Source of the DNA: Anatilimnocola floriformis
GTDB lineage: Bacteria; Planctomycetota; Planctomycetia; Pirellulales; Pirellulaceae
Length of the DNA stretch: 64,000 nucleotides
Assembly (NCBI RefSeq): GCF_024256385.1
Contig: NZ_JAMLFW010000001.1
Location: 1,364,001-1,428,000, forward strand
Direction of reading: 5' to 3'
The position numbers were made by a program, and so were the translations under genes. A model generated the notes under the pieces. It was not told the DNA's origin. It searched no databases and was given only the letters and a program-made list of their open reading frames with translations. Of the stretch, positions 1 to 64,000 are shown piece by piece (the first letter of the stretch is position 1; the number at the start of each line of letters is the position of its first letter).

Positions 1-42
1 GGCTCCAGCAGGAGTTGCACAAGCGTAGGAGGGGATCGGCGA

Positions 43-105
43 GTTATTGCCGGGAGTATCCGGGTTATCACCGGGAGTATCCGGGTTATCACCGGGAGTA
101 CCCGG
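43..105. repeat. 21-bp tandem repeat, three units
   Basis: Three consecutive 21-bp units start at 43, 64 and 85, each close to gttatcaccgggagtatccg plus g. The second and third differ only at one base, and the first differs at two to three. Related units recur at 6212-6253. One plus-strand frame (3-149) stays open and would read a repeated REYPGYH heptapeptide, so the end of a truncated gene is possible. Because the same unit occurs in a clearly intergenic site, I treat this as a non-coding tandem repeat. Confidence 0.75.
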
Positions 106-214
106 GGCCGCCGCGGGAAGGTGTGATTATGGGCTGCCGGTGCGGGTGAATTCCAGTACGTAAGCGGCCCGCGAATCCCACTCCGTTGCGACTCTGGTTT
201 CCGTCGCTGATCTC

Positions 215-312
215 GGGAGGGCGAGGCTCCCGCCGAGCCGCGGCGGTTGAAAGCAGGCGCTGGCGGCCCTCACAGTTCCACCTTAGCGGCTCGGCAGGAG
301 CCTCGCCCTCCC
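215..312. repeat. inverted repeat family A
   Basis: The arm at 215-241 (gggagggcgaggctcc followed by cgccgagccgc) is the reverse complement of the arm at 286-312 with one mismatch in 27 bases. A 44-base loop separates them. Transcribed RNA would form a very stable hairpin. No T-tract follows, so it is not a classical intrinsic terminator. It is probably a dispersed intergenic palindromic element. Confidence 0.8.
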
Positions 313-348
313 GTCGCTCGCCAACAGCGTCCCTAGTTAACTTGGTGC

Positions 349-493
349 CACCCAAAAGAGTGGCAATAAAGTGCGATATTTGGAACGCCATATTGCAGGC
401 GGTTCTTGTCGCTAAGTATTTCTAAGTAATGATTTGCGCAAGAAACAGCTTTTTGTATGGCTTGTTATATTCCGGGGGTATGAAAGGGGGGCG
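349..493. repeat. copy 1 of a ~145-bp repeated element
   Basis: This stretch aligns base by base with 35538-35682 at roughly three quarters identity. Conserved blocks include agtggcaata, gtgcgatatttgg, atattgcaggc and gggggtatgaaaggggggcg. Both copies preserve a short pairing gcaata/tattgc. No long open frame is conserved. Each copy is followed downstream by the box cggacctaagttgga, here at 749-763. Function is unknown; it could be a decayed mobile element end or a structured RNA. Confidence 0.65.
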
Positions 494-513
494 TCACCGG
501 AAACCGCCAGACT

Positions 514-672
514 CCCTCGCCCCGCTCGGGGAGAGGGGCTGATCTGAGTTTGAACTCAATTTTCTGGGGAACTGGTTGGCAGTGCGCAGCGCGTGCTCAT
601 TAGCAGAGCACGGGCTCTCGCTTCGGTTTAACCCCTCACCCCCAGCCCCTCTCCCCGAAGCGGGGCGAGGGG
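514..672. repeat. inverted repeat family B, first site
   Basis: The arm at 514-540 (ccctcgccccgctcgggg then agaggggct) pairs with 644-672 (agcccctctccccgaag then cggggcgagggg). Each arm also contains its own small hairpin. A second site of the same family lies at 31501-31657. The type resembles the ccctcaccctaaccctctcccc repeats scattered between genes in many high-GC bacteria. Confidence 0.8.
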
Positions 673-986
673 AGCAGGATTATTAAAGGGATCTGCCTCG
701 CCCTCCCAAATGAGCGCTGGCGTGAACGGTTACGATTGCGCTCAGCGGCGGACCTAAGTTGGAAGTTCACAACTATATGATGAAGTGTGTTGGTTTATTT
801 GAGGATGTGTTGGCGATGACTTGTTCAGTTGAGCAATAATCTCCCTCAAGGTCGGTTGCCGAGCAAAGTTCCCGCCTTTCGGCCTTGATTTGATCGCTGG
901 ACGAAACCTAAGTTGAGCGGCTGAGGTTATATCGCTAGGAATCGGACGGCGGCGACGGATCGATCTTTTCGCAGGGGTAATTGGAA

Positions 987-3251
<2,265 letters not shown>

Positions 3252-3286
3252 GTCAATCGTTGGAGCCCTGGGTGTGGAACGGAGTC

Positions 3287-4327
3287 CTAAATCAACCGTC
3301 GTCCCGGGTTCCGATACAAAATCTCCGCCAGCAGTTCTGGTGAACCTTGTTCGCCATTCCGCTCGGCGTGCCACTCGCGGTGCGTTGGCACGAACTCGGG
3401 ATGGTAAGGCCAGGGATCGAATGGTTCGTAGCCGATGGCGGTGGCCAGGCGGCTGCTGTTCATGCTGACGTCGCCCGCGCGCGGCGGCAGCGGGCCGGCT
3501 TCGATGCGGTTGCAGCCCATGAGGTCTTCCGGCCGATAGCCGCCGACGCGGTTCACGACCTGGGCGATTTCATACAGGCTGAGCGAGAGAGGACCGCCGG
3601 CGTGATACAGGCCGGTCAGCTCCCGTCGTGCGAGGACGTCGAGCAAGAGCGGACTGAGACAATCGGTGTAGGTTGGCGTGCGGCGCTCATCGAAATAAAG
3701 CGTCGCGGGCTTTTGTTTTTTGAAACGGGATTGAATCCAATCGATGGCCCCCGCATGGCCGTTGAAGCTCACGCCCATCGGTAGCGAGATCCGCAGCATC
3801 GCAGCGCTCGGTCGTTCACGGGCAATCAGCTCTTCGGCTTCGACCATCGTCTTGCCGTAGATGGTCACGGGATCGGTTGCATCATCCTCAAGATGATTGC
3901 CGCCGCGAGTGCCGGAGAATACGAGATCGATCGAGAGATGCACGAGTCGCACATCGCTGGCCGCAATCGTTTCTAGCAGCACTTCCATACTGCGAACGTT
4001 GATCCGCCGCGCCATCACCGGATCGAGCTCGCACGACTTCAGCTTGCAAGTTCCCTCGCAATGCAACACGCCGGCGAACTGATGCTCGTCGAACAACCGC
4101 CGCATTGCATCGCGGTCATCCATGTTGCAGGGGATAATGCCGGGGCCAGAGAGAGGCCAATAGTCGGTACGGCGAATGGCGAGCACCTGCGAACCAAAGC
4201 GGGCGCGCAGGAATTGAAACGCGTTATAGCCGGCAACTCCAGCGAGGCCGGTGACGAGCAGCGGCAGTGGTGGAGTCGCATCCTTCGGTCGATTCGCCGG
4301 CGGAGAAATATCGCTAAAGCTATTCAT
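3287..4327 (-). CDS. RmlD-like NAD(P)-dependent sugar nucleotide reductase/epimerase
   Basis: This 346-residue protein belongs to the extended SDR family, closest in pattern to dTDP-4-dehydrorhamnose reductase (RmlD). A Rossmann motif VTGLAGVAGYNAFQFL sits near the N-terminus. The catalytic pair is in YGKTMVEAEEL, and the LSIDLVFSG segment matches the usual LSTDYVF-type strand. The start is the ATG at 4327, since the codon just upstream is TTG. No other rhamnose genes flank it, so the real substrate is open. It is convergent with the fusion protein gene and leaves about 35 bases between their ends. Confidence 0.75.
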   Translation of the reverse strand: MNSFSDISPPANRPKDATPPLPLLVTGLAGVAGYNAFQFLRARFGSQVLAIRRTDYWPLSGPGIIPCNMDDRDAMRRLFDEHQFAGVLHCEGTCKLKSCELDPVMARRINVRSMEVLLETIAASDVRLVHLSIDLVFSGTRGGNHLEDDATDPVTIYGKTMVEAEELIARERPSAAMLRISLPMGVSFNGHAGAIDWIQSRFKKQKPATLYFDERRTPTYTDCLSPLLLDVLARRELTGLYHAGGPLSLSLYEIAQVVNRVGGYRPEDLMGCNRIEAGPLPPRAGDVSMNSSRLATAIGYEPFDPWPYHPEFVPTHREWHAERNGEQGSPELLAEILYRNPGRRLI

Positions 4328-4345
4328 CAATTCTGCTCAAACAAA

Positions 4346-4846
4346 CTATTCACTAGGTTCCCGCCGAAAATCATCCAAGCCACCGAACTCTTCGTACTCG
4401 TCGATCGACCAGCCCAGCAATCGCCAACCGCTTTCACCTTGGAAGTTGTTCATTTCCCAGTCATCGTCTGCTGCATCCGCCTTCGCGTATCGCATGAAGA
4501 TGTGATTTCGGCCATCTACCGTTGTCGCTACGCGGCGGCCCGCGACATATAGATAGAGCCAGCCTTGCACGCCGACGTACTGCCCGTTTTCACCTTCATA
4601 ATTCGAGGCTCCGAACACTCCCCGAACTTGAAAGTCTAAGGGCTGACCAACGGGAAGCACGGACCAAAATTCCGCGCAAAAACCGTGTGACTTTCCTTCG
4701 CCGACCAGTGCGTTTTCAGCGCGAGTCAGCTTTCGATTGAGGCACTCGGCAAGCCGATCCAAAAGATGGTCGATGACGCCTTGCCACTCGGCGGGCGTTA
4801 AGCCGCCGCGCTGTGGCGATGTCCATAGCAGGTCGTTAGGACTCAT
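4346..4846 (-). CDS. hypothetical protein
   Basis: This 166-residue soluble protein begins MSPNDLLWTSP and has no signal peptide or membrane segment. It is acidic at the C-terminus and rich in tryptophan and glycine in the middle (YVGVQGWLYLYVAGRR). I do not recognise the family. The first 11 bases overlap the end of the upstream esterase gene, which suggests translational coupling. An in-frame extension to 4924 would run deep into the esterase, so the ATG at 4846 is chosen. It ends 19 bases before the reductase start. Confidence 0.6.
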   Translation of the reverse strand: MSPNDLLWTSPQRGGLTPAEWQGVIDHLLDRLAECLNRKLTRAENALVGEGKSHGFCAEFWSVLPVGQPLDFQVRGVFGASNYEGENGQYVGVQGWLYLYVAGRRVATTVDGRNHIFMRYAKADAADDDWEMNNFQGESGWRLLGWSIDEYEEFGGLDDFRREPSE

Positions 4847-6161
4847 CTTTTTTGGGTTGTTTGTCGTGCAAATACTTATCCAAAAACGGCCCAAACTTGG
4901 CGTAGTACGCTTTGTGATCGCCACCGTGATCGGCGGCGGGCATGATCACGACTTCATGCGGACCTTGCAGCTGGTTGATCGTGGCAAAGATTCCTTCGGC
5001 AGGACAAACCGGATCGACCAGGCCGAGACCGATCAGGCCGGGGCACTTTGCTCGCGTGGCAAAGTTCATCGCATCGAAGTAGCGCGATGTCGTCAGCATT
5101 TTTTGTTCGTCTTTCTTCTGCCAAACACGGCTGGCCCAGTTTGGCCAACCGGGCAAACGGCCGGCTTGTTTGCCGGTGTGATCGCAACCAGCGGGCACGT
5201 TCGCGGCAAAGGCGGTCACGGCGGGATGAATGCCAGCGGTCACGATGGCTTGGTAACCACCCTGGCTGCCGCCTTGCACGAGCAGATGCTTGCCATCCCA
5301 ATCGGGCCGTTGCGTGATGAAATCGACCGCGCGGCGGCAAGAGAGAAACATCGGCAAGAAGTAGCTCGTCTCACGGTCCTCGTTGCCGATGCCGGGATAG
5401 TCGTTCAGTTCCTTGGCGGCTTTTTCTTTGTAGAAGTCGGCCGATTCATCAATGGGCAAATCGTGCGCGATGATGTTGAACGCCAGGCGACCTTGCTTCG
5501 CATGATCGACGACCCAGCCACGATTAAGCGGATAAACCCCGGCCCATTGCACCGTCAGCACTGCCGGCAGCTTCTCGCCACCAACCGGCTTTGCCAGTTG
5601 GCCGTAGATTTTCTTACCCTTGATGTTGTCCATCGTCACTTTGTAATACTCGACCTTCTTATCGCCGATGTCGACCGGCTCGAGTTTCACGTTCATCGGA
5701 ATGGCGTCGAGTTCGGCGATCTTGGCTTTCCAAAAGGCATCGAAGTCATCCGGCGGCGGTGAAGAAGCGGCGATCTTCTCGGGAGCAAAAACCGCAGCGG
5801 CAACACCCTTCACTTCCTTGCCTTCCTCGGGCTTGAACTTTACATCCAGCAAAATCAAGCCGGGCGTCTTCTGCGCAGCGTCCTTATCTTGATGAGTGAT
5901 GGTAATCGCTTCGGCACCTGGCTTCGTCATCCCCTTGGTGACTTCGATCAAACCTCCACGGCGGATGGAATACGTGGCCGCGCCAAAAACCGGCTTGTCG
6001 CCATCCTTGACCTCGATAGTCCAAACCACTTCATCGCCGGGCTGATAAACGCCGGTCGCTTGGTTGGCCAAAATCGTCAACTTCGGCTCGGCCGTGGTGA
6101 CGGCAGGAATCAAACACGCGACCAGGCACGTCGCGAAACAGAGCAAGCGGCGGTTGAGCAT
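4836..6161 (-). CDS. secreted acetylxylan esterase-like (CE7) alpha/beta hydrolase
   Basis: This 441-residue protein has a signal peptide ending near TTAEP. An N-terminal beta-rich domain (about 25-130) precedes an alpha/beta-hydrolase domain of the acetylxylan esterase/cephalosporin-C deacetylase type (CE7). The nucleophile elbow is GGSQGGYQA, the acid is probably the Asp in LVDPVCP, and the His is in AADHGGDH. The DDFDAFWKAKIAEL stretch is typical of the CE7 N-terminal region. It is likely exported and removes acyl groups from carbohydrate substrates. It starts 256 bases from the divergent ftsH. Confidence 0.8.
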   Translation of the reverse strand: MLNRRLLCFATCLVACLIPAVTTAEPKLTILANQATGVYQPGDEVVWTIEVKDGDKPVFGAATYSIRRGGLIEVTKGMTKPGAEAITITHQDKDAAQKTPGLILLDVKFKPEEGKEVKGVAAAVFAPEKIAASSPPPDDFDAFWKAKIAELDAIPMNVKLEPVDIGDKKVEYYKVTMDNIKGKKIYGQLAKPVGGEKLPAVLTVQWAGVYPLNRGWVVDHAKQGRLAFNIIAHDLPIDESADFYKEKAAKELNDYPGIGNEDRETSYFLPMFLSCRRAVDFITQRPDWDGKHLLVQGGSQGGYQAIVTAGIHPAVTAFAANVPAGCDHTGKQAGRLPGWPNWASRVWQKKDEQKMLTTSRYFDAMNFATRAKCPGLIGLGLVDPVCPAEGIFATINQLQGPHEVVIMPAADHGGDHKAYYAKFGPFLDKYLHDKQPKKDES

Positions 6162-6211
6162 GGGAGGGACCTCAGAGGGTGGGATTTGACAAGCACCAAT
6201 GATAACCCAGA

Positions 6212-6253
6212 GTTATCGTTGCGAGTACGCTGGTTGTCGCTGCGGGTACGCAG
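6212..6253. repeat. 21-bp tandem repeat, two diverged units
   Basis: Two adjacent 21-bp units at 6212-6232 (gttatcgttgcgagtacgct plus g) and 6233-6253 (gttgtcgctgcgggtacgca plus g) match each other at 17 of 21 bases. They share the frame gttatc..cgggagtac..g with the units at 43-105, and both arrays are preceded by gagttat. They lie in the divergent intergenic region between the CE7 esterase and ftsH, so they are non-coding and could sit in either promoter. Confidence 0.65.
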
Positions 6254-6417
6254 GAGGCAGCCGTTGTCAAGCAAAGTGCGTACAAACCGCAACCGTCCCC
6301 CGGCGGGATGCACAACTTGCCCCATGGTGGATAGAATGTCCTGCGGAACCGCACAGACCCGCTGACGGGTCTGCTTACCATGGAACGACGAACAATCTCA
6401 ACTTGAGCTTAGGTGTT

Positions 6418-8406
6418 ATGGAGAAGTACGAACAGGAAGATGGCGACGGCGAAAACCGGCGAGGAACGCCGCGCACCGCAGGGCTGGGGCTGATGCTCTT
6501 GCTGGGCATCATGCTGATGGTGGGCACGATCTTTTTCGTGCAACAAAAGCGCGACGTCACCATGATTCCGGTCAGCTTTCTGGAAGAGCAGCTGACGGCG
6601 CAAAATGTCTTGCAGGTCACCATGGGCCAAACCAAGGCCGAAGGTATCTTCAAGGAACCGCCGCTGCTGCCGCCGCAGTTGAACCAAAAGGGTCAACTCG
6701 AGCAGCAACTAAACGCCGATAAAACGCCCAAAAAGGCGACTCGCAAGTTCGCTGTCTTTCTCGATCCCAATTGGAGCAAGGACACCGCCTTTGCCGAGTT
6801 GCTCCGCAAGAGCGGCGCTCAAGTCGAGGCCGAGCCCTACAGCGATCCGACCTACACCCTTTATTTCATGGTGATGGCCGTTTCCATCATCTTGTTTGTG
6901 ATCGTGATGTGGTTCATGCGCCGCACGCAATCGCAAATGATGGGTGGCGGCTTCTTCTCGGGCTTCGGCCGCAGCCCGGCCAAACGCTACGAAGCCTCTC
7001 GCCAGGCGATCACTTTCAAAGATGTCGCCGGCGTCGAAGGCGTGAAAGCCGATCTGCAAGAGATCGTCGAGTTCTTGAAAACGCCGAAGAAATTTCAACG
7101 CCTGGGTGGCCGCGTGCCAAAGGGTGTGCTGCTGAACGGCCCACCGGGAACGGGCAAAACGCTGCTGGCTCGCGCTGTCGCGGGCGAAGCCGGCGTGCCG
7201 TTCTACTCGGTCAACGGTTCCGAATTTATCCAGATGTTCGTCGGCGTGGGCGCGAGTCGCGTCCGCGACTTGTTCCGCAATGCCAAAGAAAATTCGCCGG
7301 CCATCATCTTCATCGATGAAATCGATGCCGTCGGTCGGCAGCGTGGCGCCGGCCTTGGCGGCGGTCACGACGAGCGCGAGCAGACGCTGAATCAAATCCT
7401 CAGCGAAATGGATGGTTTTAATCAGACCGATTTCGTTATCGTGATGGGCGCGACCAACCGGCCCGACGTTCTCGATCCCGCCTTGCTGCGGCCAGGCCGA
7501 TTCGACCGTCACGTCACCGTCGGCAAGCCGACACAAAAGGCCCGCGTCGACATTTTCAAAGTTCACACCCGCGACGTGCCGCTCGGCGATGATGTCGATC
7601 TCAATGTCCTCGCCTCGCTGACCATTGGTCTGACTGGCGCCGACATTCGCAACATCGTCAACGAAGCGGCCCTCTGGGCTGCCCGTCTCGATAAGAACAA
7701 GGTCGAGATGTCGGACTTCGAATACGCTCGCGACAAGGTTCTGATCGGGCCGAAGCGGGAAGAAGTCTTGCAAGCCAAGGAAAAGGAAAAGACGGCGTAT
7801 CACGAAGCGGGTCACACGATTCTCGCGTGGGTACTGCCCGGCGCGCATCGCGTTCACAAAGTGACGATTGTTCCTCGCGGTCAAACGCTCGGCACGACGC
7901 AAATGCTGCCGTCCGAGGAGCGGATGAGCATGAGCGAAAGCGAACTCCGCGATCAGTTGGTCGTGCTACTCGCCGGTCGGGCTGCCGAACTGATTATGTA
8001 CGGCGAAGGAACGATCGGTGCGCAGAACGACCTCGAGCGGGCCACGGCCATCGCTCGGCGAATGGTCACCAGTTGGGGCATGAGCAAGCAGATCGGGCCG
8101 GTCGCTTTCAAAATGAGCGATGATGATCCGTTCCTCGGCCGCGAAATGCACCAGCAGCGGACCTTCAGCGAACACACGATGGAGCGAATCGACGAAGAGA
8201 TCGGCCGCATCCTGCGCGAAGCCGCCGAACGGGCCAACAAAATCCTCACCGACAACCGCGAGAAGCTCGACAAGCTCTCGTTCCGGCTGATCGAAAAGGA
8301 AGAGCTCGACGACGAAGACATCACGCTCGTCCTCGGCCCCTCGGTGCAATCGCGCAGCGGTTCGCCCGATCGGCAAACGGTCGAAGTGCCGCGGAATACG
8401 CCGTAA
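6418..8406 (+). CDS. ftsH: ATP-dependent zinc metalloprotease FtsH
   Basis: This 662-residue inner-membrane AAA+ protease degrades misfolded and short-lived membrane and cytosolic proteins. Two transmembrane segments lie at about 21-40 and 148-168, flanking a periplasmic domain. The AAA module has Walker A GPPGTGKT at 241-248, Walker B IIFIDEID and the second region of homology [19 protein letters not shown]. The zinc site is HEAGH from residue 462. The ATG at 6418 is chosen because the frame upstream, though open to 6199, encodes unrelated non-FtsH sequence. The stop overlaps the next gene by one base (TAATG). Confidence 0.97.
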
Positions 8407-8858
8407 TGGGCTACTACGTCCGGGCGTTTTGCAAAGCGTCGCAGCTCCCCTCGCCAGCTGTGCTTACGGAATGGCTGGCCGGGCGCGCGCCCGAAGTGCA
8501 CTTGGATGTGGAAGATCCCGCCGCATCCGATTGGTCGCATTTGGAGTTGGTCTACCATCCTGATCGCCAGCCGATCGTGGTGGAGTTGAGTGGCGATGAG
8601 ATGGTGAGCGACGAAGTCGAAGAGTTCATCGAACTCATCGGCAAGCCGGGAAAATCAGCGCACAAACGCCACGTCCTCGACCATCTTGCCCAAACCAAAA
8701 TGGTCGTCGCCTGCCAACTACTCGGCGACATCGACGATGCTGGCTACGAAGCTAACTATCAGTTCCTGAGCTACTTCGTCGAACACTGCGACGCTCTGAT
8801 CCAAGCCGACGGCGAAGGCTTTTACGACGGCGATAAGGTGATCGTTCGGATCGATTGA
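8406..8858 (+). CDS. hypothetical protein translationally coupled to ftsH
   Basis: This 150-residue acidic cytosolic protein begins [11 protein letters not shown]. Its ATG shares a base with the ftsH stop codon, which argues for coupled translation. No signal peptide, membrane segment or recognised catalytic motif is present. The C-terminus FYDGDKVIVRID looks like a beta-hairpin edge. I do not recognise the family. Coupling suggests expression at a fixed ratio with FtsH, but a functional link is only inferred. Confidence 0.65.
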   Translation: MGYYVRAFCKASQLPSPAVLTEWLAGRAPEVHLDVEDPAASDWSHLELVYHPDRQPIVVELSGDEMVSDEVEEFIELIGKPGKSAHKRHVLDHLAQTKMVVACQLLGDIDDAGYEANYQFLSYFVEHCDALIQADGEGFYDGDKVIVRID

Positions 8859-8872
8859 GATGCCGCGGCGAG

Positions 8873-9994
8873 CTAGTTACTCGCCAGCGCATCACTCTGC
8901 TTCACGAACGCATCGCCGTGCCATTCGGTGTCCTTCGTGACCACACCGCTGGTCTTCGCCTTGGCAGCGGCGCGGGCTTCAGCTTGCCGCTTTACCAGGT
9001 CTGAGTGAGTCGTGAAGTACTGCAGGCTGTGCCCCTTGAAGTCGCTGATCGTTTCAAACTTGTGCTTGTCCATGAAGGCCAGCAAGTCGTCCTTCATCTT
9101 CTTCACGCAGTCGTAACCGACCTTCATCACGCCGGTACAAACCTGCACCGTGTCGGCGCCAAGGAGAATGAACTGGGCTGCATCCGCGCCGGTTTCGATT
9201 CCACCGATGCCGCTCAGGCTGCGATCGGGATAGTGCGCGCGAATCGCTTCGGCGCATTCCTTCACCATCCGCAGCGCGATCGGTTTCACGGCTACACAGC
9301 TATAACCGCCGGGCGTGCTGTACCCTTCCACACACGGTTCAGGCCGTAGCGTGTCGAGATCGACGCTCGTCACGGACAAAATTGTGTTGATCGCGCTTAC
9401 TCCCTGGCAACCGCCGCGGAGAGCTGCGATGGCGGTTTCGTCGATGTGCGTGATATTCGGCGTGAGCTTGGCCCAGACGGGAATTTTCGCGACGCTCATC
9501 ACCCAGCGACAAACTTCTTCCATCAGCGCACAATCCTGGCCCATCGCGGAGCCCATTTTGCGCTCGGGCAATCCGTGCGGGCATGAGAAGTTGAGTTCGA
9601 ACGCAGCCACGCCAGTGGCTTGCACGCGCTCGACGATTTCGCACCAACGGTCCTTGTTGTATTCCTCCATGATCGAAGCAATGACGCAGCCGTCGGGATA
9701 CTTATCTTTCAGGCGTTTGAACTCGTCGATCCAAACGTCGAACGACCTATCAGAAATCAGTTCGATATTCTGCCAACCGATAATTTGACCACTATCGGAT
9801 CGCAGGCGGGCATACCGCGGCTGGACGTTGATGACCTTCGAGGCATCGAGCGAGATCGTCTTGGCGATCACCGCGCCCCAGCCTTCGTCAAACGCTTTGC
9901 CGATGACGTTGCCGTTCGTACCCGGCGGTCCGCTGCCGATCACAAAGGGGTTGGGGAGTTTCAAACCATCGACGGTGGTGGCGAGCGTAGGCAT
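8873..9994 (-). CDS. dihydropyrimidine dehydrogenase, Fe-S-free PreA/PYD1-like
   Basis: This 373-residue FMN-type TIM barrel should reduce uracil and thymine to dihydro forms, the first step of reductive pyrimidine breakdown. Diagnostic segments are VIGSGPPGTNGN, ELNFSCPHGLPERKMGSA, AKLTPNITHIDETA and VQVCTGVMKVGYDCV. The C-terminus (LQYFTTHSDLVKRQ to HGDAFVKQSDALASN) contains no cysteine, so the two [4Fe-4S] motifs of bacterial PreA are absent. From memory the tail resembles plant PYD1. No preT-like partner is in the window. The ATG at 9994 is preferred to a TTG at 10003. The permease gene lies 21 bases upstream on the same strand. Confidence 0.85.
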   Translation of the reverse strand: MPTLATTVDGLKLPNPFVIGSGPPGTNGNVIGKAFDEGWGAVIAKTISLDASKVINVQPRYARLRSDSGQIIGWQNIELISDRSFDVWIDEFKRLKDKYPDGCVIASIMEEYNKDRWCEIVERVQATGVAAFELNFSCPHGLPERKMGSAMGQDCALMEEVCRWVMSVAKIPVWAKLTPNITHIDETAIAALRGGCQGVSAINTILSVTSVDLDTLRPEPCVEGYSTPGGYSCVAVKPIALRMVKECAEAIRAHYPDRSLSGIGGIETGADAAQFILLGADTVQVCTGVMKVGYDCVKKMKDDLLAFMDKHKFETISDFKGHSLQYFTTHSDLVKRQAEARAAAKAKTSGVVTKDTEWHGDAFVKQSDALASN

Positions 9995-10015
9995 GACGAT
10001 CAACGCGCGAGCGCG

Positions 10016-11536
10016 TTACCTCTCTTCAAGATCGGCGGCGACGCTCGGATGACCGAGCATCAGCAGCCAGTACAACACAAAACCAAGCCCAAACGTGACA
10101 AACCAAGCGTATTGATAAATTACCTTGAGAAATTCCGGCGGAGCGATTTTTCCGTGGGTCGCCGCATGCAGAAATCCCGGCAAGCAAGGCGCAATCCCGA
10201 GAACCAACGCGGCAATTGCCCGCCAATTCACACCGCCGGAAAAAGAGTATCTGCCTTTGGGTTCGAAGAGTTCTTTCAAATTCAGTTGCTGTCGTCGCAG
10301 CACCCAGTAATCGCAAATCATGATCCCGCCGATCGCTCCCATCAGGCCGGAGTAACCCACCAGCCACACGCCGATGAAATAATCTCCCATCAACTTCCAC
10401 GGCATCATCAGCATGCCGATGACAGCTGTGATCAGGCCGCCCGTCATATAGCTGATGAGTCGCGGATTGAGATTGGAAAAATCGTTGCTCGGTGAAACCA
10501 CGTTCGCGGCTAGATTGGTCGTCAGCTGCGCGAGAAAGATAATCAGCGTGGCGAAGAGGACGATGGCGATGCTGTTGAACTTCGCCATGAGATCGACGGG
10601 GCTCGGAATCGGATAGCCGTAAATGATGACCGTCGCGCTCGTCACCGCGATGCCGATAAAGGCGAACAGCGTCATCGTCGTCGGCAAGCCAAGTGCCTGG
10701 CCGAGCATCTGTGATTTTTGCGAACGAGCATAGCGCGTAAAGTCGGGAATGTTCGTGGAGAGTGTGGCCCAATAGCCCACCGCACCGGTTAATGACAGCG
10801 GAAAGATCGCCCAGAAGTTGTGTTGCTCTTTTTGCAGCTTCACTGAGCCTTCAAGGACGGGGCCGATGCCACCTGCTTTCCACACGCACCAACCGAGCAG
10901 CGCCAATCCGCCGATGAGCAATAGCGGCGAGCCCCAACTTTCCAGATGCTTGATTTGCTCGAGGCCCGCGATGATGAAATAAACTTCCACGCCCCAAAAC
11001 AGCAGCAGCGCCAGCCAAGTATGCAGCTGCAGACCGATGAGCTCCGTCGTCAGTGTTTTCCAGCCGGGAAACATCATGCCGATGAGGACGTCCATGGCTT
11101 CGCCGCCGATCCAGGTTTGAATGCCGAACCAGCCGCAAGCGACAATGGCCCGCAGCATGGCTGGAACATTCGCGCCGACGGTGCCGAACGACGAACGGAG
11201 CAAAACCGGAAACGACACGCCGTACTTCGTCCCCGCGTGCGCATTGAGGCACATCGGAATCAGCACGATCGTGTTGCCGAGCAGAATAGTGATCAGCGCC
11301 TGCCACCAGGTCATCCCCGCGCTGATCATGCCGCCGGCCAGTTGATAGGTGGTGATGACCACGCTCATGCCGATCCACAGCGCGGCGATGTGCCAGGTGC
11401 TCCAGGTGCGCTGAGCCAGCGTCGTCGGCGCGAGATCGGCGTTCCACAGCGGCGAATGCGAAACGTCTTCGTGCAGTTCGACAAAATCAGCGTGGTGAAT
11501 CGTGGGCGCAGCTGCCGTGGTCGTGGTTGATTTCAT
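10016..11536 (-). CDS. NCS1-family nucleobase/hydantoin permease
   Basis: This 506-residue integral membrane protein has about twelve hydrophobic segments and the NCS1 signature regions, for example LWIGMSVVITTYQLAGG near the N-terminus and CDYWVLRRQQLNL late in the protein. NCS1 members import uracil, cytosine, allantoin or hydantoins. Its place between the dehydrogenase and dihydropyrimidinase genes suggests uptake of uracil, thymine or their dihydro derivatives. The ATG at 11536 (MKSTTTTAAAP) is chosen; the open frame upstream crosses a palindromic repeat. Confidence 0.85.
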   Translation of the reverse strand: MKSTTTTAAAPTIHHADFVELHEDVSHSPLWNADLAPTTLAQRTWSTWHIAALWIGMSVVITTYQLAGGMISAGMTWWQALITILLGNTIVLIPMCLNAHAGTKYGVSFPVLLRSSFGTVGANVPAMLRAIVACGWFGIQTWIGGEAMDVLIGMMFPGWKTLTTELIGLQLHTWLALLLFWGVEVYFIIAGLEQIKHLESWGSPLLLIGGLALLGWCVWKAGGIGPVLEGSVKLQKEQHNFWAIFPLSLTGAVGYWATLSTNIPDFTRYARSQKSQMLGQALGLPTTMTLFAFIGIAVTSATVIIYGYPIPSPVDLMAKFNSIAIVLFATLIIFLAQLTTNLAANVVSPSNDFSNLNPRLISYMTGGLITAVIGMLMMPWKLMGDYFIGVWLVGYSGLMGAIGGIMICDYWVLRRQQLNLKELFEPKGRYSFSGGVNWRAIAALVLGIAPCLPGFLHAATHGKIAPPEFLKVIYQYAWFVTFGLGFVLYWLLMLGHPSVAADLEER

Positions 11537-11554
11537 GCTTCCATTTTTACGTAA

Positions 11555-11586
11555 GGTGGGTCGAGCGGTACTCCACGAGGCCCACC
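11555..11586. repeat. inverted repeat family C, first site
   Basis: ggtgggtcgagcggtactcc followed by acgaggcccacc can fold with ggtggg pairing to cccacc. It lies in the 55-base gap between dihydropyrimidinase and the permease. The same sequence, with one change, recurs at 58136-58168. It could act as an mRNA processing or stability element between the two cistrons. Confidence 0.7.
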
Positions 11587-11591
11587 ATGAA

Positions 11592-12971
11592 CTACATCTG
11601 AGCGCAAGGGCCACGGCGGATAAACCGACCATCACCGGCCCGCCCCGTGTACTTGCCGTGATCGACAATCACCTTGCCGCGAGAGAGAACAACGTCGGGA
11701 TTTCCCTTGATTTTCCACCCTTCGAACAAGCTGTAGTCGCAATTCATGTGGTGCGTCTTCGCGCTCAGCGTCCTCTCGACGTTCGGATCGAAGAGGACAA
11801 TGTCCGCATCGCTGCCGACAGCGATCGTTCCCTTCTTGGGGAACATGCCGAACATTTTTGCGCTGGCGGTCGAAGTGATTTCGACCCATTTGTTCAAACT
11901 GAAGCCGCGTTTCATCGCGCCGTCGTACACGAGCGACAAACGATCTTCGACGCCGGGCCCGCCGTTGGGGATCTTCGTGAAATCGCCACGGCCTAGTTCT
12001 TTTTGACCTTTGAAATTGAACGGACAATGGTCGGTCGACACTTCCTGCAAATAGCCGAGCTTGAGCCCCTTCCATAGTGGCTCGATGTTTTCGCGGCCGA
12101 CAAGTGGAGGCGTGAAGACGTACTTGGCCCCTTCGAAGTCCGGCTTGTCGTAATACGTCTCATCGAGAAACAAATACTGCGTACAGGTTTCGCCGTACGC
12201 CGGAAAGCCTTCGTCGCGCGAGCGCTGCAGTTCTTTCATCGCCGCTTCGCAGCTCACATGCACGATGAAAACTGGTGCCTTCGCTACTTCGGCCACACGC
12301 ACCGCGCGAGCCACGCCATCGGCTTGCATGCTCGGCGGCCGCGACTGCGCGTGATACTTCGGCTCGACTTTGCCTTCGGCAAGCAGATTGTTAATCAGTT
12401 GCGTGATCGCATCGCCGTTCTCAGCATGCACGAGGGTCATGCCGCCAGCTTCGCCTGCAGACTGCATGACGCGGAACATCGTCTGATCGTCGATCATGAA
12501 GACGCCGGGATACGCCATGAAGAGTTTGAACGTGGTGATGCCGGCGTCGATGATCTTTTTGAATTCGGGTTTGTGCCGGGACTCGTACTCGGTGATGGCC
12601 AGGTGATAGCTATAGTCGATCGCGCACTTTCCTTCGCTCTTGGCATTCCAATCGTCGATCGTCTCGGCGAACGTTTTGCCATGATATTGAATGGCGAAAT
12701 CGATAATCGATGTCGTACCACCAAACGCCGCGGCCCGCGTGCCACTTTCAAAATCATCGCTCGACACGGTGCCGCCAAACGGCAACTGCATGTGAACGTG
12801 CGGATCGATGCTGCCCGGAATGACGAGCTTGCCCGTCGCATCGATCGTCTTATCGGCGGGCACCGGCAAATTCTTGCCGATCATGCTGACCGTTTCGCCG
12901 TCGATCAGCACATCGGCAAAGTAGTCGTCGGTGGCGGTGATGATCCGGCCGTTTTTAATGAGTGTTTTCAT
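11592..12971 (-). CDS. hydA: dihydropyrimidinase (D-hydantoinase family)
   Basis: This 459-residue cytosolic amidohydrolase opens dihydrouracil or dihydrothymine to N-carbamoyl-beta-amino acids, the second step of the pathway. Binuclear metal ligands are visible: HVH in GSIDPHVHMQ, the carbamylated lysine K149 in TTFKLFMAYPG, His in LVHAENGD, His in FIVHVSCEAA and Asp in STDHCPF. Length and motif order fit the family. The permease gene follows downstream on the same strand after a palindromic repeat; the aminotransferase gene lies upstream. Confidence 0.92.
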   Translation of the reverse strand: MKTLIKNGRIITATDDYFADVLIDGETVSMIGKNLPVPADKTIDATGKLVIPGSIDPHVHMQLPFGGTVSSDDFESGTRAAAFGGTTSIIDFAIQYHGKTFAETIDDWNAKSEGKCAIDYSYHLAITEYESRHKPEFKKIIDAGITTFKLFMAYPGVFMIDDQTMFRVMQSAGEAGGMTLVHAENGDAITQLINNLLAEGKVEPKYHAQSRPPSMQADGVARAVRVAEVAKAPVFIVHVSCEAAMKELQRSRDEGFPAYGETCTQYLFLDETYYDKPDFEGAKYVFTPPLVGRENIEPLWKGLKLGYLQEVSTDHCPFNFKGQKELGRGDFTKIPNGGPGVEDRLSLVYDGAMKRGFSLNKWVEITSTASAKMFGMFPKKGTIAVGSDADIVLFDPNVERTLSAKTHHMNCDYSLFEGWKIKGNPDVVLSRGKVIVDHGKYTGRAGDGRFIRRGPCAQM

Positions 12972-12981
12972 GGTATCTCCA

Positions 12982-13072
12982 GGTAGCCCGACGCGTTAGC
13001 GAGGAAGCGGCGGGTACCAACTCGGATTCTTAACTCCACTTGCTCAATTCCTCGCTTACGCGTCGGGCTACC
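12982..13072. repeat. inverted repeat family D
   Basis: The left arm 12982-13006 (ggtagcccgacgcgttagcg then aggaa) matches the reverse complement of 13048-13072 with one mismatch, and the spacer is 41 bases. The element fills nearly all the gap between the aminotransferase end and the dihydropyrimidinase start. A half copy, acgcgtcgggctacct, recurs at 42173-42188. No T-run follows, so it is more likely a dispersed palindrome than a terminator. Confidence 0.8.
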
Positions 13073-13075
13073 TTT

Positions 13076-14365
13076 TCAACCCTTCGCCGCTACGGTCAAA
13101 CCTGCATCGATCGCCTCGACCAGTTCATCCACCTGCGACTTCCCCGCGTTCAGCATCAAACCAGTGCGAATGACGTTGCCATACACGCCGCCCTTGCCGA
13201 GCAGTACGCCCCGCTTCTTGCACTCTTCGAACACCGCGATGACCGCTTGCGGCGCGGGGGTCTTCGTCTTGCGATCCAAAACAAGTTCCAGCGCCTGCAT
13301 CATGCCGAGGCCGCGAGCGTCGCCGATCAGCGGATGCTTTTCCTTCAGCTCTTTGAATCGTTCACCGAGATAAGCGCCGGTGACTTTGCAATTCTCGAGC
13401 AGGTTGTTGTCCTCAATAACGGACAGCGTCGCGCGACAAGCTTCCATCGAAACCGGATTGCCGCCGAACGTCGCGAACGTGATACCGGGGAATTTATCGG
13501 CAACAGCAGGCGTGGCGATGGTCATGGCGACCGGCGCACCGTTGCCCATCCCTTTCGCGCTACACATGATGTCGGGCTTCGCGTTCCAGTGTTCGATGCC
13601 CCACCAGTGCTGACCGGTGCGGCCCCACGCCGTTTGCACTTCGTCGGCGATGAACAGCCCGCCGTACTTTTTCGCGATGGCAGTGGCTCGTTCAAAATAT
13701 CCCGGCGGCGGCACGATGAAACCGCCCGAGCCGATGATCGTCTCGGCCATGAAGGCCGCGATCTCGCCGCAGGTTTCCGTTTGAATCAGCTCTTCGATGT
13801 CGTTCGCACATTCGAGGCTGCAGTTGCTGTTGTCCTTCGCACCGAACGGACAGCGATAACAGTACGGCGCGTGAGCGTGCTTGATCCCCGCGACCGGCAG
13901 CGGAATTTTCTTCCAGCCGCTCTGCCCGCAACCGGCCAGCGTTTGCAAACTGCGGCCCGAATAGCTGTGCCGCAGCGTGATGATGTCGAGCCGGCCGGTC
14001 GCCGTGCGGGCGGCGTTCATCGCCGTTTCGTTGGCTTCGGTACCGCTGCTGGTGAAGAACGTTTTCTTCAAGTCGGCTGGTGCGATCGAGGCCAGCTTTT
14101 CGGCCAGGTTCGACTGCGGCGCGCTTGCATACAGGGTCGACGTGTGGCTTATTTGTTTCACCTGATTGACGATGGCTTCGACCACCTTCGGGTTGGCATG
14201 GCCGACGCTCACCGTCAGCACGCCGCCGAACGCATCGAGGTAACGTTTGCCGGTGCTATCCCAGACGTAGTTCCCTTCACCACGCACGAGCTCAATCGGC
14301 TCCTGGTAGTACATGGCCACGGCGGGAAAGAGAAACTCGCGGTGCTTGCGGACGGCGTCGCTCAT
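13076..14365 (-). CDS. class III omega-amino acid:pyruvate/glyoxylate aminotransferase (AGXT2/PYD4-like)
   Basis: This 429-residue PLP enzyme probably transaminates beta-alanine and 3-aminoisobutyrate to malonate semialdehyde and methylmalonate semialdehyde. The PLP lysine is K271 in CSAKGMGNG, preceded by the conserved IADEVQTAWGRTG. A four-cysteine insert (YCYRCPFG and CSLECA) is present, as in AGXT2-type enzymes. The ATG at 14365 is chosen because the open frame continues for 275 unrelated codons antisense to the dehydrogenase gene. It is divergently transcribed from that gene across a 181-base spacer. Confidence 0.88.
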   Translation of the reverse strand: MSDAVRKHREFLFPAVAMYYQEPIELVRGEGNYVWDSTGKRYLDAFGGVLTVSVGHANPKVVEAIVNQVKQISHTSTLYASAPQSNLAEKLASIAPADLKKTFFTSSGTEANETAMNAARTATGRLDIITLRHSYSGRSLQTLAGCGQSGWKKIPLPVAGIKHAHAPYCYRCPFGAKDNSNCSLECANDIEELIQTETCGEIAAFMAETIIGSGGFIVPPPGYFERATAIAKKYGGLFIADEVQTAWGRTGQHWWGIEHWNAKPDIMCSAKGMGNGAPVAMTIATPAVADKFPGITFATFGGNPVSMEACRATLSVIEDNNLLENCKVTGAYLGERFKELKEKHPLIGDARGLGMMQALELVLDRKTKTPAPQAVIAVFEECKKRGVLLGKGGVYGNVIRTGLMLNAGKSQVDELVEAIDAGLTVAAKG

Positions 14366-14546
14366 AGCGGCTCGCTTCAAAGCGGTCTTAGGAGGCGGCC
14401 GAGAATTTTGTTCGCAAACATCGTCAAGGTGTTCGACCAACACCAGAGGAGAAGTGACGACTGGATTCGCGCGAGCGCCTCCCTGTTGGCGCCACTCCAC
14501 GAGGTTTAACATAACTACAGCCAATTCAAATTTAAAGGGCCTTCTC
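14366..14546. promoter_or_regulatory. divergent promoter region with candidate operator
   Basis: This spacer separates the minus-strand arm (aminotransferase to dehydrogenase) from the plus-strand arm (semialdehyde dehydrogenase and amidohydrolase) of the pyrimidine cluster. At 14428-14444 it contains the palindrome ggtgttcgaccaacacc, six-base arms around a 5-base centre. That form would suit a dimeric repressor or activator. An aaaggg stretch at 14534-14539 is a plausible ribosome binding site for the plus-strand gene. No -35/-10 pair is convincing by eye. Confidence 0.4.
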
Positions 14547-16061
14547 ATGTCAACTGCCGCGCCCCCTGCTGCTCCTCCGACCATCCCCATTCTTTCCGGC
14601 GGCAAGTGGACGCAGTCGAAGTCGACGCGGACCTCCGACGTCTTCAATCCCTCGACGGGACAGGTCATCGCGAAGGTGCCGTTGTGCTCGAAGAGCGAAG
14701 CCGACGATGTGGTAAAAGCAGCCGCCGATGCCGGACCGGCCTGGGCAGCGACACCGGTGGTCGAACGTGCTCGAGTGTTATTCAAATTTCGTGAACTGCT
14801 GATGCAGCGGTTCGATGAAGTCGCGCGGCTGGTGACGCGCGAACATGGCAAGACTTTGGCCGAGGCGCGGGCCAGTGTGCAACGCGGCGTCGAGGTCGTC
14901 GAGTTCGCCTGCGGCATTCCGAGCTTGCTGATGGGACAGACGCTGCCTGATGTCGCGCGCAACGTCGATTGCGAAACAGTGCGCCACCCGCTCGGCGTGT
15001 GCGTCGGCATCACGCCGTTCAATTTTCCCGCCATGGTGCCGATGTGGATGTTTCCCGTCGCCATCTGCTGCGGCAACACGTTTGTCTTGAAGCCGAGCGA
15101 AAAAGTGCCGCTGTCGGCAAATTTCATGGGGGAGCTGCTGACGGAAGCCGGTTTGCCGCCGGGTGTGTTCAACATCGTGCATGGCGACAAAGAAGTCGTC
15201 GATGCGCTGCTGACGCATGAGCTCGTCCGCGCGGTTTCGTTTGTTGGTTCGACAGGTATCGCGAAGTACGTTTATGAAATGGGAACGAAGCACGGCAAAC
15301 GCGTGCAATCGGCCGGCGGCGCCAAGAATCATCTCATCATCATGCCCGACGCCGATCTCGACCAGGCCGTTGCCGCGCTGCAAGCATCGGCCTTCGGCTG
15401 CGCCGGTGAACGTTGCATGGCCGGTTCGATTGCGGTTCCCGTTGGTGACGTTGCGGGCCGGTTTGTCGATCGCCTCTGCGAAAAAGCCAGCAAGATGACA
15501 GTTGGCCCGACTGACACTGGCGCCGAGGTCGACATGGGGCCGCTGATCACGGCAGCCCATCGCGACCGGGTGGCTGGTTATCTCGATGTCGCGCAAAAAG
15601 AAGGAGCGACCGTCGCGCTCGACGGTCGCAAAGATCTGCCGACGAGTGGCTTTTTTGTGCGGCCTTCCGTCGTCGACATGGTTCAGCCCGAGATGCAACT
15701 GGCTCGCGACGAAATATTTGGACCGGTACTTTCCGTCGTCCGCGCGAACTCGCTCGAACAAGCGCTGGCCGTCGGCAAGAAATGTCCCTTCGGCAATGGC
15801 GCGTCGATTTTCACGAATAGTGGTTACGCTGCGCGGCAGTTCAAGCAGCATTTCAATGCCGGCATGATCGGCATCAACGTCGGCGTCCCTGCGCCGATGG
15901 CTTGGTTTCCGTTCACCGGTTGGAATCAATCCTTCTTCGGCGACCTGCATGTACAAGGGCTTGAGGGGATTCAGTTTTATACGCAAGGGAAGACCATCAC
16001 GACGCGGTGGTTTGCGACCGCAGCGGAGTCGCATGCCGATCCGATTTGGCGATCAAAGTGA
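14547..16061 (+). CDS. mmsA: (methyl)malonate-semialdehyde dehydrogenase, CoA-acylating
   Basis: This 504-residue ALDH converts malonate semialdehyde to acetyl-CoA and methylmalonate semialdehyde to propionyl-CoA, ending pyrimidine breakdown; MmsA enzymes also serve valine and inositol catabolism. The catalytic Cys is C290 in AFGCAGERCMAGS. FNFPAMVPMWMFP and GSTGIAKYVYE are typical MmsA segments. The ATG at 14547 (MSTAAPPAAPP) is used; the open frame extends upstream to 14313 through the intergenic region and the opposite gene. The next gene on the strand starts 121 bases on, after a large palindrome. Confidence 0.93.
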   Translation: MSTAAPPAAPPTIPILSGGKWTQSKSTRTSDVFNPSTGQVIAKVPLCSKSEADDVVKAAADAGPAWAATPVVERARVLFKFRELLMQRFDEVARLVTREHGKTLAEARASVQRGVEVVEFACGIPSLLMGQTLPDVARNVDCETVRHPLGVCVGITPFNFPAMVPMWMFPVAICCGNTFVLKPSEKVPLSANFMGELLTEAGLPPGVFNIVHGDKEVVDALLTHELVRAVSFVGSTGIAKYVYEMGTKHGKRVQSAGGAKNHLIIMPDADLDQAVAALQASAFGCAGERCMAGSIAVPVGDVAGRFVDRLCEKASKMTVGPTDTGAEVDMGPLITAAHRDRVAGYLDVAQKEGATVALDGRKDLPTSGFFVRPSVVDMVQPEMQLARDEIFGPVLSVVRANSLEQALAVGKKCPFGNGASIFTNSGYAARQFKQHFNAGMIGINVGVPAPMAWFPFTGWNQSFFGDLHVQGLEGIQFYTQGKTITTRWFATAAESHADPIWRSK

Positions 16062-16073
16062 TGTTCCGCCCCA

Positions 16074-16178
16074 GTCGTCGATTCGCTCCGCGATCGATGA
16101 GTGGACTCTACGGCGTAACCGAAGCCGGGTCTGATTCAATTCCACCTCCATTCATCGATCGCGGAGCGAATCGACGAC
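16074..16178. repeat. inverted repeat family G between mmsA and the M20 hydrolase
   Basis: The 32-base arms at 16074-16105 and 16147-16178 (gtcgtcgattcgctccgcg then atcgatgagtgga) match as reverse complements with one mismatch and flank a 41-base loop. The right arm ends four bases before the ATG of the next gene. A hairpin in the transcript would therefore cover the ribosome binding site region of that gene. Confidence 0.85.
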
Positions 16179-16182
16179 TATC

Positions 16183-17409
16183 ATGCTCAACCCCGCTCGC
16201 ACCGTCGTTGAACTCAAAGAACTCCGCGCACTGACTGGTGATGAAAACGGCGCGCAGCGCGTGGCATTCACCGAGACTTGGGTCAAAGCGCGAAATTGGT
16301 TTAAAGAGAAGCTGAAGGAATTGCCCGTTGAGGTGCATCAAGATGCAGCGGGTAATCTCTGGGCGACGCTGAAAGGCAAATCGTCGAAGGAATTATTGAT
16401 CGGGGGCCATATCGATTCGGTGCCGAACGGCGGTTGGCTCGATGGTTGTTTGAATGTCGTCGCCGGACTCGAAGTGCTGCGGCGGATTGCTGCCGAAGGC
16501 GTGCCGCCGGTGACGATTCGCCTGGTCGATTGGTGCGATGAAGAAGGAGCGAGATTCGGCCGCAGCTTGTTCGGCTCTAGTGCAGCGAGTGGTGCTCTCG
16601 TGCCCGATGACGTTCGCAATCTAACCGATCGGCAAGGTGTGAAGCTCGTCGATGCGGTCGCGCCGCATGGCATCGATCTCGATCGCGCGCTCGATGCCCA
16701 ACAGGAACTGAAGAACGCCGCCGCTTATCTGGAACTCCACATCGAACAAGGTCCGGTCCTTGAAAGCCTCGACCTGCCGATGGGCGTCGTCCTTGGCACG
16801 TTCGGCGTCGAGCGGCACACCATTACCTTCAAGGGCCAGGCCGCGCACTCCGGTTCCACGCCGATGACGCATCGGCGCGATGCGCTCGGTGGCGTTTCGA
16901 AACTGCATCTGGCGATTCGTGAGATTGCCATCGAGCACGGCGGCGTGTGTACGGTCGGCAAAGTAACCACCGAACCAGGCATCGTGACGGCCGTTGTCGG
17001 CGAAGCGACGATGACGCTCGATCAGCGGCATCTGGATGCGGCTGCGCTTGAAAAGATGTATGTCGCAGCCAAGGCAGCCAGCGAGCGAATCGCCCAGGAT
17101 GAGAAAATCGAAGTCAACTGGAAAACACTGTGGCGGATTCAGCCGTTTCCGTTTCATCCTCGCTTGATTGAGCTGTGCGACGCGGCGATCCAAGAAACTT
17201 GCGGCACGGTCCATCGCCTGCCGAGCGGGCCGCTGCACGATGCTGCGGAAGTCTGCCGCGCCGGCGTGCCGACGATCATGCTCTTCGTGCAAAGCCTTCG
17301 CGGCATCAGCCACAACAAAATCGAAGACACCCGCGAAGAGCATCTCGAACTATCGGTCGCGGCCCTCGACCGGCTGGCAACGAAAACGATCGCCTGGCTC
17401 AGCCAGTGA
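16183..17409 (+). CDS. M20 Zn-dependent N-carbamoyl-beta-alanine amidohydrolase (beta-ureidopropionase-type)
   Basis: This 408-residue binuclear-metal amidohydrolase of the hydantoinase/carbamoylase M20 family should release beta-alanine or 3-aminoisobutyrate, ammonia and CO2 from the dihydropyrimidinase product. Metal ligands are H76 in GGHIDSV, D87 in WLDG, the acidic pair in CDEEGARF, His in LHIEQGP and His in GISHNKIEDT. AHSGSTPMTHRRDA is the dimerisation-domain signature. It completes the pathway of the flanking genes. The start codon directly abuts a large inverted repeat, so translation could be structure-controlled. Confidence 0.9.
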   Translation: MLNPARTVVELKELRALTGDENGAQRVAFTETWVKARNWFKEKLKELPVEVHQDAAGNLWATLKGKSSKELLIGGHIDSVPNGGWLDGCLNVVAGLEVLRRIAAEGVPPVTIRLVDWCDEEGARFGRSLFGSSAASGALVPDDVRNLTDRQGVKLVDAVAPHGIDLDRALDAQQELKNAAAYLELHIEQGPVLESLDLPMGVVLGTFGVERHTITFKGQAAHSGSTPMTHRRDALGGVSKLHLAIREIAIEHGGVCTVGKVTTEPGIVTAVVGEATMTLDQRHLDAAALEKMYVAAKAASERIAQDEKIEVNWKTLWRIQPFPFHPRLIELCDAAIQETCGTVHRLPSGPLHDAAEVCRAGVPTIMLFVQSLRGISHNKIEDTREEHLELSVAALDRLATKTIAWLSQ

Positions 17410-17537
17410 GCGATCGACGTACACTCCAGCAATAATGTCTAGCAACAATCCACAACTCGTGGATAAACTGTTGGGAGTCGGCCACCGCTCTTTCTCTTCT
17501 CGCCTGCATTCTCAGGGCAGATTTTCGGAGGCATCGC

Positions 17538-19070
17538 ATGTCGGTCGTCACAGCATTTCAATCTGATTTGCGTTTACGCATCTCGCTCCAATTGCTGCTG
17601 GCCGTGTTCTTCGCCAGCGAGTTCGGAGTTAAATTCGCGGTCGCCCAAGTTGCTGATCCGTTTGTTCCAGCACCGGCAGCTCCTTCTGCTGCGGCGCTGC
17701 GCGCTTTGAATCCGCCGCCTGTGTGGCGAGGAAAAATCCCGCGGACTAAACCAGCGTTGGAAGTAAAGTCTCTGGATTTAAGTGACTCCGATTTCAGGGA
17801 CCTATGGGAGCTCGCTGACTTTCCCAATCTGACAGACCTGTACTTGCGGAAGGCAGAGTTGCAGAGTCTCGCAGGAATTGAGCAATTCAAGCACTTAAGG
17901 CACCTCGTCATCGACGAGACCGCCATTGAGGACATTGGGCCTCTCCGCGCTTGCCGAGAACTGCAATCACTCCACATGCAAAAGTGTCCGGTTCGTGACC
18001 TTTCTGTTCTCTCCGGGCTGAAGCTGACGTTTCTCGACATTGACAACTCCGATGCTGTAGAACTGCCGACGATCGAAACTCTTGGAGCAATCTCATTTAA
18101 TAACACGAAAGTTGCTGATCTTACGCCAGTGTCAATGTCCACGAACTTGACGATGGTCACTGGAAAAAATTCGCGAGTGTCTGACCTTTCGCCACTGTCG
18201 AAGTGCACCAAGATCGATTGGCTGGATCTAGGATCTACGTCGGTTTCCGACATCTCTCCAGCGGCCAATTTTCGCAATCTGAAGCATTTGTATCTAGAAC
18301 ATACGCCCGTGGGGAGTTTGGATCCGCTCACAAAAACCACCAAGCTGACCGACGTCGATATTTCCGCGACAAAAGTAGTCGACTTGACGCCGTTGGCGGG
18401 GCATCGCTCACTGCGAATATTCGTGATGAACGATACGGGCATCAGTGACCTCACGCCGCTCAAAAACTGCAAAGGAATGTCGTTGTTCAACTGTAGCCGA
18501 ACAGCTGTTTCTGACATTTCTGTCTTCGCGAATTTTCGCAGTTTGAGGCTCTTTCGTTTTGAGGGCAAAGACCGCGAGAAACCTCCCACCATCAGCTTAA
18601 AACCACTTTCTTCCTGTACGTACCTCACTGAACTCCAGCTCTGTAAGGCCGTGGTCTATGACACGGAGCCGCTCGCGAAATGCGAGTATTTGAGGAGTCT
18701 GGGTTTCGAAGACGTCCCTATTAAGAACCTGGTTCCCCTGGCCAAACTGCAGCGTCTGGTAACACTGCGCATCAAGAATGGCGAGGTTGCGAACCTGACG
18801 CCTCTCGAATCGTGCTCTCAATTGTCTACATTGGAAATCGACAGAATTCCGGTCACGGATCTGTCTCCGTTACTGCGGATGAAACTGTTGAAGAGTTTGA
18901 AGATTTGCAATATTCCCGTCGAGCAACCGTTTTACAAAGAGCTGAAGGCTCAGGTTGCAGCCGTATATTTACTCGGGGCTGCTCAGAAATGGGACGTACG
19001 GGGTCGCCTGCCGCAAGATGCTGACGACCTCACTTTGCCCCTTTCAAATGCGCGGATACCTCTGCCGTAA
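17538..19070 (+). CDS. exported leucine-rich repeat protein
   Basis: This 510-residue protein has an N-terminal hydrophobic signal (ISLQLLLAVFFASE) ending near VAQVADP. A proline/alanine-rich stretch precedes many ~22-residue leucine-rich repeats of the internalin/SDS22 type, each reading like L..L.L..T.V.DLTPL. The curved repeat array spans about 75-480. Such domains bind proteins; the partner is unknown. A strong ribosome site (cggagg) lies seven bases before the ATG. It is less GC-rich than its neighbours, which might hint at acquisition, but I did not compute this. Confidence 0.8.
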   Translation: MSVVTAFQSDLRLRISLQLLLAVFFASEFGVKFAVAQVADPFVPAPAAPSAAALRALNPPPVWRGKIPRTKPALEVKSLDLSDSDFRDLWELADFPNLTDLYLRKAELQSLAGIEQFKHLRHLVIDETAIEDIGPLRACRELQSLHMQKCPVRDLSVLSGLKLTFLDIDNSDAVELPTIETLGAISFNNTKVADLTPVSMSTNLTMVTGKNSRVSDLSPLSKCTKIDWLDLGSTSVSDISPAANFRNLKHLYLEHTPVGSLDPLTKTTKLTDVDISATKVVDLTPLAGHRSLRIFVMNDTGISDLTPLKNCKGMSLFNCSRTAVSDISVFANFRSLRLFRFEGKDREKPPTISLKPLSSCTYLTELQLCKAVVYDTEPLAKCEYLRSLGFEDVPIKNLVPLAKLQRLVTLRIKNGEVANLTPLESCSQLSTLEIDRIPVTDLSPLLRMKLLKSLKICNIPVEQPFYKELKAQVAAVYLLGAAQKWDVRGRLPQDADDLTLPLSNARIPLP

Positions 19071-19215
19071 ATCGTTTCTTCGCGGCGGCCGCTGTTTACT
19101 CGCAGGAATGACCCGACCACGATCGCGAATATGCCGGGGAATTGCGATTTTTTGGCTACTGACGCCCGGGTGTTTATCGATTGATTGGATCAGCCTGCCT
19201 CTTTGAAAGGATTCA

Positions 19216-21252
19216 ATGATGATTCGTGTTTGCCTGCCGCTGCTGCTGATCATGGGCCTGACGACCTTGGCGCCGGCCGCCGCGCCACATCCACTTACTC
19301 CGCTCACTGCAGACGAAATCACGCAAGCCGTGGCCATCATCCGCCGCGAACAGCAACCGGCTGGTGATTTTCGTTTTCCCGTGCTCAATCTCCACGAGCC
19401 AACGAAGGATGAGTTGCAGCGCTTCGCCACTGGTGAAAAAGTGCCGCGGCGTGTCTTTGCTGTCGTGCTCGACCGAAACACGCAACGCAGCTTCGAAGCC
19501 ACCGTCGATCTGACCTCGCAGAAGCTCGTTCAATGGAACGCCCTGCCGAATGTTCATCCGCTGGTGCTGTCGGCCGAATACATCGAGGTTGCCGACATCG
19601 TGCGGGCTGATCCGCAATGGCTGGCGGCGATGAAGAAGCGGGGCATCGATACGGAGAAGGAAATTGAAGAGGTCAATCTCGATTGTTGGGCGCCGGGCGT
19701 GCTTGAGGTGAAGGGCTCCGAAGGGGCTCGGCTGATGCGGGTGATTTCGTTTCAGCGGGCCGGCGGGATTAATGCCTATGGCCGACCGATCGAGGGCGTT
19801 GTCGTTGCCGTCGACATCGACAAAAAGAAGGTCGTCCAGTTCATCGACACCGGCGTCGTGCCGATCTCGGCAGATGGCGGCACCGATTTTTTTCAGGAGG
19901 AAGAAGTCAGCGAACGGCCACAACCGAAGCGGCTTGTTGTTTCTCAGCCAGACGGAGTCGACTTCACCGTGAATGGCAACGAAGTTCGTTGGCAGAAGTG
20001 GCGATTCCGTTTTCAGATGCACGCCCGCGAAGGGCTCGTGCTGCACACGGTTGGTTATGAAGACGGACTCGACGAACAGCGGCAACCGAAAGTTCGCTCG
20101 ATACTGCATCGCGCATCGATTGCCGAAATGGTCGTTCCGTATGGCGACGCATCGGCAGCCTGGAACTGGCGAAGTGCCTTCGATCAGGGAGAGTATGGCC
20201 TGGGGAAGACTTGCAATCGTTTGAGTAAAGGGCACGATGTGCCGGCCAACGCCCAGCTATTCGACGCGGTGTTTGCCGATGATTTGGGCAAGCCGGACGT
20301 CAGAGAGCGCGCGGTCGCCATCTACGAGCAGGATGGCGGCATTTTGTGGAAGCACTACGACGAGACTTCGAGCAAGGTCGAAACGCGTCGGGCGCGACAG
20401 CTGGCCGTCACCTCGGTCACCACCGTTGGCAACTACGACTATTGTGTGAACTGGATCTTTCATCAGGATGGCACCCTCGAAGCCCGCGTCGATCTCACGG
20501 GTATCTTGCTGGCGAAGGGTGTCACGCCGCAGTTGTGTGAAAAATGTGCAGCCGCTGCGGCGGGCAAGATCGCGGTGGCGACAGGCGATCAGAGATATGG
20601 CACGCTGGTGAGCAAGAGCATCGTTGCGCCGAATCATCAGCACATTTTTAGCTTCCGCCTCGATTTCGATGTTGATGGCCGCGAAAACAGCGTGGTGGAG
20701 ACCAGCGTGAAGCCGGCGCCGGTAGGCGAAGCAAATCCAGCGAGCAACGCCTTCATCCATATCGAAACGCCGCTGAAAACCGAAGCGATAGCACGGCGCG
20801 ATCTCAACTTACTGGAACATCGCCGCTGGAAAATCTTTAACAGCAGCAAGCCGAATTCGCTTGGCCATTTCGCCGGCTATCTGCTCGAACCGGGCGCGAA
20901 CTGCGTTCCCAAGGTCAGCGAGAAATCCACCACGGGGCAGCGGGCCGGCTACATCAATCATCACTTCTGGGCGACTCGTCACAAGGACAATGAATTGCAC
21001 TCAGCCGGCGACTATCCTCGCCAGCGCGGAACCAGCGACGGCTTGCCGCTGTGGAGCGGCGACGAATCGCTCGAGCAGCAGGATGTGGTAGCGTGGTACA
21101 CAATGACCGTCACGCACGTGCCGCGGGCCGAGGAATGGCCTGTGATGTCGGCCACGCGGGCCGGGTTCTCGCTCGTGCCGAGCGGGTTCTTCACTCGCAA
21201 TCCGGCGCTCGATGTCCCTGCCGAAACCGCGCCGCGGGCTGCGGAAGAATAG
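19216..21252 (+). CDS. secreted copper amine oxidase (primary-amine oxidase)
   Basis: This 678-residue topaquinone enzyme has a signal peptide ending near APAAAP. It oxidises primary amines to aldehydes with release of ammonia and hydrogen peroxide. The cofactor tyrosine is Y407 in VGNYDYCVNW, the catalytic base is D323 in AFDQGEYG, and copper ligands are H474 and H476 in NHQHIF and H634 in VTHVPRAEEW. Length is typical. The substrate (tyramine, phenethylamine or another amine) cannot be told from sequence. It is followed 87 bases later by the PQQ-type propeller gene. Confidence 0.92.
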   Translation: MMIRVCLPLLLIMGLTTLAPAAAPHPLTPLTADEITQAVAIIRREQQPAGDFRFPVLNLHEPTKDELQRFATGEKVPRRVFAVVLDRNTQRSFEATVDLTSQKLVQWNALPNVHPLVLSAEYIEVADIVRADPQWLAAMKKRGIDTEKEIEEVNLDCWAPGVLEVKGSEGARLMRVISFQRAGGINAYGRPIEGVVVAVDIDKKKVVQFIDTGVVPISADGGTDFFQEEEVSERPQPKRLVVSQPDGVDFTVNGNEVRWQKWRFRFQMHAREGLVLHTVGYEDGLDEQRQPKVRSILHRASIAEMVVPYGDASAAWNWRSAFDQGEYGLGKTCNRLSKGHDVPANAQLFDAVFADDLGKPDVRERAVAIYEQDGGILWKHYDETSSKVETRRARQLAVTSVTTVGNYDYCVNWIFHQDGTLEARVDLTGILLAKGVTPQLCEKCAAAAAGKIAVATGDQRYGTLVSKSIVAPNHQHIFSFRLDFDVDGRENSVVETSVKPAPVGEANPASNAFIHIETPLKTEAIARRDLNLLEHRRWKIFNSSKPNSLGHFAGYLLEPGANCVPKVSEKSTTGQRAGYINHHFWATRHKDNELHSAGDYPRQRGTSDGLPLWSGDESLEQQDVVAWYTMTVTHVPRAEEWPVMSATRAGFSLVPSGFFTRNPALDVPAETAPRAAEE

Positions 21253-21339
21253 CTGAGGGAGGTGAGCGACGCCCTCGCATTTTCGCACCAGATCATCGAC
21301 AATACGCCGAGCCGCTCCAACTCCCTTCGGACTCCCGCC

Positions 21340-22761
21340 ATGAAACTCCATCATCTCTGCTGCTTGCTGATCGTTGGTGGTCAGCTGGCCCAAGCCGAAG
21401 ACTGGCTGCAGTTTCGCGGCGCAAACTCCACCGGTCTGGCTCCCGCGGGCGCCGCGCTGCCAAGTGAAGTCGGGCCTGAGAAAAATGTCGTCTGGAAGGT
21501 GCCGCTGCCGCCAGGACATTCTTCGCCGGTGCTGGTGAAGAATCGGATCTACGTAACAGGTGTGCGCGACAAGACGAAGTTGCTGACGATCGCGCTCGAT
21601 CGCGCGACGGGGCAGATTGTGTGGGAACAGGAAGCGCCGCACAAAGAACTCGAAAAAGTTCACAGCATCGGCAACCACGCGCAGTCGAGCCCCGCGGCCG
21701 ATGGCGAACGAGTTGTCAGCTTTTTTGGTTCGAGTGGCTTGTTTTGCTACGATCACGCGGGCAAGTTGCTCTGGCAAAAGCCGATGGGGCCGTTCAACAA
21801 CGATTTCGGCGCCGGCAGTTCGCCGATCATCGTGGGCAATCGCGTCATCTTGTGTCAGGATCACGATCAAGGCGCGTTCGTCGCCGCGTACGACAAGACG
21901 ACCGGCGAGCAACTCTGGCATGTCGATCGCCAAGCCGATTACTCGCGCAACTGGTGTACGCCGGTGATTTGGAATGTCGCGGGCAAACAGCAAATGGTGC
22001 TCGCCGGCACTCTGAAGGTGGCCGGTTACGATATCGAGACCGGCAAGCAAATCTGGACCGTTCGCGGCGTATCGCGGGTCGTCTGCACGACGCCGGTGAT
22101 TGGCGACGATCAGAATTTGTACGTGGCTGGGTGGTCGGCGGGCGCTGATCCGGGCGAGCGGATTGTACTCGATGAATTCGAAAAGGTCGCGCTGGAATTC
22201 GACAAGAATAAGGACGGCGTGTTTGAGGAAGACGAACTGCCGAAGGGCGCGCTCAAGCAGCGATTCTCGCAGTGCGATCGTGACAAGGATGGCAAGATCA
22301 CGAAGACCGAATACGACGAATTCCGGATGCTGTTTGATCAATCGCAGAACGTGATGATCTCGATCGCGCCCGGCGGCGTGGGCGATTGCACCGAAACGCA
22401 TGTCCGCTGGCGGGTGGAGAAGTTCATCCCGTTTTGTGCCTCGCCGCTGTACTACAACGGCAGAGTTTTCATGATGAAGGACGGCGGGATTTTTTCGAGC
22501 GTCGATGCGGAGACCGGCAAGCTGAAGAGAACCGCCCGTGTGCCGGGGACCGGCGATTTTTATTGTTCGCCCGTTGGTGGCGACGGCAAGATCTTTCTGA
22601 TCAGCGATGATGGCAAATTGACGGTCACCTCGGCCGAGGATCAGTGGAAAGTGCTGAGCACCGCCGATCTGGAAGAGCCGGCCTTTGCCACGCCGGCGAT
22701 CGCCGATAGTAAGTTGTACATTCGCACGGTCGGACATTTGTATTGTTTTGGAAACAAGTAA
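21340..22761 (+). CDS. exported PQQ-type beta-propeller protein with EF-hand insertion
   Basis: This 473-residue protein has a signal peptide ending near AQAEDW. It is built of PQQ-like beta-propeller repeats (A.D..TG...W, as in ALDRATGQIVWEQ and DKTTGEQLWHVD). A pair of EF-hand calcium loops interrupts the propeller, DKNKDGVFEEDE and DRDKDGKITKTE, near residues 285-325. Such proteins are common planctomycete outer or periplasmic proteins; binding of PQQ itself is not shown. The ATG at 21340 is preferred to an upstream GTG because it places the signal peptide at the N-terminus. It may be co-transcribed with the lactonase 21 bases downstream. Confidence 0.85.
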   Translation: MKLHHLCCLLIVGGQLAQAEDWLQFRGANSTGLAPAGAALPSEVGPEKNVVWKVPLPPGHSSPVLVKNRIYVTGVRDKTKLLTIALDRATGQIVWEQEAPHKELEKVHSIGNHAQSSPAADGERVVSFFGSSGLFCYDHAGKLLWQKPMGPFNNDFGAGSSPIIVGNRVILCQDHDQGAFVAAYDKTTGEQLWHVDRQADYSRNWCTPVIWNVAGKQQMVLAGTLKVAGYDIETGKQIWTVRGVSRVVCTTPVIGDDQNLYVAGWSAGADPGERIVLDEFEKVALEFDKNKDGVFEEDELPKGALKQRFSQCDRDKDGKITKTEYDEFRMLFDQSQNVMISIAPGGVGDCTETHVRWRVEKFIPFCASPLYYNGRVFMMKDGGIFSSVDAETGKLKRTARVPGTGDFYCSPVGGDGKIFLISDDGKLTVTSAEDQWKVLSTADLEEPAFATPAIADSKLYIRTVGHLYCFGNK

Positions 22762-22782
22762 CCTCTCTTAGGATTGGCTTCG

Positions 22783-23934
22783 ATGAATCGCAGAATCACC
22801 TTATTCGCCCTTGTTGGCTTGTCGCTCATGACCTCATTACTCACGGCTCAGGAAAAGCAGCGTGTCTATCTCGGCACGTATACGGGATCGAAGCCGGAGC
22901 AGAGCAAGGGGATTTACCTGTGCGATTTCGACGCCGAGACGGGCAAGTTGGGCGAACCGAAGCTCGTTGCCGAGACCGAGAATCCCACTTTTCTCGCGCT
23001 TCATCCCGATGGCAAGCATCTGTACTGCATCAACGAAGTGGGCAAGTTTCTCGGTAAGGATGCCGGCGGCATCACGGCGTTTGTGATCGATGAGAAAACT
23101 GGTGGGTTGAAGCAACTCAATCAGCAACACTCCGGCGGTCCGGGACCGTGCCATCTGGTGGTCGACCGCGAGGGGAAATGCGTTCTCGCCGCGAATTACG
23201 GCGGCGGCAGTTGCTGTGCGGTGGTGCTGAAAGCGGACGGCAGTCTCGGCGATGTGACTTCGTTCTTCCAACACGAAGCCAAGCCGGTAGCGGCTGGCGC
23301 GAAGGTCCGTGCGCCGCGTGGACACTCGATCAACGTCTCGCCCGACAATAAACTGGCGCTGTGCGCCGATCTCGGTCGCGATGAAGTGGTGATTTACAAT
23401 CTCGATGCCGCGGCGGGAAAGTTGACCACGCATGATCCAGCCGCTGGCCACACGCCTGAAGGGGCCGGCCCGCGACACTTTGCGTTTCATCCGAACGGCA
23501 AGATCGGCTACGCGATCAATGAGCAAGCGCGGACGATGACTGTCTTTGCGTTTGATGCGGCCAAGGGTTCGCTCACCGAACTGCAAACCATTTCGACCGT
23601 GCCGGAAGGTTTCGCCAAGGGGAGCACCGCAGAAGTGGTCGTTCATCCGAGCGGCAAGTTTGTCTACGGCAGCAATCGCGGCCACGACAGCATCGCTGTG
23701 TTTCAAGTCGATGCCGCGACCGGCAAGTTGACCGCGTCGGGTCATCAAGGCGAAGGGATCAAGACGCCGAGGAATTTCAACATCGATCTCACCGGCAAAT
23801 GGCTCCTCGTCGGCAGCCAGGACGGCCGCAACGTGGCCGTTTTCAAGATCGATCAAGCGACCGGCGCCCTCACGCCGACCGGCAACAAGATCGAAGTCTC
23901 GGCGCCGGTCTGCATCAAGTTTGCGAAGCAGTAA
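22783..23934 (+). CDS. exported lactonase-family beta-propeller (6-phosphogluconolactonase-like)
   Basis: This 383-residue protein belongs to the seven-bladed lactonase family (YbhE/Pgl). The start VYLGTYTGSKPEQSKGIY and the segments GGPGPCHLVVDREG and GPRHFAFHPNGKIGYAINE are characteristic. An N-terminal signal (LFALVGLSLMTSLLTAQ) implies export, so hydrolysis of cytosolic 6-phosphogluconolactone is unlikely; another lactone or a structural role is possible. The ATG at 22783 with upstream agga is preferred to a TTG at 22774. The next gene starts six bases after the stop, suggesting an operon. Confidence 0.82.
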   Translation: MNRRITLFALVGLSLMTSLLTAQEKQRVYLGTYTGSKPEQSKGIYLCDFDAETGKLGEPKLVAETENPTFLALHPDGKHLYCINEVGKFLGKDAGGITAFVIDEKTGGLKQLNQQHSGGPGPCHLVVDREGKCVLAANYGGGSCCAVVLKADGSLGDVTSFFQHEAKPVAAGAKVRAPRGHSINVSPDNKLALCADLGRDEVVIYNLDAAAGKLTTHDPAAGHTPEGAGPRHFAFHPNGKIGYAINEQARTMTVFAFDAAKGSLTELQTISTVPEGFAKGSTAEVVVHPSGKFVYGSNRGHDSIAVFQVDAATGKLTASGHQGEGIKTPRNFNIDLTGKWLLVGSQDGRNVAVFKIDQATGALTPTGNKIEVSAPVCIKFAKQ

Positions 23935-23940
23935 CTGCCG

Positions 23941-24396
23941 ATGTTGACGCGTGATCAATGGGCGCTAGCGGCGGCGGGTTTGCTGCTGCTGGCAAATATC
24001 GTGGTGCCGACGGTGATCGGGGATTTGTATCCCTTCACCTCGGGTCCCATGTTTCGCGATGCGCCGACGCGGTACTGCAACTACCGCGTTTACGGCCCGA
24101 ACGGCCAACTACTCGATGCCGAGGTGTTCCTCGCCCATCGCATCTATGATGGCAATCCCGTTGGCTATGGTGTGGGCATCAAACCCCCGGCCGTGCTCGA
24201 AGAGTTTGGTAGCGAGCGCGACGAAACTTTCTGCCGTCAGCACATGGTGGAGCGACTCGCCGAAGAAGTGAATCGCGGCTATCCGTTTGTCGAAATCGAA
24301 CAAGAAGTGGTCGGGGCAGTCGATGGCCAGCGCGTGGGAGTGATTCGAAGTGATCGCTGGCGGGTGGAGAATCCGCATTATCGGGGTGAGCGATAA
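23941..24396 (+). CDS. membrane-anchored hypothetical protein
   Basis: This 151-residue protein has one N-terminal transmembrane helix (AAAGLLLLANIVVPTVIG) and a soluble domain with the segment YPFTSGPMFRDAPTRYCNYRV. I do not recognise a named family. Six bases separate it from the lactonase. The next membrane gene, at 24772, may be a functional partner since both look like parts of one membrane unit, with a small toxin-antitoxin remnant between them. That link is inferred. Confidence 0.65.
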   Translation: MLTRDQWALAAAGLLLLANIVVPTVIGDLYPFTSGPMFRDAPTRYCNYRVYGPNGQLLDAEVFLAHRIYDGNPVGYGVGIKPPAVLEEFGSERDETFCRQHMVERLAEEVNRGYPFVEIEQEVVGAVDGQRVGVIRSDRWRVENPHYRGER

Positions 24397-24455
24397 TGAC
24401 GGTATCGTGCTAAAATACGAATCGTGCCAATACAGTAGTGATTGAGGGACGTGCG

Positions 24456-24638
24456 ATGACTGCGAAAGACGCCTTGCTCGATATTGCCCAGAAACTTCCG
24501 GACGATGCATCGTTCGAGGGAGTCATGGAAGAGTTGCTGCTGCGTAAAAAGGTTGAAGATGGACGTAAAGACCTCAAGGAAGGAAACACGCTGACCCAAG
24601 AGCAGGTCCGTCAAGAGTTGCAGCGATGGGTAAAATAG
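24456..24638 (+). CDS. small antitoxin-like protein
   Basis: This 60-residue protein begins MTAKDALLDIAQKLPDDAS and is predicted helical and highly charged. It resembles the short antitoxins found ahead of RelE/ParE toxins, with a C-terminal EEVRQELQRW-like tail (QEQVRQELQRWVK). Its last 13 bases overlap the start of the degraded toxin frame at 24626. The ATG at 24456 is preferred; an in-frame GTG or TTG extension starts at 24438. Confidence 0.6.
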   Translation: MTAKDALLDIAQKLPDDASFEGVMEELLLRKKVEDGRKDLKEGNTLTQEQVRQELQRWVK

Positions 24639-24765
24639 TTTGGTCTCGTCGCGCCGCAACTGCTATCGCATCATGTATGAAGTTCATCGCGATGCGATTC
24701 TCCTCGTCACTATCATTCACGGTGCACGTAACCTTCCAGCCACGAGAGTAGAGCTGAATTCCTAA
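24626..24765 (+). pseudogene. ParE/RelE-family toxin relic with internal deletion
   Basis: The frame opens with MGKIVWSRRA, the usual start of a ParE/RelE toxin, overlapping the antitoxin end. After about eleven codons it switches, through a deletion of roughly fifty codons, into another frame that reads NCYRIMYEVHRDAILLVTII followed by HGARNLP and a stop at 24763-24765. That is the standard toxin C-terminal strand pair. The core with catalytic residues is missing, so no active toxin can be made. The antitoxin beside it is intact. Confidence 0.75.
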
Positions 24766-24771
24766 TCGCCA

Positions 24772-25641
24772 ATGCTCCTGACTCCCTCCTGGCAAGACCA
24801 ACTCACTCGCCGTTCGCTGCCGCAGTTTGGTCAGTTGATTAACTGGGCGCTGCTCGCCACGGCGGCGGCGTTGCTCTTTTTGTCGTTCGAAGTGCGCGAG
24901 GGAACTCGGCAGTCGCCTTCGACGATCCTGTCTATTCTGCCGCACGCGTGGATCGTCTCGCCGGCATTGCTTTGGGGAAGTCGCGCGGCGCTCGCGATCG
25001 GCGGCGTGCTCTGGGCGCTGAATCGCGGCCTGCCTTGGTCGTGCTGGCTGACGACGGCGGGATTCACCGCGCTCTGGTCGATCCATGTCGAGACGACGTA
25101 CAACACAGCGCACATTTTCAACTTGCCGAACATGCTGCTGGTGATTCAGTCGCTGTGGATCACGTTCGAATCGCCAGAGATGCGAGCCGCGATCAAGGCC
25201 GGCAAGTTTTATAAAACGCCGCTGCTGCCGCGGTGGGTGGTGCTGACCGGCATCGCTTACGTCGGACTGTTTCACACTGCAGCTGGACTGACGAAGCTGA
25301 TGTACAGCGGGCCAGGCTGGGCAAACGGTATTTCGCTCCAGCTGTGGACGCATCTGTGGGGCCATTCGTGGGCGCCGTCGACGTGGATCATTCTTTCGAG
25401 TCGCACATTCACGCAGATCTTGCAGGGGGCCACGCTGGTCATCGAAACGGCCGGCGTGCTCGCGGTGTTTCCGCGCCTGCGGACGTGGATCGGCCTGGGC
25501 ATCATCGGCTTTTATGCGGGTGTGTTGCTGACGTTTGATTATGGGTTTCATTTCAACGCGTTGTTCACTGCGCTCTATTTGCTGCCGATCGAACCTTGGT
25601 TGACGGCGCGAGCGGAACGTCAACTCGCTCGACAAGTATGA
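24772..25641 (+). CDS. multi-pass membrane protein, HTTM/DoxX-like
   Basis: This 289-residue protein has about six to eight hydrophobic segments, including WALLATAAALLFLSFEV and IGLGIIGFYAGVLLTFDYGF. The arrangement and the histidine-rich segment HVETTYNTAHIFNLPN recall HTTM (vitamin K-dependent carboxylase-like) membrane proteins, but the match is weak and I would not assign a reaction. It starts seven bases after the toxin relic and its stop overlaps the ATG of the flippase gene (ATGA), which implies translational coupling. Confidence 0.55.
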   Translation: MLLTPSWQDQLTRRSLPQFGQLINWALLATAAALLFLSFEVREGTRQSPSTILSILPHAWIVSPALLWGSRAALAIGGVLWALNRGLPWSCWLTTAGFTALWSIHVETTYNTAHIFNLPNMLLVIQSLWITFESPEMRAAIKAGKFYKTPLLPRWVVLTGIAYVGLFHTAAGLTKLMYSGPGWANGISLQLWTHLWGHSWAPSTWIILSSRTFTQILQGATLVIETAGVLAVFPRLRTWIGLGIIGFYAGVLLTFDYGFHFNALFTALYLLPIEPWLTARAERQLARQV

Positions 25642-27164
25642 CGCACGACGATCCTAGTACCGAGCCAGTCGAGAGCGCGCTGCAGGCGAGCGCCGCACTC
25701 ACCAGTGCTACGCGCCGCGGCGCACCGCTGGTGCTGATTGGGCATCTGGCTTCGCAGCTTATCGGCCTGGGAACGCTCGCCATTCTCTTTCGCTTGCTGG
25801 GACCGGCGGAATTCGGCTTGCTCGCCGCGGTGCTGCCTGCGGTGATGTTGCCGCGGATGGCGGCGACGCTGGGGCCGGGCATTGCGGTGATGCAGCGGCG
25901 GGATCTGTCGCAGATGCAGCTCAGCGTTCTCTTCTGGCTGCAGGTGTTTGCGGGGATTGCGGCGACGGCGACGACCGTCGTCATCTGCTGGTTGCAGGCC
26001 CGTTACTACCACGAGCCGGCGCTGTTCGCCGTGGGCGTCGTTCTCGCCGGCGGGACTTTGTTCGCCGCGCTCGGCAATCAGCATCAGGCATTGCTCGAAA
26101 GAGATTTGCGCTTCGGCGCCGCGAGTTTGTTGCGCCTGGTCGCGCAGTTGATCGCGTGCATCGCGGCAATCGGCTGGGCCGTGTATCGTCCCGATGTTTG
26201 GGCGCTTGTGATTCAGCATGTGCTGGAGCTCGCCGTGCTGTTCGTCGGCAGTTGGCTGCTGCTGAAATGGTGGCCGGCCTGGCCGAAGCGTCCGTGGCAC
26301 GTGCGCGAGTTGCTGAACTTCAGCGTCGCTTATTCGGTCAGTTCGCTGGTCCATTTTCTCGCACAGAATCTGGAGAAGATTCTGTTGCCGTTCTTTTTTG
26401 GCGTCACCGGCAATCGCGCGCTCGGTTTGTATTCGCAGGCTTTCGGGCTCATGATCAAGCCGGTCTATCTCCTCACGTCGCCGCTCACCGGCGTGATGGT
26501 TTCGTCGCTGGCCAAGGCGGAACCAGGCAGCGAGTTGTATTCGCGCCTGACCGCGCGCTTCTTTCGCATGTCGGCCCTTGGGTTATTTCCGTGCGCGATC
26601 GGTTTATCGCTGGTGAGCAACGACCTCATGCTGCTCGTCGGTGGCGGCGCATGGCGCGACGGCGGCGAGTTGCTCGGTTGGCTGGCTCCTGCGATCATCT
26701 CGATCGGTTTGCAGAATCTGGCCATCTTTGTGCTTGCTTCCCGCGGCCGTGGGCGGGAGTTGCTGATCGCGTCGTTCTGGCTGCTCGCTCTGCTGTTGCA
26801 AGGGGCTGCCATCGGCATGTATGTCGGCGGGCACAATGCGGGAAACGAATCGCTGAATGCGAGCCTGGGACTGGCCATCGCGTTCACGCTCGTGCATCTT
26901 TTTGTCTGGTGCTTGCCGTTTTTGTGGTTCGCGCTGCAGATTGTGCAGGTTTCGCCGTGGCAAATCGCGCGGCAGTTATGGCCCGCGGCGCGCTCGGCGG
27001 CGGTGATGGGACTGGTGGTGATCGTCACGCGCGAACTGGTGTTTAAGCAAGATAATTACTCGCCGAGCGTGCGACTGGCGACGCTCGTGCTGACGGGCGT
27101 TGTCACCTATCTGCTGATCGCGGCGCGTGAAATTTTGCAGCTGCGGCGGGAATGGGCCAACTGA
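25638..27164 (+). CDS. Wzx/MATE-like polysaccharide flippase
   Basis: This 508-residue protein has twelve to fourteen transmembrane segments of the polysaccharide transporter (MOP) superfamily. The start PLVLIGHLASQLIGLGTLAI and the segment FFGVTGNRALGLYSQAFGL are typical of Wzx/RfbX flippases that turn lipid-linked sugars across the inner membrane. No glycosyltransferase is directly adjacent, but two lie at 44549-46515. The ATG at 25638 overlaps the upstream stop by four bases, so it is coupled to the membrane gene before it. Confidence 0.8.
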   Translation: MTHDDPSTEPVESALQASAALTSATRRGAPLVLIGHLASQLIGLGTLAILFRLLGPAEFGLLAAVLPAVMLPRMAATLGPGIAVMQRRDLSQMQLSVLFWLQVFAGIAATATTVVICWLQARYYHEPALFAVGVVLAGGTLFAALGNQHQALLERDLRFGAASLLRLVAQLIACIAAIGWAVYRPDVWALVIQHVLELAVLFVGSWLLLKWWPAWPKRPWHVRELLNFSVAYSVSSLVHFLAQNLEKILLPFFFGVTGNRALGLYSQAFGLMIKPVYLLTSPLTGVMVSSLAKAEPGSELYSRLTARFFRMSALGLFPCAIGLSLVSNDLMLLVGGGAWRDGGELLGWLAPAIISIGLQNLAIFVLASRGRGRELLIASFWLLALLLQGAAIGMYVGGHNAGNESLNASLGLAIAFTLVHLFVWCLPFLWFALQIVQVSPWQIARQLWPAARSAAVMGLVVIVTRELVFKQDNYSPSVRLATLVLTGVVTYLLIAAREILQLRREWAN

Positions 27165-27254
27165 TTGGAGATATTTTCAGCTTGAAATTAACTCCACGGC
27201 GGCTATGTTAAGCGGAATCCAGATTAGCTCTCTCCTGAATTCATCGAGGCGACG

Positions 27255-28280
27255 ATGTCTTCACGCAATCGCGGTTTCACGCTCGTCGAACTGCTCGTGG
27301 TCATTGCGATCATTGGCATCTTGGTCGCACTGTTGCTACCCGCAGTGCAAGCGGCGCGCGAAGCGGCCCGGCGAATGCGTTGTACGAACAACGTCAAGCA
27401 GCTGACGCTTGCCTGCCACAATTTCGAAGACACATTCAAGACGCTTCCCTACGGCCGCAAGTACGATTTTTGGGATACGTACACCTGGACGCAGCTGACT
27501 CTGCCGTACATCGAACAGCGGGCAGTGCATGAAAACTATTGGACGCTGACGCAGACGCCGAACACCGGTTCTTATCCCGGGCCGAATGGTCCGATTGGTG
27601 ATGACGCCCGCCTGCGACTCGCGCGACACACGGTGATCCCCACCTGGAACTGCCCGACCGATCTGGGCGTGAAGCAGAATGAAATCGGCACGGCCGCGTA
27701 TGGTTTCATTCGTGGCAACTATCGCGGCTGTGTCGGCAGCGGCGATATGTATGGATTGGCTCCGTCGAACGTCACGGGAACTGGCTGGTCGATGGGCGCA
27801 TTCGGCGTCAAGTCAGGCCAAAGCAGCGATCCCGGCGCTACCGTGCAAACGATGGGTTGCAAGCTGGCCGAGATCACCGATGGCACGGCAAACACGCTCT
27901 TGATTTCCGAAGGGATCTCGAACTCGGTGACGCCCGGTTGGGGCGGCCCGATCGGCGAGATCATTTATGGAAACATCGGCGGAGCATTGTTCAACTCGAC
28001 CCTCACGCCGAATTCGACGATTGCCGATCAGGTGTATGGGCCCTGCCCTGCCGCGGCGGGCGACACACGTTATCGCGCGCCGTGCGCGACGCTTGGCGGC
28101 AGCGCCTGGTTTCAACCTTCCGCGCAAGGCGCGCACGCGGCAGCGCGAAGTTTTCATCCAGCCGGAGTCGTCGTCAGCCTGGCCGACGGCTCGACGCGGT
28201 TTGTGATGGATAGCGTCGACGTGCTCATCTGGCGGGCGGCTGGCACGCGCGACGGCGGCGAATCACTGGCTTTGCCGTAG
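27255..28280 (+). CDS. DUF1559 type IV prepilin-like exported protein
   Basis: This 341-residue protein has the prepilin N-terminus RGFTLVELLVVIAIIG followed by a hydrophobic helix and the segment EAARRMRCTNNVKQLTLACHNFE. These are hallmarks of the DUF1559 (SBP_bac_10) family that is amplified in planctomycetes. Cleavage after the Gly would give a pseudopilin-like surface or periplasmic protein. The C-terminus carries FHPAGVVVSLADGSTRFV, another family hallmark. Ribosome site gagg lies before the ATG. It is paired with the small lipoprotein gene 26 bases downstream. Confidence 0.9.
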   Translation: MSSRNRGFTLVELLVVIAIIGILVALLLPAVQAAREAARRMRCTNNVKQLTLACHNFEDTFKTLPYGRKYDFWDTYTWTQLTLPYIEQRAVHENYWTLTQTPNTGSYPGPNGPIGDDARLRLARHTVIPTWNCPTDLGVKQNEIGTAAYGFIRGNYRGCVGSGDMYGLAPSNVTGTGWSMGAFGVKSGQSSDPGATVQTMGCKLAEITDGTANTLLISEGISNSVTPGWGGPIGEIIYGNIGGALFNSTLTPNSTIADQVYGPCPAAAGDTRYRAPCATLGGSAWFQPSAQGAHAAARSFHPAGVVVSLADGSTRFVMDSVDVLIWRAAGTRDGGESLALP

Positions 28281-28306
28281 GCGAACAGCGAACGAAAGTC
28301 CTCTTC

Positions 28307-28720
28307 ATGCAATTCAGATTCTTCGGCGTCTTCGTCGCGCTCGTGATGGCGGCAGCTTTCGTTGGTTGCGGCAATTCACAAGGCACGGTATCTGGCAGCG
28401 TGACGATCTCTGGTCAGCCGCTTGCCAAGGGGCAGATTCAATTCACCCCGCCCACTGGCGGCACACCCGTGGGTGCGGCGATTGTGGCGGGCAAATACAC
28501 GGCGGTGAACGTCGTGCCGGGTGACAAGCAAGTCCTCATCACCGAGGAAGTCGAACAAGCGGTCGCTCTGACGCACGAAGAGATGCAAAAGCAAATGGCG
28601 TCCGGCGCTCGCCCGGCGCCACCGCTGAAGAGTCGCATCTCGCCGACGACCAAAGGGAACGGCAAAACGGTCACGATCAAAGTCGGCTCGCAAACGCAAG
28701 ATTTTCTGCTCGAGCCGTAA
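28307..28720 (+). CDS. small lipoprotein with carboxypeptidase-regulatory-like fold
   Basis: This 137-residue protein has a lipoprotein signal ending AAFVGC, then a single beta-sandwich-like domain starting VSGSVTISGQPLAKGQIQF. That segment (G.V...G.PL..G.I.F) is the usual start of transthyretin-like or carboxypeptidase-regulatory domains. In planctomycetes such lipoproteins commonly follow DUF1559 genes, as here, and are probably co-expressed with them. It converges with the L7/L12-like gene, only three bases apart. Confidence 0.75.
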   Translation: MQFRFFGVFVALVMAAAFVGCGNSQGTVSGSVTISGQPLAKGQIQFTPPTGGTPVGAAIVAGKYTAVNVVPGDKQVLITEEVEQAVALTHEEMQKQMASGARPAPPLKSRISPTTKGNGKTVTIKVGSQTQDFLLEP

Positions 28721-28723
28721 CGC

Positions 28724-29290
28724 TCAACGGATGAGCGCGATCGCGCCGATGCCGACCAAGACTGCGAGCAGGATCACCATTCCGAAACAGCCGCGACCGC
28801 CGCTGCCACCACCAGCAGCCGGCTGTTGTGTGAGCGCGGCTTCGAGCGCCTCGACTTCTTGCTTGGCCTCCAGCAGGCTGCAACCGGCTTGCTGGCGATA
28901 GATCTTGATCGCTTCCAGCTTTTGCCCCTGACGGACTAGTTGCTCGATCTGCTGCCGATCGATCACTGGCGACGGCTGCGCTAAAATCTGCACTGGCTCG
29001 ATCGCTTGTCGATTAGCCAGCTGTTCCACAGCGAGACGATCGACAATTTGCTTGGCATCGAGCAGCGACAGGCCGGTGGCATCCTTGACGACCTTAATCG
29101 CTTCCATCTTGTGTCCGCGGCCGATGATCACGAGTACTTCATCTAGCAAGGCATCGCTGAGCGGACCACGGCTTTGGTTGTGTCCGACAGGCTGCGGCTG
29201 CCCGACCTGCGCCGGCTGCGATGCGCCGCAGTAAGCGCAAACCGGCGTGGCTACAGGAAGTTCGCGAAGGCAGTGAATGCAGGAGGGCAT
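28724..29290 (-). CDS. zinc-ribbon protein with L7/L12 C-terminal-like repeats and membrane anchor
   Basis: This 188-residue protein begins MPSCIHCLRELP with a CxxC...CxxC ribbon (CIHC and CAYC). Two segments then match the ribosomal L7/L12 C-terminal domain helix-turn (KMEAIKVVKDATGLSLLDAK and KLEAIKIYRQQAGCSLLEAK). A C-terminal hydrophobic anchor, MVILLAVLVGIGAIALIR, suggests tail anchoring. It is not a ribosomal protein in context. The ATG at 29290 is preferred because the first cysteines follow directly and the frame upstream has no conserved features. A related domain occurs at 33981-34775. Confidence 0.65.
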   Translation of the reverse strand: MPSCIHCLRELPVATPVCAYCGASQPAQVGQPQPVGHNQSRGPLSDALLDEVLVIIGRGHKMEAIKVVKDATGLSLLDAKQIVDRLAVEQLANRQAIEPVQILAQPSPVIDRQQIEQLVRQGQKLEAIKIYRQQAGCSLLEAKQEVEALEAALTQQPAAGGGSGGRGCFGMVILLAVLVGIGAIALIR

Positions 29291-29457
29291 AAGAGTTCTC
29301 ACCAATCTAGCGGAGCTAACTGCCCGAACGGACACGCGAAGGGAACGCAGGGTTCGCTGTACGATGCGAAGTGGCTACTAACGACGCCAGCGTATCGCGC
29401 AGCTAGAATGCCGAGAATCCTGCTACCGACTCGTCGGTCTTACCGAATGTCGCCACC

Positions 29458-29775
29458 ATGAAACGCGAATCTCGTGCTCCAGTAATTTTCGCCATTGCGT
29501 TGCTGCTCTTACCAGTGCTGTATGTGGCGAGTTATTTCGCCCTGGTACACCACTCGGTGAAAACAATTACGCTGGAAATCAGCAGCAGTGGTGGCACGCC
29601 GGGAAGTCCGCCACCGCAGGACTGGCACATGGCGAGACACTATCGCTTTGAAGCTGACGGGTGGGCCAGCCAATTTTATTGGCCGTTGGAACAAGTCGAT
29701 CGCCTGCTGAGGCCGCATGTGTGGGCCGAACCTCACAACAGCGTATCCGGGGTAAACACGTTTCTCGCTCGGTGA
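29458..29775 (+). CDS. small membrane-anchored hypothetical protein
   Basis: This 105-residue protein has an N-terminal transmembrane helix (VIFAIALLLLPVLYVASYFA) followed by a soluble tail with a proline-rich patch (GTPGSPPPQDWHM). I do not recognise a family. It lies on the plus strand between two minus-strand genes, with 167 bases upstream. No clear ribosome site is seen before the ATG at 29458, so its reality rests mainly on its hydrophobic start and plausible composition. Confidence 0.45.
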   Translation: MKRESRAPVIFAIALLLLPVLYVASYFALVHHSVKTITLEISSSGGTPGSPPPQDWHMARHYRFEADGWASQFYWPLEQVDRLLRPHVWAEPHNSVSGVNTFLAR

Positions 29776-29806
29776 TTGCCCGAACACGCCGCGGGCGAAA
29801 CGCAGA

Positions 29807-30706
29807 TCAATGACGCGGCCGCTCGACCCCTTCGTGGCCGGCAACGGTTGACATGGCTTCGATGTCGGCAGCCGAGGTGTTGTCAGGTAGGAATCGGACC
29901 TCGCCATCGGCGAAGAGGACATTGGCGCCGTTGCTGTGATTGCCCCCCAGGTCGCCGCCGATTTGAAAGTCGATCTGGTTCCCGACGAGGTCGACGGGCT
30001 CCATCCAACTCTTGCCGTTGCTTTCAACTTCGACGACCAGCAGCGTAGACGCAGGATCGTCCTTGATGTCGGTCATGTTTCGCGACGCGGCATCGGGAAA
30101 CATGGTCTTCGGCCCGGTGATGACAACGTAGTTGCTTTCGTGCAGCGTGCGGGCGTTTTGATCGAGAGGCGAAGCGAAGAGCCGCGGCATTTGTGCAGCC
30201 AGGGAGAGATTTTGCGGCGCGTCCCAAGGCTCGTTGAGATTGATCTGTTGATGCAGCAACTGCCCCTCGGAGCCGAGATAGGGCAGGATCAGCACTCGCC
30301 AGCTGTGCAGCGGTTTGCCAGCCGCATCGACTGAGTAGGCCGGCGGAAAGTTGCCATTGTTAGCGGCTTGGTAGGCGAGAATGGCCTGGCCGATCTTGCG
30401 CAGGTTGTTGGCACAGGTGCGCTTGGCTGCGGCCTGATTGGCGGCGAGGAGCGCAGGTTTGCCGACGGCTTGATAGAAGGCAAAGAAGGCGATGCCGAAA
30501 CCGATCACGAGCAAACCACCAATGATCGCGAGCTGATAGTTGCCGCGGCGAACTCCCTGCACGGCTGCGCGAAACGAATAGCCGGCCCGCGCCGAAGGTA
30601 CGGTGACCAGCCGGCCACAGTTGACGCAGGGGCCGGTGTGGCCGGCGAATGGATCGTCGACCAGCGTGGTTTCGCCACAGTAGGGACAGGAGAAGTGGAT
30701 GGGCAT
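29807..30706 (-). CDS. DUF1559-like protein with N-terminal zinc ribbon and membrane segment
   Basis: This 299-residue protein begins with a zinc ribbon (CPYC and CVNC) followed by one transmembrane helix (AIIGGLLVIGFGIAFFAFY). The rest matches the DUF1559 body: RTCANNLRKIGQAILAYQ near the helix and NGANVLFADGEVRFLPDN at the end. It lacks the prepilin cleavage motif of the paralogue at 27255-28280, so it is membrane anchored instead. The ATG at 30706 is chosen by the ribbon start. It follows the aldolase by five bases and is probably co-transcribed with it. Confidence 0.75.
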   Translation of the reverse strand: MPIHFSCPYCGETTLVDDPFAGHTGPCVNCGRLVTVPSARAGYSFRAAVQGVRRGNYQLAIIGGLLVIGFGIAFFAFYQAVGKPALLAANQAAAKRTCANNLRKIGQAILAYQAANNGNFPPAYSVDAAGKPLHSWRVLILPYLGSEGQLLHQQINLNEPWDAPQNLSLAAQMPRLFASPLDQNARTLHESNYVVITGPKTMFPDAASRNMTDIKDDPASTLLVVEVESNGKSWMEPVDLVGNQIDFQIGGDLGGNHSNGANVLFADGEVRFLPDNTSAADIEAMSTVAGHEGVERPRH

Positions 30707-30711
30707 GGCCG

Positions 30712-31353
30712 TTACTTGGAGCGAAAGTCCTTCACCAGTTGCTGATACTGTTTCGCCAGGTTTTCGATTTTCTTGAGATCGCCGGCGGCAACAACTTTGG
30801 GATCGACCAGCGAACTGCCAACGCCCAGCGCACACGCGCCGGCTTTAAGAAAATCGGTCGCGGTTTCCAAATTCACGCCGCCGGTCGGCATGAGACGGAT
30901 GTGCGGCAGCGGGCCATGCAGGGCCTTCAGATACTTAGGGCCGGTGATTTCGGACGGGAAGATTTTGACGATGTCGGCCCCGGCTTGCCACGCGGTGACA
31001 ACTTCGGTCGGTGTGAACGCGCCGGGCATGATCGGCTTGCTGTAGCGCTTGCACATTTCGATAACTTGCACGTTCACGGCGGGCGACACGATGAACTCGG
31101 CGCCGGCGAGCAATGCGGCCCGGCAGGTCTCCGGATCGAGCACGGTCCCCGCGCCGAGCAGCACGCGCTTGCCGAGCTTGTCGGCCACTTTTTCCAAAAC
31201 CTGCACGGCCTTCGGAACCGTAAAAGTCACCTCCATCACATCAACGCCGCCAGCCAGCAAGGCTTCGGCGACGTCGACGAGCAGCTCGCCACTTTCAGCG
31301 CGAATGACGGCGACAATGCAGGAATCGAGAACACGGGCGAGGGAACTGGGCAC
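30712..31353 (-). CDS. eda: KDPG/KHG aldolase
   Basis: This 213-residue class I aldolase cleaves 2-keto-3-deoxy-6-phosphogluconate (or 4-hydroxy-2-oxoglutarate) to pyruvate and an aldehyde in the Entner-Doudoroff or sugar-acid pathways. The Schiff-base lysine is K130 in DIVKIFPSE; VMEVTFTVPKAV, LLGAGTVLD and MPTGGVNLE are the conserved segments. The start codon is GTG at 31353, supported by an upstream ggag eight bases away on the minus strand. No kinase or dehydratase gene is adjacent, so its physiological pathway is not fixed by context. Confidence 0.93.
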   Translation of the reverse strand: MPSSLARVLDSCIVAVIRAESGELLVDVAEALLAGGVDVMEVTFTVPKAVQVLEKVADKLGKRVLLGAGTVLDPETCRAALLAGAEFIVSPAVNVQVIEMCKRYSKPIMPGAFTPTEVVTAWQAGADIVKIFPSEITGPKYLKALHGPLPHIRLMPTGGVNLETATDFLKAGACALGVGSSLVDPKVVAAGDLKKIENLAKQYQQLVKDFRSK

Positions 31354-31924
31354 TGCGGGAACTCCTGGGGGTGATGCGGGAGTGCATTGTAATGCAGGCG
31401 GGGGAGAGAAGAAGTATGAGGGTTTGAGCGTGTGGGAGTGAGGGCGTATGGGCGAGAGTGAGCCAGTGAGTAAATGTGATTCGCGCAGCGAATCGTCGCT
31501 CCCTCGCCCCGCTTCGGGGAGAGGGTGGGGTGAGGGGTTTGAAGCTCACTTCAACTTTCCTTCACGCGCCTTAACAACAGGCCAACGCGATAGCCAAGGC
31601 AACTCGCAGCACCGGCCCCTCACCCTAACCCTCTCCCCTGAGTACAGGGGCGAGGGAACAGGAGTTTTTGAGCGAACCATCGTGGCACTCCCGCCGTACA
31701 GATTCCCAGCGAGGGAAGACTCCTCGCTTTCTAGGCTCATGACGGCCGCCAATCGCAAAAACGCCATTTTGTCGCTGTTTCGTCGTCCGCGGCTCCAACT
31801 CGGGTTCCCCCCCGATCGGCTTTCCAAGGCCGGAAAACTGGACTACCTCCGCCGTATGTGCATAATATCCAGCAGGTAACGGATGCACCGGGTACGCCCG
31901 CAAGCTACCCAACGGCGGAATTCC
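31354..31924. other. intergenic region with family B repeat
   Basis: No gene is recognised here. The stretch contains the second family B inverted repeat (31501-31657). The longer open frames here read through the repeat and show no family or start-site support. Promoters for the divergent genes at 31353 and 31925 should lie at its two ends. Confidence 0.5.
31501..31657. repeat. inverted repeat family B, second site
   Basis: The arm at 31501-31537 (ccctcgccccgcttcggg then gagagggtggggtgagggg) pairs with 31616-31657 (cccctcaccctaaccctctcc then cctgagtacaggggcgaggga). It is the same family as 514-672. The sequence ccctcaccctaaccctctcc is a widely dispersed intergenic repeat in high-GC bacteria. 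Neither arm overlaps a recognised gene. Confidence 0.8.
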
Positions 31925-32188
31925 ATGAAGCAACTCTCGCCGGAGACGTTTGCCCAGTTGTTGATCTGGGGGAGCGTGCTCCTAGGTTTGATCGCCATCG
32001 CGGCGCTATTTTTGGGAAAGTTGCGCGGAAGCGCGCAGCAATCCGAAGATTCAGCCAGCCAACTGCTATCGAACTTGCAAGATTTGCGACAGGAGGGTGA
32101 CATCAGCGACACCGAATACCGAACTATAAAAGCGGTGCTAGGAGCTCAGCTCCAGCAACGAGCAAAGGACGATCCCGACAAGGCTTAA
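31925..32188 (+). CDS. small membrane protein with SHOCT-like C-terminus
   Basis: This 87-residue protein starts MKQLSPETFAQLL and has one transmembrane helix (IWGSVLLGLIAIAALFLGKL). The soluble tail LLSNLQDLRQEGDISDTEYRT resembles the short SHOCT-type helical hairpin (L..L...G.IS..EY). It lies 310 bases upstream of clpX on the same strand. A longer reading to 31883 has no support. Function is unknown. Confidence 0.6.
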   Translation: MKQLSPETFAQLLIWGSVLLGLIAIAALFLGKLRGSAQQSEDSASQLLSNLQDLRQEGDISDTEYRTIKAVLGAQLQQRAKDDPDKA

Positions 32189-32498
32189 GAACGAGACTCC
32201 TCAGGTCGCAACGGCTGATCCAGCCGGGCAAAGTGTGCGGCGGAGAAGGTTTGTTCGCAGTCTGGAAAATGAACGTTCTTTACTGGTTGATCCGGCCTGG
32301 GAGGTCGGTTGCACTGACAACGATTGACTGTCGAATTGCTCGAACTTCAAGCGGACAAGGATGCCCCCTTCCCGCTGCTGGCAATTTTCCCTGGCTTCGG
32401 CCTGGTCGAGTTGCGAGTGGCGATCGAGCTTTGCACCTGTGAGGGCTGGACGCGCTTTTGTGGCCAGCTGAAATCCGCTGAAAGGAGTGTTTGAAGTT
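32189..32498. promoter_or_regulatory. clpX upstream region
   Basis: This 310-base gap contains no recognised gene. It should contain the clpX promoter and leader. The only clear signal is the ribosome binding site aaaggag at 32481-32487, 11 bases before the ATG at 32499. I see no hairpin, operator palindrome or repeat. Confidence 0.4.
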
Positions 32499-33785
32499 AT
32501 GCCGGCAGGTAAGGACATGACTGGGGGGCGGCGAAGCGCCAGCACCACAAAGAAAAACGCCTACTGTTCGTTCTGTCGCAAGAGCTATCGCGACGTCGGA
32601 CCGCTCGTCGAAGGGCCTGGCGACGTATATATCTGCGGTGAGTGCATCGAACTCTGCCAGTCGATCCTCGACCAAGAACAGCGCCGTCGCGGCGCTACAA
32701 AACCTCTCTTCAACCGCATTCCCACGCCGCGGGAATTGGTCGCTTCGCTCGACCAATATGTCGTCGGCCAGACCTTCCCCAAGAAGGTGCTGTCGGTGGC
32801 GGTTCACAACCACTACAAGCGGTTGCAACTCGGTGTTGAAGGTGGCGACGTCGAAGTCGAGAAGTCGAACATCCTGCTGCTCGGCCCGACGGGCTCTGGC
32901 AAGACGTTGCTCGCTCGCACGCTGGCCCGCGTGCTGAACGTGCCGTTCGCCATCGGCGATGCGACCACGCTCACCGAAGCGGGTTACGTCGGTGAAGACG
33001 TCGAAAACCTGCTGCTGAAATTGCTTCACGCCGCGGACTTCGATCTCGAAGCTGCCCAGCGCGGCGTTTTGTACATCGACGAAATCGACAAGATTGGCAA
33101 GACCAGCCAGAACGTGTCGATCACTCGTGACGTCAGCGGCGAGGGCGTGCAACAAGCCCTGCTGAAGATGCTCGAAGGCACTGTCGCCAATGTTCCGCCG
33201 CAAGGGGGCCGCAAGCACCCTGAGCAGCAGTACATTCAGATGGATACGACGAACATTCTCTTCATCTGCGGCGGCACGTTCGTCGGCATCGAAGACATCG
33301 TTCGCAAACGCCTCGGCAAGAAGGCCCTCGGCTTCGGCCAGCAGTCTTCGAACCAACGGCAAGACATCGAAACGGCTGAAGCGCTGTCGATGGTGCAAAC
33401 CGAAGACATCCTCGAGTTCGGCATGATCCCCGAATTGATCGGCCGCTTGCCGGTGATCGCTTCGCTCTGCCCGCTCGATCACGCCGGCCTGGTGAAGGTG
33501 CTGACCGAACCGAAGAACGCTCTGCTCCGTCAGTATCAGACCCTCTTCCAAATGGAAGACTGCACGCTCGAGTTCGCCGAATCGGCTCTCAACGCCATCG
33601 CTCACAAAGCCGTGGTCAAGGGAACCGGTGCCCGCGGCCTCCGCAGCATCGTCGAACAGACCATGCTCGAAGTGATGTATGAACTCCCCGACCAACCGAA
33701 GGGAAGCAAGTTCGTCATCGACGCCGACATCGTCGAAGGCCGCCGCAAAATGTTCCCAGTGCAGCCGCAAGCCAAGAGTGCGTAA
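32499..33785 (+). CDS. clpX: ATP-dependent Clp protease ATPase subunit ClpX
   Basis: This 428-residue AAA+ unfoldase feeds substrates to ClpP. The N-terminal C4 zinc domain is visible (YCSFCRKS and CGECIELC). Walker A GPTGSGKT begins near residue 129, the pore loop is GYVGED, Walker B is [10 protein letters not shown], and sensor segments [12 protein letters not shown] and [10 protein letters not shown] follow. The ATG at 32499 with aaaggag ahead is chosen over an in-frame GTG at 32487. clpP is not adjacent. A strong terminator follows at 33934-33963. Confidence 0.97.
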
Positions 33786-33829
33786 GACGCACCCACAGTC
33801 GCCTTTCGCTCCGCGAAAGAGTGCGTCTT
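33784..33829. repeat. hairpin directly after clpX
   Basis: aagacgcac (33784-33792) pairs with gtgcgtctt (33821-33829), and an inner hairpin ctttcgctccgcgaaag lies at 33803-33819. The left arm includes two bases of the clpX stop codon. No T-tract follows. It may protect the 3' end of the mRNA. Confidence 0.6.
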
Positions 33830-33832
33830 CCG

Positions 33833-33921
33833 TAGGCCGGACCATTGGTCCGGCCTGACGCCGCGAGTGCAGCAAATTCGGCTCGGTACCCACACCCTGG
33901 ACGGACCAATGGTCCGTCCTA
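33833..33921. repeat. inverted repeat family E, first site
   Basis: taggccggaccattggtcc (from 33833) and ggacggaccaatggtccg (from 33899) are reverse complements with two mismatches over 23 bases. Each arm is itself partly palindromic around ccattgg/ccaatgg. The same family recurs at 51759-51851. It lies between clpX and its terminator. Confidence 0.8.
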
Positions 33922-33933
33922 CGAATGCAATAC

Positions 33934-33963
33934 AACGGCCACGCGAAAGCGTGGCCGTTTTTC
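33934..33963 (+). terminator. intrinsic terminator after clpX
   Basis: acggccacgc, a gaaa loop and gcgtggccgt form a perfect 10-bp GC-rich stem followed by tttttcgttttc. The position, 150 bases after the clpX stop and just before the converging gene at 33981, fits an intrinsic terminator for clpX transcription. Confidence 0.85.
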
Positions 33964-33980
33964 GTTTTCTTGCAACTTCA

Positions 33981-34775
33981 CTACTGTTGCTGATCTTGTC
34001 GCTTTATCAGTTGCGCTGCATGCTGGGCATCTAGCAGCGAACATCCCATGACTTGCTTGGTGACCTTCACACCCCACAACTCTCCCTGGGAAAATGCTTG
34101 GCAAATCTCTTGTCGCTGCTCTTCACTTAGGGCATCGACCGTTTGTTGGATTTTGCAACTCGCGCACAACGCCACGGGGTCGGCAGTTTTTAAAGTCATC
34201 CGCATGAGCCCGCAGCGCTCGCAAGCGTAAACCTCGTATTTGGCGAAGCACTCTTCGCAAATTGGCCGGGCACCCAACCCTGCGCTCGCGGGACTAAAGC
34301 AGACCTGGCACTTCGGCCCGGCACGCTCGGCCTCTGTCCAGCCCGCTGTGCGCAATTCTTGCTCTTCCAGCGAATGACAGTGATGACAAACGCCTCGCCA
34401 CGGACAAGAGTCCGGCTGCAGCAGAAGCGTCGTGCATCGCTGGCATGGCTGTCCTTTGTCTCGCTCAATCCAGCGCGGGCAAGCATCCTCCGGATGAACG
34501 GGCGACGGAAAGTAAAACTCTGCGCGGAAGAGGGCGGCGACTTCTTGCCCCAATTCAGTTGCGGTCGCTGCTTCAGGCCAAGGCGGAACCTGGCCGTTAA
34601 ACAGCCTGAGATCGCCGCCATGCCTGATCGCTGTTAAACAGTGCGTCTGCAAGTCAGCGGTGATCGCCGAGAAACGAACGAACCACCCCGTCGTGTCTCC
34701 ATCCCAAAGTGCTTCAAAAGCGATGGGCTGTAAGCCGCGTGCGTTAATTTCAGCCAGGATTTCATCGCGAGTCAT
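33981..34775 (-). CDS. multi-zinc-ribbon protein with L7/L12-like C-terminal segment
   Basis: This 264-residue protein has an N-terminal domain of unknown family, then at least four CxxC pairs (CQRC, CHHC, CQVC, CERC and later CASC), pointing to several zinc ribbons. The C-terminus GVKVTKQVMGCSLLDAQHAA resembles the L7/L12 C-terminal helix motif also seen in the 28724-29290 protein. It has no signal or membrane segment. The function is unknown. It converges with clpX across a terminator. Confidence 0.65.
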   Translation of the reverse strand: MTRDEILAEINARGLQPIAFEALWDGDTTGWFVRFSAITADLQTHCLTAIRHGGDLRLFNGQVPPWPEAATATELGQEVAALFRAEFYFPSPVHPEDACPRWIERDKGQPCQRCTTLLLQPDSCPWRGVCHHCHSLEEQELRTAGWTEAERAGPKCQVCFSPASAGLGARPICEECFAKYEVYACERCGLMRMTLKTADPVALCASCKIQQTVDALSEEQRQEICQAFSQGELWGVKVTKQVMGCSLLDAQHAAQLIKRQDQQQ

Positions 34776-34915
34776 CCACCTCTCCTAGCTGCTTCAAGGT
34801 GTCTGCAGGACGGGCAGTTGACCCATTCTACGTTCAAACCAACGACAATGACTTGACGCTTCTTGAGAACGGTGAGACTTGCACACAAAATAGGTGCAGG
34901 AGAAAACGATCAGCA

Positions 34916-35368
34916 ATGAATACAACTCTCTGCGAATGGTTTTACGCCGAGGCGCAAGAAGTGTACGTCGCATCGAGCAGATTCCCCGCCAAACTAGCCG
35001 CTCAGATCGACGGGCTACTAGATAAAGGCCTTGCACAAGCGGGAGAAGACTATCTTGCCAAAGCGACCATGCACATTTTCGCCACTGAGGTGAAGCTGAT
35101 GTCTACATTGGTTGGCGGTGCCAGCCAGGAGATGTTACTCGCCTTCTGTGCTATGAAAGATTGTGGTTTTCGTAATCTCCGAACGAAGATCACCCTCACA
35201 ATTTTCTATTTCAAAAAAATGCTCTCCGTCGATCCAACGATCTCGTTGGAAGATCTCCTGCTCCTCAAGGAAGAGGTTCTCTCCTACCGGGGAATGTTTG
35301 CGGAGTCACTGCCTCAAATTGAGGAACTCCTTTCTCCGCCGGCTGGACCGGCGGGGAGTTTTAAGTGA
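34916..35368 (+). CDS. hypothetical protein
   Basis: This 150-residue, mainly helical protein begins MNTTLCEWFYAEAQEVYVAS. It has no signal peptide, membrane helix or recognised catalytic motif. A ggag stretch lies about 13 bases before the ATG at 34916. A longer frame to 34799 has no support. It is divergent from the zinc-ribbon gene. I do not recognise the family. Confidence 0.5.
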   Translation: MNTTLCEWFYAEAQEVYVASSRFPAKLAAQIDGLLDKGLAQAGEDYLAKATMHIFATEVKLMSTLVGGASQEMLLAFCAMKDCGFRNLRTKITLTIFYFKKMLSVDPTISLEDLLLLKEEVLSYRGMFAESLPQIEELLSPPAGPAGSFK

Positions 35369-35856
35369 GAGGCGAGTTCTCTTAGCGGAATGGAGGATGG
35401 CGCATCTACGCCGGACCATAGTTGCCCGCGCTGCCGTGTCGTTGTTGAGCCGGATGGCCTGTCAGCGTGATCGCCTCAGGCGACGTAAAGCGAAATGAGC
35501 GAGCGATTTTTCGCTCACCAGAAGCTCGCTTGCGATCACCCGAAATAGTGGCAATATAGTGCGATATTTGGGGCGCGATATTGCAGGCAGTTTTCGTCCC
35601 TAAGTCTTTCCCAGCAAAGACTTGCAGATGAAACCGTATTCTGCATCACCTGTTATAATCTGGGGGTATGAAAGGGGGGCGGCGTGTTGCTGTGTTTCGC
35701 GGCTACCCTTCGTCCCGCGGTCGAAGTATTACTGCGGGTTCTCAGCAATTCTTTGCGCGATCGGACCTAAGTTGGACAGGTCCGAGCATCTAATAGTGAG
35801 TAGTTGATTGACAATTTGGTTGTCACATTCATCCGTTCGCAAAGAGCGATACGGTG
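35369..35856. other. gene-free region with repeated element
   Basis: No credible gene is present. A short frame 35391-35471 encoding MEDGASTPDHSCPRC looks fortuitous. The region contains copy 2 of the ~145-bp element (35538-35682) and the box cggacctaagttgga at 35762-35776. The converging peptidase gene ends at 35857. Confidence 0.5.
35538..35682. repeat. copy 2 of the ~145-bp repeated element
   Basis: The stretch matches 349-493, with the same order of blocks: cacccgaaa, agtggcaata, gtgcgatatttgg, atattgcaggc, tgttata and gggggtatgaaaggggggcg. Downstream, the box cggacctaagttgga at 35762-35776 is also shared. Here only 79 bases separate element and box; at copy 1 the gap is 255 bases and holds a family B palindrome, as if it had been inserted later. 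Confidence 0.65.
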
Positions 35857-37911
35857 CTACTTGCTCGCAGCCGGCCGGCCCTTCATCTTCTCCGCCAAGC
35901 CCGGTACCTGGTCGGTGCCGCTGGGGACGCTGAAGTCGGCGCCTTGGAAGGCTTCGCCGATGGGTTCGAAGCGGCCGCCGAGATGTTCGGCGAGGAAGGC
36001 TTCTTCCACGGCGTAGAAGGCGAAACGATTTTCGGGGCGCGAGAAGCCGTGGCCTTCGTCGTGGAAGAGGACGTAGGTGACCGGGATTTTCTTCTCGTTC
36101 ATCGCCTTCACGATCTGATCGGCTTCGGGTTGCTTCACGCGCGGGTCGTTGGCGCCTTGGCCGATGAGGAGCGGCTTCTTGATCTTCTCGACGTAGTTGA
36201 GCGGCGAGCGCGAGTTGAGGAACTTGATTCCCTCTTCGCTCTTGTGATCGCCGACGCGGACCTTCATGACGGGCATGAAGGGCATCCAGTAGGGCGGCGG
36301 GTTACTGAGGAGCGTGATCAGGCTCGACGGGCCGACGACGTCGACGCCGCAGGCGAAGACATCGGGCGTGAACGTCAGGCCGACCAGCGTGGCATAGCCG
36401 CCGTAGCTGCCGCCGGTGATGGCGACCTTGTCCTTGCGAGCGATCTTCTGTTCGACGGCCCAGTTCACGGCGTCGATCAGGTCGTCGTGCATCTTGCCGG
36501 CCCATTGCTTATCGGCGGCGTTGATAAAGTCCTTGCCGAAGCCGGTCGAGCCGCGGTAGTTGACCGAGAGGACCGCGTAGCCACGGTTGGCGAGCAACTG
36601 ATGCTCGGGATCGTAACCCCAGTCGTCGCGTGCCCAGGGCCCACCGTGCACGTTCAGCACCATCGGCAGCGGCTCGTTTGGCCGGCCGTTGCCATCTGGA
36701 TCGCTGTTCTTCGGCAACGTGAGATAGCTCACCAGATCAAGGCCGTCGCGGCTCTTGATCACCTGTGGATGCATCTTCACCAGCGGCAGCTTTTCGAGCT
36801 CAGGATTGCTGCTGAAGAGGTACGTCACCTTTCGCTCGGGAGCCCGATCGTAGATGTAAAACCGCACCGGGCCGTTGTCCATCAAGTAGGCGATGGTCCA
36901 GCGTTTGTCATCCAGCGTGCGGCCGGTGATCTGCAGTTCGCCGTCGGCAACAGTCTTCAAATAATCGAAGTCAGGCTGAATGGCAGGATCGAGAATCTTC
37001 CATTGCGTCCGCGTGTAGGTGTAGCTAACGGCTTGCACGGTCTTTTGAATCGGATGAGCGATCGCGCCGCTGATATCGGCCCGCGGATCTTCGGCGAGCA
37101 ATTCTTCCTTACCCGACTTGATGTCCATCAGCTTCAGCGCCGCCGTGTTGCGGTTGCGGCTGTCGAGCATGTAGAGCTTGTCGCCCTCTTTATTGAAGCC
37201 GGCCGGCGAAGTCGTCATGCTGTCGAGCACGCCGATTTCGAGGTAGGGCTTCCAGTCGTCTTCGCCCGGGTTGTCCTTGGTCGGCTGCAGAAAAATCTGG
37301 CCGCCGGTCTGCGTGAAGTTCATCGCCAGGCGCACGCGATAGTCATCGTCGGTCATGAAGCCGGCGAAACCGGGATTCTCTTGCACCAGCTTCTTCGCGC
37401 CGGTCGTGATATTGATCCGCCAGATGTCGTGGTAATGTCGCTCGCCGCGGTCGTTGATGCCGACCAGGATTTCCTCAGGAAACTTCTCGCTAAAGCCTTC
37501 GATCTGAGCGGCGATCTTTTCGATCGGCGTGAGGTCGGTGGTCTTGCCGCTCGCGAGGTCGATGACATAAACGTGATTGTCTTCGTCGCCGTTTTTATCC
37601 TGCGTATACAGGATGTGCTTGTTCGTGTAAGCCCACATGTACTGCGTGATGCCGCGATGCTTGTCGAACGTGATCGCCTTGGCGTTGGCAGCCGTGTCGT
37701 CGCTGCTCACGTACACATTGAGCACCCCTTCGACGGGCGCAACGTAAGCGAGTCGCTTACCGTCGTGGCTCAAACGAGCACGGGCCTTTTCGGGATTGCC
37801 GAAGAACTTTGCTCGCGGAATGAGCGGAACTTCTTGGGCCGCTGCGAAAGAATTGGCGAACAAAGTCGCGAGCAAAAGAAATACAAACAGCCGCAATCGC
37901 TGTATCGACAT
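35857..37911 (-). CDS. exported S9 family prolyl oligopeptidase-like peptidase
   Basis: This 684-residue protein has a signal peptide ending near FAAAQEV. A beta-propeller domain (about 40-400) precedes an alpha/beta-hydrolase peptidase domain. The nucleophile is S502 in GGSYGGYA, the acid is the Asp in GANDPRV and the His is in DEGHGF. It is typical of S9C-type dipeptidyl or acylaminoacyl peptidases that trim peptides in the periplasm or outside the cell. A strong ggagg ribosome site lies nine bases before the ATG on the minus strand. Confidence 0.9.
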   Translation of the reverse strand: MSIQRLRLFVFLLLATLFANSFAAAQEVPLIPRAKFFGNPEKARARLSHDGKRLAYVAPVEGVLNVYVSSDDTAANAKAITFDKHRGITQYMWAYTNKHILYTQDKNGDEDNHVYVIDLASGKTTDLTPIEKIAAQIEGFSEKFPEEILVGINDRGERHYHDIWRINITTGAKKLVQENPGFAGFMTDDDYRVRLAMNFTQTGGQIFLQPTKDNPGEDDWKPYLEIGVLDSMTTSPAGFNKEGDKLYMLDSRNRNTAALKLMDIKSGKEELLAEDPRADISGAIAHPIQKTVQAVSYTYTRTQWKILDPAIQPDFDYLKTVADGELQITGRTLDDKRWTIAYLMDNGPVRFYIYDRAPERKVTYLFSSNPELEKLPLVKMHPQVIKSRDGLDLVSYLTLPKNSDPDGNGRPNEPLPMVLNVHGGPWARDDWGYDPEHQLLANRGYAVLSVNYRGSTGFGKDFINAADKQWAGKMHDDLIDAVNWAVEQKIARKDKVAITGGSYGGYATLVGLTFTPDVFACGVDVVGPSSLITLLSNPPPYWMPFMPVMKVRVGDHKSEEGIKFLNSRSPLNYVEKIKKPLLIGQGANDPRVKQPEADQIVKAMNEKKIPVTYVLFHDEGHGFSRPENRFAFYAVEEAFLAEHLGGRFEPIGEAFQGADFSVPSGTDQVPGLAEKMKGRPAASK

Positions 37912-38012
37912 GCCAGAGCCTCCGTGTTTGGTTGCAGATTTCAGTCAGTCAATCTGCACGCCAGCATAGCCCTCAAGGCCCAGATCGAAAACGAGGGGCG
38001 ATATACCCGCAG

Positions 38013-39077
38013 CTACTTTTTATCCTTTACTTCGCCGTCATTTTTGGTTGGCGGCGGCGTGAAAGACCACACTTGCAGGCCGTTGTGACCGGCGGCGAGC
38101 AACTGCTCTGCCTGACGATCAAAGACGAAATGCTGAATGTGGCTTTTCGGTTTTGCTTTGAAGAGAGGTGCTTCGGCTGCTTGTTTCCAGAGCGATTCAT
38201 TCCAGAAAGCGATGATCGGCCCGCCGTCGCCACCACCGGCAGCGATGAGAAGTTTTTCCTCGGGGAGATATTCCAGGTGATTGAAAATGGCTTGATGTTT
38301 GTCCGTGCCGATGGCAACGCGCTTGCCCGTTTGCCAATCCCAAACTTCGACGCGACAGGGCCCCACGAAACCATCGACATTGCTCACCTGGCCGATGCCG
38401 CCGAGGGCGAGCAAGCCGTTGGGCAAGAAGGCAAGCGAACGAATGCCGCCGATCGCTCGCGCGCGTTTCTCGGCATCGAAAGTGTAAAAGGTCTTCGCTT
38501 CGAATTGCACAAGATGCTCGCCGGTCGCGACGTGCCACACATGAACAACGCCGCTTCGATCGGCGGCGGCAATCACCTGGCCGTCGGCGGAAGCAGCGAG
38601 TGCATAGAGTGCATTCAAATAGCCTTCGGGGGTTTGCTTCTCATGGCCCGCGCAGTTGTGCAGCAGCTTGCCGTCGCTGCGATTCCAGAGCTTGACCAGC
38701 ATGTCGTCGCTCGCAGTGGCAAGACGATCTTCGCCCACGAGAATGACTTTCCGCACCCAACCTTCGTGCGCGGCGACTTCGCGTAACTTTTCGCCGCTGT
38801 CCGCTTTGGTCCAAACGAGCCGCTGATCGTAGCCCGTTGAAATCACTACGCCATCGTGCCAGGCGAGACCGGCGACATAGTTGTCGTGATGTCGCCAGAG
38901 TTTCTCGGCCGTTCCTTTCTCCTGAAGTTGTTCGCCGCGAGTCGCGACTCGATAGACATAACCATCGGCGCCGCCGGCATAGTAATGGCCGGTCGCCGGA
39001 TCGAGACAACCGCCATAGAGAATGCCCGGCGCTTCGGCCGTGTGAACCAAGCGGGCGAGTTTCACGTCGATACTCAT
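38013..39077 (-). CDS. WD40-repeat beta-propeller protein
   Basis: This 354-residue protein consists of WD40-like repeats (for example LAWHDGVVISTGYDQRLVW, RLATASDDMLVKLWNRSDG and VIAAADRSGVVHVWHVATG) and probably forms a seven-bladed propeller. No signal peptide is evident. Its ATG overlaps the stop of the DUF1501 gene by four bases (ATGA), so translation is coupled. It belongs to the DUF1549-DUF1501-WD40 operon common in planctomycetes, whose function is not established. Confidence 0.85.
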   Translation of the reverse strand: MSIDVKLARLVHTAEAPGILYGGCLDPATGHYYAGGADGYVYRVATRGEQLQEKGTAEKLWRHHDNYVAGLAWHDGVVISTGYDQRLVWTKADSGEKLREVAAHEGWVRKVILVGEDRLATASDDMLVKLWNRSDGKLLHNCAGHEKQTPEGYLNALYALAASADGQVIAAADRSGVVHVWHVATGEHLVQFEAKTFYTFDAEKRARAIGGIRSLAFLPNGLLALGGIGQVSNVDGFVGPCRVEVWDWQTGKRVAIGTDKHQAIFNHLEYLPEEKLLIAAGGGDGGPIIAFWNESLWKQAAEAPLFKAKPKSHIQHFVFDRQAEQLLAAGHNGLQVWSFTPPPTKNDGEVKDKK

Positions 39078-40366
39078 GAGAGCACCGCCTTGATCGGCGA
39101 AGAATCTTCCTTCGCCAGCGGCACGGGTCGTTGTCCGACTTGATAGTGCTTCTGCGGATCAATGCCGACGGCGGCAAAGATCGTGGCGGCAACGTCGGCC
39201 GCCGAGGCTTCGCCCGATTTCACGGCCGTGCCGTCGTCGTTCGTTTCGCCATGAATCACGCCGCCGCGAATTCCGCAACCGGCAAACGCACATGACCAGG
39301 CATCGGCAAAGTGATCGCGGCCGACGTCTTGATTGATTTTCGGCGTGCGGCCGAATTCGGAAAGAACGATCACCAGTGTGGAAGAGAGCAAGCCGCGCTC
39401 GTCGAGATCATCGAGCAGCACGCTGAGGACGTTGTCGAAGTCGGGAACGAGCTCGCGGTGACTTTCGAAGTTGTCATGATGACTGTCCCAAAAACCGCGG
39501 GCCACTTTCACGACCGGCACGCCCGCTTCGAGCAACCGCCGAGCGAGCAAGCAATGCCGGCCAAAGGGCGTGCGGCCATAGCGCTCACGTACCACCGTCG
39601 GTTCTTTTTCCAAATCAAAGAGTTCATCGGAGCTCATCAAACCGCGCACGCGCGAGTAGGCTTCGTTGTAACCTTGAACCAGATCATCGCCGACCCGCTG
39701 CTGCGCAAAGTCGAGCGAGATCGCTGCGCGCAACTTGTCCCGCTCCAGGTGCTGCGCGTCACTCAAGCCTGCCGGAAGTTCGATGTTGCTCGGCCGGAGC
39801 GAACCTTCGAGCAGCAGCGGCGCGTGACGACGACTGAGAAAGCCCGGGCTCGGCCGACGACGACCTTCGGAGGTCGTGAAGAGCGAAACATAGTCAGGAA
39901 GCTTGCTCCCTTGCAGCGCGAGTTCCTTGGCGAGGACGACACCGATCTCGGGATGTTCGAGGGCGGCTTCCTTCGGCCAGCCGCTGCTCATCAGATCGGC
40001 GGCTTGAAAATGCTCGGAGATTTTCGTGTTCAGCGAACGGACCACGGCGAGCTTGTTCATCCGGGTGGCCAGCCGCGGCATGAGTTCGCAAACCTGGTAG
40101 CCGCTCACCGCCGTCTGAATCGCGCGAAAAGGGCCGCCGGTTTCGCGGCCCGGTTTGGGGTCCCACATTTCGAACTGACTCGAGCCGCCGGCCAGCCACA
40201 AAAAAAGGACGCGTTTCTGCTGCTTCTTCAGTTGCTCCGCGGCTGGCAGATCCGCAGCCAAGGAAACACCTGGGAGCGACAGCGAAGCCGCACCGCCGCT
40301 CAGTAAACCGCCGAGGAATCTCCGGCGATGGAGCACGTGTTCGGTTGGTATGCAAAGATGCTTCAT
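39074..40366 (-). CDS. DUF1501 family protein with Tat signal
   Basis: This 430-residue protein begins with a twin-arginine signal (HRRRFLGGLLSGGAASLSLPG region) and has the sulfatase-like fold typical of DUF1501: FLWLAGGSSQFEMWDPKPG, VVKVARGFWDSHHDNFE and VIVLSEFGRTPKINQDVGRDH. It is probably exported as a folded metal-containing protein. The ATG at 40366 is chosen; the open frame upstream runs antiparallel into the preceding gene. It lies seven bases downstream of the DUF1549 gene and couples to the WD40 gene. Confidence 0.88.
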   Translation of the reverse strand: MKHLCIPTEHVLHRRRFLGGLLSGGAASLSLPGVSLAADLPAAEQLKKQQKRVLFLWLAGGSSQFEMWDPKPGRETGGPFRAIQTAVSGYQVCELMPRLATRMNKLAVVRSLNTKISEHFQAADLMSSGWPKEAALEHPEIGVVLAKELALQGSKLPDYVSLFTTSEGRRRPSPGFLSRRHAPLLLEGSLRPSNIELPAGLSDAQHLERDKLRAAISLDFAQQRVGDDLVQGYNEAYSRVRGLMSSDELFDLEKEPTVVRERYGRTPFGRHCLLARRLLEAGVPVVKVARGFWDSHHDNFESHRELVPDFDNVLSVLLDDLDERGLLSSTLVIVLSEFGRTPKINQDVGRDHFADAWSCAFAGCGIRGGVIHGETNDDGTAVKSGEASAADVAATIFAAVGIDPQKHYQVGQRPVPLAKEDSSPIKAVLS

Positions 40367-40373
40367 GGTTGTC

Positions 40374-41960
40374 TCAATGCTTGAACCGAAACTCTGCCGC
40401 AGTACACAAGACCCACACGAGTTGTTCGCACGTTCGCTGCCGCGATGTTTTCTGCGAGTTGATCCACTCGGCGAGGTGTTCGACTTCGGCGCTATCAGCG
40501 GCCCGGCCATACACGGCGCGAATGGCTGCAGTGGCGAGTTCCTTGCTATCTGCCACTCCGGCCAATTTCGCGGCGAGTGTATTCGCTTCCACGGCAAACA
40601 ATTTCTGCACGGCAGGATTGTTCGAAAGGAAGAGAGCCTCGGCTGCACTCGTCTGCCCATCCTCCTTCGGATCGAGTTGAGACAGCAATTCGGCCGCCTG
40701 TTGCTCAACGGCCAGGTACTGCGTGATCCGCTTGTTGGCGCTATCGCCCGCCAGTCGTTCGGCGCGTTGCTCCAGCGCGTTCGCCGGTGAGTAATCGGCC
40801 CGGCCCGTCGCGACGAGCAGTGAAAACGCATACTGCCGCGGCGTGAGATGTTGCAACCGCGCGACGGCGAAGTCGCCTTCGTCGGGAATTGTCGATGCGT
40901 GTTCCCAACGACTCGATAGTTGATAAGCACGACTACTCACGATCGCGCCGGTGAGTCGCTTGAAGTCATAACCGTTCGCCACAAAGTCTTCGGCGAGCCA
41001 TTCAAGCAGACCGGGAACTGACGGCGGATTGCCGGAGTGAATCTGATCGACCGGATGAACCAAGCCGCGGCCGAAGTATTGCTGCCAAAGTCGATTGACG
41101 AGCGCGCGACTCAGAAACTTTTGTTCGCCGAGGGCGATTGTCACCAGTTGCTCGCGGCGACTAACCTTCGGTTTCTTACCATCGACGTCGGGAGGATCAA
41201 CAGCGATCTGACCAGAGAGAAACATCACACGGGCAGCTTGCTGCGTGCCGCCGGCCCCTTTGAAGGTGACATCGCCTTCGGTCTTCTCTCCGATCGAGCC
41301 TTTGCCGCCAGTGGTGCGATGAAAGAACGACGCCATGCCGTAGTAGTGGTCCTGCTTCCAGTCGTCGACGAGGGGATGATCGTGGCAGCGAGCGCACGAG
41401 ACATCGACGCCGAAAAAGACGCGTGTGGCGTCGGTAGTCAGCTTGTCGAGATCTTTGGCACGCACATCGAGAAACCTCGCCGCCGGTTTTCGCTCCGGTG
41501 TGTCCCAAGGGCCGACCAACAACTCACGAAAGAGCTGGTCCCACGGTTTTCCCTCACGCAAGCTGCGGCGCAGATAGTCGGTGAACTCAGCATTGCCTGC
41601 CGCAGTGCCTTGCAACATTTCGTCGAGCATTGCGCCTTGGTGGAGCGCGAACTCGGAGCTGTCGAGCAACTCGGCTACGATGGCCGAATAACGTTCGGCC
41701 AGCGGCTTGCCGCTCGGCAGGCGTGCTTCGTACTCGGCCTGTGTCGGCACTCGGCCGATCAGATCGAGCGACACTCGCTTCAGCAGCGTTTCGTCCGACG
41801 CGGCTTCGGCCGGCGTGATGTTTTTGTGTTGCCAATGCTCGGCCAGGCGGCGATCGATCTCGGCAGCGGATTTTTGAAACGGTTCGTCAGCGAAGGCCGT
41901 TGTGGATAAGAGTACGAACAAGAGGGCGATTAGTCGCGCGATGTCCGTGGTTGTTGGCAT
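40374..41960 (-). CDS. DUF1549/DUF1553 exported protein
   Basis: This 528-residue protein has a signal peptide ending near TAFADEPF. The segments LLKRVSLDLIGRVPTQAEYEA and DVSCARCHDHPLVDDWKQDH are hallmarks of DUF1549, and the C-terminal LVNRLWQQYFGRGLVHPVDQ and ASIYR-like ending belong to DUF1553. CARCH is a CxxCH haem-type motif, so haem binding is possible. The ATG at 41960 is preferred to a GTG at 41975. It heads a three-gene operon with DUF1501 and WD40 proteins. Confidence 0.88.
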   Translation of the reverse strand: MPTTTDIARLIALLFVLLSTTAFADEPFQKSAAEIDRRLAEHWQHKNITPAEAASDETLLKRVSLDLIGRVPTQAEYEARLPSGKPLAERYSAIVAELLDSSEFALHQGAMLDEMLQGTAAGNAEFTDYLRRSLREGKPWDQLFRELLVGPWDTPERKPAARFLDVRAKDLDKLTTDATRVFFGVDVSCARCHDHPLVDDWKQDHYYGMASFFHRTTGGKGSIGEKTEGDVTFKGAGGTQQAARVMFLSGQIAVDPPDVDGKKPKVSRREQLVTIALGEQKFLSRALVNRLWQQYFGRGLVHPVDQIHSGNPPSVPGLLEWLAEDFVANGYDFKRLTGAIVSSRAYQLSSRWEHASTIPDEGDFAVARLQHLTPRQYAFSLLVATGRADYSPANALEQRAERLAGDSANKRITQYLAVEQQAAELLSQLDPKEDGQTSAAEALFLSNNPAVQKLFAVEANTLAAKLAGVADSKELATAAIRAVYGRAADSAEVEHLAEWINSQKTSRQRTCEQLVWVLCTAAEFRFKH

Positions 41961-42358
41961 GGGAAGGCTTATCACGGCGGTGATCAGGAGGAGCCGGAGG
42001 CTAGCGCCTGGCGGCTGATTTCGAGCAAGCTAACTTCCGCGATTTTATTCAGCATCGCCCGGCGGAAGCAACTTTTGTTCGATTTACAAATGAATGGGGA
42101 ATCGAAACGGTACGGGCGGGAGTGCTGCCGCACGTTGGTGGTAGCTAACTCTACGCGTCCAATCCTTCGCCCACGCGTCGGGCTACCTCGCGCCTTGCTG
42201 ACGCTGCGGAGGAAATGTTCAGCGGTTAGGGCAAGAAACGAAAAAGGGGCGAGTCCGATTGGACTCGCCCCGGCGATCGTCTGTTCTTGATGAGCGTCAA
42301 ATCTGTGCGATCGAATCGCGTCAGTTGGGCCTGAGTTTTCGAAGGCCTCGAAAGCTGA
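41961..42358. other. intergenic region with terminator and repeat half-site
   Basis: No gene is supported. The region contains a half copy of family D (acgcgtcgggctacct at 42173-42188) and a terminator hairpin serving the minus-strand gene to its right. The promoter of the DUF1549 operon should lie near 41961-42030. Confidence 0.5.
42241..42271 (-). terminator. intrinsic terminator of the Cys-rich protein gene
   Basis: On the minus strand ggggcgagtcc, a loop of aatc and ggactcgcccc are followed by tttttcg. The perfect 11-bp stem with a T-tract lies 88 bases after the stop of the minus-strand gene at 42359, in the correct orientation to end its transcript. Confidence 0.85.
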
Positions 42359-43225
42359 CTATTTGAGGCTCCAGGGAACATAACGATTGATGGTCTTCCG
42401 CGCACTCTTCGCATCGTCGGCGGTCGGTGTCGGCACGTCTTTGGCAGGAGTCGGCACGACTTCGGGAGCGTTGCCCGCTCCGCCGTCGATCATTCCACCG
42501 CCAATGCCGTCACTGCAACCGCAAGACATGCCGCCGTCGCAGGCGTTACATAAGTTGCCAAACCAACTACGGCACTTGTGGCCGAAGTGACCAAGGCCGT
42601 AACCGGTGTTGCAGCTGCTGCAAACCGGAGCCGGAGCAGCACAGGTCGAGCAGCTCGAGCAACCGCCGAAACCAATCGGGTTGTTGAAGTACCGCGTACC
42701 ATGCAACCGGCAACCGTGACACCCGCCAAAGCTCACGCCGCCGCCGCAACCGCAGCCACTATCGCCACTGGAAATCGCCGCCCCGCCGCCACAAGTCGAG
42801 CAGCCATTGGTCGCTACGCCGCAGCACCGATGAAGATGATGACCGAGATTACAACGGTGCGGTCGTTGGCAGTAGCCATCCCAAAGGTGATTTACGCAGG
42901 GAGGAGTGTGATCGCAAGCACCTGGCGAATAGACATAGCCAGCGTACTGATGCTCGGGGTTCCAAGCAGTTTCGGCGATCATCGGTCCGCCTCGTTCCTC
43001 GACGTGGCCGATGCTGTTGTTGCCAGCAATGGCAGGTCGTAGGGCAGGCGCGGGAGCAGCCGCGTCTTGACGCATGCTGCTGGCCCACGCATAGGCGGTG
43101 GGGAAAATCTTTGTTCGCGGGGCAGCTTCCCGCTGGGGTTCGACAGCACTCGCCGGCGGCGAGTACACCGTCAAACCCGCGACCGCGACCAGCGCAGTCG
43201 TCGTAGCCAGAATCCAATCTTTCAT
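42359..43225 (-). CDS. exported cysteine/glycine-rich protein
   Basis: This 288-residue protein starts MKDWILATTTALVAVAGLTV with a signal peptide ending near PPASA. The middle is unusually rich in Cys and Gly, with many CxxC pairs (CSTCGGG, CGCGGG, CHGC, CSSCSTC, CSSC, CNAC, CGC). This suggests metal binding or dense disulfide cross-linking. A ggag lies seven bases before the ATG at 43225 and only one base before the ATG at 43231, which favours 43225. The family is not recognised; similar Cys-rich secreted proteins occur in planctomycetes. Confidence 0.7.
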   Translation of the reverse strand: MKDWILATTTALVAVAGLTVYSPPASAVEPQREAAPRTKIFPTAYAWASSMRQDAAAPAPALRPAIAGNNSIGHVEERGGPMIAETAWNPEHQYAGYVYSPGACDHTPPCVNHLWDGYCQRPHRCNLGHHLHRCCGVATNGCSTCGGGAAISSGDSGCGCGGGVSFGGCHGCRLHGTRYFNNPIGFGGCSSCSTCAAPAPVCSSCNTGYGLGHFGHKCRSWFGNLCNACDGGMSCGCSDGIGGGMIDGGAGNAPEVVPTPAKDVPTPTADDAKSARKTINRYVPWSLK

Positions 43226-43529
43226 ATCCATACTCCTATTGCGAGGAACTGTCCGGCGGCTGCAGGTGGGATTGGGTGGCGATTCGAGGTTCTGGGAGGA
43301 CCCAGGTTTTTGCTGGGATGCCAGTTGGTCGAATCGCGGCAGCGCGGCGGACAGCAAGACTCCACACCTCAACAGTGCGCGTCGAACCGCTGCGCTGCAA
43401 ATCGGCGGCGGGTGTTTCTTGGAGAAATTCGCGGCGGGGGTGAGTGGCGTGCGGAGAGCGTAAACTTTGCGTGCAATTGGGCTATACTCGACAGGCTGTC
43501 AGGCACCGAATTGCGTGACCCATGAGGCG
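43226..43529. other. divergent intergenic region
   Basis: This 304-base spacer lies between the Cys-rich gene and the membrane protein gene at 43530. I see only the caataggag ribosome site of the Cys-rich gene at its left edge and the gaggcg before the plus-strand ATG. There is no recognised repeat or operator. Confidence 0.4.
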
Positions 43530-44432
43530 ATGACCGAGCTTTTCTCCAACCCAGCGACGGTGACTTTAACGCTGACGGCAACTTTGCTGGCCGGCGTCAT
43601 TTTGCTGCGCTACTATCGCCGGGCCGTGGAGACCATGCTCTTCATTCCGTGGGCGTGGGCGGTGGGAACGTTTGCCGTGGTCGCGGCGGCCAACATCTTT
43701 GGCGAGTTTGCCGAGCAGAACCGCTTTGGGCTGTTTCTTGGTAACTATGGGGCACTCCATTTCGTCGCGGCCTCGGGAACGCTTTGTCCGTTCGTCGCCT
43801 TGATCGGGGCCAAACGGCCACAGCATTCGGCGTGGAGCTTTGTCGTCCTGGCGCTGTGGGGCATGATCGCGCTGCCAGCCGCCGAAGTGCTACTGCTGAA
43901 TCCCGGCCAGGATTTGGAGTTCAACTCGATTCGGAGTTGGTTTCTGCTGGCGCTGATCCTGGGCGGGATGTGCAACTTTCTGCTGACCCGCTATTTCCTC
44001 GGCAGCTTCTTGCTGGGCATGGGGCAGTTGTTCTGGTTGGGTCGATGGCTGCCCTGGAGTTTTCAGCCATACCTGGCGTCACGCGAATGGGCGGGCCTGT
44101 TTTGCGTTTCGACGGCAGTGATCGCGGCCTGGTGGGTATCGCGCAGTCCAACGCGGGCGCCCAACGATTACGACCGTCTTTGGTTTGATTTCCGCGATAC
44201 CTTCGGGCTCTTTTGGTCGCTCCGTTTAATCGAACGGGTGAATGACGCTGCCCGGCAAGCGGGTTGGGATTTTGACCTCGGCTGGGGCGGTTTCCGCACG
44301 AAGAGCAGTTTCGAACCACTGGGAAAACTCGAGCCGGAGACGGCCGAGGCGCTGCGCAATTGCTTGCAAGGATCGCTGCGGCGGTTCGTATCGAACGAGT
44401 GGATGGCCGAGCGGTTGCCATCGCAGCAGTGA
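43530..44432 (+). CDS. multi-pass membrane protein of unknown function
   Basis: This 300-residue protein has about seven to eight hydrophobic helices (for example LTATLLAGVILLRYY, FVVLALWGMIALPAAEVLLL and WFLLALILGGMCNFLLT) and a soluble C-terminal segment. No transporter or enzyme motif is recognised. It starts at the ATG at 43530 near gaggcg; the upstream reading begins with TTG and lacks support. It precedes two glycosyltransferase genes, so a role in envelope assembly is possible but only inferred. Confidence 0.6.
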   Translation: MTELFSNPATVTLTLTATLLAGVILLRYYRRAVETMLFIPWAWAVGTFAVVAAANIFGEFAEQNRFGLFLGNYGALHFVAASGTLCPFVALIGAKRPQHSAWSFVVLALWGMIALPAAEVLLLNPGQDLEFNSIRSWFLLALILGGMCNFLLTRYFLGSFLLGMGQLFWLGRWLPWSFQPYLASREWAGLFCVSTAVIAAWWVSRSPTRAPNDYDRLWFDFRDTFGLFWSLRLIERVNDAARQAGWDFDLGWGGFRTKSSFEPLGKLEPETAEALRNCLQGSLRRFVSNEWMAERLPSQQ

Positions 44433-44548
44433 CAGCAAACGAAGGTTGTTAAACCTTGCGGCCTGCCGCGACGATAACGATTACGTGATCTGCAGCGCAC
44501 ATGAATCCTGCTGCGCGGATTTCTCGGAATCGTGGCAAGAGTGACAAG

Positions 44549-45544
44549 ATGACCGACGGCTCGCTCCCTTCCTATTCCGTGGTCGTCGAGATGGAGAATG
44601 CCCAGCGCATCGATTGGCAAGAAATCACCATCATGCTGCAAACGCTCGCCGAGCAAGTTCGCGAGAATCGGCCGACGGATGGCACACGACCGCAGGTGAT
44701 TTTGTCGCAAGCGGGTGTGCCGGCTGACAACGACACGTTGCTCGCTGCCGTGCAGAAGCATGTTCCCACGCTGGTCGAAGTGGCGGACTTCGAATGCGTG
44801 AACGTACCCAACGGTCGCTACTACCAACTGAAGAACGCCGGACTGCAGCGCGCGAAAAACGACCTCGTGGTGCTGCTCGATGCCGATCTGCTGCCGGAGC
44901 CTGGTTGGCTGGCGCAGTTGCTCAAACCGTTCCAGCAGAGCACGACGCTCGCGACCAATGGCCTGACGTATCTTGGTCATCGCAGTTTTCTATCGCGGAC
45001 ACTCGCGCTGATTTGGATCTTTCCACTCCGCGAGCGGGACGATCGCGCCGCGAATCGCCGGCCGCTGAATGCGAACAACTGCGCCTTTCGCGCCGACTGG
45101 CTGCGGGCCAATCCGTTTCCGATCGACAACGGTTTCAAGGTGAGCTGCACGAAGCTCACGCAACAGCTGCGTAGCAACGGCGGCGACATCTTGCGAGTCC
45201 CTGCCTACGCCAAGCATGCGCCTCTGCAGGGTTGGCGATTCCTACTGTGGCGAGCGCTGGTTACCGGCCGCGATGCTGATCGCAAATTTGCCGACATGAA
45301 ATCAACCTCGCGGTCGCGGCGGTTGCTGAACGCTTTGAAATTCTGGTTCAAGAGTGAAAGCCGAGTCCTCAAACGGATCGCCACGAAAGCACGAACCGTG
45401 GCCATGCCGCTGTGGGAAGTTCCCGGCGCGATGTTCCTCGGCTGCTTGTTTTATTCGCTGGCCCTGCTGGGCCAAATGGCGGCCGCGGTTGGTTTGACGC
45501 GTGACGTTCCCGAGCAAATTCCTGCCTACGTAGAAAATCACTAA
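44549..45544 (+). CDS. glycosyltransferase family 2 with C-terminal membrane segment
   Basis: This 331-residue protein has a GT-A fold: the segment RAKNDLVVLLDADLLPEPGW carries the DxD metal-binding motif LDADL. A hydrophobic C-terminal region (MFLGCLFYSLALLGQMAAAV) anchors it to the membrane. It is likely to transfer a sugar onto a lipid or polysaccharide acceptor. The ATG at 44549 is used; an earlier in-frame ATG at 44501 would add sixteen residues of doubtful value. A second family 2 enzyme starts three bases after its stop. Confidence 0.78.
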   Translation: MTDGSLPSYSVVVEMENAQRIDWQEITIMLQTLAEQVRENRPTDGTRPQVILSQAGVPADNDTLLAAVQKHVPTLVEVADFECVNVPNGRYYQLKNAGLQRAKNDLVVLLDADLLPEPGWLAQLLKPFQQSTTLATNGLTYLGHRSFLSRTLALIWIFPLRERDDRAANRRPLNANNCAFRADWLRANPFPIDNGFKVSCTKLTQQLRSNGGDILRVPAYAKHAPLQGWRFLLWRALVTGRDADRKFADMKSTSRSRRLLNALKFWFKSESRVLKRIATKARTVAMPLWEVPGAMFLGCLFYSLALLGQMAAAVGLTRDVPEQIPAYVENH

Positions 45545-45546
45545 TC

Positions 45547-46515
45547 ATGTCAACGCCTGCCATTTCGATCATCACGCCGACGTTCAATCGCCATGCCGTG
45601 CTGCCGCGGGCCATCGCCAGTGTGCGGCGGCAATCGATGCAGGACTACGAACATCTGATCGTCGACGATGGCTCCACTGACGATAGCGAAGGCTACATGC
45701 GCGGGCTGAGCGATCCACGGGTCCGCTACATTCGCCTGCCGCGCTGGTCCGGCGCGAATGTCGCGCGGAACATCGGCATCGAAGAGGCCCGCAGTCCCTG
45801 GCTGACGTTTCTCGATTCCGACGATGAATTTCTGCCCGAGCGACTCACCAAGACCGTGCGTCGCTGCGACTCGGCTCACGCACCGGAGCTCTGGTTGAGC
45901 TCCTTTCAAACGCAGAAAGGCGTCAAGCTATGCGATTCGGCCAACCCTACTGTCTACTTGTCTGGCGATGAGCTTGAACAAGCCCTGATGCGATATAGCA
46001 TCTGCATCGCTGGTACTAGCATCACGGCGCGGCGAGAGTTGCTGCAGCGAGTCGGTGGCTTCGCGCCGGCAATTCGTCGCATGCAGGATCGCGAGTTGCT
46101 GCTGCGATTGTCTCGGCACTCAGGAGTGCAATTGCTCGCGGATGTCGACTGGATCAAGCATCCGTCAGCCGATTCGATCTCAGCGCCGCGGGCCGGCTAT
46201 GTGGCTGCCTTCGGCGCGCTGCTCAATGAACATCCGCAGGTCGCCAGCCGCTATCGCGAACTGATCAGTTATCACATCGCCCGCCACTTGCTGACCGATG
46301 TGCTTCGTGGCCGCTGGGCGCAGGCCTGGGCGTCGCTGTGCGACAACCGCAACTTCTCCTCGCTCAACTTCTCGCTCAGCGAACTGACCAGTGGTTATCG
46401 CCAATGCTCGGCGAATCGCCGCAGCTGGCGGAGTGATTTGCAACCGGAGAGAATCGTCCGCAAAGTAGCTGAATTCGCCAGGATTCAGCGCGGGCAATTG
46501 GACGCAACCATCTGA
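45547..46515 (+). CDS. glycosyltransferase family 2
   Basis: This 322-residue enzyme opens with the standard GT-A start ISIITPTFNRHAVLPRAIAS and has VDDGSTDDS, RWSGANVARNIGI and the metal-binding LDSDDEF. It transfers a nucleotide-activated sugar, probably to a surface polysaccharide or lipid. It lies two bases after the preceding transferase gene. The last ~16 codons (VAEFARIQRGQLDATI) are encoded by a family F inverted repeat, and the stop codon lies inside the right arm, so the C-terminus has probably been remodelled by a repeat insertion. Confidence 0.88.
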   Translation: MSTPAISIITPTFNRHAVLPRAIASVRRQSMQDYEHLIVDDGSTDDSEGYMRGLSDPRVRYIRLPRWSGANVARNIGIEEARSPWLTFLDSDDEFLPERLTKTVRRCDSAHAPELWLSSFQTQKGVKLCDSANPTVYLSGDELEQALMRYSICIAGTSITARRELLQRVGGFAPAIRRMQDRELLLRLSRHSGVQLLADVDWIKHPSADSISAPRAGYVAAFGALLNEHPQVASRYRELISYHIARHLLTDVLRGRWAQAWASLCDNRNFSSLNFSLSELTSGYRQCSANRRSWRSDLQPERIVRKVAEFARIQRGQLDATI

Positions 46516-46535
46516 ATTCTGGCGAATTCAGCTAC
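46465..46535. repeat. inverted repeat family F overlapping a gene end
   Basis: gtagctgaattcgccaggat then tcag (46465-46488) is the near-perfect reverse complement of the arm at 46511-46535. The same arms occur at 62007-62077. Here the left arm and loop are translated as the glycosyltransferase C-terminus, and the TGA stop falls within the right arm. Confidence 0.85.
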
Positions 46536-46541
46536 AGTTGC

Positions 46542-47282
46542 TTAGAACACTTTCACACCGTTGCCGCGCAGCGAATCGCGCCGCAGGCGGAAGTACGAAA
46601 TCATATTCGGCGCAATGCGGAAGCCTTCGCACTCGTTCATTTCCAGCGCCTGTAGCCATTCCACATCGTGGTACTGTCGGCCGTGGCCTTCGATGGTCTG
46701 GGCAAGTTCTTCCTCACCAATTTGTCGCGCTAGTTGGGCACACGCTGCCACGCGCGATTCCACGGAGCGGCCGTACTTCGGCGCGAGCGCAAAGCCAGCA
46801 TCGGCCATATCGTCGACCTCGTGCGTCAGCGCCATAAAGAGAATCTCGCGCTGCTCGGCAGGGACACCGCTGGTTGCATGGGCCTCGGGCTTGCCAGGGC
46901 CGAAGTGCATCTGCTGATAGTCGTACGCGAGTTGCTCGGCTGCTTCGCCGATTTCGTTGCGCAGCCATTTGCGATGCTCGGGCGAGTAACCAATCTTGCC
47001 GTCGGGAAATTGCCCGCTGTCGTAAGCGGCGTGCATCATGGCGGCGATGATCATGTCGACCCGCGGGCTGAAATGAGTGAGCGCCGAAGCTGCCCCAACC
47101 GCATGACAAATGAACGCCCGTTCGGTCTTCCGAAAGCGACCGTTGAACAGACTGCAGGCGATGCGATAGGCATGCCGCACTCGCAAAATGTCTTCGGCAG
47201 AGTGTCCAGCCACGTGCAGTTGGCAGTACAAGCCGGTGTTCGATTGCTTGGGATAAAACAGTGTTGCGCTGCTGACGCTCAT
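46542..47282 (-). CDS. HD-like DUF6817-type hypothetical protein
   Basis: This 246-residue protein has paired histidine segments ERAFICHAVGAASALTHFS and MIIAAMMHAAYDSGQFPDG that recall the degenerate HD-hydrolase fold of DUF6817-like proteins. The metal site is not clearly complete, so catalysis is uncertain. The ATG at 47282 is chosen because a ggag lies eight bases ahead on the minus strand; the frame runs up to 47582 but has no such site. It converges with the glycosyltransferase gene and a family F repeat lies between them. Confidence 0.6.
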   Translation of the reverse strand: MSVSSATLFYPKQSNTGLYCQLHVAGHSAEDILRVRHAYRIACSLFNGRFRKTERAFICHAVGAASALTHFSPRVDMIIAAMMHAAYDSGQFPDGKIGYSPEHRKWLRNEIGEAAEQLAYDYQQMHFGPGKPEAHATSGVPAEQREILFMALTHEVDDMADAGFALAPKYGRSVESRVAACAQLARQIGEEELAQTIEGHGRQYHDVEWLQALEMNECEGFRIAPNMISYFRLRRDSLRGNGVKVF

Positions 47283-47545
47283 CCGAATTTCTCCGATTTG
47301 CGGCGAAGCATACGCGGAGGTCGCGATTCGAGCCAGACTGAAATTGCTAGCGGAATATCCTGCCACGATCATGTCGCGCGACGGCATGATCATACATCTC
47401 TGCGCAGCGTCCTCGGCTTGGTTGCTTCTGGCACAGCCACCCGCAATAATCACCCGCGCTGTGAACCCGTGCGGGTGATCAAACTCTCCAACGAGTGCCG
47501 CGGCACGATCTGCGAACCCTTCGCGTCTTACAAGGAATCTTTCCA

Positions 47546-48184
47546 ATGACACCCAGCACGAATACTCCGGAACGCTCCTCACGGGATGTTGCGTCCCGAG
47601 ATACGGCGGGAGGTTTCAGTCGGCGGGCGTTTTTGCATGGCAGCGGCGCCGTTGCAGCGGCAGCTACGTTGCAAACGTCGGCCACAGCTTTTGCTCAAGC
47701 GGCTGGCGGCGGCACGAGCATCGTCAGTGGTGAAACCACGATCGAGCTTTCGGTCAACGGCAAGACGCACAGCGTGAAAGCGGAGCCGCGGACCACGCTG
47801 CTCGAAGTGCTGCGGTATCAACTCGACCTGACCGGCGCCAAGCCAGTGTGCAACGATGGCAGCAGCGGCGCGGCGACGATTCTCGTCGACGGCAAGCCGA
47901 TGCAAGCCAACACGCTATTTGCGATTGCGATGGTCGGCAAGCAGATCGAAACGGTCGAAAGCCTCGCGAAAGACAAAGTGCCCGCAGCGTTCACTGCCTG
48001 CGATGCGCAGCAGTGCGGCTTCTGCACGCCCGGCTTTGTCGTCGCGGTGAAGGCCTTTCTCGATAAGAAACCGAAAGCGACGGAAACAGAAATTCGCGAA
48101 GGTCTGAACGGCAATATCTGCCGCTGCGGCACTTATGTGAACATCGTTCAAGCGGCGGTCAAGCTGGTGAAAGGAGACGCATAG
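47546..48184 (+). CDS. XDH-like (2Fe-2S) small subunit with Tat signal and degenerate plant-type cluster
   Basis: This 212-residue subunit has a twin-arginine signal (SRRAFLHGSGAVAAAA). The C-terminal [2Fe-2S] site is intact: C157 and C160 in QCGFCTPG and C192, C194 in ICRCGTY. The N-terminal plant-ferredoxin site is not. Where the family has C-x4-C-x2-C-x11-C, this protein has C102, S107, A110 and N122 (VCNDGSSGAAT). It should pass electrons from the molybdenum subunit, but with only one normal cluster. The next gene starts two bases after its stop. Confidence 0.87.
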   Translation: MTPSTNTPERSSRDVASRDTAGGFSRRAFLHGSGAVAAAATLQTSATAFAQAAGGGTSIVSGETTIELSVNGKTHSVKAEPRTTLLEVLRYQLDLTGAKPVCNDGSSGAATILVDGKPMQANTLFAIAMVGKQIETVESLAKDKVPAAFTACDAQQCGFCTPGFVVAVKAFLDKKPKATETEIREGLNGNICRCGTYVNIVQAAVKLVKGDA

Positions 48185-48186
48185 TT

Positions 48187-50400
48187 ATGGCTGTTGAATA
48201 TTCCTGGCCGAGCAAAGAGAAGGCTACGCAGATCGGCAAGCGGCACACGCGGCTCGATGGTTTGGAGAAATCGACCGGCGCGGCTAAGTACACGTACGAC
48301 ATCAACTTGAAGAATCAGTTGATCGCCCGCGCGCTCGGCTGCCCGCACGCTCACTGCAAGATCAAGTCGATCGACACCACGGCTGCCCAAGCCGTCAAGG
48401 GTGTCGTTCATATCGAACCGCTCCGCAAAGTGGACGATGAAATCGAATGGCAGGGAGAAATGATCCTGGTCGTCGCCGCCGAAAGCGAAGCGGCCGCTGC
48501 CGAAGGGTGCGAGAAGGTCAAAATCGAATACGAGATGCTGCCGTCGTTTACCAGCGAAGAAGATATCGCTGCCGCCAAAGCCGCCAAACGAACGATCAAG
48601 GGGGGCGGCAAAGCCGTGACGGTGAAAGAGCCCGGCGATGATGACGATGAAGACGAATTCGTCACCAAGGAGATCGAACGGCTGCTGAAAGAAGCGGCTT
48701 ATACCGTCGATGGTTACTACGGCATCGACGCGATCACTCACAGCTGCCTCGAGCCACACGGTTCGACGGTGGAGTGGCAAGGCAACAAGTTGATGGTGCA
48801 TCTGTCGACACAAAACGTCAGCGGCACGGACGAAGGTTTTGCCAAGGACCTCAACATCACGTCGGACGACGTCGAGGTGCACTGCGATTTCATCGGCGGC
48901 GGCTTTGGCAGCAAGTTTGCTCCTGATTATTGGGGCATCGCCGCCGCTCGCATCAGCAAAGCGACCGGCCGGCCGGTGAAGTTCATGCTCACGCGTGCGC
49001 AGGAACAACAACTCGGCGGCAATCGTCCCAGCGGCTACATGAAGGTGAAGCTCGGCGCCAACAAGGATGGGATCATCACGGTTTGGGATTCGGAACATTG
49101 GGGCAGCGCCGGCGCGATTCCGGGCGGCGTGAGCCACACGGTTGTGCCGTACGTCTTCACGCCGCCGAACTATCGCCGGCTGCAGACCAATCTGAAGACC
49201 AACACCGCGCAGTCGCGAGCCTGGCGGGCGCCGAATCATCCTCAAGCCAGCGCGATGACTCAAACGGCGATCGACGATCTCGCTGCCAAGATGCAGGCCA
49301 ACAGCCTCGACGTCTTCCTGAAGAATCTCGGCACCGACGAGAAGCCACTCATCAGCGGCGCGAAACCTTCGGTCTACAAAGCCGAAATCGAACTCGCCGC
49401 CAAATTGATGGACTGGAATGCCAAGTGGCATCCGCACGGCAAAGGTGACAAGAAGGGTTCGATCGTCGAAGGCCTGGGGATGGCGCTGCACACCTGGGGC
49501 GGCGGCGCGAATAGCTCGAACTGCCTGCTGAAGATTTATCCCGACGGCGGCGTCGAGACGACTTGCGGTACGCAGGATCTGGGCGTTGGCACGCGCACTG
49601 TGCTCGCGGTTGTTCTCGCCGAAACGTTTGGTTTGACGCCTGACAAGATCAAGGTCAATATCGGTTCGTCGCGAATGCCAGTGAGTGGACCATCGGGTGG
49701 CAGCACCACGGTCGGCGGCATTTGCGAATCGCATCGCCGCGCGGGGCAGGATGCGTTTGCCTCGATCGCCGAACTCGTCGGCAAGAAGCTGGGCGTCGAT
49801 CCCACGAAGCTGGAAGCCGTTGGTGGCCGTGTGCAAGTCATCGGCGATGCTTCAAAGGGTGTGTCTTGGAAGGAAGCCTGCACGCTGATCGGCATGCGAC
49901 CGCTGGAAGTGAACGGCTCCTATAAAAGTGGCGTCGACAGCCCGCTGAGCAGCAAGCAGGTCGGCGGTGTGCAGATGGCGCATGTGGCCATCGATCGCGA
50001 CACCGGCATCATCAAGATGCGGAAGTTCGTCGCGGTGCAAGACATCGGTCTGGTGGTTTGCCGTCAGCAGGCCGAGAGCCAGGTTTACGGCGCGGTGATC
50101 ATGGGGATTGCCGCGGCGCTATTCGAGCAGCGGATCACCGATCCCAAGACGGGCTCGTTCGTCAACGCCGAGTTGTCGAACTATAAGCTCGCCCGCCTCG
50201 GCGACATTGGCGAAGTCGTGGTCGAGTTCTACGAACCCGAATCGGAACGAAGTCGCGGCGTGATCGGCATCGGCGAACCGCCCGCCATTTCGCCGATTGC
50301 AGCCATCAGCAATGCGGTATGCAACGCCCTCGGCGTGCGCGTGCCGGTCGTGCCACTCACGCCGCAGCGCGTCTTGGCCGCACTCAAAGCCAAGGCCTAA
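48187..50400 (+). CDS. XDH-family molybdopterin-binding large subunit
   Basis: This 737-residue subunit is the molybdenum hydroxylase catalytic chain (xanthine/aldehyde oxidase family). The Moco-binding segments FIGGGFGSKFAPDYW and GGSTTVGGICESH and the catalytic glutamate E697 in GIGEPPAISP are present. An acidic insert (GDDDDEDEFVTKE) near residue 155 is unusual. It has no own signal peptide and presumably rides with the Tat-bearing small subunit. The substrate (a purine, aldehyde or N-heterocycle) cannot be told. Confidence 0.92.
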   Translation: MAVEYSWPSKEKATQIGKRHTRLDGLEKSTGAAKYTYDINLKNQLIARALGCPHAHCKIKSIDTTAAQAVKGVVHIEPLRKVDDEIEWQGEMILVVAAESEAAAAEGCEKVKIEYEMLPSFTSEEDIAAAKAAKRTIKGGGKAVTVKEPGDDDDEDEFVTKEIERLLKEAAYTVDGYYGIDAITHSCLEPHGSTVEWQGNKLMVHLSTQNVSGTDEGFAKDLNITSDDVEVHCDFIGGGFGSKFAPDYWGIAAARISKATGRPVKFMLTRAQEQQLGGNRPSGYMKVKLGANKDGIITVWDSEHWGSAGAIPGGVSHTVVPYVFTPPNYRRLQTNLKTNTAQSRAWRAPNHPQASAMTQTAIDDLAAKMQANSLDVFLKNLGTDEKPLISGAKPSVYKAEIELAAKLMDWNAKWHPHGKGDKKGSIVEGLGMALHTWGGGANSSNCLLKIYPDGGVETTCGTQDLGVGTRTVLAVVLAETFGLTPDKIKVNIGSSRMPVSGPSGGSTTVGGICESHRRAGQDAFASIAELVGKKLGVDPTKLEAVGGRVQVIGDASKGVSWKEACTLIGMRPLEVNGSYKSGVDSPLSSKQVGGVQMAHVAIDRDTGIIKMRKFVAVQDIGLVVCRQQAESQVYGAVIMGIAAALFEQRITDPKTGSFVNAELSNYKLARLGDIGEVVVEFYEPESERSRGVIGIGEPPAISPIAAISNAVCNALGVRVPVVPLTPQRVLAALKAKA

Positions 50401-50489
50401 CTGTTTAGATCATCGCCCCCGGCCCTGTGCTGGGTTCACCGGTTTTTGCACTACTCCGCAAACCTGCAAACAAACTACGAGTCAAAACC

Positions 50490-51479
50490 ATGAAAAACTT
50501 CGAATACGCCGCCCCTCGCAGCGAAGCCGAGGTGCTAACGCTCCTCCACTCACGGTCGGGTCACACCGAAATCCTCGCCGGCGGCACGGACCTCGTCGGT
50601 CTGATGCAGGCCAACATTGTGCGGCCCGAGCGCGTCGTCAATATTCTGGAAGTTCCCTCGCTGCAGACCATCGAGCAACTCGACAACGGCGTACTCGCCG
50701 TCGGTTCGACCGTCACGCTCGATGTGCTGCTCGATCATCCTTATCTCACGCCTTACCCGGCCCTCCGGCAAGCGATCGAGGGGATCGCCAGCATGCAGTT
50801 GCAGTGTCAAGGAACGCTCGGCGGCGAAGTGCTGCAGCGGCCGCAGTGCTGGTTCTTCCGCAGTGGCCGCGGCTTGCTCGCAGGCGGCGGCAAACTGCCG
50901 ACCGAAGGCGACAACCGCTTTCACGCAATCTTCGGCAACCATGGCCCGGCGAAGTTTGTGAGCACTTCGCGCCTCGCGCCGGCCCTCGTCGCACTGAATG
51001 CTCAAGTGCGAGTCATTGGTCCTGGCGAGACGGACGAAAATTTCGTTTCGGTCGAATCCCTGTTCCGCACACCACGACACGAAGCCGAGCGCGAGCACAC
51101 GCTGCTGCCGAATCAGTTGCTGACTCACCTGATGATTCCGGCTGCGACGGGCTTCAATGCCACGTACGAAGTTCGCCACGGCGCGGGGCCTGATTATCCG
51201 CTGGCTTCCGCAGCTGCCGCGCTCGAAATCGAAGGGGGCGTGGTTCGCGAGGCTCGCATCGTTCTCGGTCACGTCGCGCCGACACCCTGGTTGTCGCACG
51301 AAGCAGCCGCGGCGATCGTCGGCCAACCTGTGAACGAAGAAACAGGCGCGGCTGCCGGCGCTGCAGCCATCGTCAGCGCTTCGCCGCTATCGAACAACGA
51401 CTACAAAGTGCAACTCGCTCAGGTCGCCGTCAAGCGCGCGATCTTGCGAGCGGCGGGGCAGGAAACCGGCGGCTTCTAA
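50490..51479 (+). CDS. XDH-like FAD-binding subunit M
   Basis: This 329-residue subunit binds FAD and passes electrons on to an acceptor. The FAD motif ILAGGTDLVGLMQANI and the segment QGTLGGEVLQRPQCWFFRSG are visible. The second FAD motif reads TLGGE, where TLGGN or TIGGN is usual. The YagS-type [4Fe-4S] cysteines after QRPRC are missing except for the first. The ATG at 50490 is used; the upstream frame has no support. It is third in the operon, 89 bases after the large subunit. Confidence 0.85.
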   Translation: MKNFEYAAPRSEAEVLTLLHSRSGHTEILAGGTDLVGLMQANIVRPERVVNILEVPSLQTIEQLDNGVLAVGSTVTLDVLLDHPYLTPYPALRQAIEGIASMQLQCQGTLGGEVLQRPQCWFFRSGRGLLAGGGKLPTEGDNRFHAIFGNHGPAKFVSTSRLAPALVALNAQVRVIGPGETDENFVSVESLFRTPRHEAEREHTLLPNQLLTHLMIPAATGFNATYEVRHGAGPDYPLASAAAALEIEGGVVREARIVLGHVAPTPWLSHEAAAAIVGQPVNEETGAAAGAAAIVSASPLSNNDYKVQLAQVAVKRAILRAAGQETGGF

Positions 51480-51515
51480 ATTCAATCCATTCCAATTAGC
51501 GATAGGGGAACAGTC

Positions 51516-51755
51516 ATGCCCTTTGAAAAGATCTACGAAGGCGAAGCCAAGGTTCTCACGCCCCCGTGCGTTTATCTGCGCAATAAGGCGATGTATGTCC
51601 GCGGCACGGTTGGCGACGCCGAAAACTATCCCGACGAAACGGGCGCTGGTTACTGCTGGTGCAACATGACCCAGCACGTTCTCGGCCCTGATAGCCAGCA
51701 TGTGACCCGCAACCTGTGCGTGCCCGAACGCGACTGCTATCGCGAGACATACTAA
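51516..51755 (+). CDS. small cysteine-containing protein at the end of the XDH-like operon
   Basis: This 79-residue protein begins MPFEKIYEGEAKVLTPPCVY. It has five cysteines (PPC, YCWCN, NLC and RDC) and no signal or membrane segment. A gggg lies nine bases ahead of the ATG. It starts 36 bases after the FAD subunit and may be a maturation or partner factor of the enzyme, but I do not recognise a family. Confidence 0.6.
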   Translation: MPFEKIYEGEAKVLTPPCVYLRNKAMYVRGTVGDAENYPDETGAGYCWCNMTQHVLGPDSQHVTRNLCVPERDCYRETY

Positions 51756-52068
51756 AAGTAGGACGGACCATTGTTCCGTCTTCGAAGCGGGTTCCAAGCA
51801 TCCACCTCGCGAAAGTAGATGCTCCAACTGGACGGACCAATGGTCCATCCCACTTCGACGACGACTATTCAACTGTCTACATCTCCGCTCCCGTAGCCGC
51901 CGTTACGCCTTGCGTAACCACTTCTCTTGGCGGTTCCGCGCCCAAAGTGTCCACCGTGAGCGCACTGACGCTGCCCGAAAGTGACCTTGGTGAGTATAAT
52001 TTGCTGAAGTCGGAGAGGTTGCGGCTGGGGAGTCCGGTCGTCGCCGCCGTGGAACAATCGGTTCAGCT
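51756..52068. other. intergenic region with family E repeat
   Basis: No gene is supported in these 313 bases; the plus-strand frame at 51716-52309 runs through the repeat. The left third is the second family E palindrome. The promoter of the UVR-motif gene at 52069 should lie in the right part. Confidence 0.45.
51759..51851. repeat. inverted repeat family E, second site
   Basis: taggacggaccattgttccg (from 51759) and ggacggaccaatggtccat (from 51830) are reverse complements apart from a few mismatches. The arms match 33833-33921, which lies 18 kb away. The element follows the last gene of the XDH-like operon. Lacking a T-tract, it is not a classical terminator. Confidence 0.8.
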
Positions 52069-52809
52069 ATGGCACGAAAAGAGAACATTGACCGCCTTCT
52101 GCGCGAATGGCCGTATGATCCGCAAGGGATCAGCGTCCGCAAGAAAAAGGGAGACGACGGTCGCGAAGTGCTGCAAATGCGGCTCGATCTGGGCCTGCTG
52201 CAACTGGAAATCTCAGGCCGCCCCGACGGCACGCAACCCGAGGGACAAGAGACCTACTTCGCCCACTTGCAAAAAAAAGCCGAAGCCGAGGGCGAGACTT
52301 TCCAGATGAGCGAAGAAGAGTGCGAGGAATCGGACCGCGAGTTCGTGCAGTACTATCACCGCCGAGTCTGCTGGCTGGCCCTCCGCGACTTCGACAAGGC
52401 TGTTGCCGATGCCGACCATACGCTGGCCCTGATGGATTTCTGCAAGGAATATTCACCCGACGATCAGTGGACGTTGTCGCACGAGCAATATCGGCCGTTC
52501 GTTCTCTTCCACCGCACGCAGGCCGCGGCGCTCAATGCCCTGGGCGATTCTGGCGCTGAGGCTGCCGTGGAACAACTGAACCAGGGACTCGAGACGATCA
52601 AACGTGTCTTCGCCGACTACGAAGCCGAGGAAGAATATGACGAGGATGAACTCGTCACGCGGCTGATCGAACTCCGCGAATCGCTCCGCAAGCACTTCGA
52701 CGTGGGTCAAACGCTGCAGGAACGCCTCGAAGAGGCGGTGGCTTCGGAGAAGTACGAACTGGCTGCCGAAATCCGCGATCAGATGGCCAAGCGGACGAAT
52801 GCGCGCTAA
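52069..52809 (+). CDS. UVR-motif-containing protein
   Basis: This 246-residue acidic cytosolic protein ends in a UVR motif (LQERLEEAVASEKYELAAE followed by IRDQM), the helix pair by which UvrB and UvrC interact and which also occurs in McsA/ClpC partners. The middle contains TPR-like helices (DFDKAVADADHTLALMDFC). It may be an adaptor binding a UVR partner; the partner is not evident here. The gene stands alone on the plus strand. Confidence 0.7.
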   Translation: MARKENIDRLLREWPYDPQGISVRKKKGDDGREVLQMRLDLGLLQLEISGRPDGTQPEGQETYFAHLQKKAEAEGETFQMSEEECEESDREFVQYYHRRVCWLALRDFDKAVADADHTLALMDFCKEYSPDDQWTLSHEQYRPFVLFHRTQAAALNALGDSGAEAAVEQLNQGLETIKRVFADYEAEEEYDEDELVTRLIELRESLRKHFDVGQTLQERLEEAVASEKYELAAEIRDQMAKRTNAR

Positions 52810-52871
52810 GTTTCGCGCAGGCCGGTTGCCACAGCGGAACATGGACGCCGGTAAATGGTTTAGTAGGGATC

Positions 52872-53168
52872 ATGAATCCCTACGAGTCTCCGCGCGAAGT
52901 TAATACGGACGCTTCGCGCCCATCGCGATACAGAGATCCATCTTTTTGGGCTCTCGTAAGTCGCGTTGGTGTTTTGTCTTTCATCTTGGGCATCGTCAGT
53001 CTTTTTGCCCCCATAATTCTCCTAGGAAAATTAGGACGCCAGGAAACCTCCTCGATTGAGTACTTGGTGCGCAGTGCTGTGGGCATACTGGGAGTGGTCA
53101 GCGTTTATGGCGGTCTGCTCGCCATGGTCGGTGGCGCTATTGCGAGAGTACTGGTCAAGCCGCAGTAG
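52872..53168 (+). CDS. small membrane protein, MNPYESP type
   Basis: This 98-residue protein begins MNPYESPREVN, an N-terminal motif common to small planctomycete membrane proteins. Two hydrophobic segments follow (LSFILGIVSLFAPIILLG and GILGVVSVYGGLLAMVGGAI). The function is unknown. It lies 62 bases after the UVR-motif gene and 33 bases ahead of the DUF1990 gene. Confidence 0.65.
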   Translation: MNPYESPREVNTDASRPSRYRDPSFWALVSRVGVLSFILGIVSLFAPIILLGKLGRQETSSIEYLVRSAVGILGVVSVYGGLLAMVGGAIARVLVKPQ

Positions 53169-53201
53169 TTAATCTTTGCCTCCAGTCGCGGTTGAGTCCG
53201 C

Positions 53202-53795
53202 ATGAGATTTCTCAAACCGTCCGCTACCGAAATCGCTTCGACTTTGAAGAGGTTGCACACTGCGCCGTTGTCGTATGACTTCGCCGGCCTCTCGCACAAC
53301 ATTCCCGCCCCGCAAACGCCGGCCGGTTTCGTCCTCGATCAGCGGCGCGAAATCATCGGCCAAGGCGATGAAGCCTGGCAACGCGCGAAGCAGGCAATCC
53401 GCGAGTGGATCATGTTTGCCAACGGCTGGACCGCGTTGCATGCGCCGGAGGGACCGCCGCGCGTCGGCAACGTCGTTGGCATGCTCATGTGGATCGGTGG
53501 CTTTTGGTGGCTGAATCCCAGCCGCGTGCTCTACGAGATCGACGAAGAGTCACCAATGCTGAAGCGGTTTGGCTTCGGCTATGGCACGCTCGCCGAGCAT
53601 GCCGAGTGCGGTGAAGAGCGGTTTCTCGTCGAGCAAAATCAATCGGGCGAAGTTTTCTACGACCTGGCCGCGTTCTCGCGGCCACGGCATCCGCTCGTCC
53701 GCCTCTGCAGTCCACTTGCGCGGCTAATCCAGCTCCGCTTCGGCCGTGATTCGATGCAAGCCATGCGGCGCTTTGTTGCGGAAAGTGCTAAGTAA
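53202..53795 (+). CDS. DUF1990 family protein
   Basis: This 197-residue protein fits DUF1990: the N-terminal MRFLKPSATEIASTLKRL and the segments GQGDEAWQRAKQAIREW and RFGFGYGTLAEHAECGEERF are characteristic. The family has a ligand-binding-like beta fold (START-like) and unknown function. No signal or membrane segment is evident. It converges with nagA, the stop codons lying about 12 bases apart. Confidence 0.78.
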   Translation: MRFLKPSATEIASTLKRLHTAPLSYDFAGLSHNIPAPQTPAGFVLDQRREIIGQGDEAWQRAKQAIREWIMFANGWTALHAPEGPPRVGNVVGMLMWIGGFWWLNPSRVLYEIDEESPMLKRFGFGYGTLAEHAECGEERFLVEQNQSGEVFYDLAAFSRPRHPLVRLCSPLARLIQLRFGRDSMQAMRRFVAESAK

Positions 53796-53807
53796 GAACA
53801 ACGCCGC

Positions 53808-54974
53808 TTATACCCACTCGCCACGGCTCATCGTTCGCCGAATGACGAGCTTCGTTGTTTCAGCGGTTGGTTCATCAAACAGCACCAGGTTCGCTGGACA
53901 GCCCACATCGAGCCGGTGATCGTGACGTCCGATCAAGGCTGCAGGTTGCGTGCTCGCCATTTCGATGGCGGTCGTCAGGCTCACGCCAGCGAAACGCATG
54001 ACCTGCGCAACGCAGGTATCCATCAACAGCGAGGCGCCAGCGAGAATATCGCGCTGGCCCGCGATCACCAGCTTGCCGTTGTCGAGAACTTCGAGATCGC
54101 CGAGGCCCGTCGCGTAGCGACCGGCTGGCATGCCGCCGAGCGAAGTAACATCGCTGACCAGCACGCAACGGCTGGTTCCCTTTGCGCGGATCATCGCCTT
54201 CACCACGTTGGCCGGCAAATGATGACCGTCGACGATCAGGCTCGCGGTCAGGCGGTCATCGGCGAGCTGATCCCAAATGTAGTTGGGGTGTCGCCTGATC
54301 TGCGGATGGGCGCCATTTCCCAGATGCGTGCTCATCGTCGCGCCGGCGTCGATGGCAGCGGTGATTTGCTCGCTAGTCGCAGCAGTGTGTCCGATGGCAA
54401 TTATCACGCCCTGTTTCACCGCGGCCCGAATCACCGGAATTGCTTCGTCGAACTCGGGTGAAATCGTCAGCAGCTTGATTCGCCCACAGGCCGCGTCTTG
54501 CAACCGCAGGAACTCCTCCACGGTCGGCACCCGCACATGCTGTTTGGGATGTGCACCCCGCGGACCGTCGATGGACGAAATGAACGGCCCTTCGCAGTGA
54601 AAGCCAGGAATGCGCGCAGCGACTTCTGGTAGTTCCTCGATTGTCCGAGCCAGCACGGCGAAAGAATTGGCGAGCACTTCATAACTATCGGTCGTGCAGG
54701 TCGCCAGAAAACTCGTGCAGCCGCTGGCATCCATGGCAAGCGCGACGTGGCGGACCTTTTCCGCCGTTAGTTGCGGATCGTTGAACTCGCGGCCTTGATA
54801 GCCGTTGATCTGCAGATCGACAAATCCCGGCGCGACAACGGGCAGCGAACCTGCGCCGGTCAAGCCGTCTCCTATCCGAGCAGGAGTGATTCGCGCGATG
54901 CGCCCACTCGCGATTAAGACTTCGACAGGTCGCAGCGTGTCGTAACGGCGGGCAACGAAGGAAAACATATTCAT
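53808..54974 (-). CDS. nagA: N-acetylglucosamine-6-phosphate deacetylase
   Basis: This 388-residue amidohydrolase removes acetate from GlcNAc-6-phosphate in amino-sugar catabolism and cell-wall recycling. Visible segments are PGFVDLQINGYQGREF (the QxN variant of NagA), FHCEGPFIS (metal ligand E), AIGHTAAT, THLGNGAH and VSDVTSLGG with the catalytic Asp. The ATG at 54974 is chosen because the frame upstream to 55175 has no NagA similarity. No nagB lies in the window. It is divergent from the TPR protein gene. Confidence 0.93.
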   Translation of the reverse strand: MNMFSFVARRYDTLRPVEVLIASGRIARITPARIGDGLTGAGSLPVVAPGFVDLQINGYQGREFNDPQLTAEKVRHVALAMDASGCTSFLATCTTDSYEVLANSFAVLARTIEELPEVAARIPGFHCEGPFISSIDGPRGAHPKQHVRVPTVEEFLRLQDAACGRIKLLTISPEFDEAIPVIRAAVKQGVIIAIGHTAATSEQITAAIDAGATMSTHLGNGAHPQIRRHPNYIWDQLADDRLTASLIVDGHHLPANVVKAMIRAKGTSRCVLVSDVTSLGGMPAGRYATGLGDLEVLDNGKLVIAGQRDILAGASLLMDTCVAQVMRFAGVSLTTAIEMASTQPAALIGRHDHRLDVGCPANLVLFDEPTAETTKLVIRRTMSRGEWV

Positions 54975-55178
54975 CCCGGAACCGAGGGAAACATTCCGCG
55001 GAAAAAACCGCCCGGCGGCGGTGCTTTCAGCGGCAGACTCGCATAGCATCGAAACGCTGGCTGCGCCATAATAGCGAGGAGCGGGGGCTGTTGCACTTCC
55101 CTCCCCGGGCCTTGCCAGCATGGCAAGCGAGTTGCAATCTCGCCTCCCACCGCCGCGCGAAAATTTGGAGTTCAAGCT

Positions 55179-56813
55179 ATGCGTATTCTTGCTTCCTTCC
55201 TTTTGTTTTCATTTCTGGCTGTTCCCGCGATCGGATTCGCCGCCAACGAAGGGCAGGCCGATCTCGACAAAGCTCTCGAACTGCAGCTGACGGCCAGATC
55301 GTTTGGTGATCTGGAAAAGATCATCGAACTGGCCGAGAACTCCCTCACCAAGGGGCTCGATAAGGACAACACCGAGTTTGCCAAACAGTTGCTCGGGGCC
55401 ACGCTGTTTCAGCACGCCAAGCAATTGAGCGATGCCATCTTCGAAGAAAACCCGCCGAGCCCACGCTGGGCTTTCATTCGCAAAAAGGCCCTGGAAGATC
55501 TCGAACGTGCCCGCAAGCACGATCCGAAGCTGCCGGACACTTTCCTCCTGATCGCCCGCCTGCAAGCGGAATTGCCCGATGGCGACGACAAAGCCGCCAG
55601 CGAGGCAATCGACGAAGCCGTCAAGATTCTTAAGGCCGGCAACGACAACAAGCGGCTGTCAAAAGCTCTTGTTTTGCGGGCCAAGATGAACAAGGACGAA
55701 GACGCCAAGTTCGCCGATTTCGATGCGGCAGCCAAGGCAGATTCGACCAACTTCGACGCGCTGCAAGCTCGGGCCATTCTGTACATCGAAAAGGGTGACA
55801 ACGAAAAAGCCACGGCAGATCTCAAAGCAGCCGTTGAATTGCAAAAGGACAACCATCGCGCGCTGGGCGCTCTCGCCGAGGTGATGACCAACTTGAAGAA
55901 GTACGACGAAGCACTCAAGCTGTGCGACGACGTCATCAAGCTCGCGCCCAAGGACACGCTGGGTTACAACCTGCGGGCTCGCGTGAAGGTTCTCAAGGAT
56001 GACCTCAAGGGAGGCATCGCCGACCTGAACGAAGCGCTGAAGATCGATAGCACGGATGTCGCTTCGCTTCTGATGCGCAGTGGCCTGCTCGCCGCCGATG
56101 GCAAGCCGGAAGAAGCCCGCGCCGATGTGGAAAAAGCCTTGCGTCTCCGCCCCGATGTGCCGCAAGTCATTTTGATGCGTAGCCGCCTGGCCGCCCAACA
56201 AGGCCGCATGAACGATGCCATCAGCGACATTCAGCTGCTGCTCCGTTCGGATCCGAAGAATCGCGATTTCCGGCTGCAACTGGCCATGTACATGCAAGTC
56301 GACAAGCGGCCCCGCCGGGCGATTGAGATTCTCAACGGCTTGATCGAAGACGATCCGAGCGACGCCGATATGCTCCGCACGCGCGGCGATGCTCTGCTGA
56401 GCATCAACAAGCACGCCGAAGCCATCGCCGATTACGAAGCAGCCCTCAAGCTCGATCCGGAAGATACCGGCGTGCTCAACAACCTCGCCTGGGTTCTGGC
56501 CACTTCCGAAACCAAGGAAGTTCGCGACGCTGATCGTTCGATCAAGCTCGGCACGAAGGCCTGCGAACTGACGAAGTACGAAAAGCCGCATATCCTCAGC
56601 ACGCTCGCCTCGGCCTACGCCGAAAAGGGCGACTTCGAAACGGCCATCAAGTGGTCGACGAAGGCCGTTGAACTCGGCGAAGGGGAAGTGAAGGAGCAAC
56701 TGGGCAAGGAGCTCGAAGGCTACAAGATGAAGAAGCCGTGGCGTGAAGCCCAGAACGTCGAAGAGAATCCCAAGCCGCTCGACGGCAAACCCAACAACGA
56801 TTTGGAGACCTAG
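55179..56813 (+). CDS. exported tetratricopeptide repeat protein
   Basis: This 544-residue protein has a signal peptide (ILASFLLFSFLAVPAIGFA) and around eight or more TPR units, for example DALQARAILYIEKGDNEKAT and AEAIADYEAALKLDPEDTG. TPR arrays mediate protein-protein contacts, here in the periplasm. A ggag lies nine bases before the ATG. The stop is three bases before the next ATG, so it is probably co-transcribed with the HlyD-type adaptor and ABC ATPase genes. Confidence 0.88.
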   Translation: MRILASFLLFSFLAVPAIGFAANEGQADLDKALELQLTARSFGDLEKIIELAENSLTKGLDKDNTEFAKQLLGATLFQHAKQLSDAIFEENPPSPRWAFIRKKALEDLERARKHDPKLPDTFLLIARLQAELPDGDDKAASEAIDEAVKILKAGNDNKRLSKALVLRAKMNKDEDAKFADFDAAAKADSTNFDALQARAILYIEKGDNEKATADLKAAVELQKDNHRALGALAEVMTNLKKYDEALKLCDDVIKLAPKDTLGYNLRARVKVLKDDLKGGIADLNEALKIDSTDVASLLMRSGLLAADGKPEEARADVEKALRLRPDVPQVILMRSRLAAQQGRMNDAISDIQLLLRSDPKNRDFRLQLAMYMQVDKRPRRAIEILNGLIEDDPSDADMLRTRGDALLSINKHAEAIADYEAALKLDPEDTGVLNNLAWVLATSETKEVRDADRSIKLGTKACELTKYEKPHILSTLASAYAEKGDFETAIKWSTKAVELGEGEVKEQLGKELEGYKMKKPWREAQNVEENPKPLDGKPNNDLET

Positions 56814-56816
56814 TTC

Positions 56817-58124
56817 ATGTCGGGCGGAAATCCCGCGGTGCTCACTCGAGGAGAACAAGGCTCGGGTAGCACCGCCGTCGATGAAACCAACCTGGATTCG
56901 GGCCTCGAGGCGCGCGTCCGGTCGCTCCGGCTTTCATCCATTCCGCAAGGAAGCGATTGGTTCCGGTCACTCGTGCTGCTGGTCGTGGGCGTCGGCTTTC
57001 TCGGCTTGCTCTACTATCTGGTTCGCGAATCGCTCGACTCTTCCAAGGCTGCCGCTGCCGCGAAGGCAGCCCTGGCCAGTGAGGATGCCGCGCCGCCACC
57101 CGAAGATGGCAAGAATGGTGGCGACCAAGGACAAGTGGCGACCAACAAGCCAATCGTCGCCAGCGGCCGCGCGAGCAACACGGCTCACGAGGCGCAGGGC
57201 TACATCATTCCGGCCCATCAGATTCTGGTCAGCCCGCAGGTGAATGGCCGGATCGTCGAACTGCACATTGAGGAAGGCCGCCGTGTCGAAAAAGGCGCCA
57301 TCCTGGCCAAACTCGAAGACACCGAATACCAGGCGGAAGTCGATCGTGCTTCGGCAGCCGTCAAGGCCTGCGAATCCAAGTCCGCCGAGCTCGATACAGG
57401 CAATCGCACCGAAGAAAAGAAAGCCGCCCGAGCCGAATTGGGCGAATCGCAAGCCCAGCTCTCGCAACTGCGAACCCAATGGGAACGCAATCTGGAATTG
57501 CGCCGCACGAATGCTGTCACGCAGCAAGAGCTGGAAGAAGTTGAAGCCAAGTATCGCGCGATGGAACAACGCGTGTTGCGGCTGAAGTACGTTTCCGAAC
57601 TGATGGACATCGGCTTCCGGCAGGAGCACAAAGACAATGCGAAGGCGATGCTCGAACAATCCAAAGCCGAACTCGTGAAGGCCAATTGGCGGCTGAGCAA
57701 CTGCGTCATTCGCGCGCCGATCAGCGGCACCATTCTGAAGAAGAACGCTGAGGAAGGTAACATCGTCAATCCGATCGCCTTCAACGGTTCGTTCAGCTTG
57801 TGCGACATGGCCGACTTGTCGGATCTCGAAGTCGACCTCAATGTGCAAGAGCGCGACATTTCCACGATCTTCAAAGGCCAGAAGTGCAAGGTCCGCGCGA
57901 TCGCTTATCCCGAGCGGATCTACGATGGCTATGTTTCGCGGCTCATGCCGATTGCCGATCGCGGCAAGGGCGCCGTGCCGGTTCGCGTGAAGCTGTCGAT
58001 TCCCGCCGAAGAAGAAGGCGTCTATCTGAAGCCGGAAATGGGCGTGACGGTGACGTTCCTCAAGCGCGAAGCCGCCAGCGCGGAAAATAAGCCAGCCGCT
58101 CCGCCGGCGACGACGGGCTTGTAG
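56817..58124 (+). CDS. HlyD/MFP family membrane fusion (efflux adaptor) protein
   Basis: This 435-residue protein has one transmembrane helix at about 51-69 (SLVLLVVGVGFLGLLYYLV), a lipoyl-like half-motif (GYIIPAHQILVSPQVNGRIV), a long coiled coil (about 175-290) and a beta-barrel region with APISGTILKKNAEEGNIV. This layout is typical of periplasmic adaptors of RND, MacB-type or type I secretion pumps. It precedes an ABC ATPase gene, but no permease follows. Confidence 0.85.
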   Translation: MSGGNPAVLTRGEQGSGSTAVDETNLDSGLEARVRSLRLSSIPQGSDWFRSLVLLVVGVGFLGLLYYLVRESLDSSKAAAAAKAALASEDAAPPPEDGKNGGDQGQVATNKPIVASGRASNTAHEAQGYIIPAHQILVSPQVNGRIVELHIEEGRRVEKGAILAKLEDTEYQAEVDRASAAVKACESKSAELDTGNRTEEKKAARAELGESQAQLSQLRTQWERNLELRRTNAVTQQELEEVEAKYRAMEQRVLRLKYVSELMDIGFRQEHKDNAKAMLEQSKAELVKANWRLSNCVIRAPISGTILKKNAEEGNIVNPIAFNGSFSLCDMADLSDLEVDLNVQERDISTIFKGQKCKVRAIAYPERIYDGYVSRLMPIADRGKGAVPVRVKLSIPAEEEGVYLKPEMGVTVTFLKREAASAENKPAAPPATTGL

Positions 58125-58135
58125 AATGGTCGCGT

Positions 58136-58214
58136 AGGGTGGGTCGAGCGGTACTCCGCGAGGCCCACCATTCTCTGCGGTGGGCCTCACGAGTACGTTT
58201 GGCCCACCCTACAC
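58136..58214. repeat. inverted repeat family C, second site
   Basis: gtagggtgggtcgagcggta opens a nested palindrome. ggtgggtcgagcggtact pairs imperfectly with agtacgtttggcccaccc, and inner gaggcccacc pairs with ggtgggcctc. The left part matches 11555-11586. It lies in the 116-base gap between the adaptor and ABC ATPase genes. Confidence 0.8.
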
Positions 58215-58240
58215 CGCTTGTCTCAGCGCAGAATTCAACT

Positions 58241-58945
58241 ATGAAGTCCGGTCCGCCGATTGTCGCCGTGCAAGGCGTGCACAAGTTTTTCACCCGCGGC
58301 AGCGAGCGCGTCGATGTGCTCAATGGGCTGAACCTGAATGTTTCGCAGGGCGATTTCCTCGCGCTGATGGGCCCCAGCGGCAGCGGCAAAACCACGCTCC
58401 TCAATCTCATCGCCGGGCTCGACACTCCCAGCGAAGGCCAGGTTTGGGTCGGCGGCAACTGCATCTCGTCGCTGTCCGAGAGTCAGCTCGCCACGTGGCG
58501 TACCCGGCACATCGGCTTCATTTTTCAGTTCTATCACCTGCTGCCGGTGCTGACCGCCTATGAAAACATCGAGCTGCCGCTGCTCCTCTTGCCGCTCAGC
58601 TCTGCCGCGCGTCGCCAACAGGTGAATACCGCTCTCGAGCTCGTCGGCTTGTCGAACCGCAAGAGTCACCGCCCGGGTCAACTCTCCGGCGGCCAGCAAC
58701 AACGCGTTGGCATCGCGCGGGCGATTGTGACCGATCCCACGCTGATCGTTGCCGACGAACCGACGGGCGATCTCGACGCCAAGGCAGCCGATGAAATTCT
58801 CAGCCTGTTGCAAGTGCTGCAGAACGTGCTGAATAAGACCATCATCATGGTTACGCACGACCCACGCGCGGCCGAGCGCGCCTCGCACATTCAGCATCTG
58901 GAAAAGGGCCGCCTGGTGGGAACCGCTGCGGCCCCGGTGCATTAA
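58241..58945 (+). CDS. ABC transporter ATP-binding protein (MacB/LolD type)
   Basis: This 234-residue ATPase has Walker A GPSGSGKT, the Q-loop, signature LSGGQQQR, Walker [13 protein letters not shown] and the switch His in VTHDPRA. It is of the LolD/MacB class that drives lipoprotein release or efflux. The ATG at 58241 follows a palindromic repeat. The membrane subunit usually encoded next is absent, since convergent polA follows, so it must pair with a permease encoded elsewhere or fused to another protein. Confidence 0.9.
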
Positions 58946-58992
58946 GGTCCAAGGCTTGCGATCGATGCGTATCTGCCTAGCGCCAATCACGG

Positions 58993-61956
58993 CTACTCCA
59001 GCACCTCACACGCCGCCCAGTTCGGTCCGGTCTTCACATCCACCTTCAGCGGCACGCTGAGCTGCGCTGCCGTCGACATTTCCTCGCCCACCAGCTTCGC
59101 CAGGCGTTCTTGTTCGTCGGGCGGGAACTCGAAAACCAGTTCGTCGTGGATTTGCAGCAGGAGTTTTGATTGCAGCCCTTCTCGCTTTAGGCGGCGATGA
59201 ACGTTGAGCATCGCTTGCTTGATGATGTCGGCCGCCGAGCCTTGAATGACAGTGTTGATCGCGATTCGTTCTGGCAGATTGCGTTGCCGTTTGTTGCGAA
59301 GCGTTTTGGGATCGCGCACGCCTTGGACGGGTCGCCGACGGCTGAGAATGGTGCTGACGAAGCCGTCGCGGCGGCAGTCGAGCAGAACTTGCTGCATGAA
59401 TGTTTCGACGCCGGGAAGCCGGGCGAAATAAGCCTCAATAAAGGACGCCGCTTCGCTTTGATTGATGTCGAGAGCCTTTGATAAGCCGAACGGGCTTTGG
59501 CCGTAGATGATGCCGAAGTTGATCGCCTTCGCGCTGCTGCGCATCTCACGCGTGACTTCTTCCAGCGGCAGGTTGTACACTCCGGCCGCGACTTGCGTGT
59601 GAATATCGCGGTCGTTGAGAAAGGCTTCGCGGAGCGTTTCGTCGTTGGAGAAATGAGCCAGCACGCGGAGTTCAATCTGCGAATAGTCCGCCGTCATCAG
59701 CTGCCAACCGGCGGGGCCTGGCAGGAACGCGGAACGAATCGCGCGACCCGCTTCGGTGCGGACCGGAATGTTTTGCAAGTTTGGATCCTGTGAACTCAGC
59801 CGGCCAGTCGCGGCGACATCTTGTTTGAACGACGTGTGCACTCGGCCTGTCGTGGGATTGACCAGTTGCTGCAGAGCGACGACGTAGGTGCTCTGCAACT
59901 TGGCGTATTGCCGATACTCGATGATCTTCGCCGGCAGCGGATGAAGTCGCGCGAGCTCCTCCAGCACATCGACATCGGTGCTCGGGCCGGTTTTCGTCCG
60001 CTTGACGATCGGCAGTTTGCAGTCTTCGAAGAGGAGCTTCGCGAGTTGATTGCGCGAGTCGATGTTGAATTCGCCACCGGCAATCTCGTAGATGTCCTTT
60101 TGCAGTTGATCGATCTGAGCAGTGAACTTTTCGTCGAGCTCCTTGAGACGAGCAGGGTCGATCCGCACGCCGTTGAACTCCATTTCGGCGAGAACTTCGA
60201 TCAGCGGCATTTCGAGATCGCGAAACAGCGGTGTGAGCTGTTGTGACTCCAGCCGCGGCTCAAGAAGTGCCTTCAATCGCAACGGCACATCTGCATCTTC
60301 GGAGGCGTAGTCGCTGATTTTCTGAACCGGCACTTCATCCATTCGCTTCTGCCCTTTGCCAGAACCGATGAGCGAAGTGATGGTGATGTTCTGATGCGAG
60401 AGGTGCCGCAGCGCTAGATCATCAAGGTTGTGACTTCGTTCGCCTGGATCGAGCAGATAATCGGCGACCATCGTGTCGAACGCAGCGCCGCGGAGCGTCA
60501 CGCCCAGCGAACGGAGGATCAGCAGATCGTACTTGATGTTCTGGCCGATCTTCAGAATTCGTTCGTCTTCGAGAATCGGTCGCAGCTTTTCGAGAACGAG
60601 TTTTTCATCGAGCTGAGGTTCGCCCTCGGGTGCGCGAACCGGCACGTAGTAGGCCTCACCAGACTGCCAGGCGAATGAGTAACCAACCATGTCGGCCTGC
60701 CGCGGCCGGAGCGACGTCGTTTCTGTGTCAAAAGAAATCAGCGGCTGCTGCTTCATTTGCTCGATGGCCCGATCGAGATCTTCGACCGTAGCGATCGTGC
60801 GATAGGTTGCCTTCCAGTTGGGATCGTCGAGACCCATCGGCAACTCGGCCGATTCGGCAATACCAAGCTCCTCGGCAACATCTTCGAGGTCATCGGCTTC
60901 GACTTTCTTCTTTCGAGCAGTCTTTGCTGCCGGATATTTGGCTGCGATCTTTTCCATGCGCTGGGCGAGTTGCCGAAAGCCTGCCGCGCGATTTAGTTCG
61001 GCGAGTGCCGAGCCTTGCATGTTGCCGATCGTGGCCGCGGCCCAGTTGAACTCCAGCGGAATGTCGTTCTTCAGCCGTACAAGTTCGCGACTGCTGAACG
61101 CCGCTTCGTGACCCGTTTCAATTCGCTCCTTCAACTTCCCCTTCAACTCGGCGACGTGTGCGAAGACGCCTTCGAGCGTTTCATACTTCACCAGCAGATC
61201 GGTCGCGGTCTTCGGACCAATGCCAGCGATGCCCGGCACGTTGTCGACCTTGTCGCCGACGAGCGCCTGAAAATCGACCACCTGATCAGGCCGAATGCCC
61301 CAATCGGCGAGCAGCGCTTCTTTGTCGAGAGGCGCATTCTTGCGAATGCTGTACATCTTCACGCGGTCGGTGATCAGCTGACGGCAGTCTTTATCACTGG
61401 TCACGATGAAGCAGTCGCCGCCGGCTTCATCCACCTGGCGGGCGAGCGTTGCGAGGAGGTCGTCGGCTTCGAAACCGGCGATCGAGACGGCAGGGATGCC
61501 GAGCGCTTCCATGTATTGATGGATGAGTGGAATCTGCGGCTGCAGATCGGCGGGCATCTCGGTCCGCTGGGCTTTGTATTCGGGATAGAGTTCGTGACGA
61601 AATGTATCGCCCGGATGATCGAACGCAACGACCAGCACTTCGGCGCCTCGGCCTTCGATCAAATCGAGCATGTCGCGCACGAAACCAAATGCCGCGCCGA
61701 CCGGTTGCCCCGACGGCCCCGTCATTTCGGGCATGACGTGAAAGACCTGGTAAATCAGCGAGTAAGCATCGACGAGAAAGACCTTCTTTCCCGTGAGTGT
61801 GAAAGCCGCTTCGCTGGCTGGCGAAACTTCATCGGGATCAACAGTCACCACCGCTTCGGCGGCGGTATTGAGCGGCGTGACGGTCGCTTCGGGCGCGGGA
61901 TCGTCGAAGCCGGCGAACAGCGGCTGTGACGCGGATTTGGTAGATTTCTTTGCCAT
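58993..61956 (-). CDS. polA: DNA polymerase I
   Basis: This 987-residue enzyme fills gaps in repair and removes Okazaki primers. The 5'-3' exonuclease domain (about 45-330) has VDAYSLIYQVFHVM and VGDKVDNVPGIAGIGPKTA. The 3'-5' exonuclease is probably active: exo I is FDTETTSLRP with D410 and E412, exo II is IGQNIKYDLLI and exo III is YASEDAD. The polymerase domain has MTADYSQIELR and QIHDELVFE. A 40-residue N-terminal extension precedes the exonuclease domain. It is divergent from the SDR gene across a family F palindrome. Confidence 0.97.
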   Translation of the reverse strand: MAKKSTKSASQPLFAGFDDPAPEATVTPLNTAAEAVVTVDPDEVSPASEAAFTLTGKKVFLVDAYSLIYQVFHVMPEMTGPSGQPVGAAFGFVRDMLDLIEGRGAEVLVVAFDHPGDTFRHELYPEYKAQRTEMPADLQPQIPLIHQYMEALGIPAVSIAGFEADDLLATLARQVDEAGGDCFIVTSDKDCRQLITDRVKMYSIRKNAPLDKEALLADWGIRPDQVVDFQALVGDKVDNVPGIAGIGPKTATDLLVKYETLEGVFAHVAELKGKLKERIETGHEAAFSSRELVRLKNDIPLEFNWAAATIGNMQGSALAELNRAAGFRQLAQRMEKIAAKYPAAKTARKKKVEADDLEDVAEELGIAESAELPMGLDDPNWKATYRTIATVEDLDRAIEQMKQQPLISFDTETTSLRPRQADMVGYSFAWQSGEAYYVPVRAPEGEPQLDEKLVLEKLRPILEDERILKIGQNIKYDLLILRSLGVTLRGAAFDTMVADYLLDPGERSHNLDDLALRHLSHQNITITSLIGSGKGQKRMDEVPVQKISDYASEDADVPLRLKALLEPRLESQQLTPLFRDLEMPLIEVLAEMEFNGVRIDPARLKELDEKFTAQIDQLQKDIYEIAGGEFNIDSRNQLAKLLFEDCKLPIVKRTKTGPSTDVDVLEELARLHPLPAKIIEYRQYAKLQSTYVVALQQLVNPTTGRVHTSFKQDVAATGRLSSQDPNLQNIPVRTEAGRAIRSAFLPGPAGWQLMTADYSQIELRVLAHFSNDETLREAFLNDRDIHTQVAAGVYNLPLEEVTREMRSSAKAINFGIIYGQSPFGLSKALDINQSEAASFIEAYFARLPGVETFMQQVLLDCRRDGFVSTILSRRRPVQGVRDPKTLRNKRQRNLPERIAINTVIQGSAADIIKQAMLNVHRRLKREGLQSKLLLQIHDELVFEFPPDEQERLAKLVGEEMSTAAQLSVPLKVDVKTGPNWAACEVLE

Positions 61957-62006
61957 AGACTGCAGCGTAACAAAAGTCGCCGACCCATGGATGCGGGGTC
62001 GCGGCT

Positions 62007-62077
62007 GTAGCTGAATTCGCCAGAATTCAGATCATGAACTTGCGCACGAAGGTCTGAATTCTGGCGAATTCAGCTAC
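62007..62077. repeat. inverted repeat family F, second site
   Basis: gtagctgaattcgccagaat then tcaga (62007-62031) is the exact reverse complement of 62053-62077, with a 21-base loop. The same sequence overlaps the glycosyltransferase end at 46465-46535. It sits in the divergent gap between polA and the SDR gene. Confidence 0.9.
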
Positions 62078-62106
62078 TTATCGTTTGGTCGAATAGAAAG
62101 TGAAGC

Positions 62107-62847
62107 ATGCAACCCGTCGCTCTCATCACCGGCAGTGGCAAACAACGTGTCGGCTGGCATGTTGCCGAAGCGCTGGGTCAGCGCGGTTACGCGCTCGCCA
62201 TTCACTACCGCAGCTCGCAGGTAGAAGCAGAAGAGACTGTCGCACAGTTTTCTGCGCGCGGCATGACAGCGAAGGCCTTTCGCGCGGAATTGACTGACGA
62301 AACCGAAGTCAAACAGCTCGTCGCTGACGTGCAGCAACATTTCGGCCAACTCGATGCGCTCGTTCACACGGCTGCCATCTGGCAACCAAAACCACTCGAA
62401 AAGATCACCGCTGCCGATGTGCGGAATTATCTGGAAGTGAACACGCTGGCGGCATTCCTTTGCTGTCAGCACGCCGGCCTGGCGATGGTGAAGCAACCAA
62501 ACGGCGGCAGCATCGTGACGTTTGGCGATTGGGCGGTCGCACGGCCGTATCTCAATTACGCGGCATATTTTCCCTCGAAAGGTGCGATCCCCACGCTCAC
62601 ACGCACGTTTGCCGTGGAACTCGCTTCCCGCAATCCGCGCGTGAGGGTGAATTGCCTCGAGCCCGGGCCGGTAATGTTGCCGCCAGATCTTTCCGCGGAA
62701 GAACGCGAGGAAGCGGTTGCCGGGACGCTCGTCAAGCGCGAAGGCTCGCCGCAGCACATTGCGCGGGCGGTGATTCACTTGCTCGAAAACGACTTCATCA
62801 CCGGCACTTGCTTGCCGGTTGATGGTGGAAGGACCATTGCCTCGTAA
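62107..62847 (+). CDS. short-chain dehydrogenase/reductase (pteridine reductase-like)
   Basis: This 246-residue classical SDR has a glycine-rich coenzyme motif TGSGKQRVG, the segment DALVHTAAIW and the catalytic YFPSK (YxxxK). HYRSSQVEAEETVA and the final LPVDGGRTIAS resemble pteridine reductase (FolM/PTR1)-type SDRs, but the substrate is not certain. It converges with the transporter gene, ending 32 bases before it. Confidence 0.8.
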   Translation: MQPVALITGSGKQRVGWHVAEALGQRGYALAIHYRSSQVEAEETVAQFSARGMTAKAFRAELTDETEVKQLVADVQQHFGQLDALVHTAAIWQPKPLEKITAADVRNYLEVNTLAAFLCCQHAGLAMVKQPNGGSIVTFGDWAVARPYLNYAAYFPSKGAIPTLTRTFAVELASRNPRVRVNCLEPGPVMLPPDLSAEEREEAVAGTLVKREGSPQHIARAVIHLLENDFITGTCLPVDGGRTIAS

Positions 62848-62878
62848 CCACCACCACCCTTGCGGCGGTGGCGAGAAG

Positions 62879-64000
62879 CTACGAAGTCAACTTCAGCACA
62901 ATGTCGTACGCGGCCCAAATGCTAAAAAAGCCGAAGAAAATAATTGTCCAGCCGAGGATTGCCATCCGCCAAACTGGAATGCGAATGTCTGCCGGCAGCC
63001 GCTGACGATTCATGTAAAACAGCAGGATGGCGTACAGCAGCATTACCACGCCGTTGAGCGCGGCGGTTACTTGAAACTTCACCAGCGGCTCGATCTTCAG
63101 CCCGGCCCATTCCAACAGCAGGATGCTGATCGCCAGAAAAATCTCGCCCCACAGAAACCAGAAGTAGAGACGTCCTTCGCTCCAATTCGGGTTGTCGCGC
63201 AGCCAGGCTACTTTGACCAGGTCCGTTGAAATGCGGCTGCAGGCATCGAGCACGCCGAACTCGGTCGTGAAAAGAATTGCCACGCCCATAATCAAGAACG
63301 CGTAAAACGAGAACGGCCCAATCATTTGCGCCAAGCGTTCGGCTTCGGCGTAGACAAAACCGAGGCCCTCTTTGTGCAGCCTCGGATCTACCTGCAAGTT
63401 GCCGGCGGCGTCGTAAAACACGATGTAACTAATGAGCGTCAGCAGCGCGAGGCACACGATGCAGGTCAGCAGGAAAGATGTGAAATGTTCCCAGCAAGCC
63501 GCCCGCCACCAACGCTGCCAGCGCGACATGTTTTCGGCCGTGTGCGGAAAGTGATAGCCGGTTTCGCTCACGGCTTCTTCGTTGCCGGTGAAGGGATTCG
63601 TCAGGCGGCCGATGTGCACGCCCATGCCGTAGCCCTTGTCCTTGATGTAATTCGCCTGGGCCAGATTCATCGTGCCGCCAGCTCCAGCGAAGGCCAGCGC
63701 GCCGAGCAACGCCATCGGCGTGAGCGACTCATCGAACTTCGGCAGGAACTGCGGATATCCCAGCGTGAACACTGCCGTCCATTGCGTGATCACCGCATCG
63801 GGCCGCAGCACGGCCAGCCATACCGCCAAAGCGACGACAATGATCAAGATCAGCGCTACGAGCGCGAGTTGAACTTTTTCCACCGTTTCATAAATCACTG
63901 GACCGGCCGTTAGCACAAAACCGCACATCAGCAACGTGGCAATCGAAATCCAATTGTCATAATGCCCGGCGATGATCGCACCGTTGCCATCACGATTGGG
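62879..64000 (-). CDS. Nramp-like divalent metal transporter, truncated at window edge
   Basis: The visible 374 codons form the C-terminal part of a multi-pass transporter with about eight hydrophobic helices. GALAFAGAGGTMNLAQANYI and YGMGVHIGRLTNPFTGNEE resemble large planctomycete Nramp-family Mn2+/Fe2+ transporters. The start codon is beyond the window; the frame remains open to 64000 (upstream residues IIAGHYDNWISIA). The hallmark DPGN and MPH motifs would lie outside, so the assignment rests on the C-terminal half. Confidence 0.65.
   Translation of the reverse strand, partial: PNRDGNGAIIAGHYDNWISIATLLMCGFVLTAGPVIYETVEKVQLALVALILIIVVALAVWLAVLRPDAVITQWTAVFTLGYPQFLPKFDESLTPMALLGALAFAGAGGTMNLAQANYIKDKGYGMGVHIGRLTNPFTGNEEAVSETGYHFPHTAENMSRWQRWWRAACWEHFTSFLLTCIVCLALLTLISYIVFYDAAGNLQVDPRLHKEGLGFVYAEAERLAQMIGPFSFYAFLIMGVAILFTTEFGVLDACSRISTDLVKVAWLRDNPNWSEGRLYFWFLWGEIFLAISILLLEWAGLKIEPLVKFQVTAALNGVVMLLYAILLFYMNRQRLPADIRIPVWRMAILGWTIIFFGFFSIWAAYDIVLKLTS

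Follow-up and report, generated by a model that had tools for sequence, protein, structure and literature searches.

Predicted Fe-S-free dihydropyrimidine dehydrogenases form a deep bacterial clade and are encoded in uracil-catabolism clusters of Planctomycetota and neighboring phyla

How does a dihydropyrimidine dehydrogenase (DPD) receive electrons when it has no Fe-S domain and no reductase is encoded beside it? This question is raised by a planctomycete gene located within a 64,000-nucleotide stretch of DNA (referred to here as the window). For the first step of plant uracil breakdown, the known electron-entry sites of the enzyme are all missing, the rice enzyme was inactive, and a partner was not found (PMC2713857, PMC9930899). 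As described below, the window protein belongs to a large bacterial family that has the same architecture and is encoded in complete, simple operons with no candidate partner, which makes the plant electron-supply question answerable in bacteria.

The gene and its product

The reading frame of the DPD gene (Table 1) has an alternative start codon, TTG at 10003 (8873-10003, minus strand), that would give a product of 376 residues. Pfam analysis of the window protein revealed DHO_dh alone, with no Fer4 domain found, and Fer4 was visible in the control proteins L083 and L112. The NCBIfam PreA model NF006183 matched the protein with 394 bits over model positions 3-331 of 422, the match ending where the Fe-S domain of PreA starts; this model would give the name PreA to type-B proteins, our designation for the Fe-S-free, window-like enzymes. 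The closest solved structure was that of pig DPD (1GT8), over its FMN/uracil domain (residues 534-853, E 3e-64), and a predicted structure (mean pLDDT 83.5), for which 49 members of the family were used, had pig DPD chains as its 39 top PDB matches, with dihydroorotate dehydrogenases ranking behind. Seven residues of the pig enzyme (N609, E611, N668, C671, K709, N736, and T737) were identical in the window protein and in 46 of 46 type-B alignment rows. The equivalent of C671, Cys138, is invariant in the type-B alignment, and Glu611 distinguishes DPD from PyrD, which has Gly at that position. On the basis of its sequence, we conclude that the window protein is a DPD with every catalytic and substrate residue examined intact.

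At the C terminus, in place of the two [4Fe-4S] clusters of PreA and animal DPD, the window protein has a tail of about 50 residues with no cysteine. Cysteine was absent from this tail in all 110 type-B relatives, and tail positions F327, H330, L333, V334, D355, and W358 were invariant among 49 aligned members; the feature is thus due neither to chance nor to a truncated gene. The tail motif listed in Table 1 is common to the type-B clade, and no catalytic residue is known in this strongly conserved segment. Outside the tail, K53, E110, and R217 are specific to the clade. These findings bear out the preliminary description of the window, which had assigned the gene to a planctomycete, its product to the DPDs, and its cysteine-less tail to an Fe-S-free enzyme; the tail motifs that it named were found as written.

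Several characterized enzymes share the catalytic domain of the window protein and differ elsewhere. Escherichia coli PreA (b2147; PreTA/PydA2) matches the window protein in FMN domain and active site (42% identity across 320 residues) but possesses two C-terminal [4Fe-4S] clusters and is encoded alongside PreT, neither of which accompanies the window protein. Mammalian DPD, whose pig representative has Cys671 and all of the examined substrate residues in common with it, differs in having an N-terminal FAD/NADPH domain and Fe-S domains. Clostridial PydAc (PMC7332683) is similarly a DPD without FAD/NADPH domains that is encoded in a uracil cluster; however, it keeps Fdx domains ([4Fe-4S]) and needs their clusters, whereas the window protein has no Fdx domain. 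PyrD of classes 1A and 1B has the same TIM-barrel FMN fold and is also Fe-S-free, but Gly replaces the DPD-specific Glu.

Table 1. Features of the DPD gene and of the genes surrounding it in the window.
Feature	Position	Strand	Remarks
Fe-S-free, FMN-only DPD (predicted)	8873..9994	-	373 aa from ATG 9994
Cysteine-free C-terminal tail, residues 323-373, replacing 2x[4Fe-4S] domain	8876..9028	-	SLxYFTTHxxLVxRQ...DxxWxGDxFVxQSxxL
Codon of catalytic Cys138 (pig DPD C671), within NFSCPHG	9581..9583	-	Cys in 46/46 type-B rows
NCS1-family nucleobase:cation symporter	10016..11536	-	Start probable; ORF open to 11668
Dihydropyrimidinase (PYD2 role)	11592..12971	-	TIGR02033, 586 bits vs cut-off 393
Class III aminotransferase, probable beta-alanine/beta-aminoisobutyrate transaminase	13076..14440	-	Start approximate; recurs in related operons
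Methylmalonate-semialdehyde dehydrogenase (MMSDH)	14547..16061	+	TIGR01722, 624 bits vs cut-off 448
M20 amidase, hydantoinase/carbamoylase family, probable beta-ureidopropionase (PYD3 role)	16183..17409	+	TIGR01879; matches yeast beta-alanine synthase
FtsH-like ORF (recognized by reading the sequence) and small protein			Opposite side of DPD gene

The surrounding gene cluster

The DPD gene sits in a predicted complete cluster for reductive uracil catabolism (Table 1), in which the MMSDH and M20 amidase genes are divergent from those for DPD, the permease, dihydropyrimidinase, and the aminotransferase. The closest solved relative of the permease is Mhp1, an NCS1 hydantoin permease. Uracil taken up by the NCS1 symporter would be reduced to dihydrouracil and then converted through carbamoyl-beta-alanine and beta-alanine to a semialdehyde and finally an acyl-CoA; the reduction of uracil by the window protein is putative, being deduced from the operon context. 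Related type-B loci are dominated by genes for dihydropyrimidinase, the aminotransferase, MMSDH, ureidopropionase, and an NCS1 or NCS2 permease, and in some of them a nitrilase-type (animal-type) enzyme substitutes for the M20-type beta-ureidopropionase. A yeast-type cytosine deaminase is encoded in or near the uracil cluster at L028, L038, L047, L048, L054, L056, L062, L067, L080, and L082.

Close to the pyrimidine cluster, the window also encodes an LRR protein (17538-19070) followed by a copper amine oxidase (19216-21252, plus strand). Farther along, at 48187-51479 (plus strand), lie the MoCo and FAD subunits of a molybdopterin-dependent dehydrogenase of the xanthine dehydrogenase/CO dehydrogenase family.

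Distribution and phylogeny of the Fe-S-free enzymes

DPD matches above the curated cut-off were present in 41 of 294 planctomycete genomes and comprised three types. Type A, the classic PreA with two clusters, was found in 14 genomes (split in one of them), type B in 21 of the 41, making it the commonest, and type C, a shorter Fe-S form with a layout resembling the ferredoxin-dependent clostridial kind, in 6. Type B was also detected in Verrucomicrobiota (6 of 195 genomes) and Sumerlaeota (6 of 40), where an identity gap separates it (58-75%) from type A (at most 47%). A scan for relatives using one genome per species found 93, of which 80 were kept, and all of these were from Planctomycetota, Verrucomicrobiota, or Sumerlaeota except for one MAG named Magnetospirillum; altogether, the same three phyla account for nearly all of about 110 type-B loci, among them those of Haloferula sp. 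BvORR071 (L058) and Adhaeretor mobilis (L008). The exceptional locus (L021, JANQAI010000005.1, Magnetospirillum sp.) was rejected as a proteobacterial type B, as its contig is collinear with that of the Opitutaceae locus L018 at 71-81% DNA identity across the uracil cluster and flanking genes, one of which is cysteine-desulfurase-like. The contig is probably verrucomicrobial, with either the organism name wrong or the contig misbinned. No type B was found in viruses, phages, or plasmids; the phage and plasmid matches were all below 60% identity, and those on plasmids were mostly annotated as PreA.

In trees that included PreA, type C, pig DPD, and PyrD, type B formed a single clade with 100/100 support outside the PreA group, and PyrD formed a separate group, also with 100/100 support. 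We conclude that type B is a deep bacterial DPD clade that, as predicted from its members, has no C-terminal [4Fe-4S] domain. The comparison of an ancient loss of this domain with its never having been gained in the type-B ancestor did not separate the two (AU p 0.31). A different reading takes the window protein to be an ordinary PreA whose Fe-S domain was lost recently and which is now decaying or without function; recent domain loss within PreA was the other opposing case of the preliminary description. This reading would suit the above-cut-off match to the NCBIfam PreA model, but it is contradicted by the tree and by 110 loci, spread over at least three phyla, at which the active site is intact and the replacement tail conserved. 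We regard such decay as extremely improbable.

A description of an Fe-S-free bacterial DPD clade was not found in the literature searched. The one published survey of bacterial DPDs found there demanded a [4Fe-4S] domain, which accounts for the absence of type B from it (PMC7332683). Fe-S-free DPD is already known from plants.

The six type-C proteins (L112-L117, from G012, G062, G099, G272, G123, and G222) have about 394 residues and a divergent Fe-S tail. They group with pig DPD (94/82, on long branches), their genes have no adjacent PreT and often adjoin that for dihydropyrimidinase, and they may be ferredoxin-dependent like clostridial PydAc.

Search for an electron-donating partner

A PreT gene adjoined that for PreA in 13 of 13 type-A genomes, whereas true PreT was found in none of the 21 type-B planctomycete genomes; at the level of individual loci, the corresponding values were 13 of 13 PreA loci and 0 of 82 type-B loci. 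The contig of the window has no PreT-like gene, and the sole sizeable PreT match in that genome was a GltD-like protein on a different contig (30% identity, 89 bits). The preliminary description had stated that no FAD/Fe-S partner gene is nearby and had treated an always co-conserved PreT elsewhere in the genome as the opposing case; the first statement holds for the window and the 82 loci, and the opposing case is not seen in the 21 genomes. The tested type-B genomes being without PreT, the automatic PreA label misleads for this clade.

PyrK, GltD, flavodoxin, and [2Fe-2S] ferredoxin were each rejected as a universal partner, as each is missing from some type-B genomes. No GltD-like or PreT match at all was obtained in G118, G149, and G178, and only matches below 30 bits in several others of the 21 and in 5 of 16 further type-B genomes reached via named loci. 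PyrK was not found in type-B genomes G005, G198, and G242 (93-99% complete), and flavodoxin was present in 6 of 27 type-B genomes and missing in the other 21. Proteins with the Fer2 domain ([2Fe-2S]) were detected in 26 of the 27, with none in G297; in G242 (99% complete) the match lies only inside a 611-aa frame.

A hidden operon partner was likewise rejected. When the ORFs of the 82 loci were clustered, they yielded pathway genes, cytosine deaminase, a small DUF protein, and lineage-specific neighbors; apart from cytosine deaminase and the small DUF protein, no non-pathway gene occurred in more than four of the loci, and neither a recurring redox gene nor a recurring ferredoxin gene was found. 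Open frames of 650-826 aa were considered as possible reductase fusions, but Pfam showed DHO_dh alone plus a weak, overlapping Dus match, and GC-rich sequence that happens to stay open probably accounts for their additional length.

In five genomes a PreT/GltD-like gene adjoins a PyrK-like gene (G016:C102, G131:C173, G161:C37, G012:C12, and G253:C209). These pairs are arranged as in the NfnAB/SudAB ferredoxin:NADP oxidoreductases.

Possible sources of electrons

We consider it likely that the window protein is an FMN-only uracil/thymine reductase that opens the reductive pyrimidine pathway independently of PreT, its FMN being reduced by a general donor. We infer that such a donor would reduce the FMN directly, bypassing the FAD/Fe-S chain. 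NAD(P)H is our first choice for this role, though a tentative one: it would bind at the FMN site and follow a ping-pong cycle similar to that of the NADPH-dependent FMN-only dihydrouridine synthases. Those enzymes are related FMN-only barrels that reduce the uracil ring in tRNA by using NADPH and a catalytic cysteine, and their example is the reason that we favor the ping-pong cycle; the Dus profile matches weakly in the long type-B frames. The main counter-evidence comes from purified rice DHPD, a truncated and tagged protein, which was inactive with both NADH and NADPH and so argues against direct use of these nucleotides (PMC9930899). In addition, clostridial PydAc without reconstituted clusters lost its activity even with methyl viologen (PMC7332683), which raises the possibility that the FMN of the DPD fold is poorly accessible.

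Our second choice, almost as likely as NAD(P)H though still somewhat doubtful, is ferredoxin or another small diffusible carrier. Reduced ferredoxin, supplied by FNR or another ferredoxin-reducing enzyme, would dock on the protein, perhaps via the conserved tail, and reduce the FMN directly. A ferredoxin-dependent DPD is known in Clostridium (PMC7332683), and the plastidial location of plant PYD1 (PMC2713857) suits such a donor. The strong conservation of a tail with no known catalytic residue and the near-universal occurrence of Fer2-domain proteins in the type-B genomes also agree with ferredoxin docking. Against this reading, the electrons of the clostridial enzyme enter through its own Fe-S domains, which type B does not have, a ferredoxin gene never recurs in the type-B operons, and G297 and G242 are exceptions to the Fer2 distribution, a survey that covers the [2Fe-2S] type alone. 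A dedicated but unlinked reductase, equivalent to PreT, GltD, or PyrK, encoded elsewhere in the genome and required for activity, appears unlikely. To our knowledge, all well-studied aerobic DPDs use a dedicated reductase. A missing partner has also been postulated for plants (PMC2713857, PMC9930899). Nevertheless, the gaps in the distribution of PreT (21 of 21 genomes), GltD-like proteins, and PyrK and the failure to find a recurring redox gene in the 82 loci speak against one. All of the results would be equally compatible with a widespread housekeeping reductase, or with a [4Fe-4S] ferredoxin, encoded at some other place in the genome.

The need for a donor would disappear if the protein ran the opposite reaction and oxidized dihydrouracil with O2, in the manner of fungal relatives of class I DHOD. 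Fe-S-free enzymes of this kind exist in fungi (PMC9585004), and the NCS1 carriers include Mhp1, the hydantoin permease closest to that of the window among solved structures. The fungal enzymes, however, are class IA DHOD-like, whereas the window protein is DPD-like and has E611, and the type-B operons encode enzymes that consume dihydrouracil as well as two suppliers of uracil, cytosine deaminase and NCS2 permeases. We therefore judge an oxidase role to be highly improbable, and a reductase served by a general donor remains the preferred reading.

Relation to plant PYD1

Plant DPDs have about 400 residues and keep the FMN and uracil sites, their Fe-S, FAD, and NADPH sites are missing, and a partner was not found (PMC9930899, PMC2713857). 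The window protein, being short and FMN-only with no Fe-S, FAD, or NADPH sites, fits this published description and thus shares its architecture with plant PYD1/OsDHPD (At3g17810; rice DQ102485). The plant protein differs in having a plastid transit peptide and in being nuclear-encoded and outside an operon.

For sequence comparison, the Arabidopsis PYD1 used was a provisional sequence that came from no database record and was set down with knowledge of the window protein, so that contamination is possible; it was partly verified. Five of seven residue numbers given in PMC2713857 fit one offset and the other two are one residue off, and the provisional sequence is 42% identical to E. coli PreA (published 41.5%) and 38% identical to pig DPD (published 37.2%). 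No match to peptides of the provisional plant sequence was found in the literature. With its tail included, the provisional PYD1 shows 62% identity to the window protein and 66-68% to members of the Phycisphaerales, beside which it nests within type B (96/89). A tree holding all bacterial type-B proteins together, with the provisional PYD1 outside, came close to being rejected (AU p 0.056); rejection was clear for one that placed it outside the inner bacterial subclade (p 0.005).

Two parts of the preliminary description are therefore only partly sustained. The term plant-type is correct for the architecture as published (PMC9930899), and the relevance to where the plant enzyme came from is partly shown; common ancestry with PYD1, the likeness of the tails, and the nesting of PYD1 in the type-B clade all rest on the provisional sequence. 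A bacterial origin of the plant PYD1 gene is accordingly a lead drawn from that sequence, and type B turns it into a concrete, checkable hypothesis. More speculatively, and in our estimate with less than an even chance, a third mode of powering DPD (FMN-only, with direct reduction by a diffusible carrier or NAD(P)H and no FAD subunit or Fe-S relay) may have arisen in Planctomycetota and their neighbors, the chloroplast enzyme having been acquired together with this chemistry from a Phycisphaerae-like bacterium.

Among the Phycisphaerales type-B proteins (L013, L061, L067, and similar ones), the DHO_dh match is interrupted beyond about residue 252 by a short insertion whose length varies.
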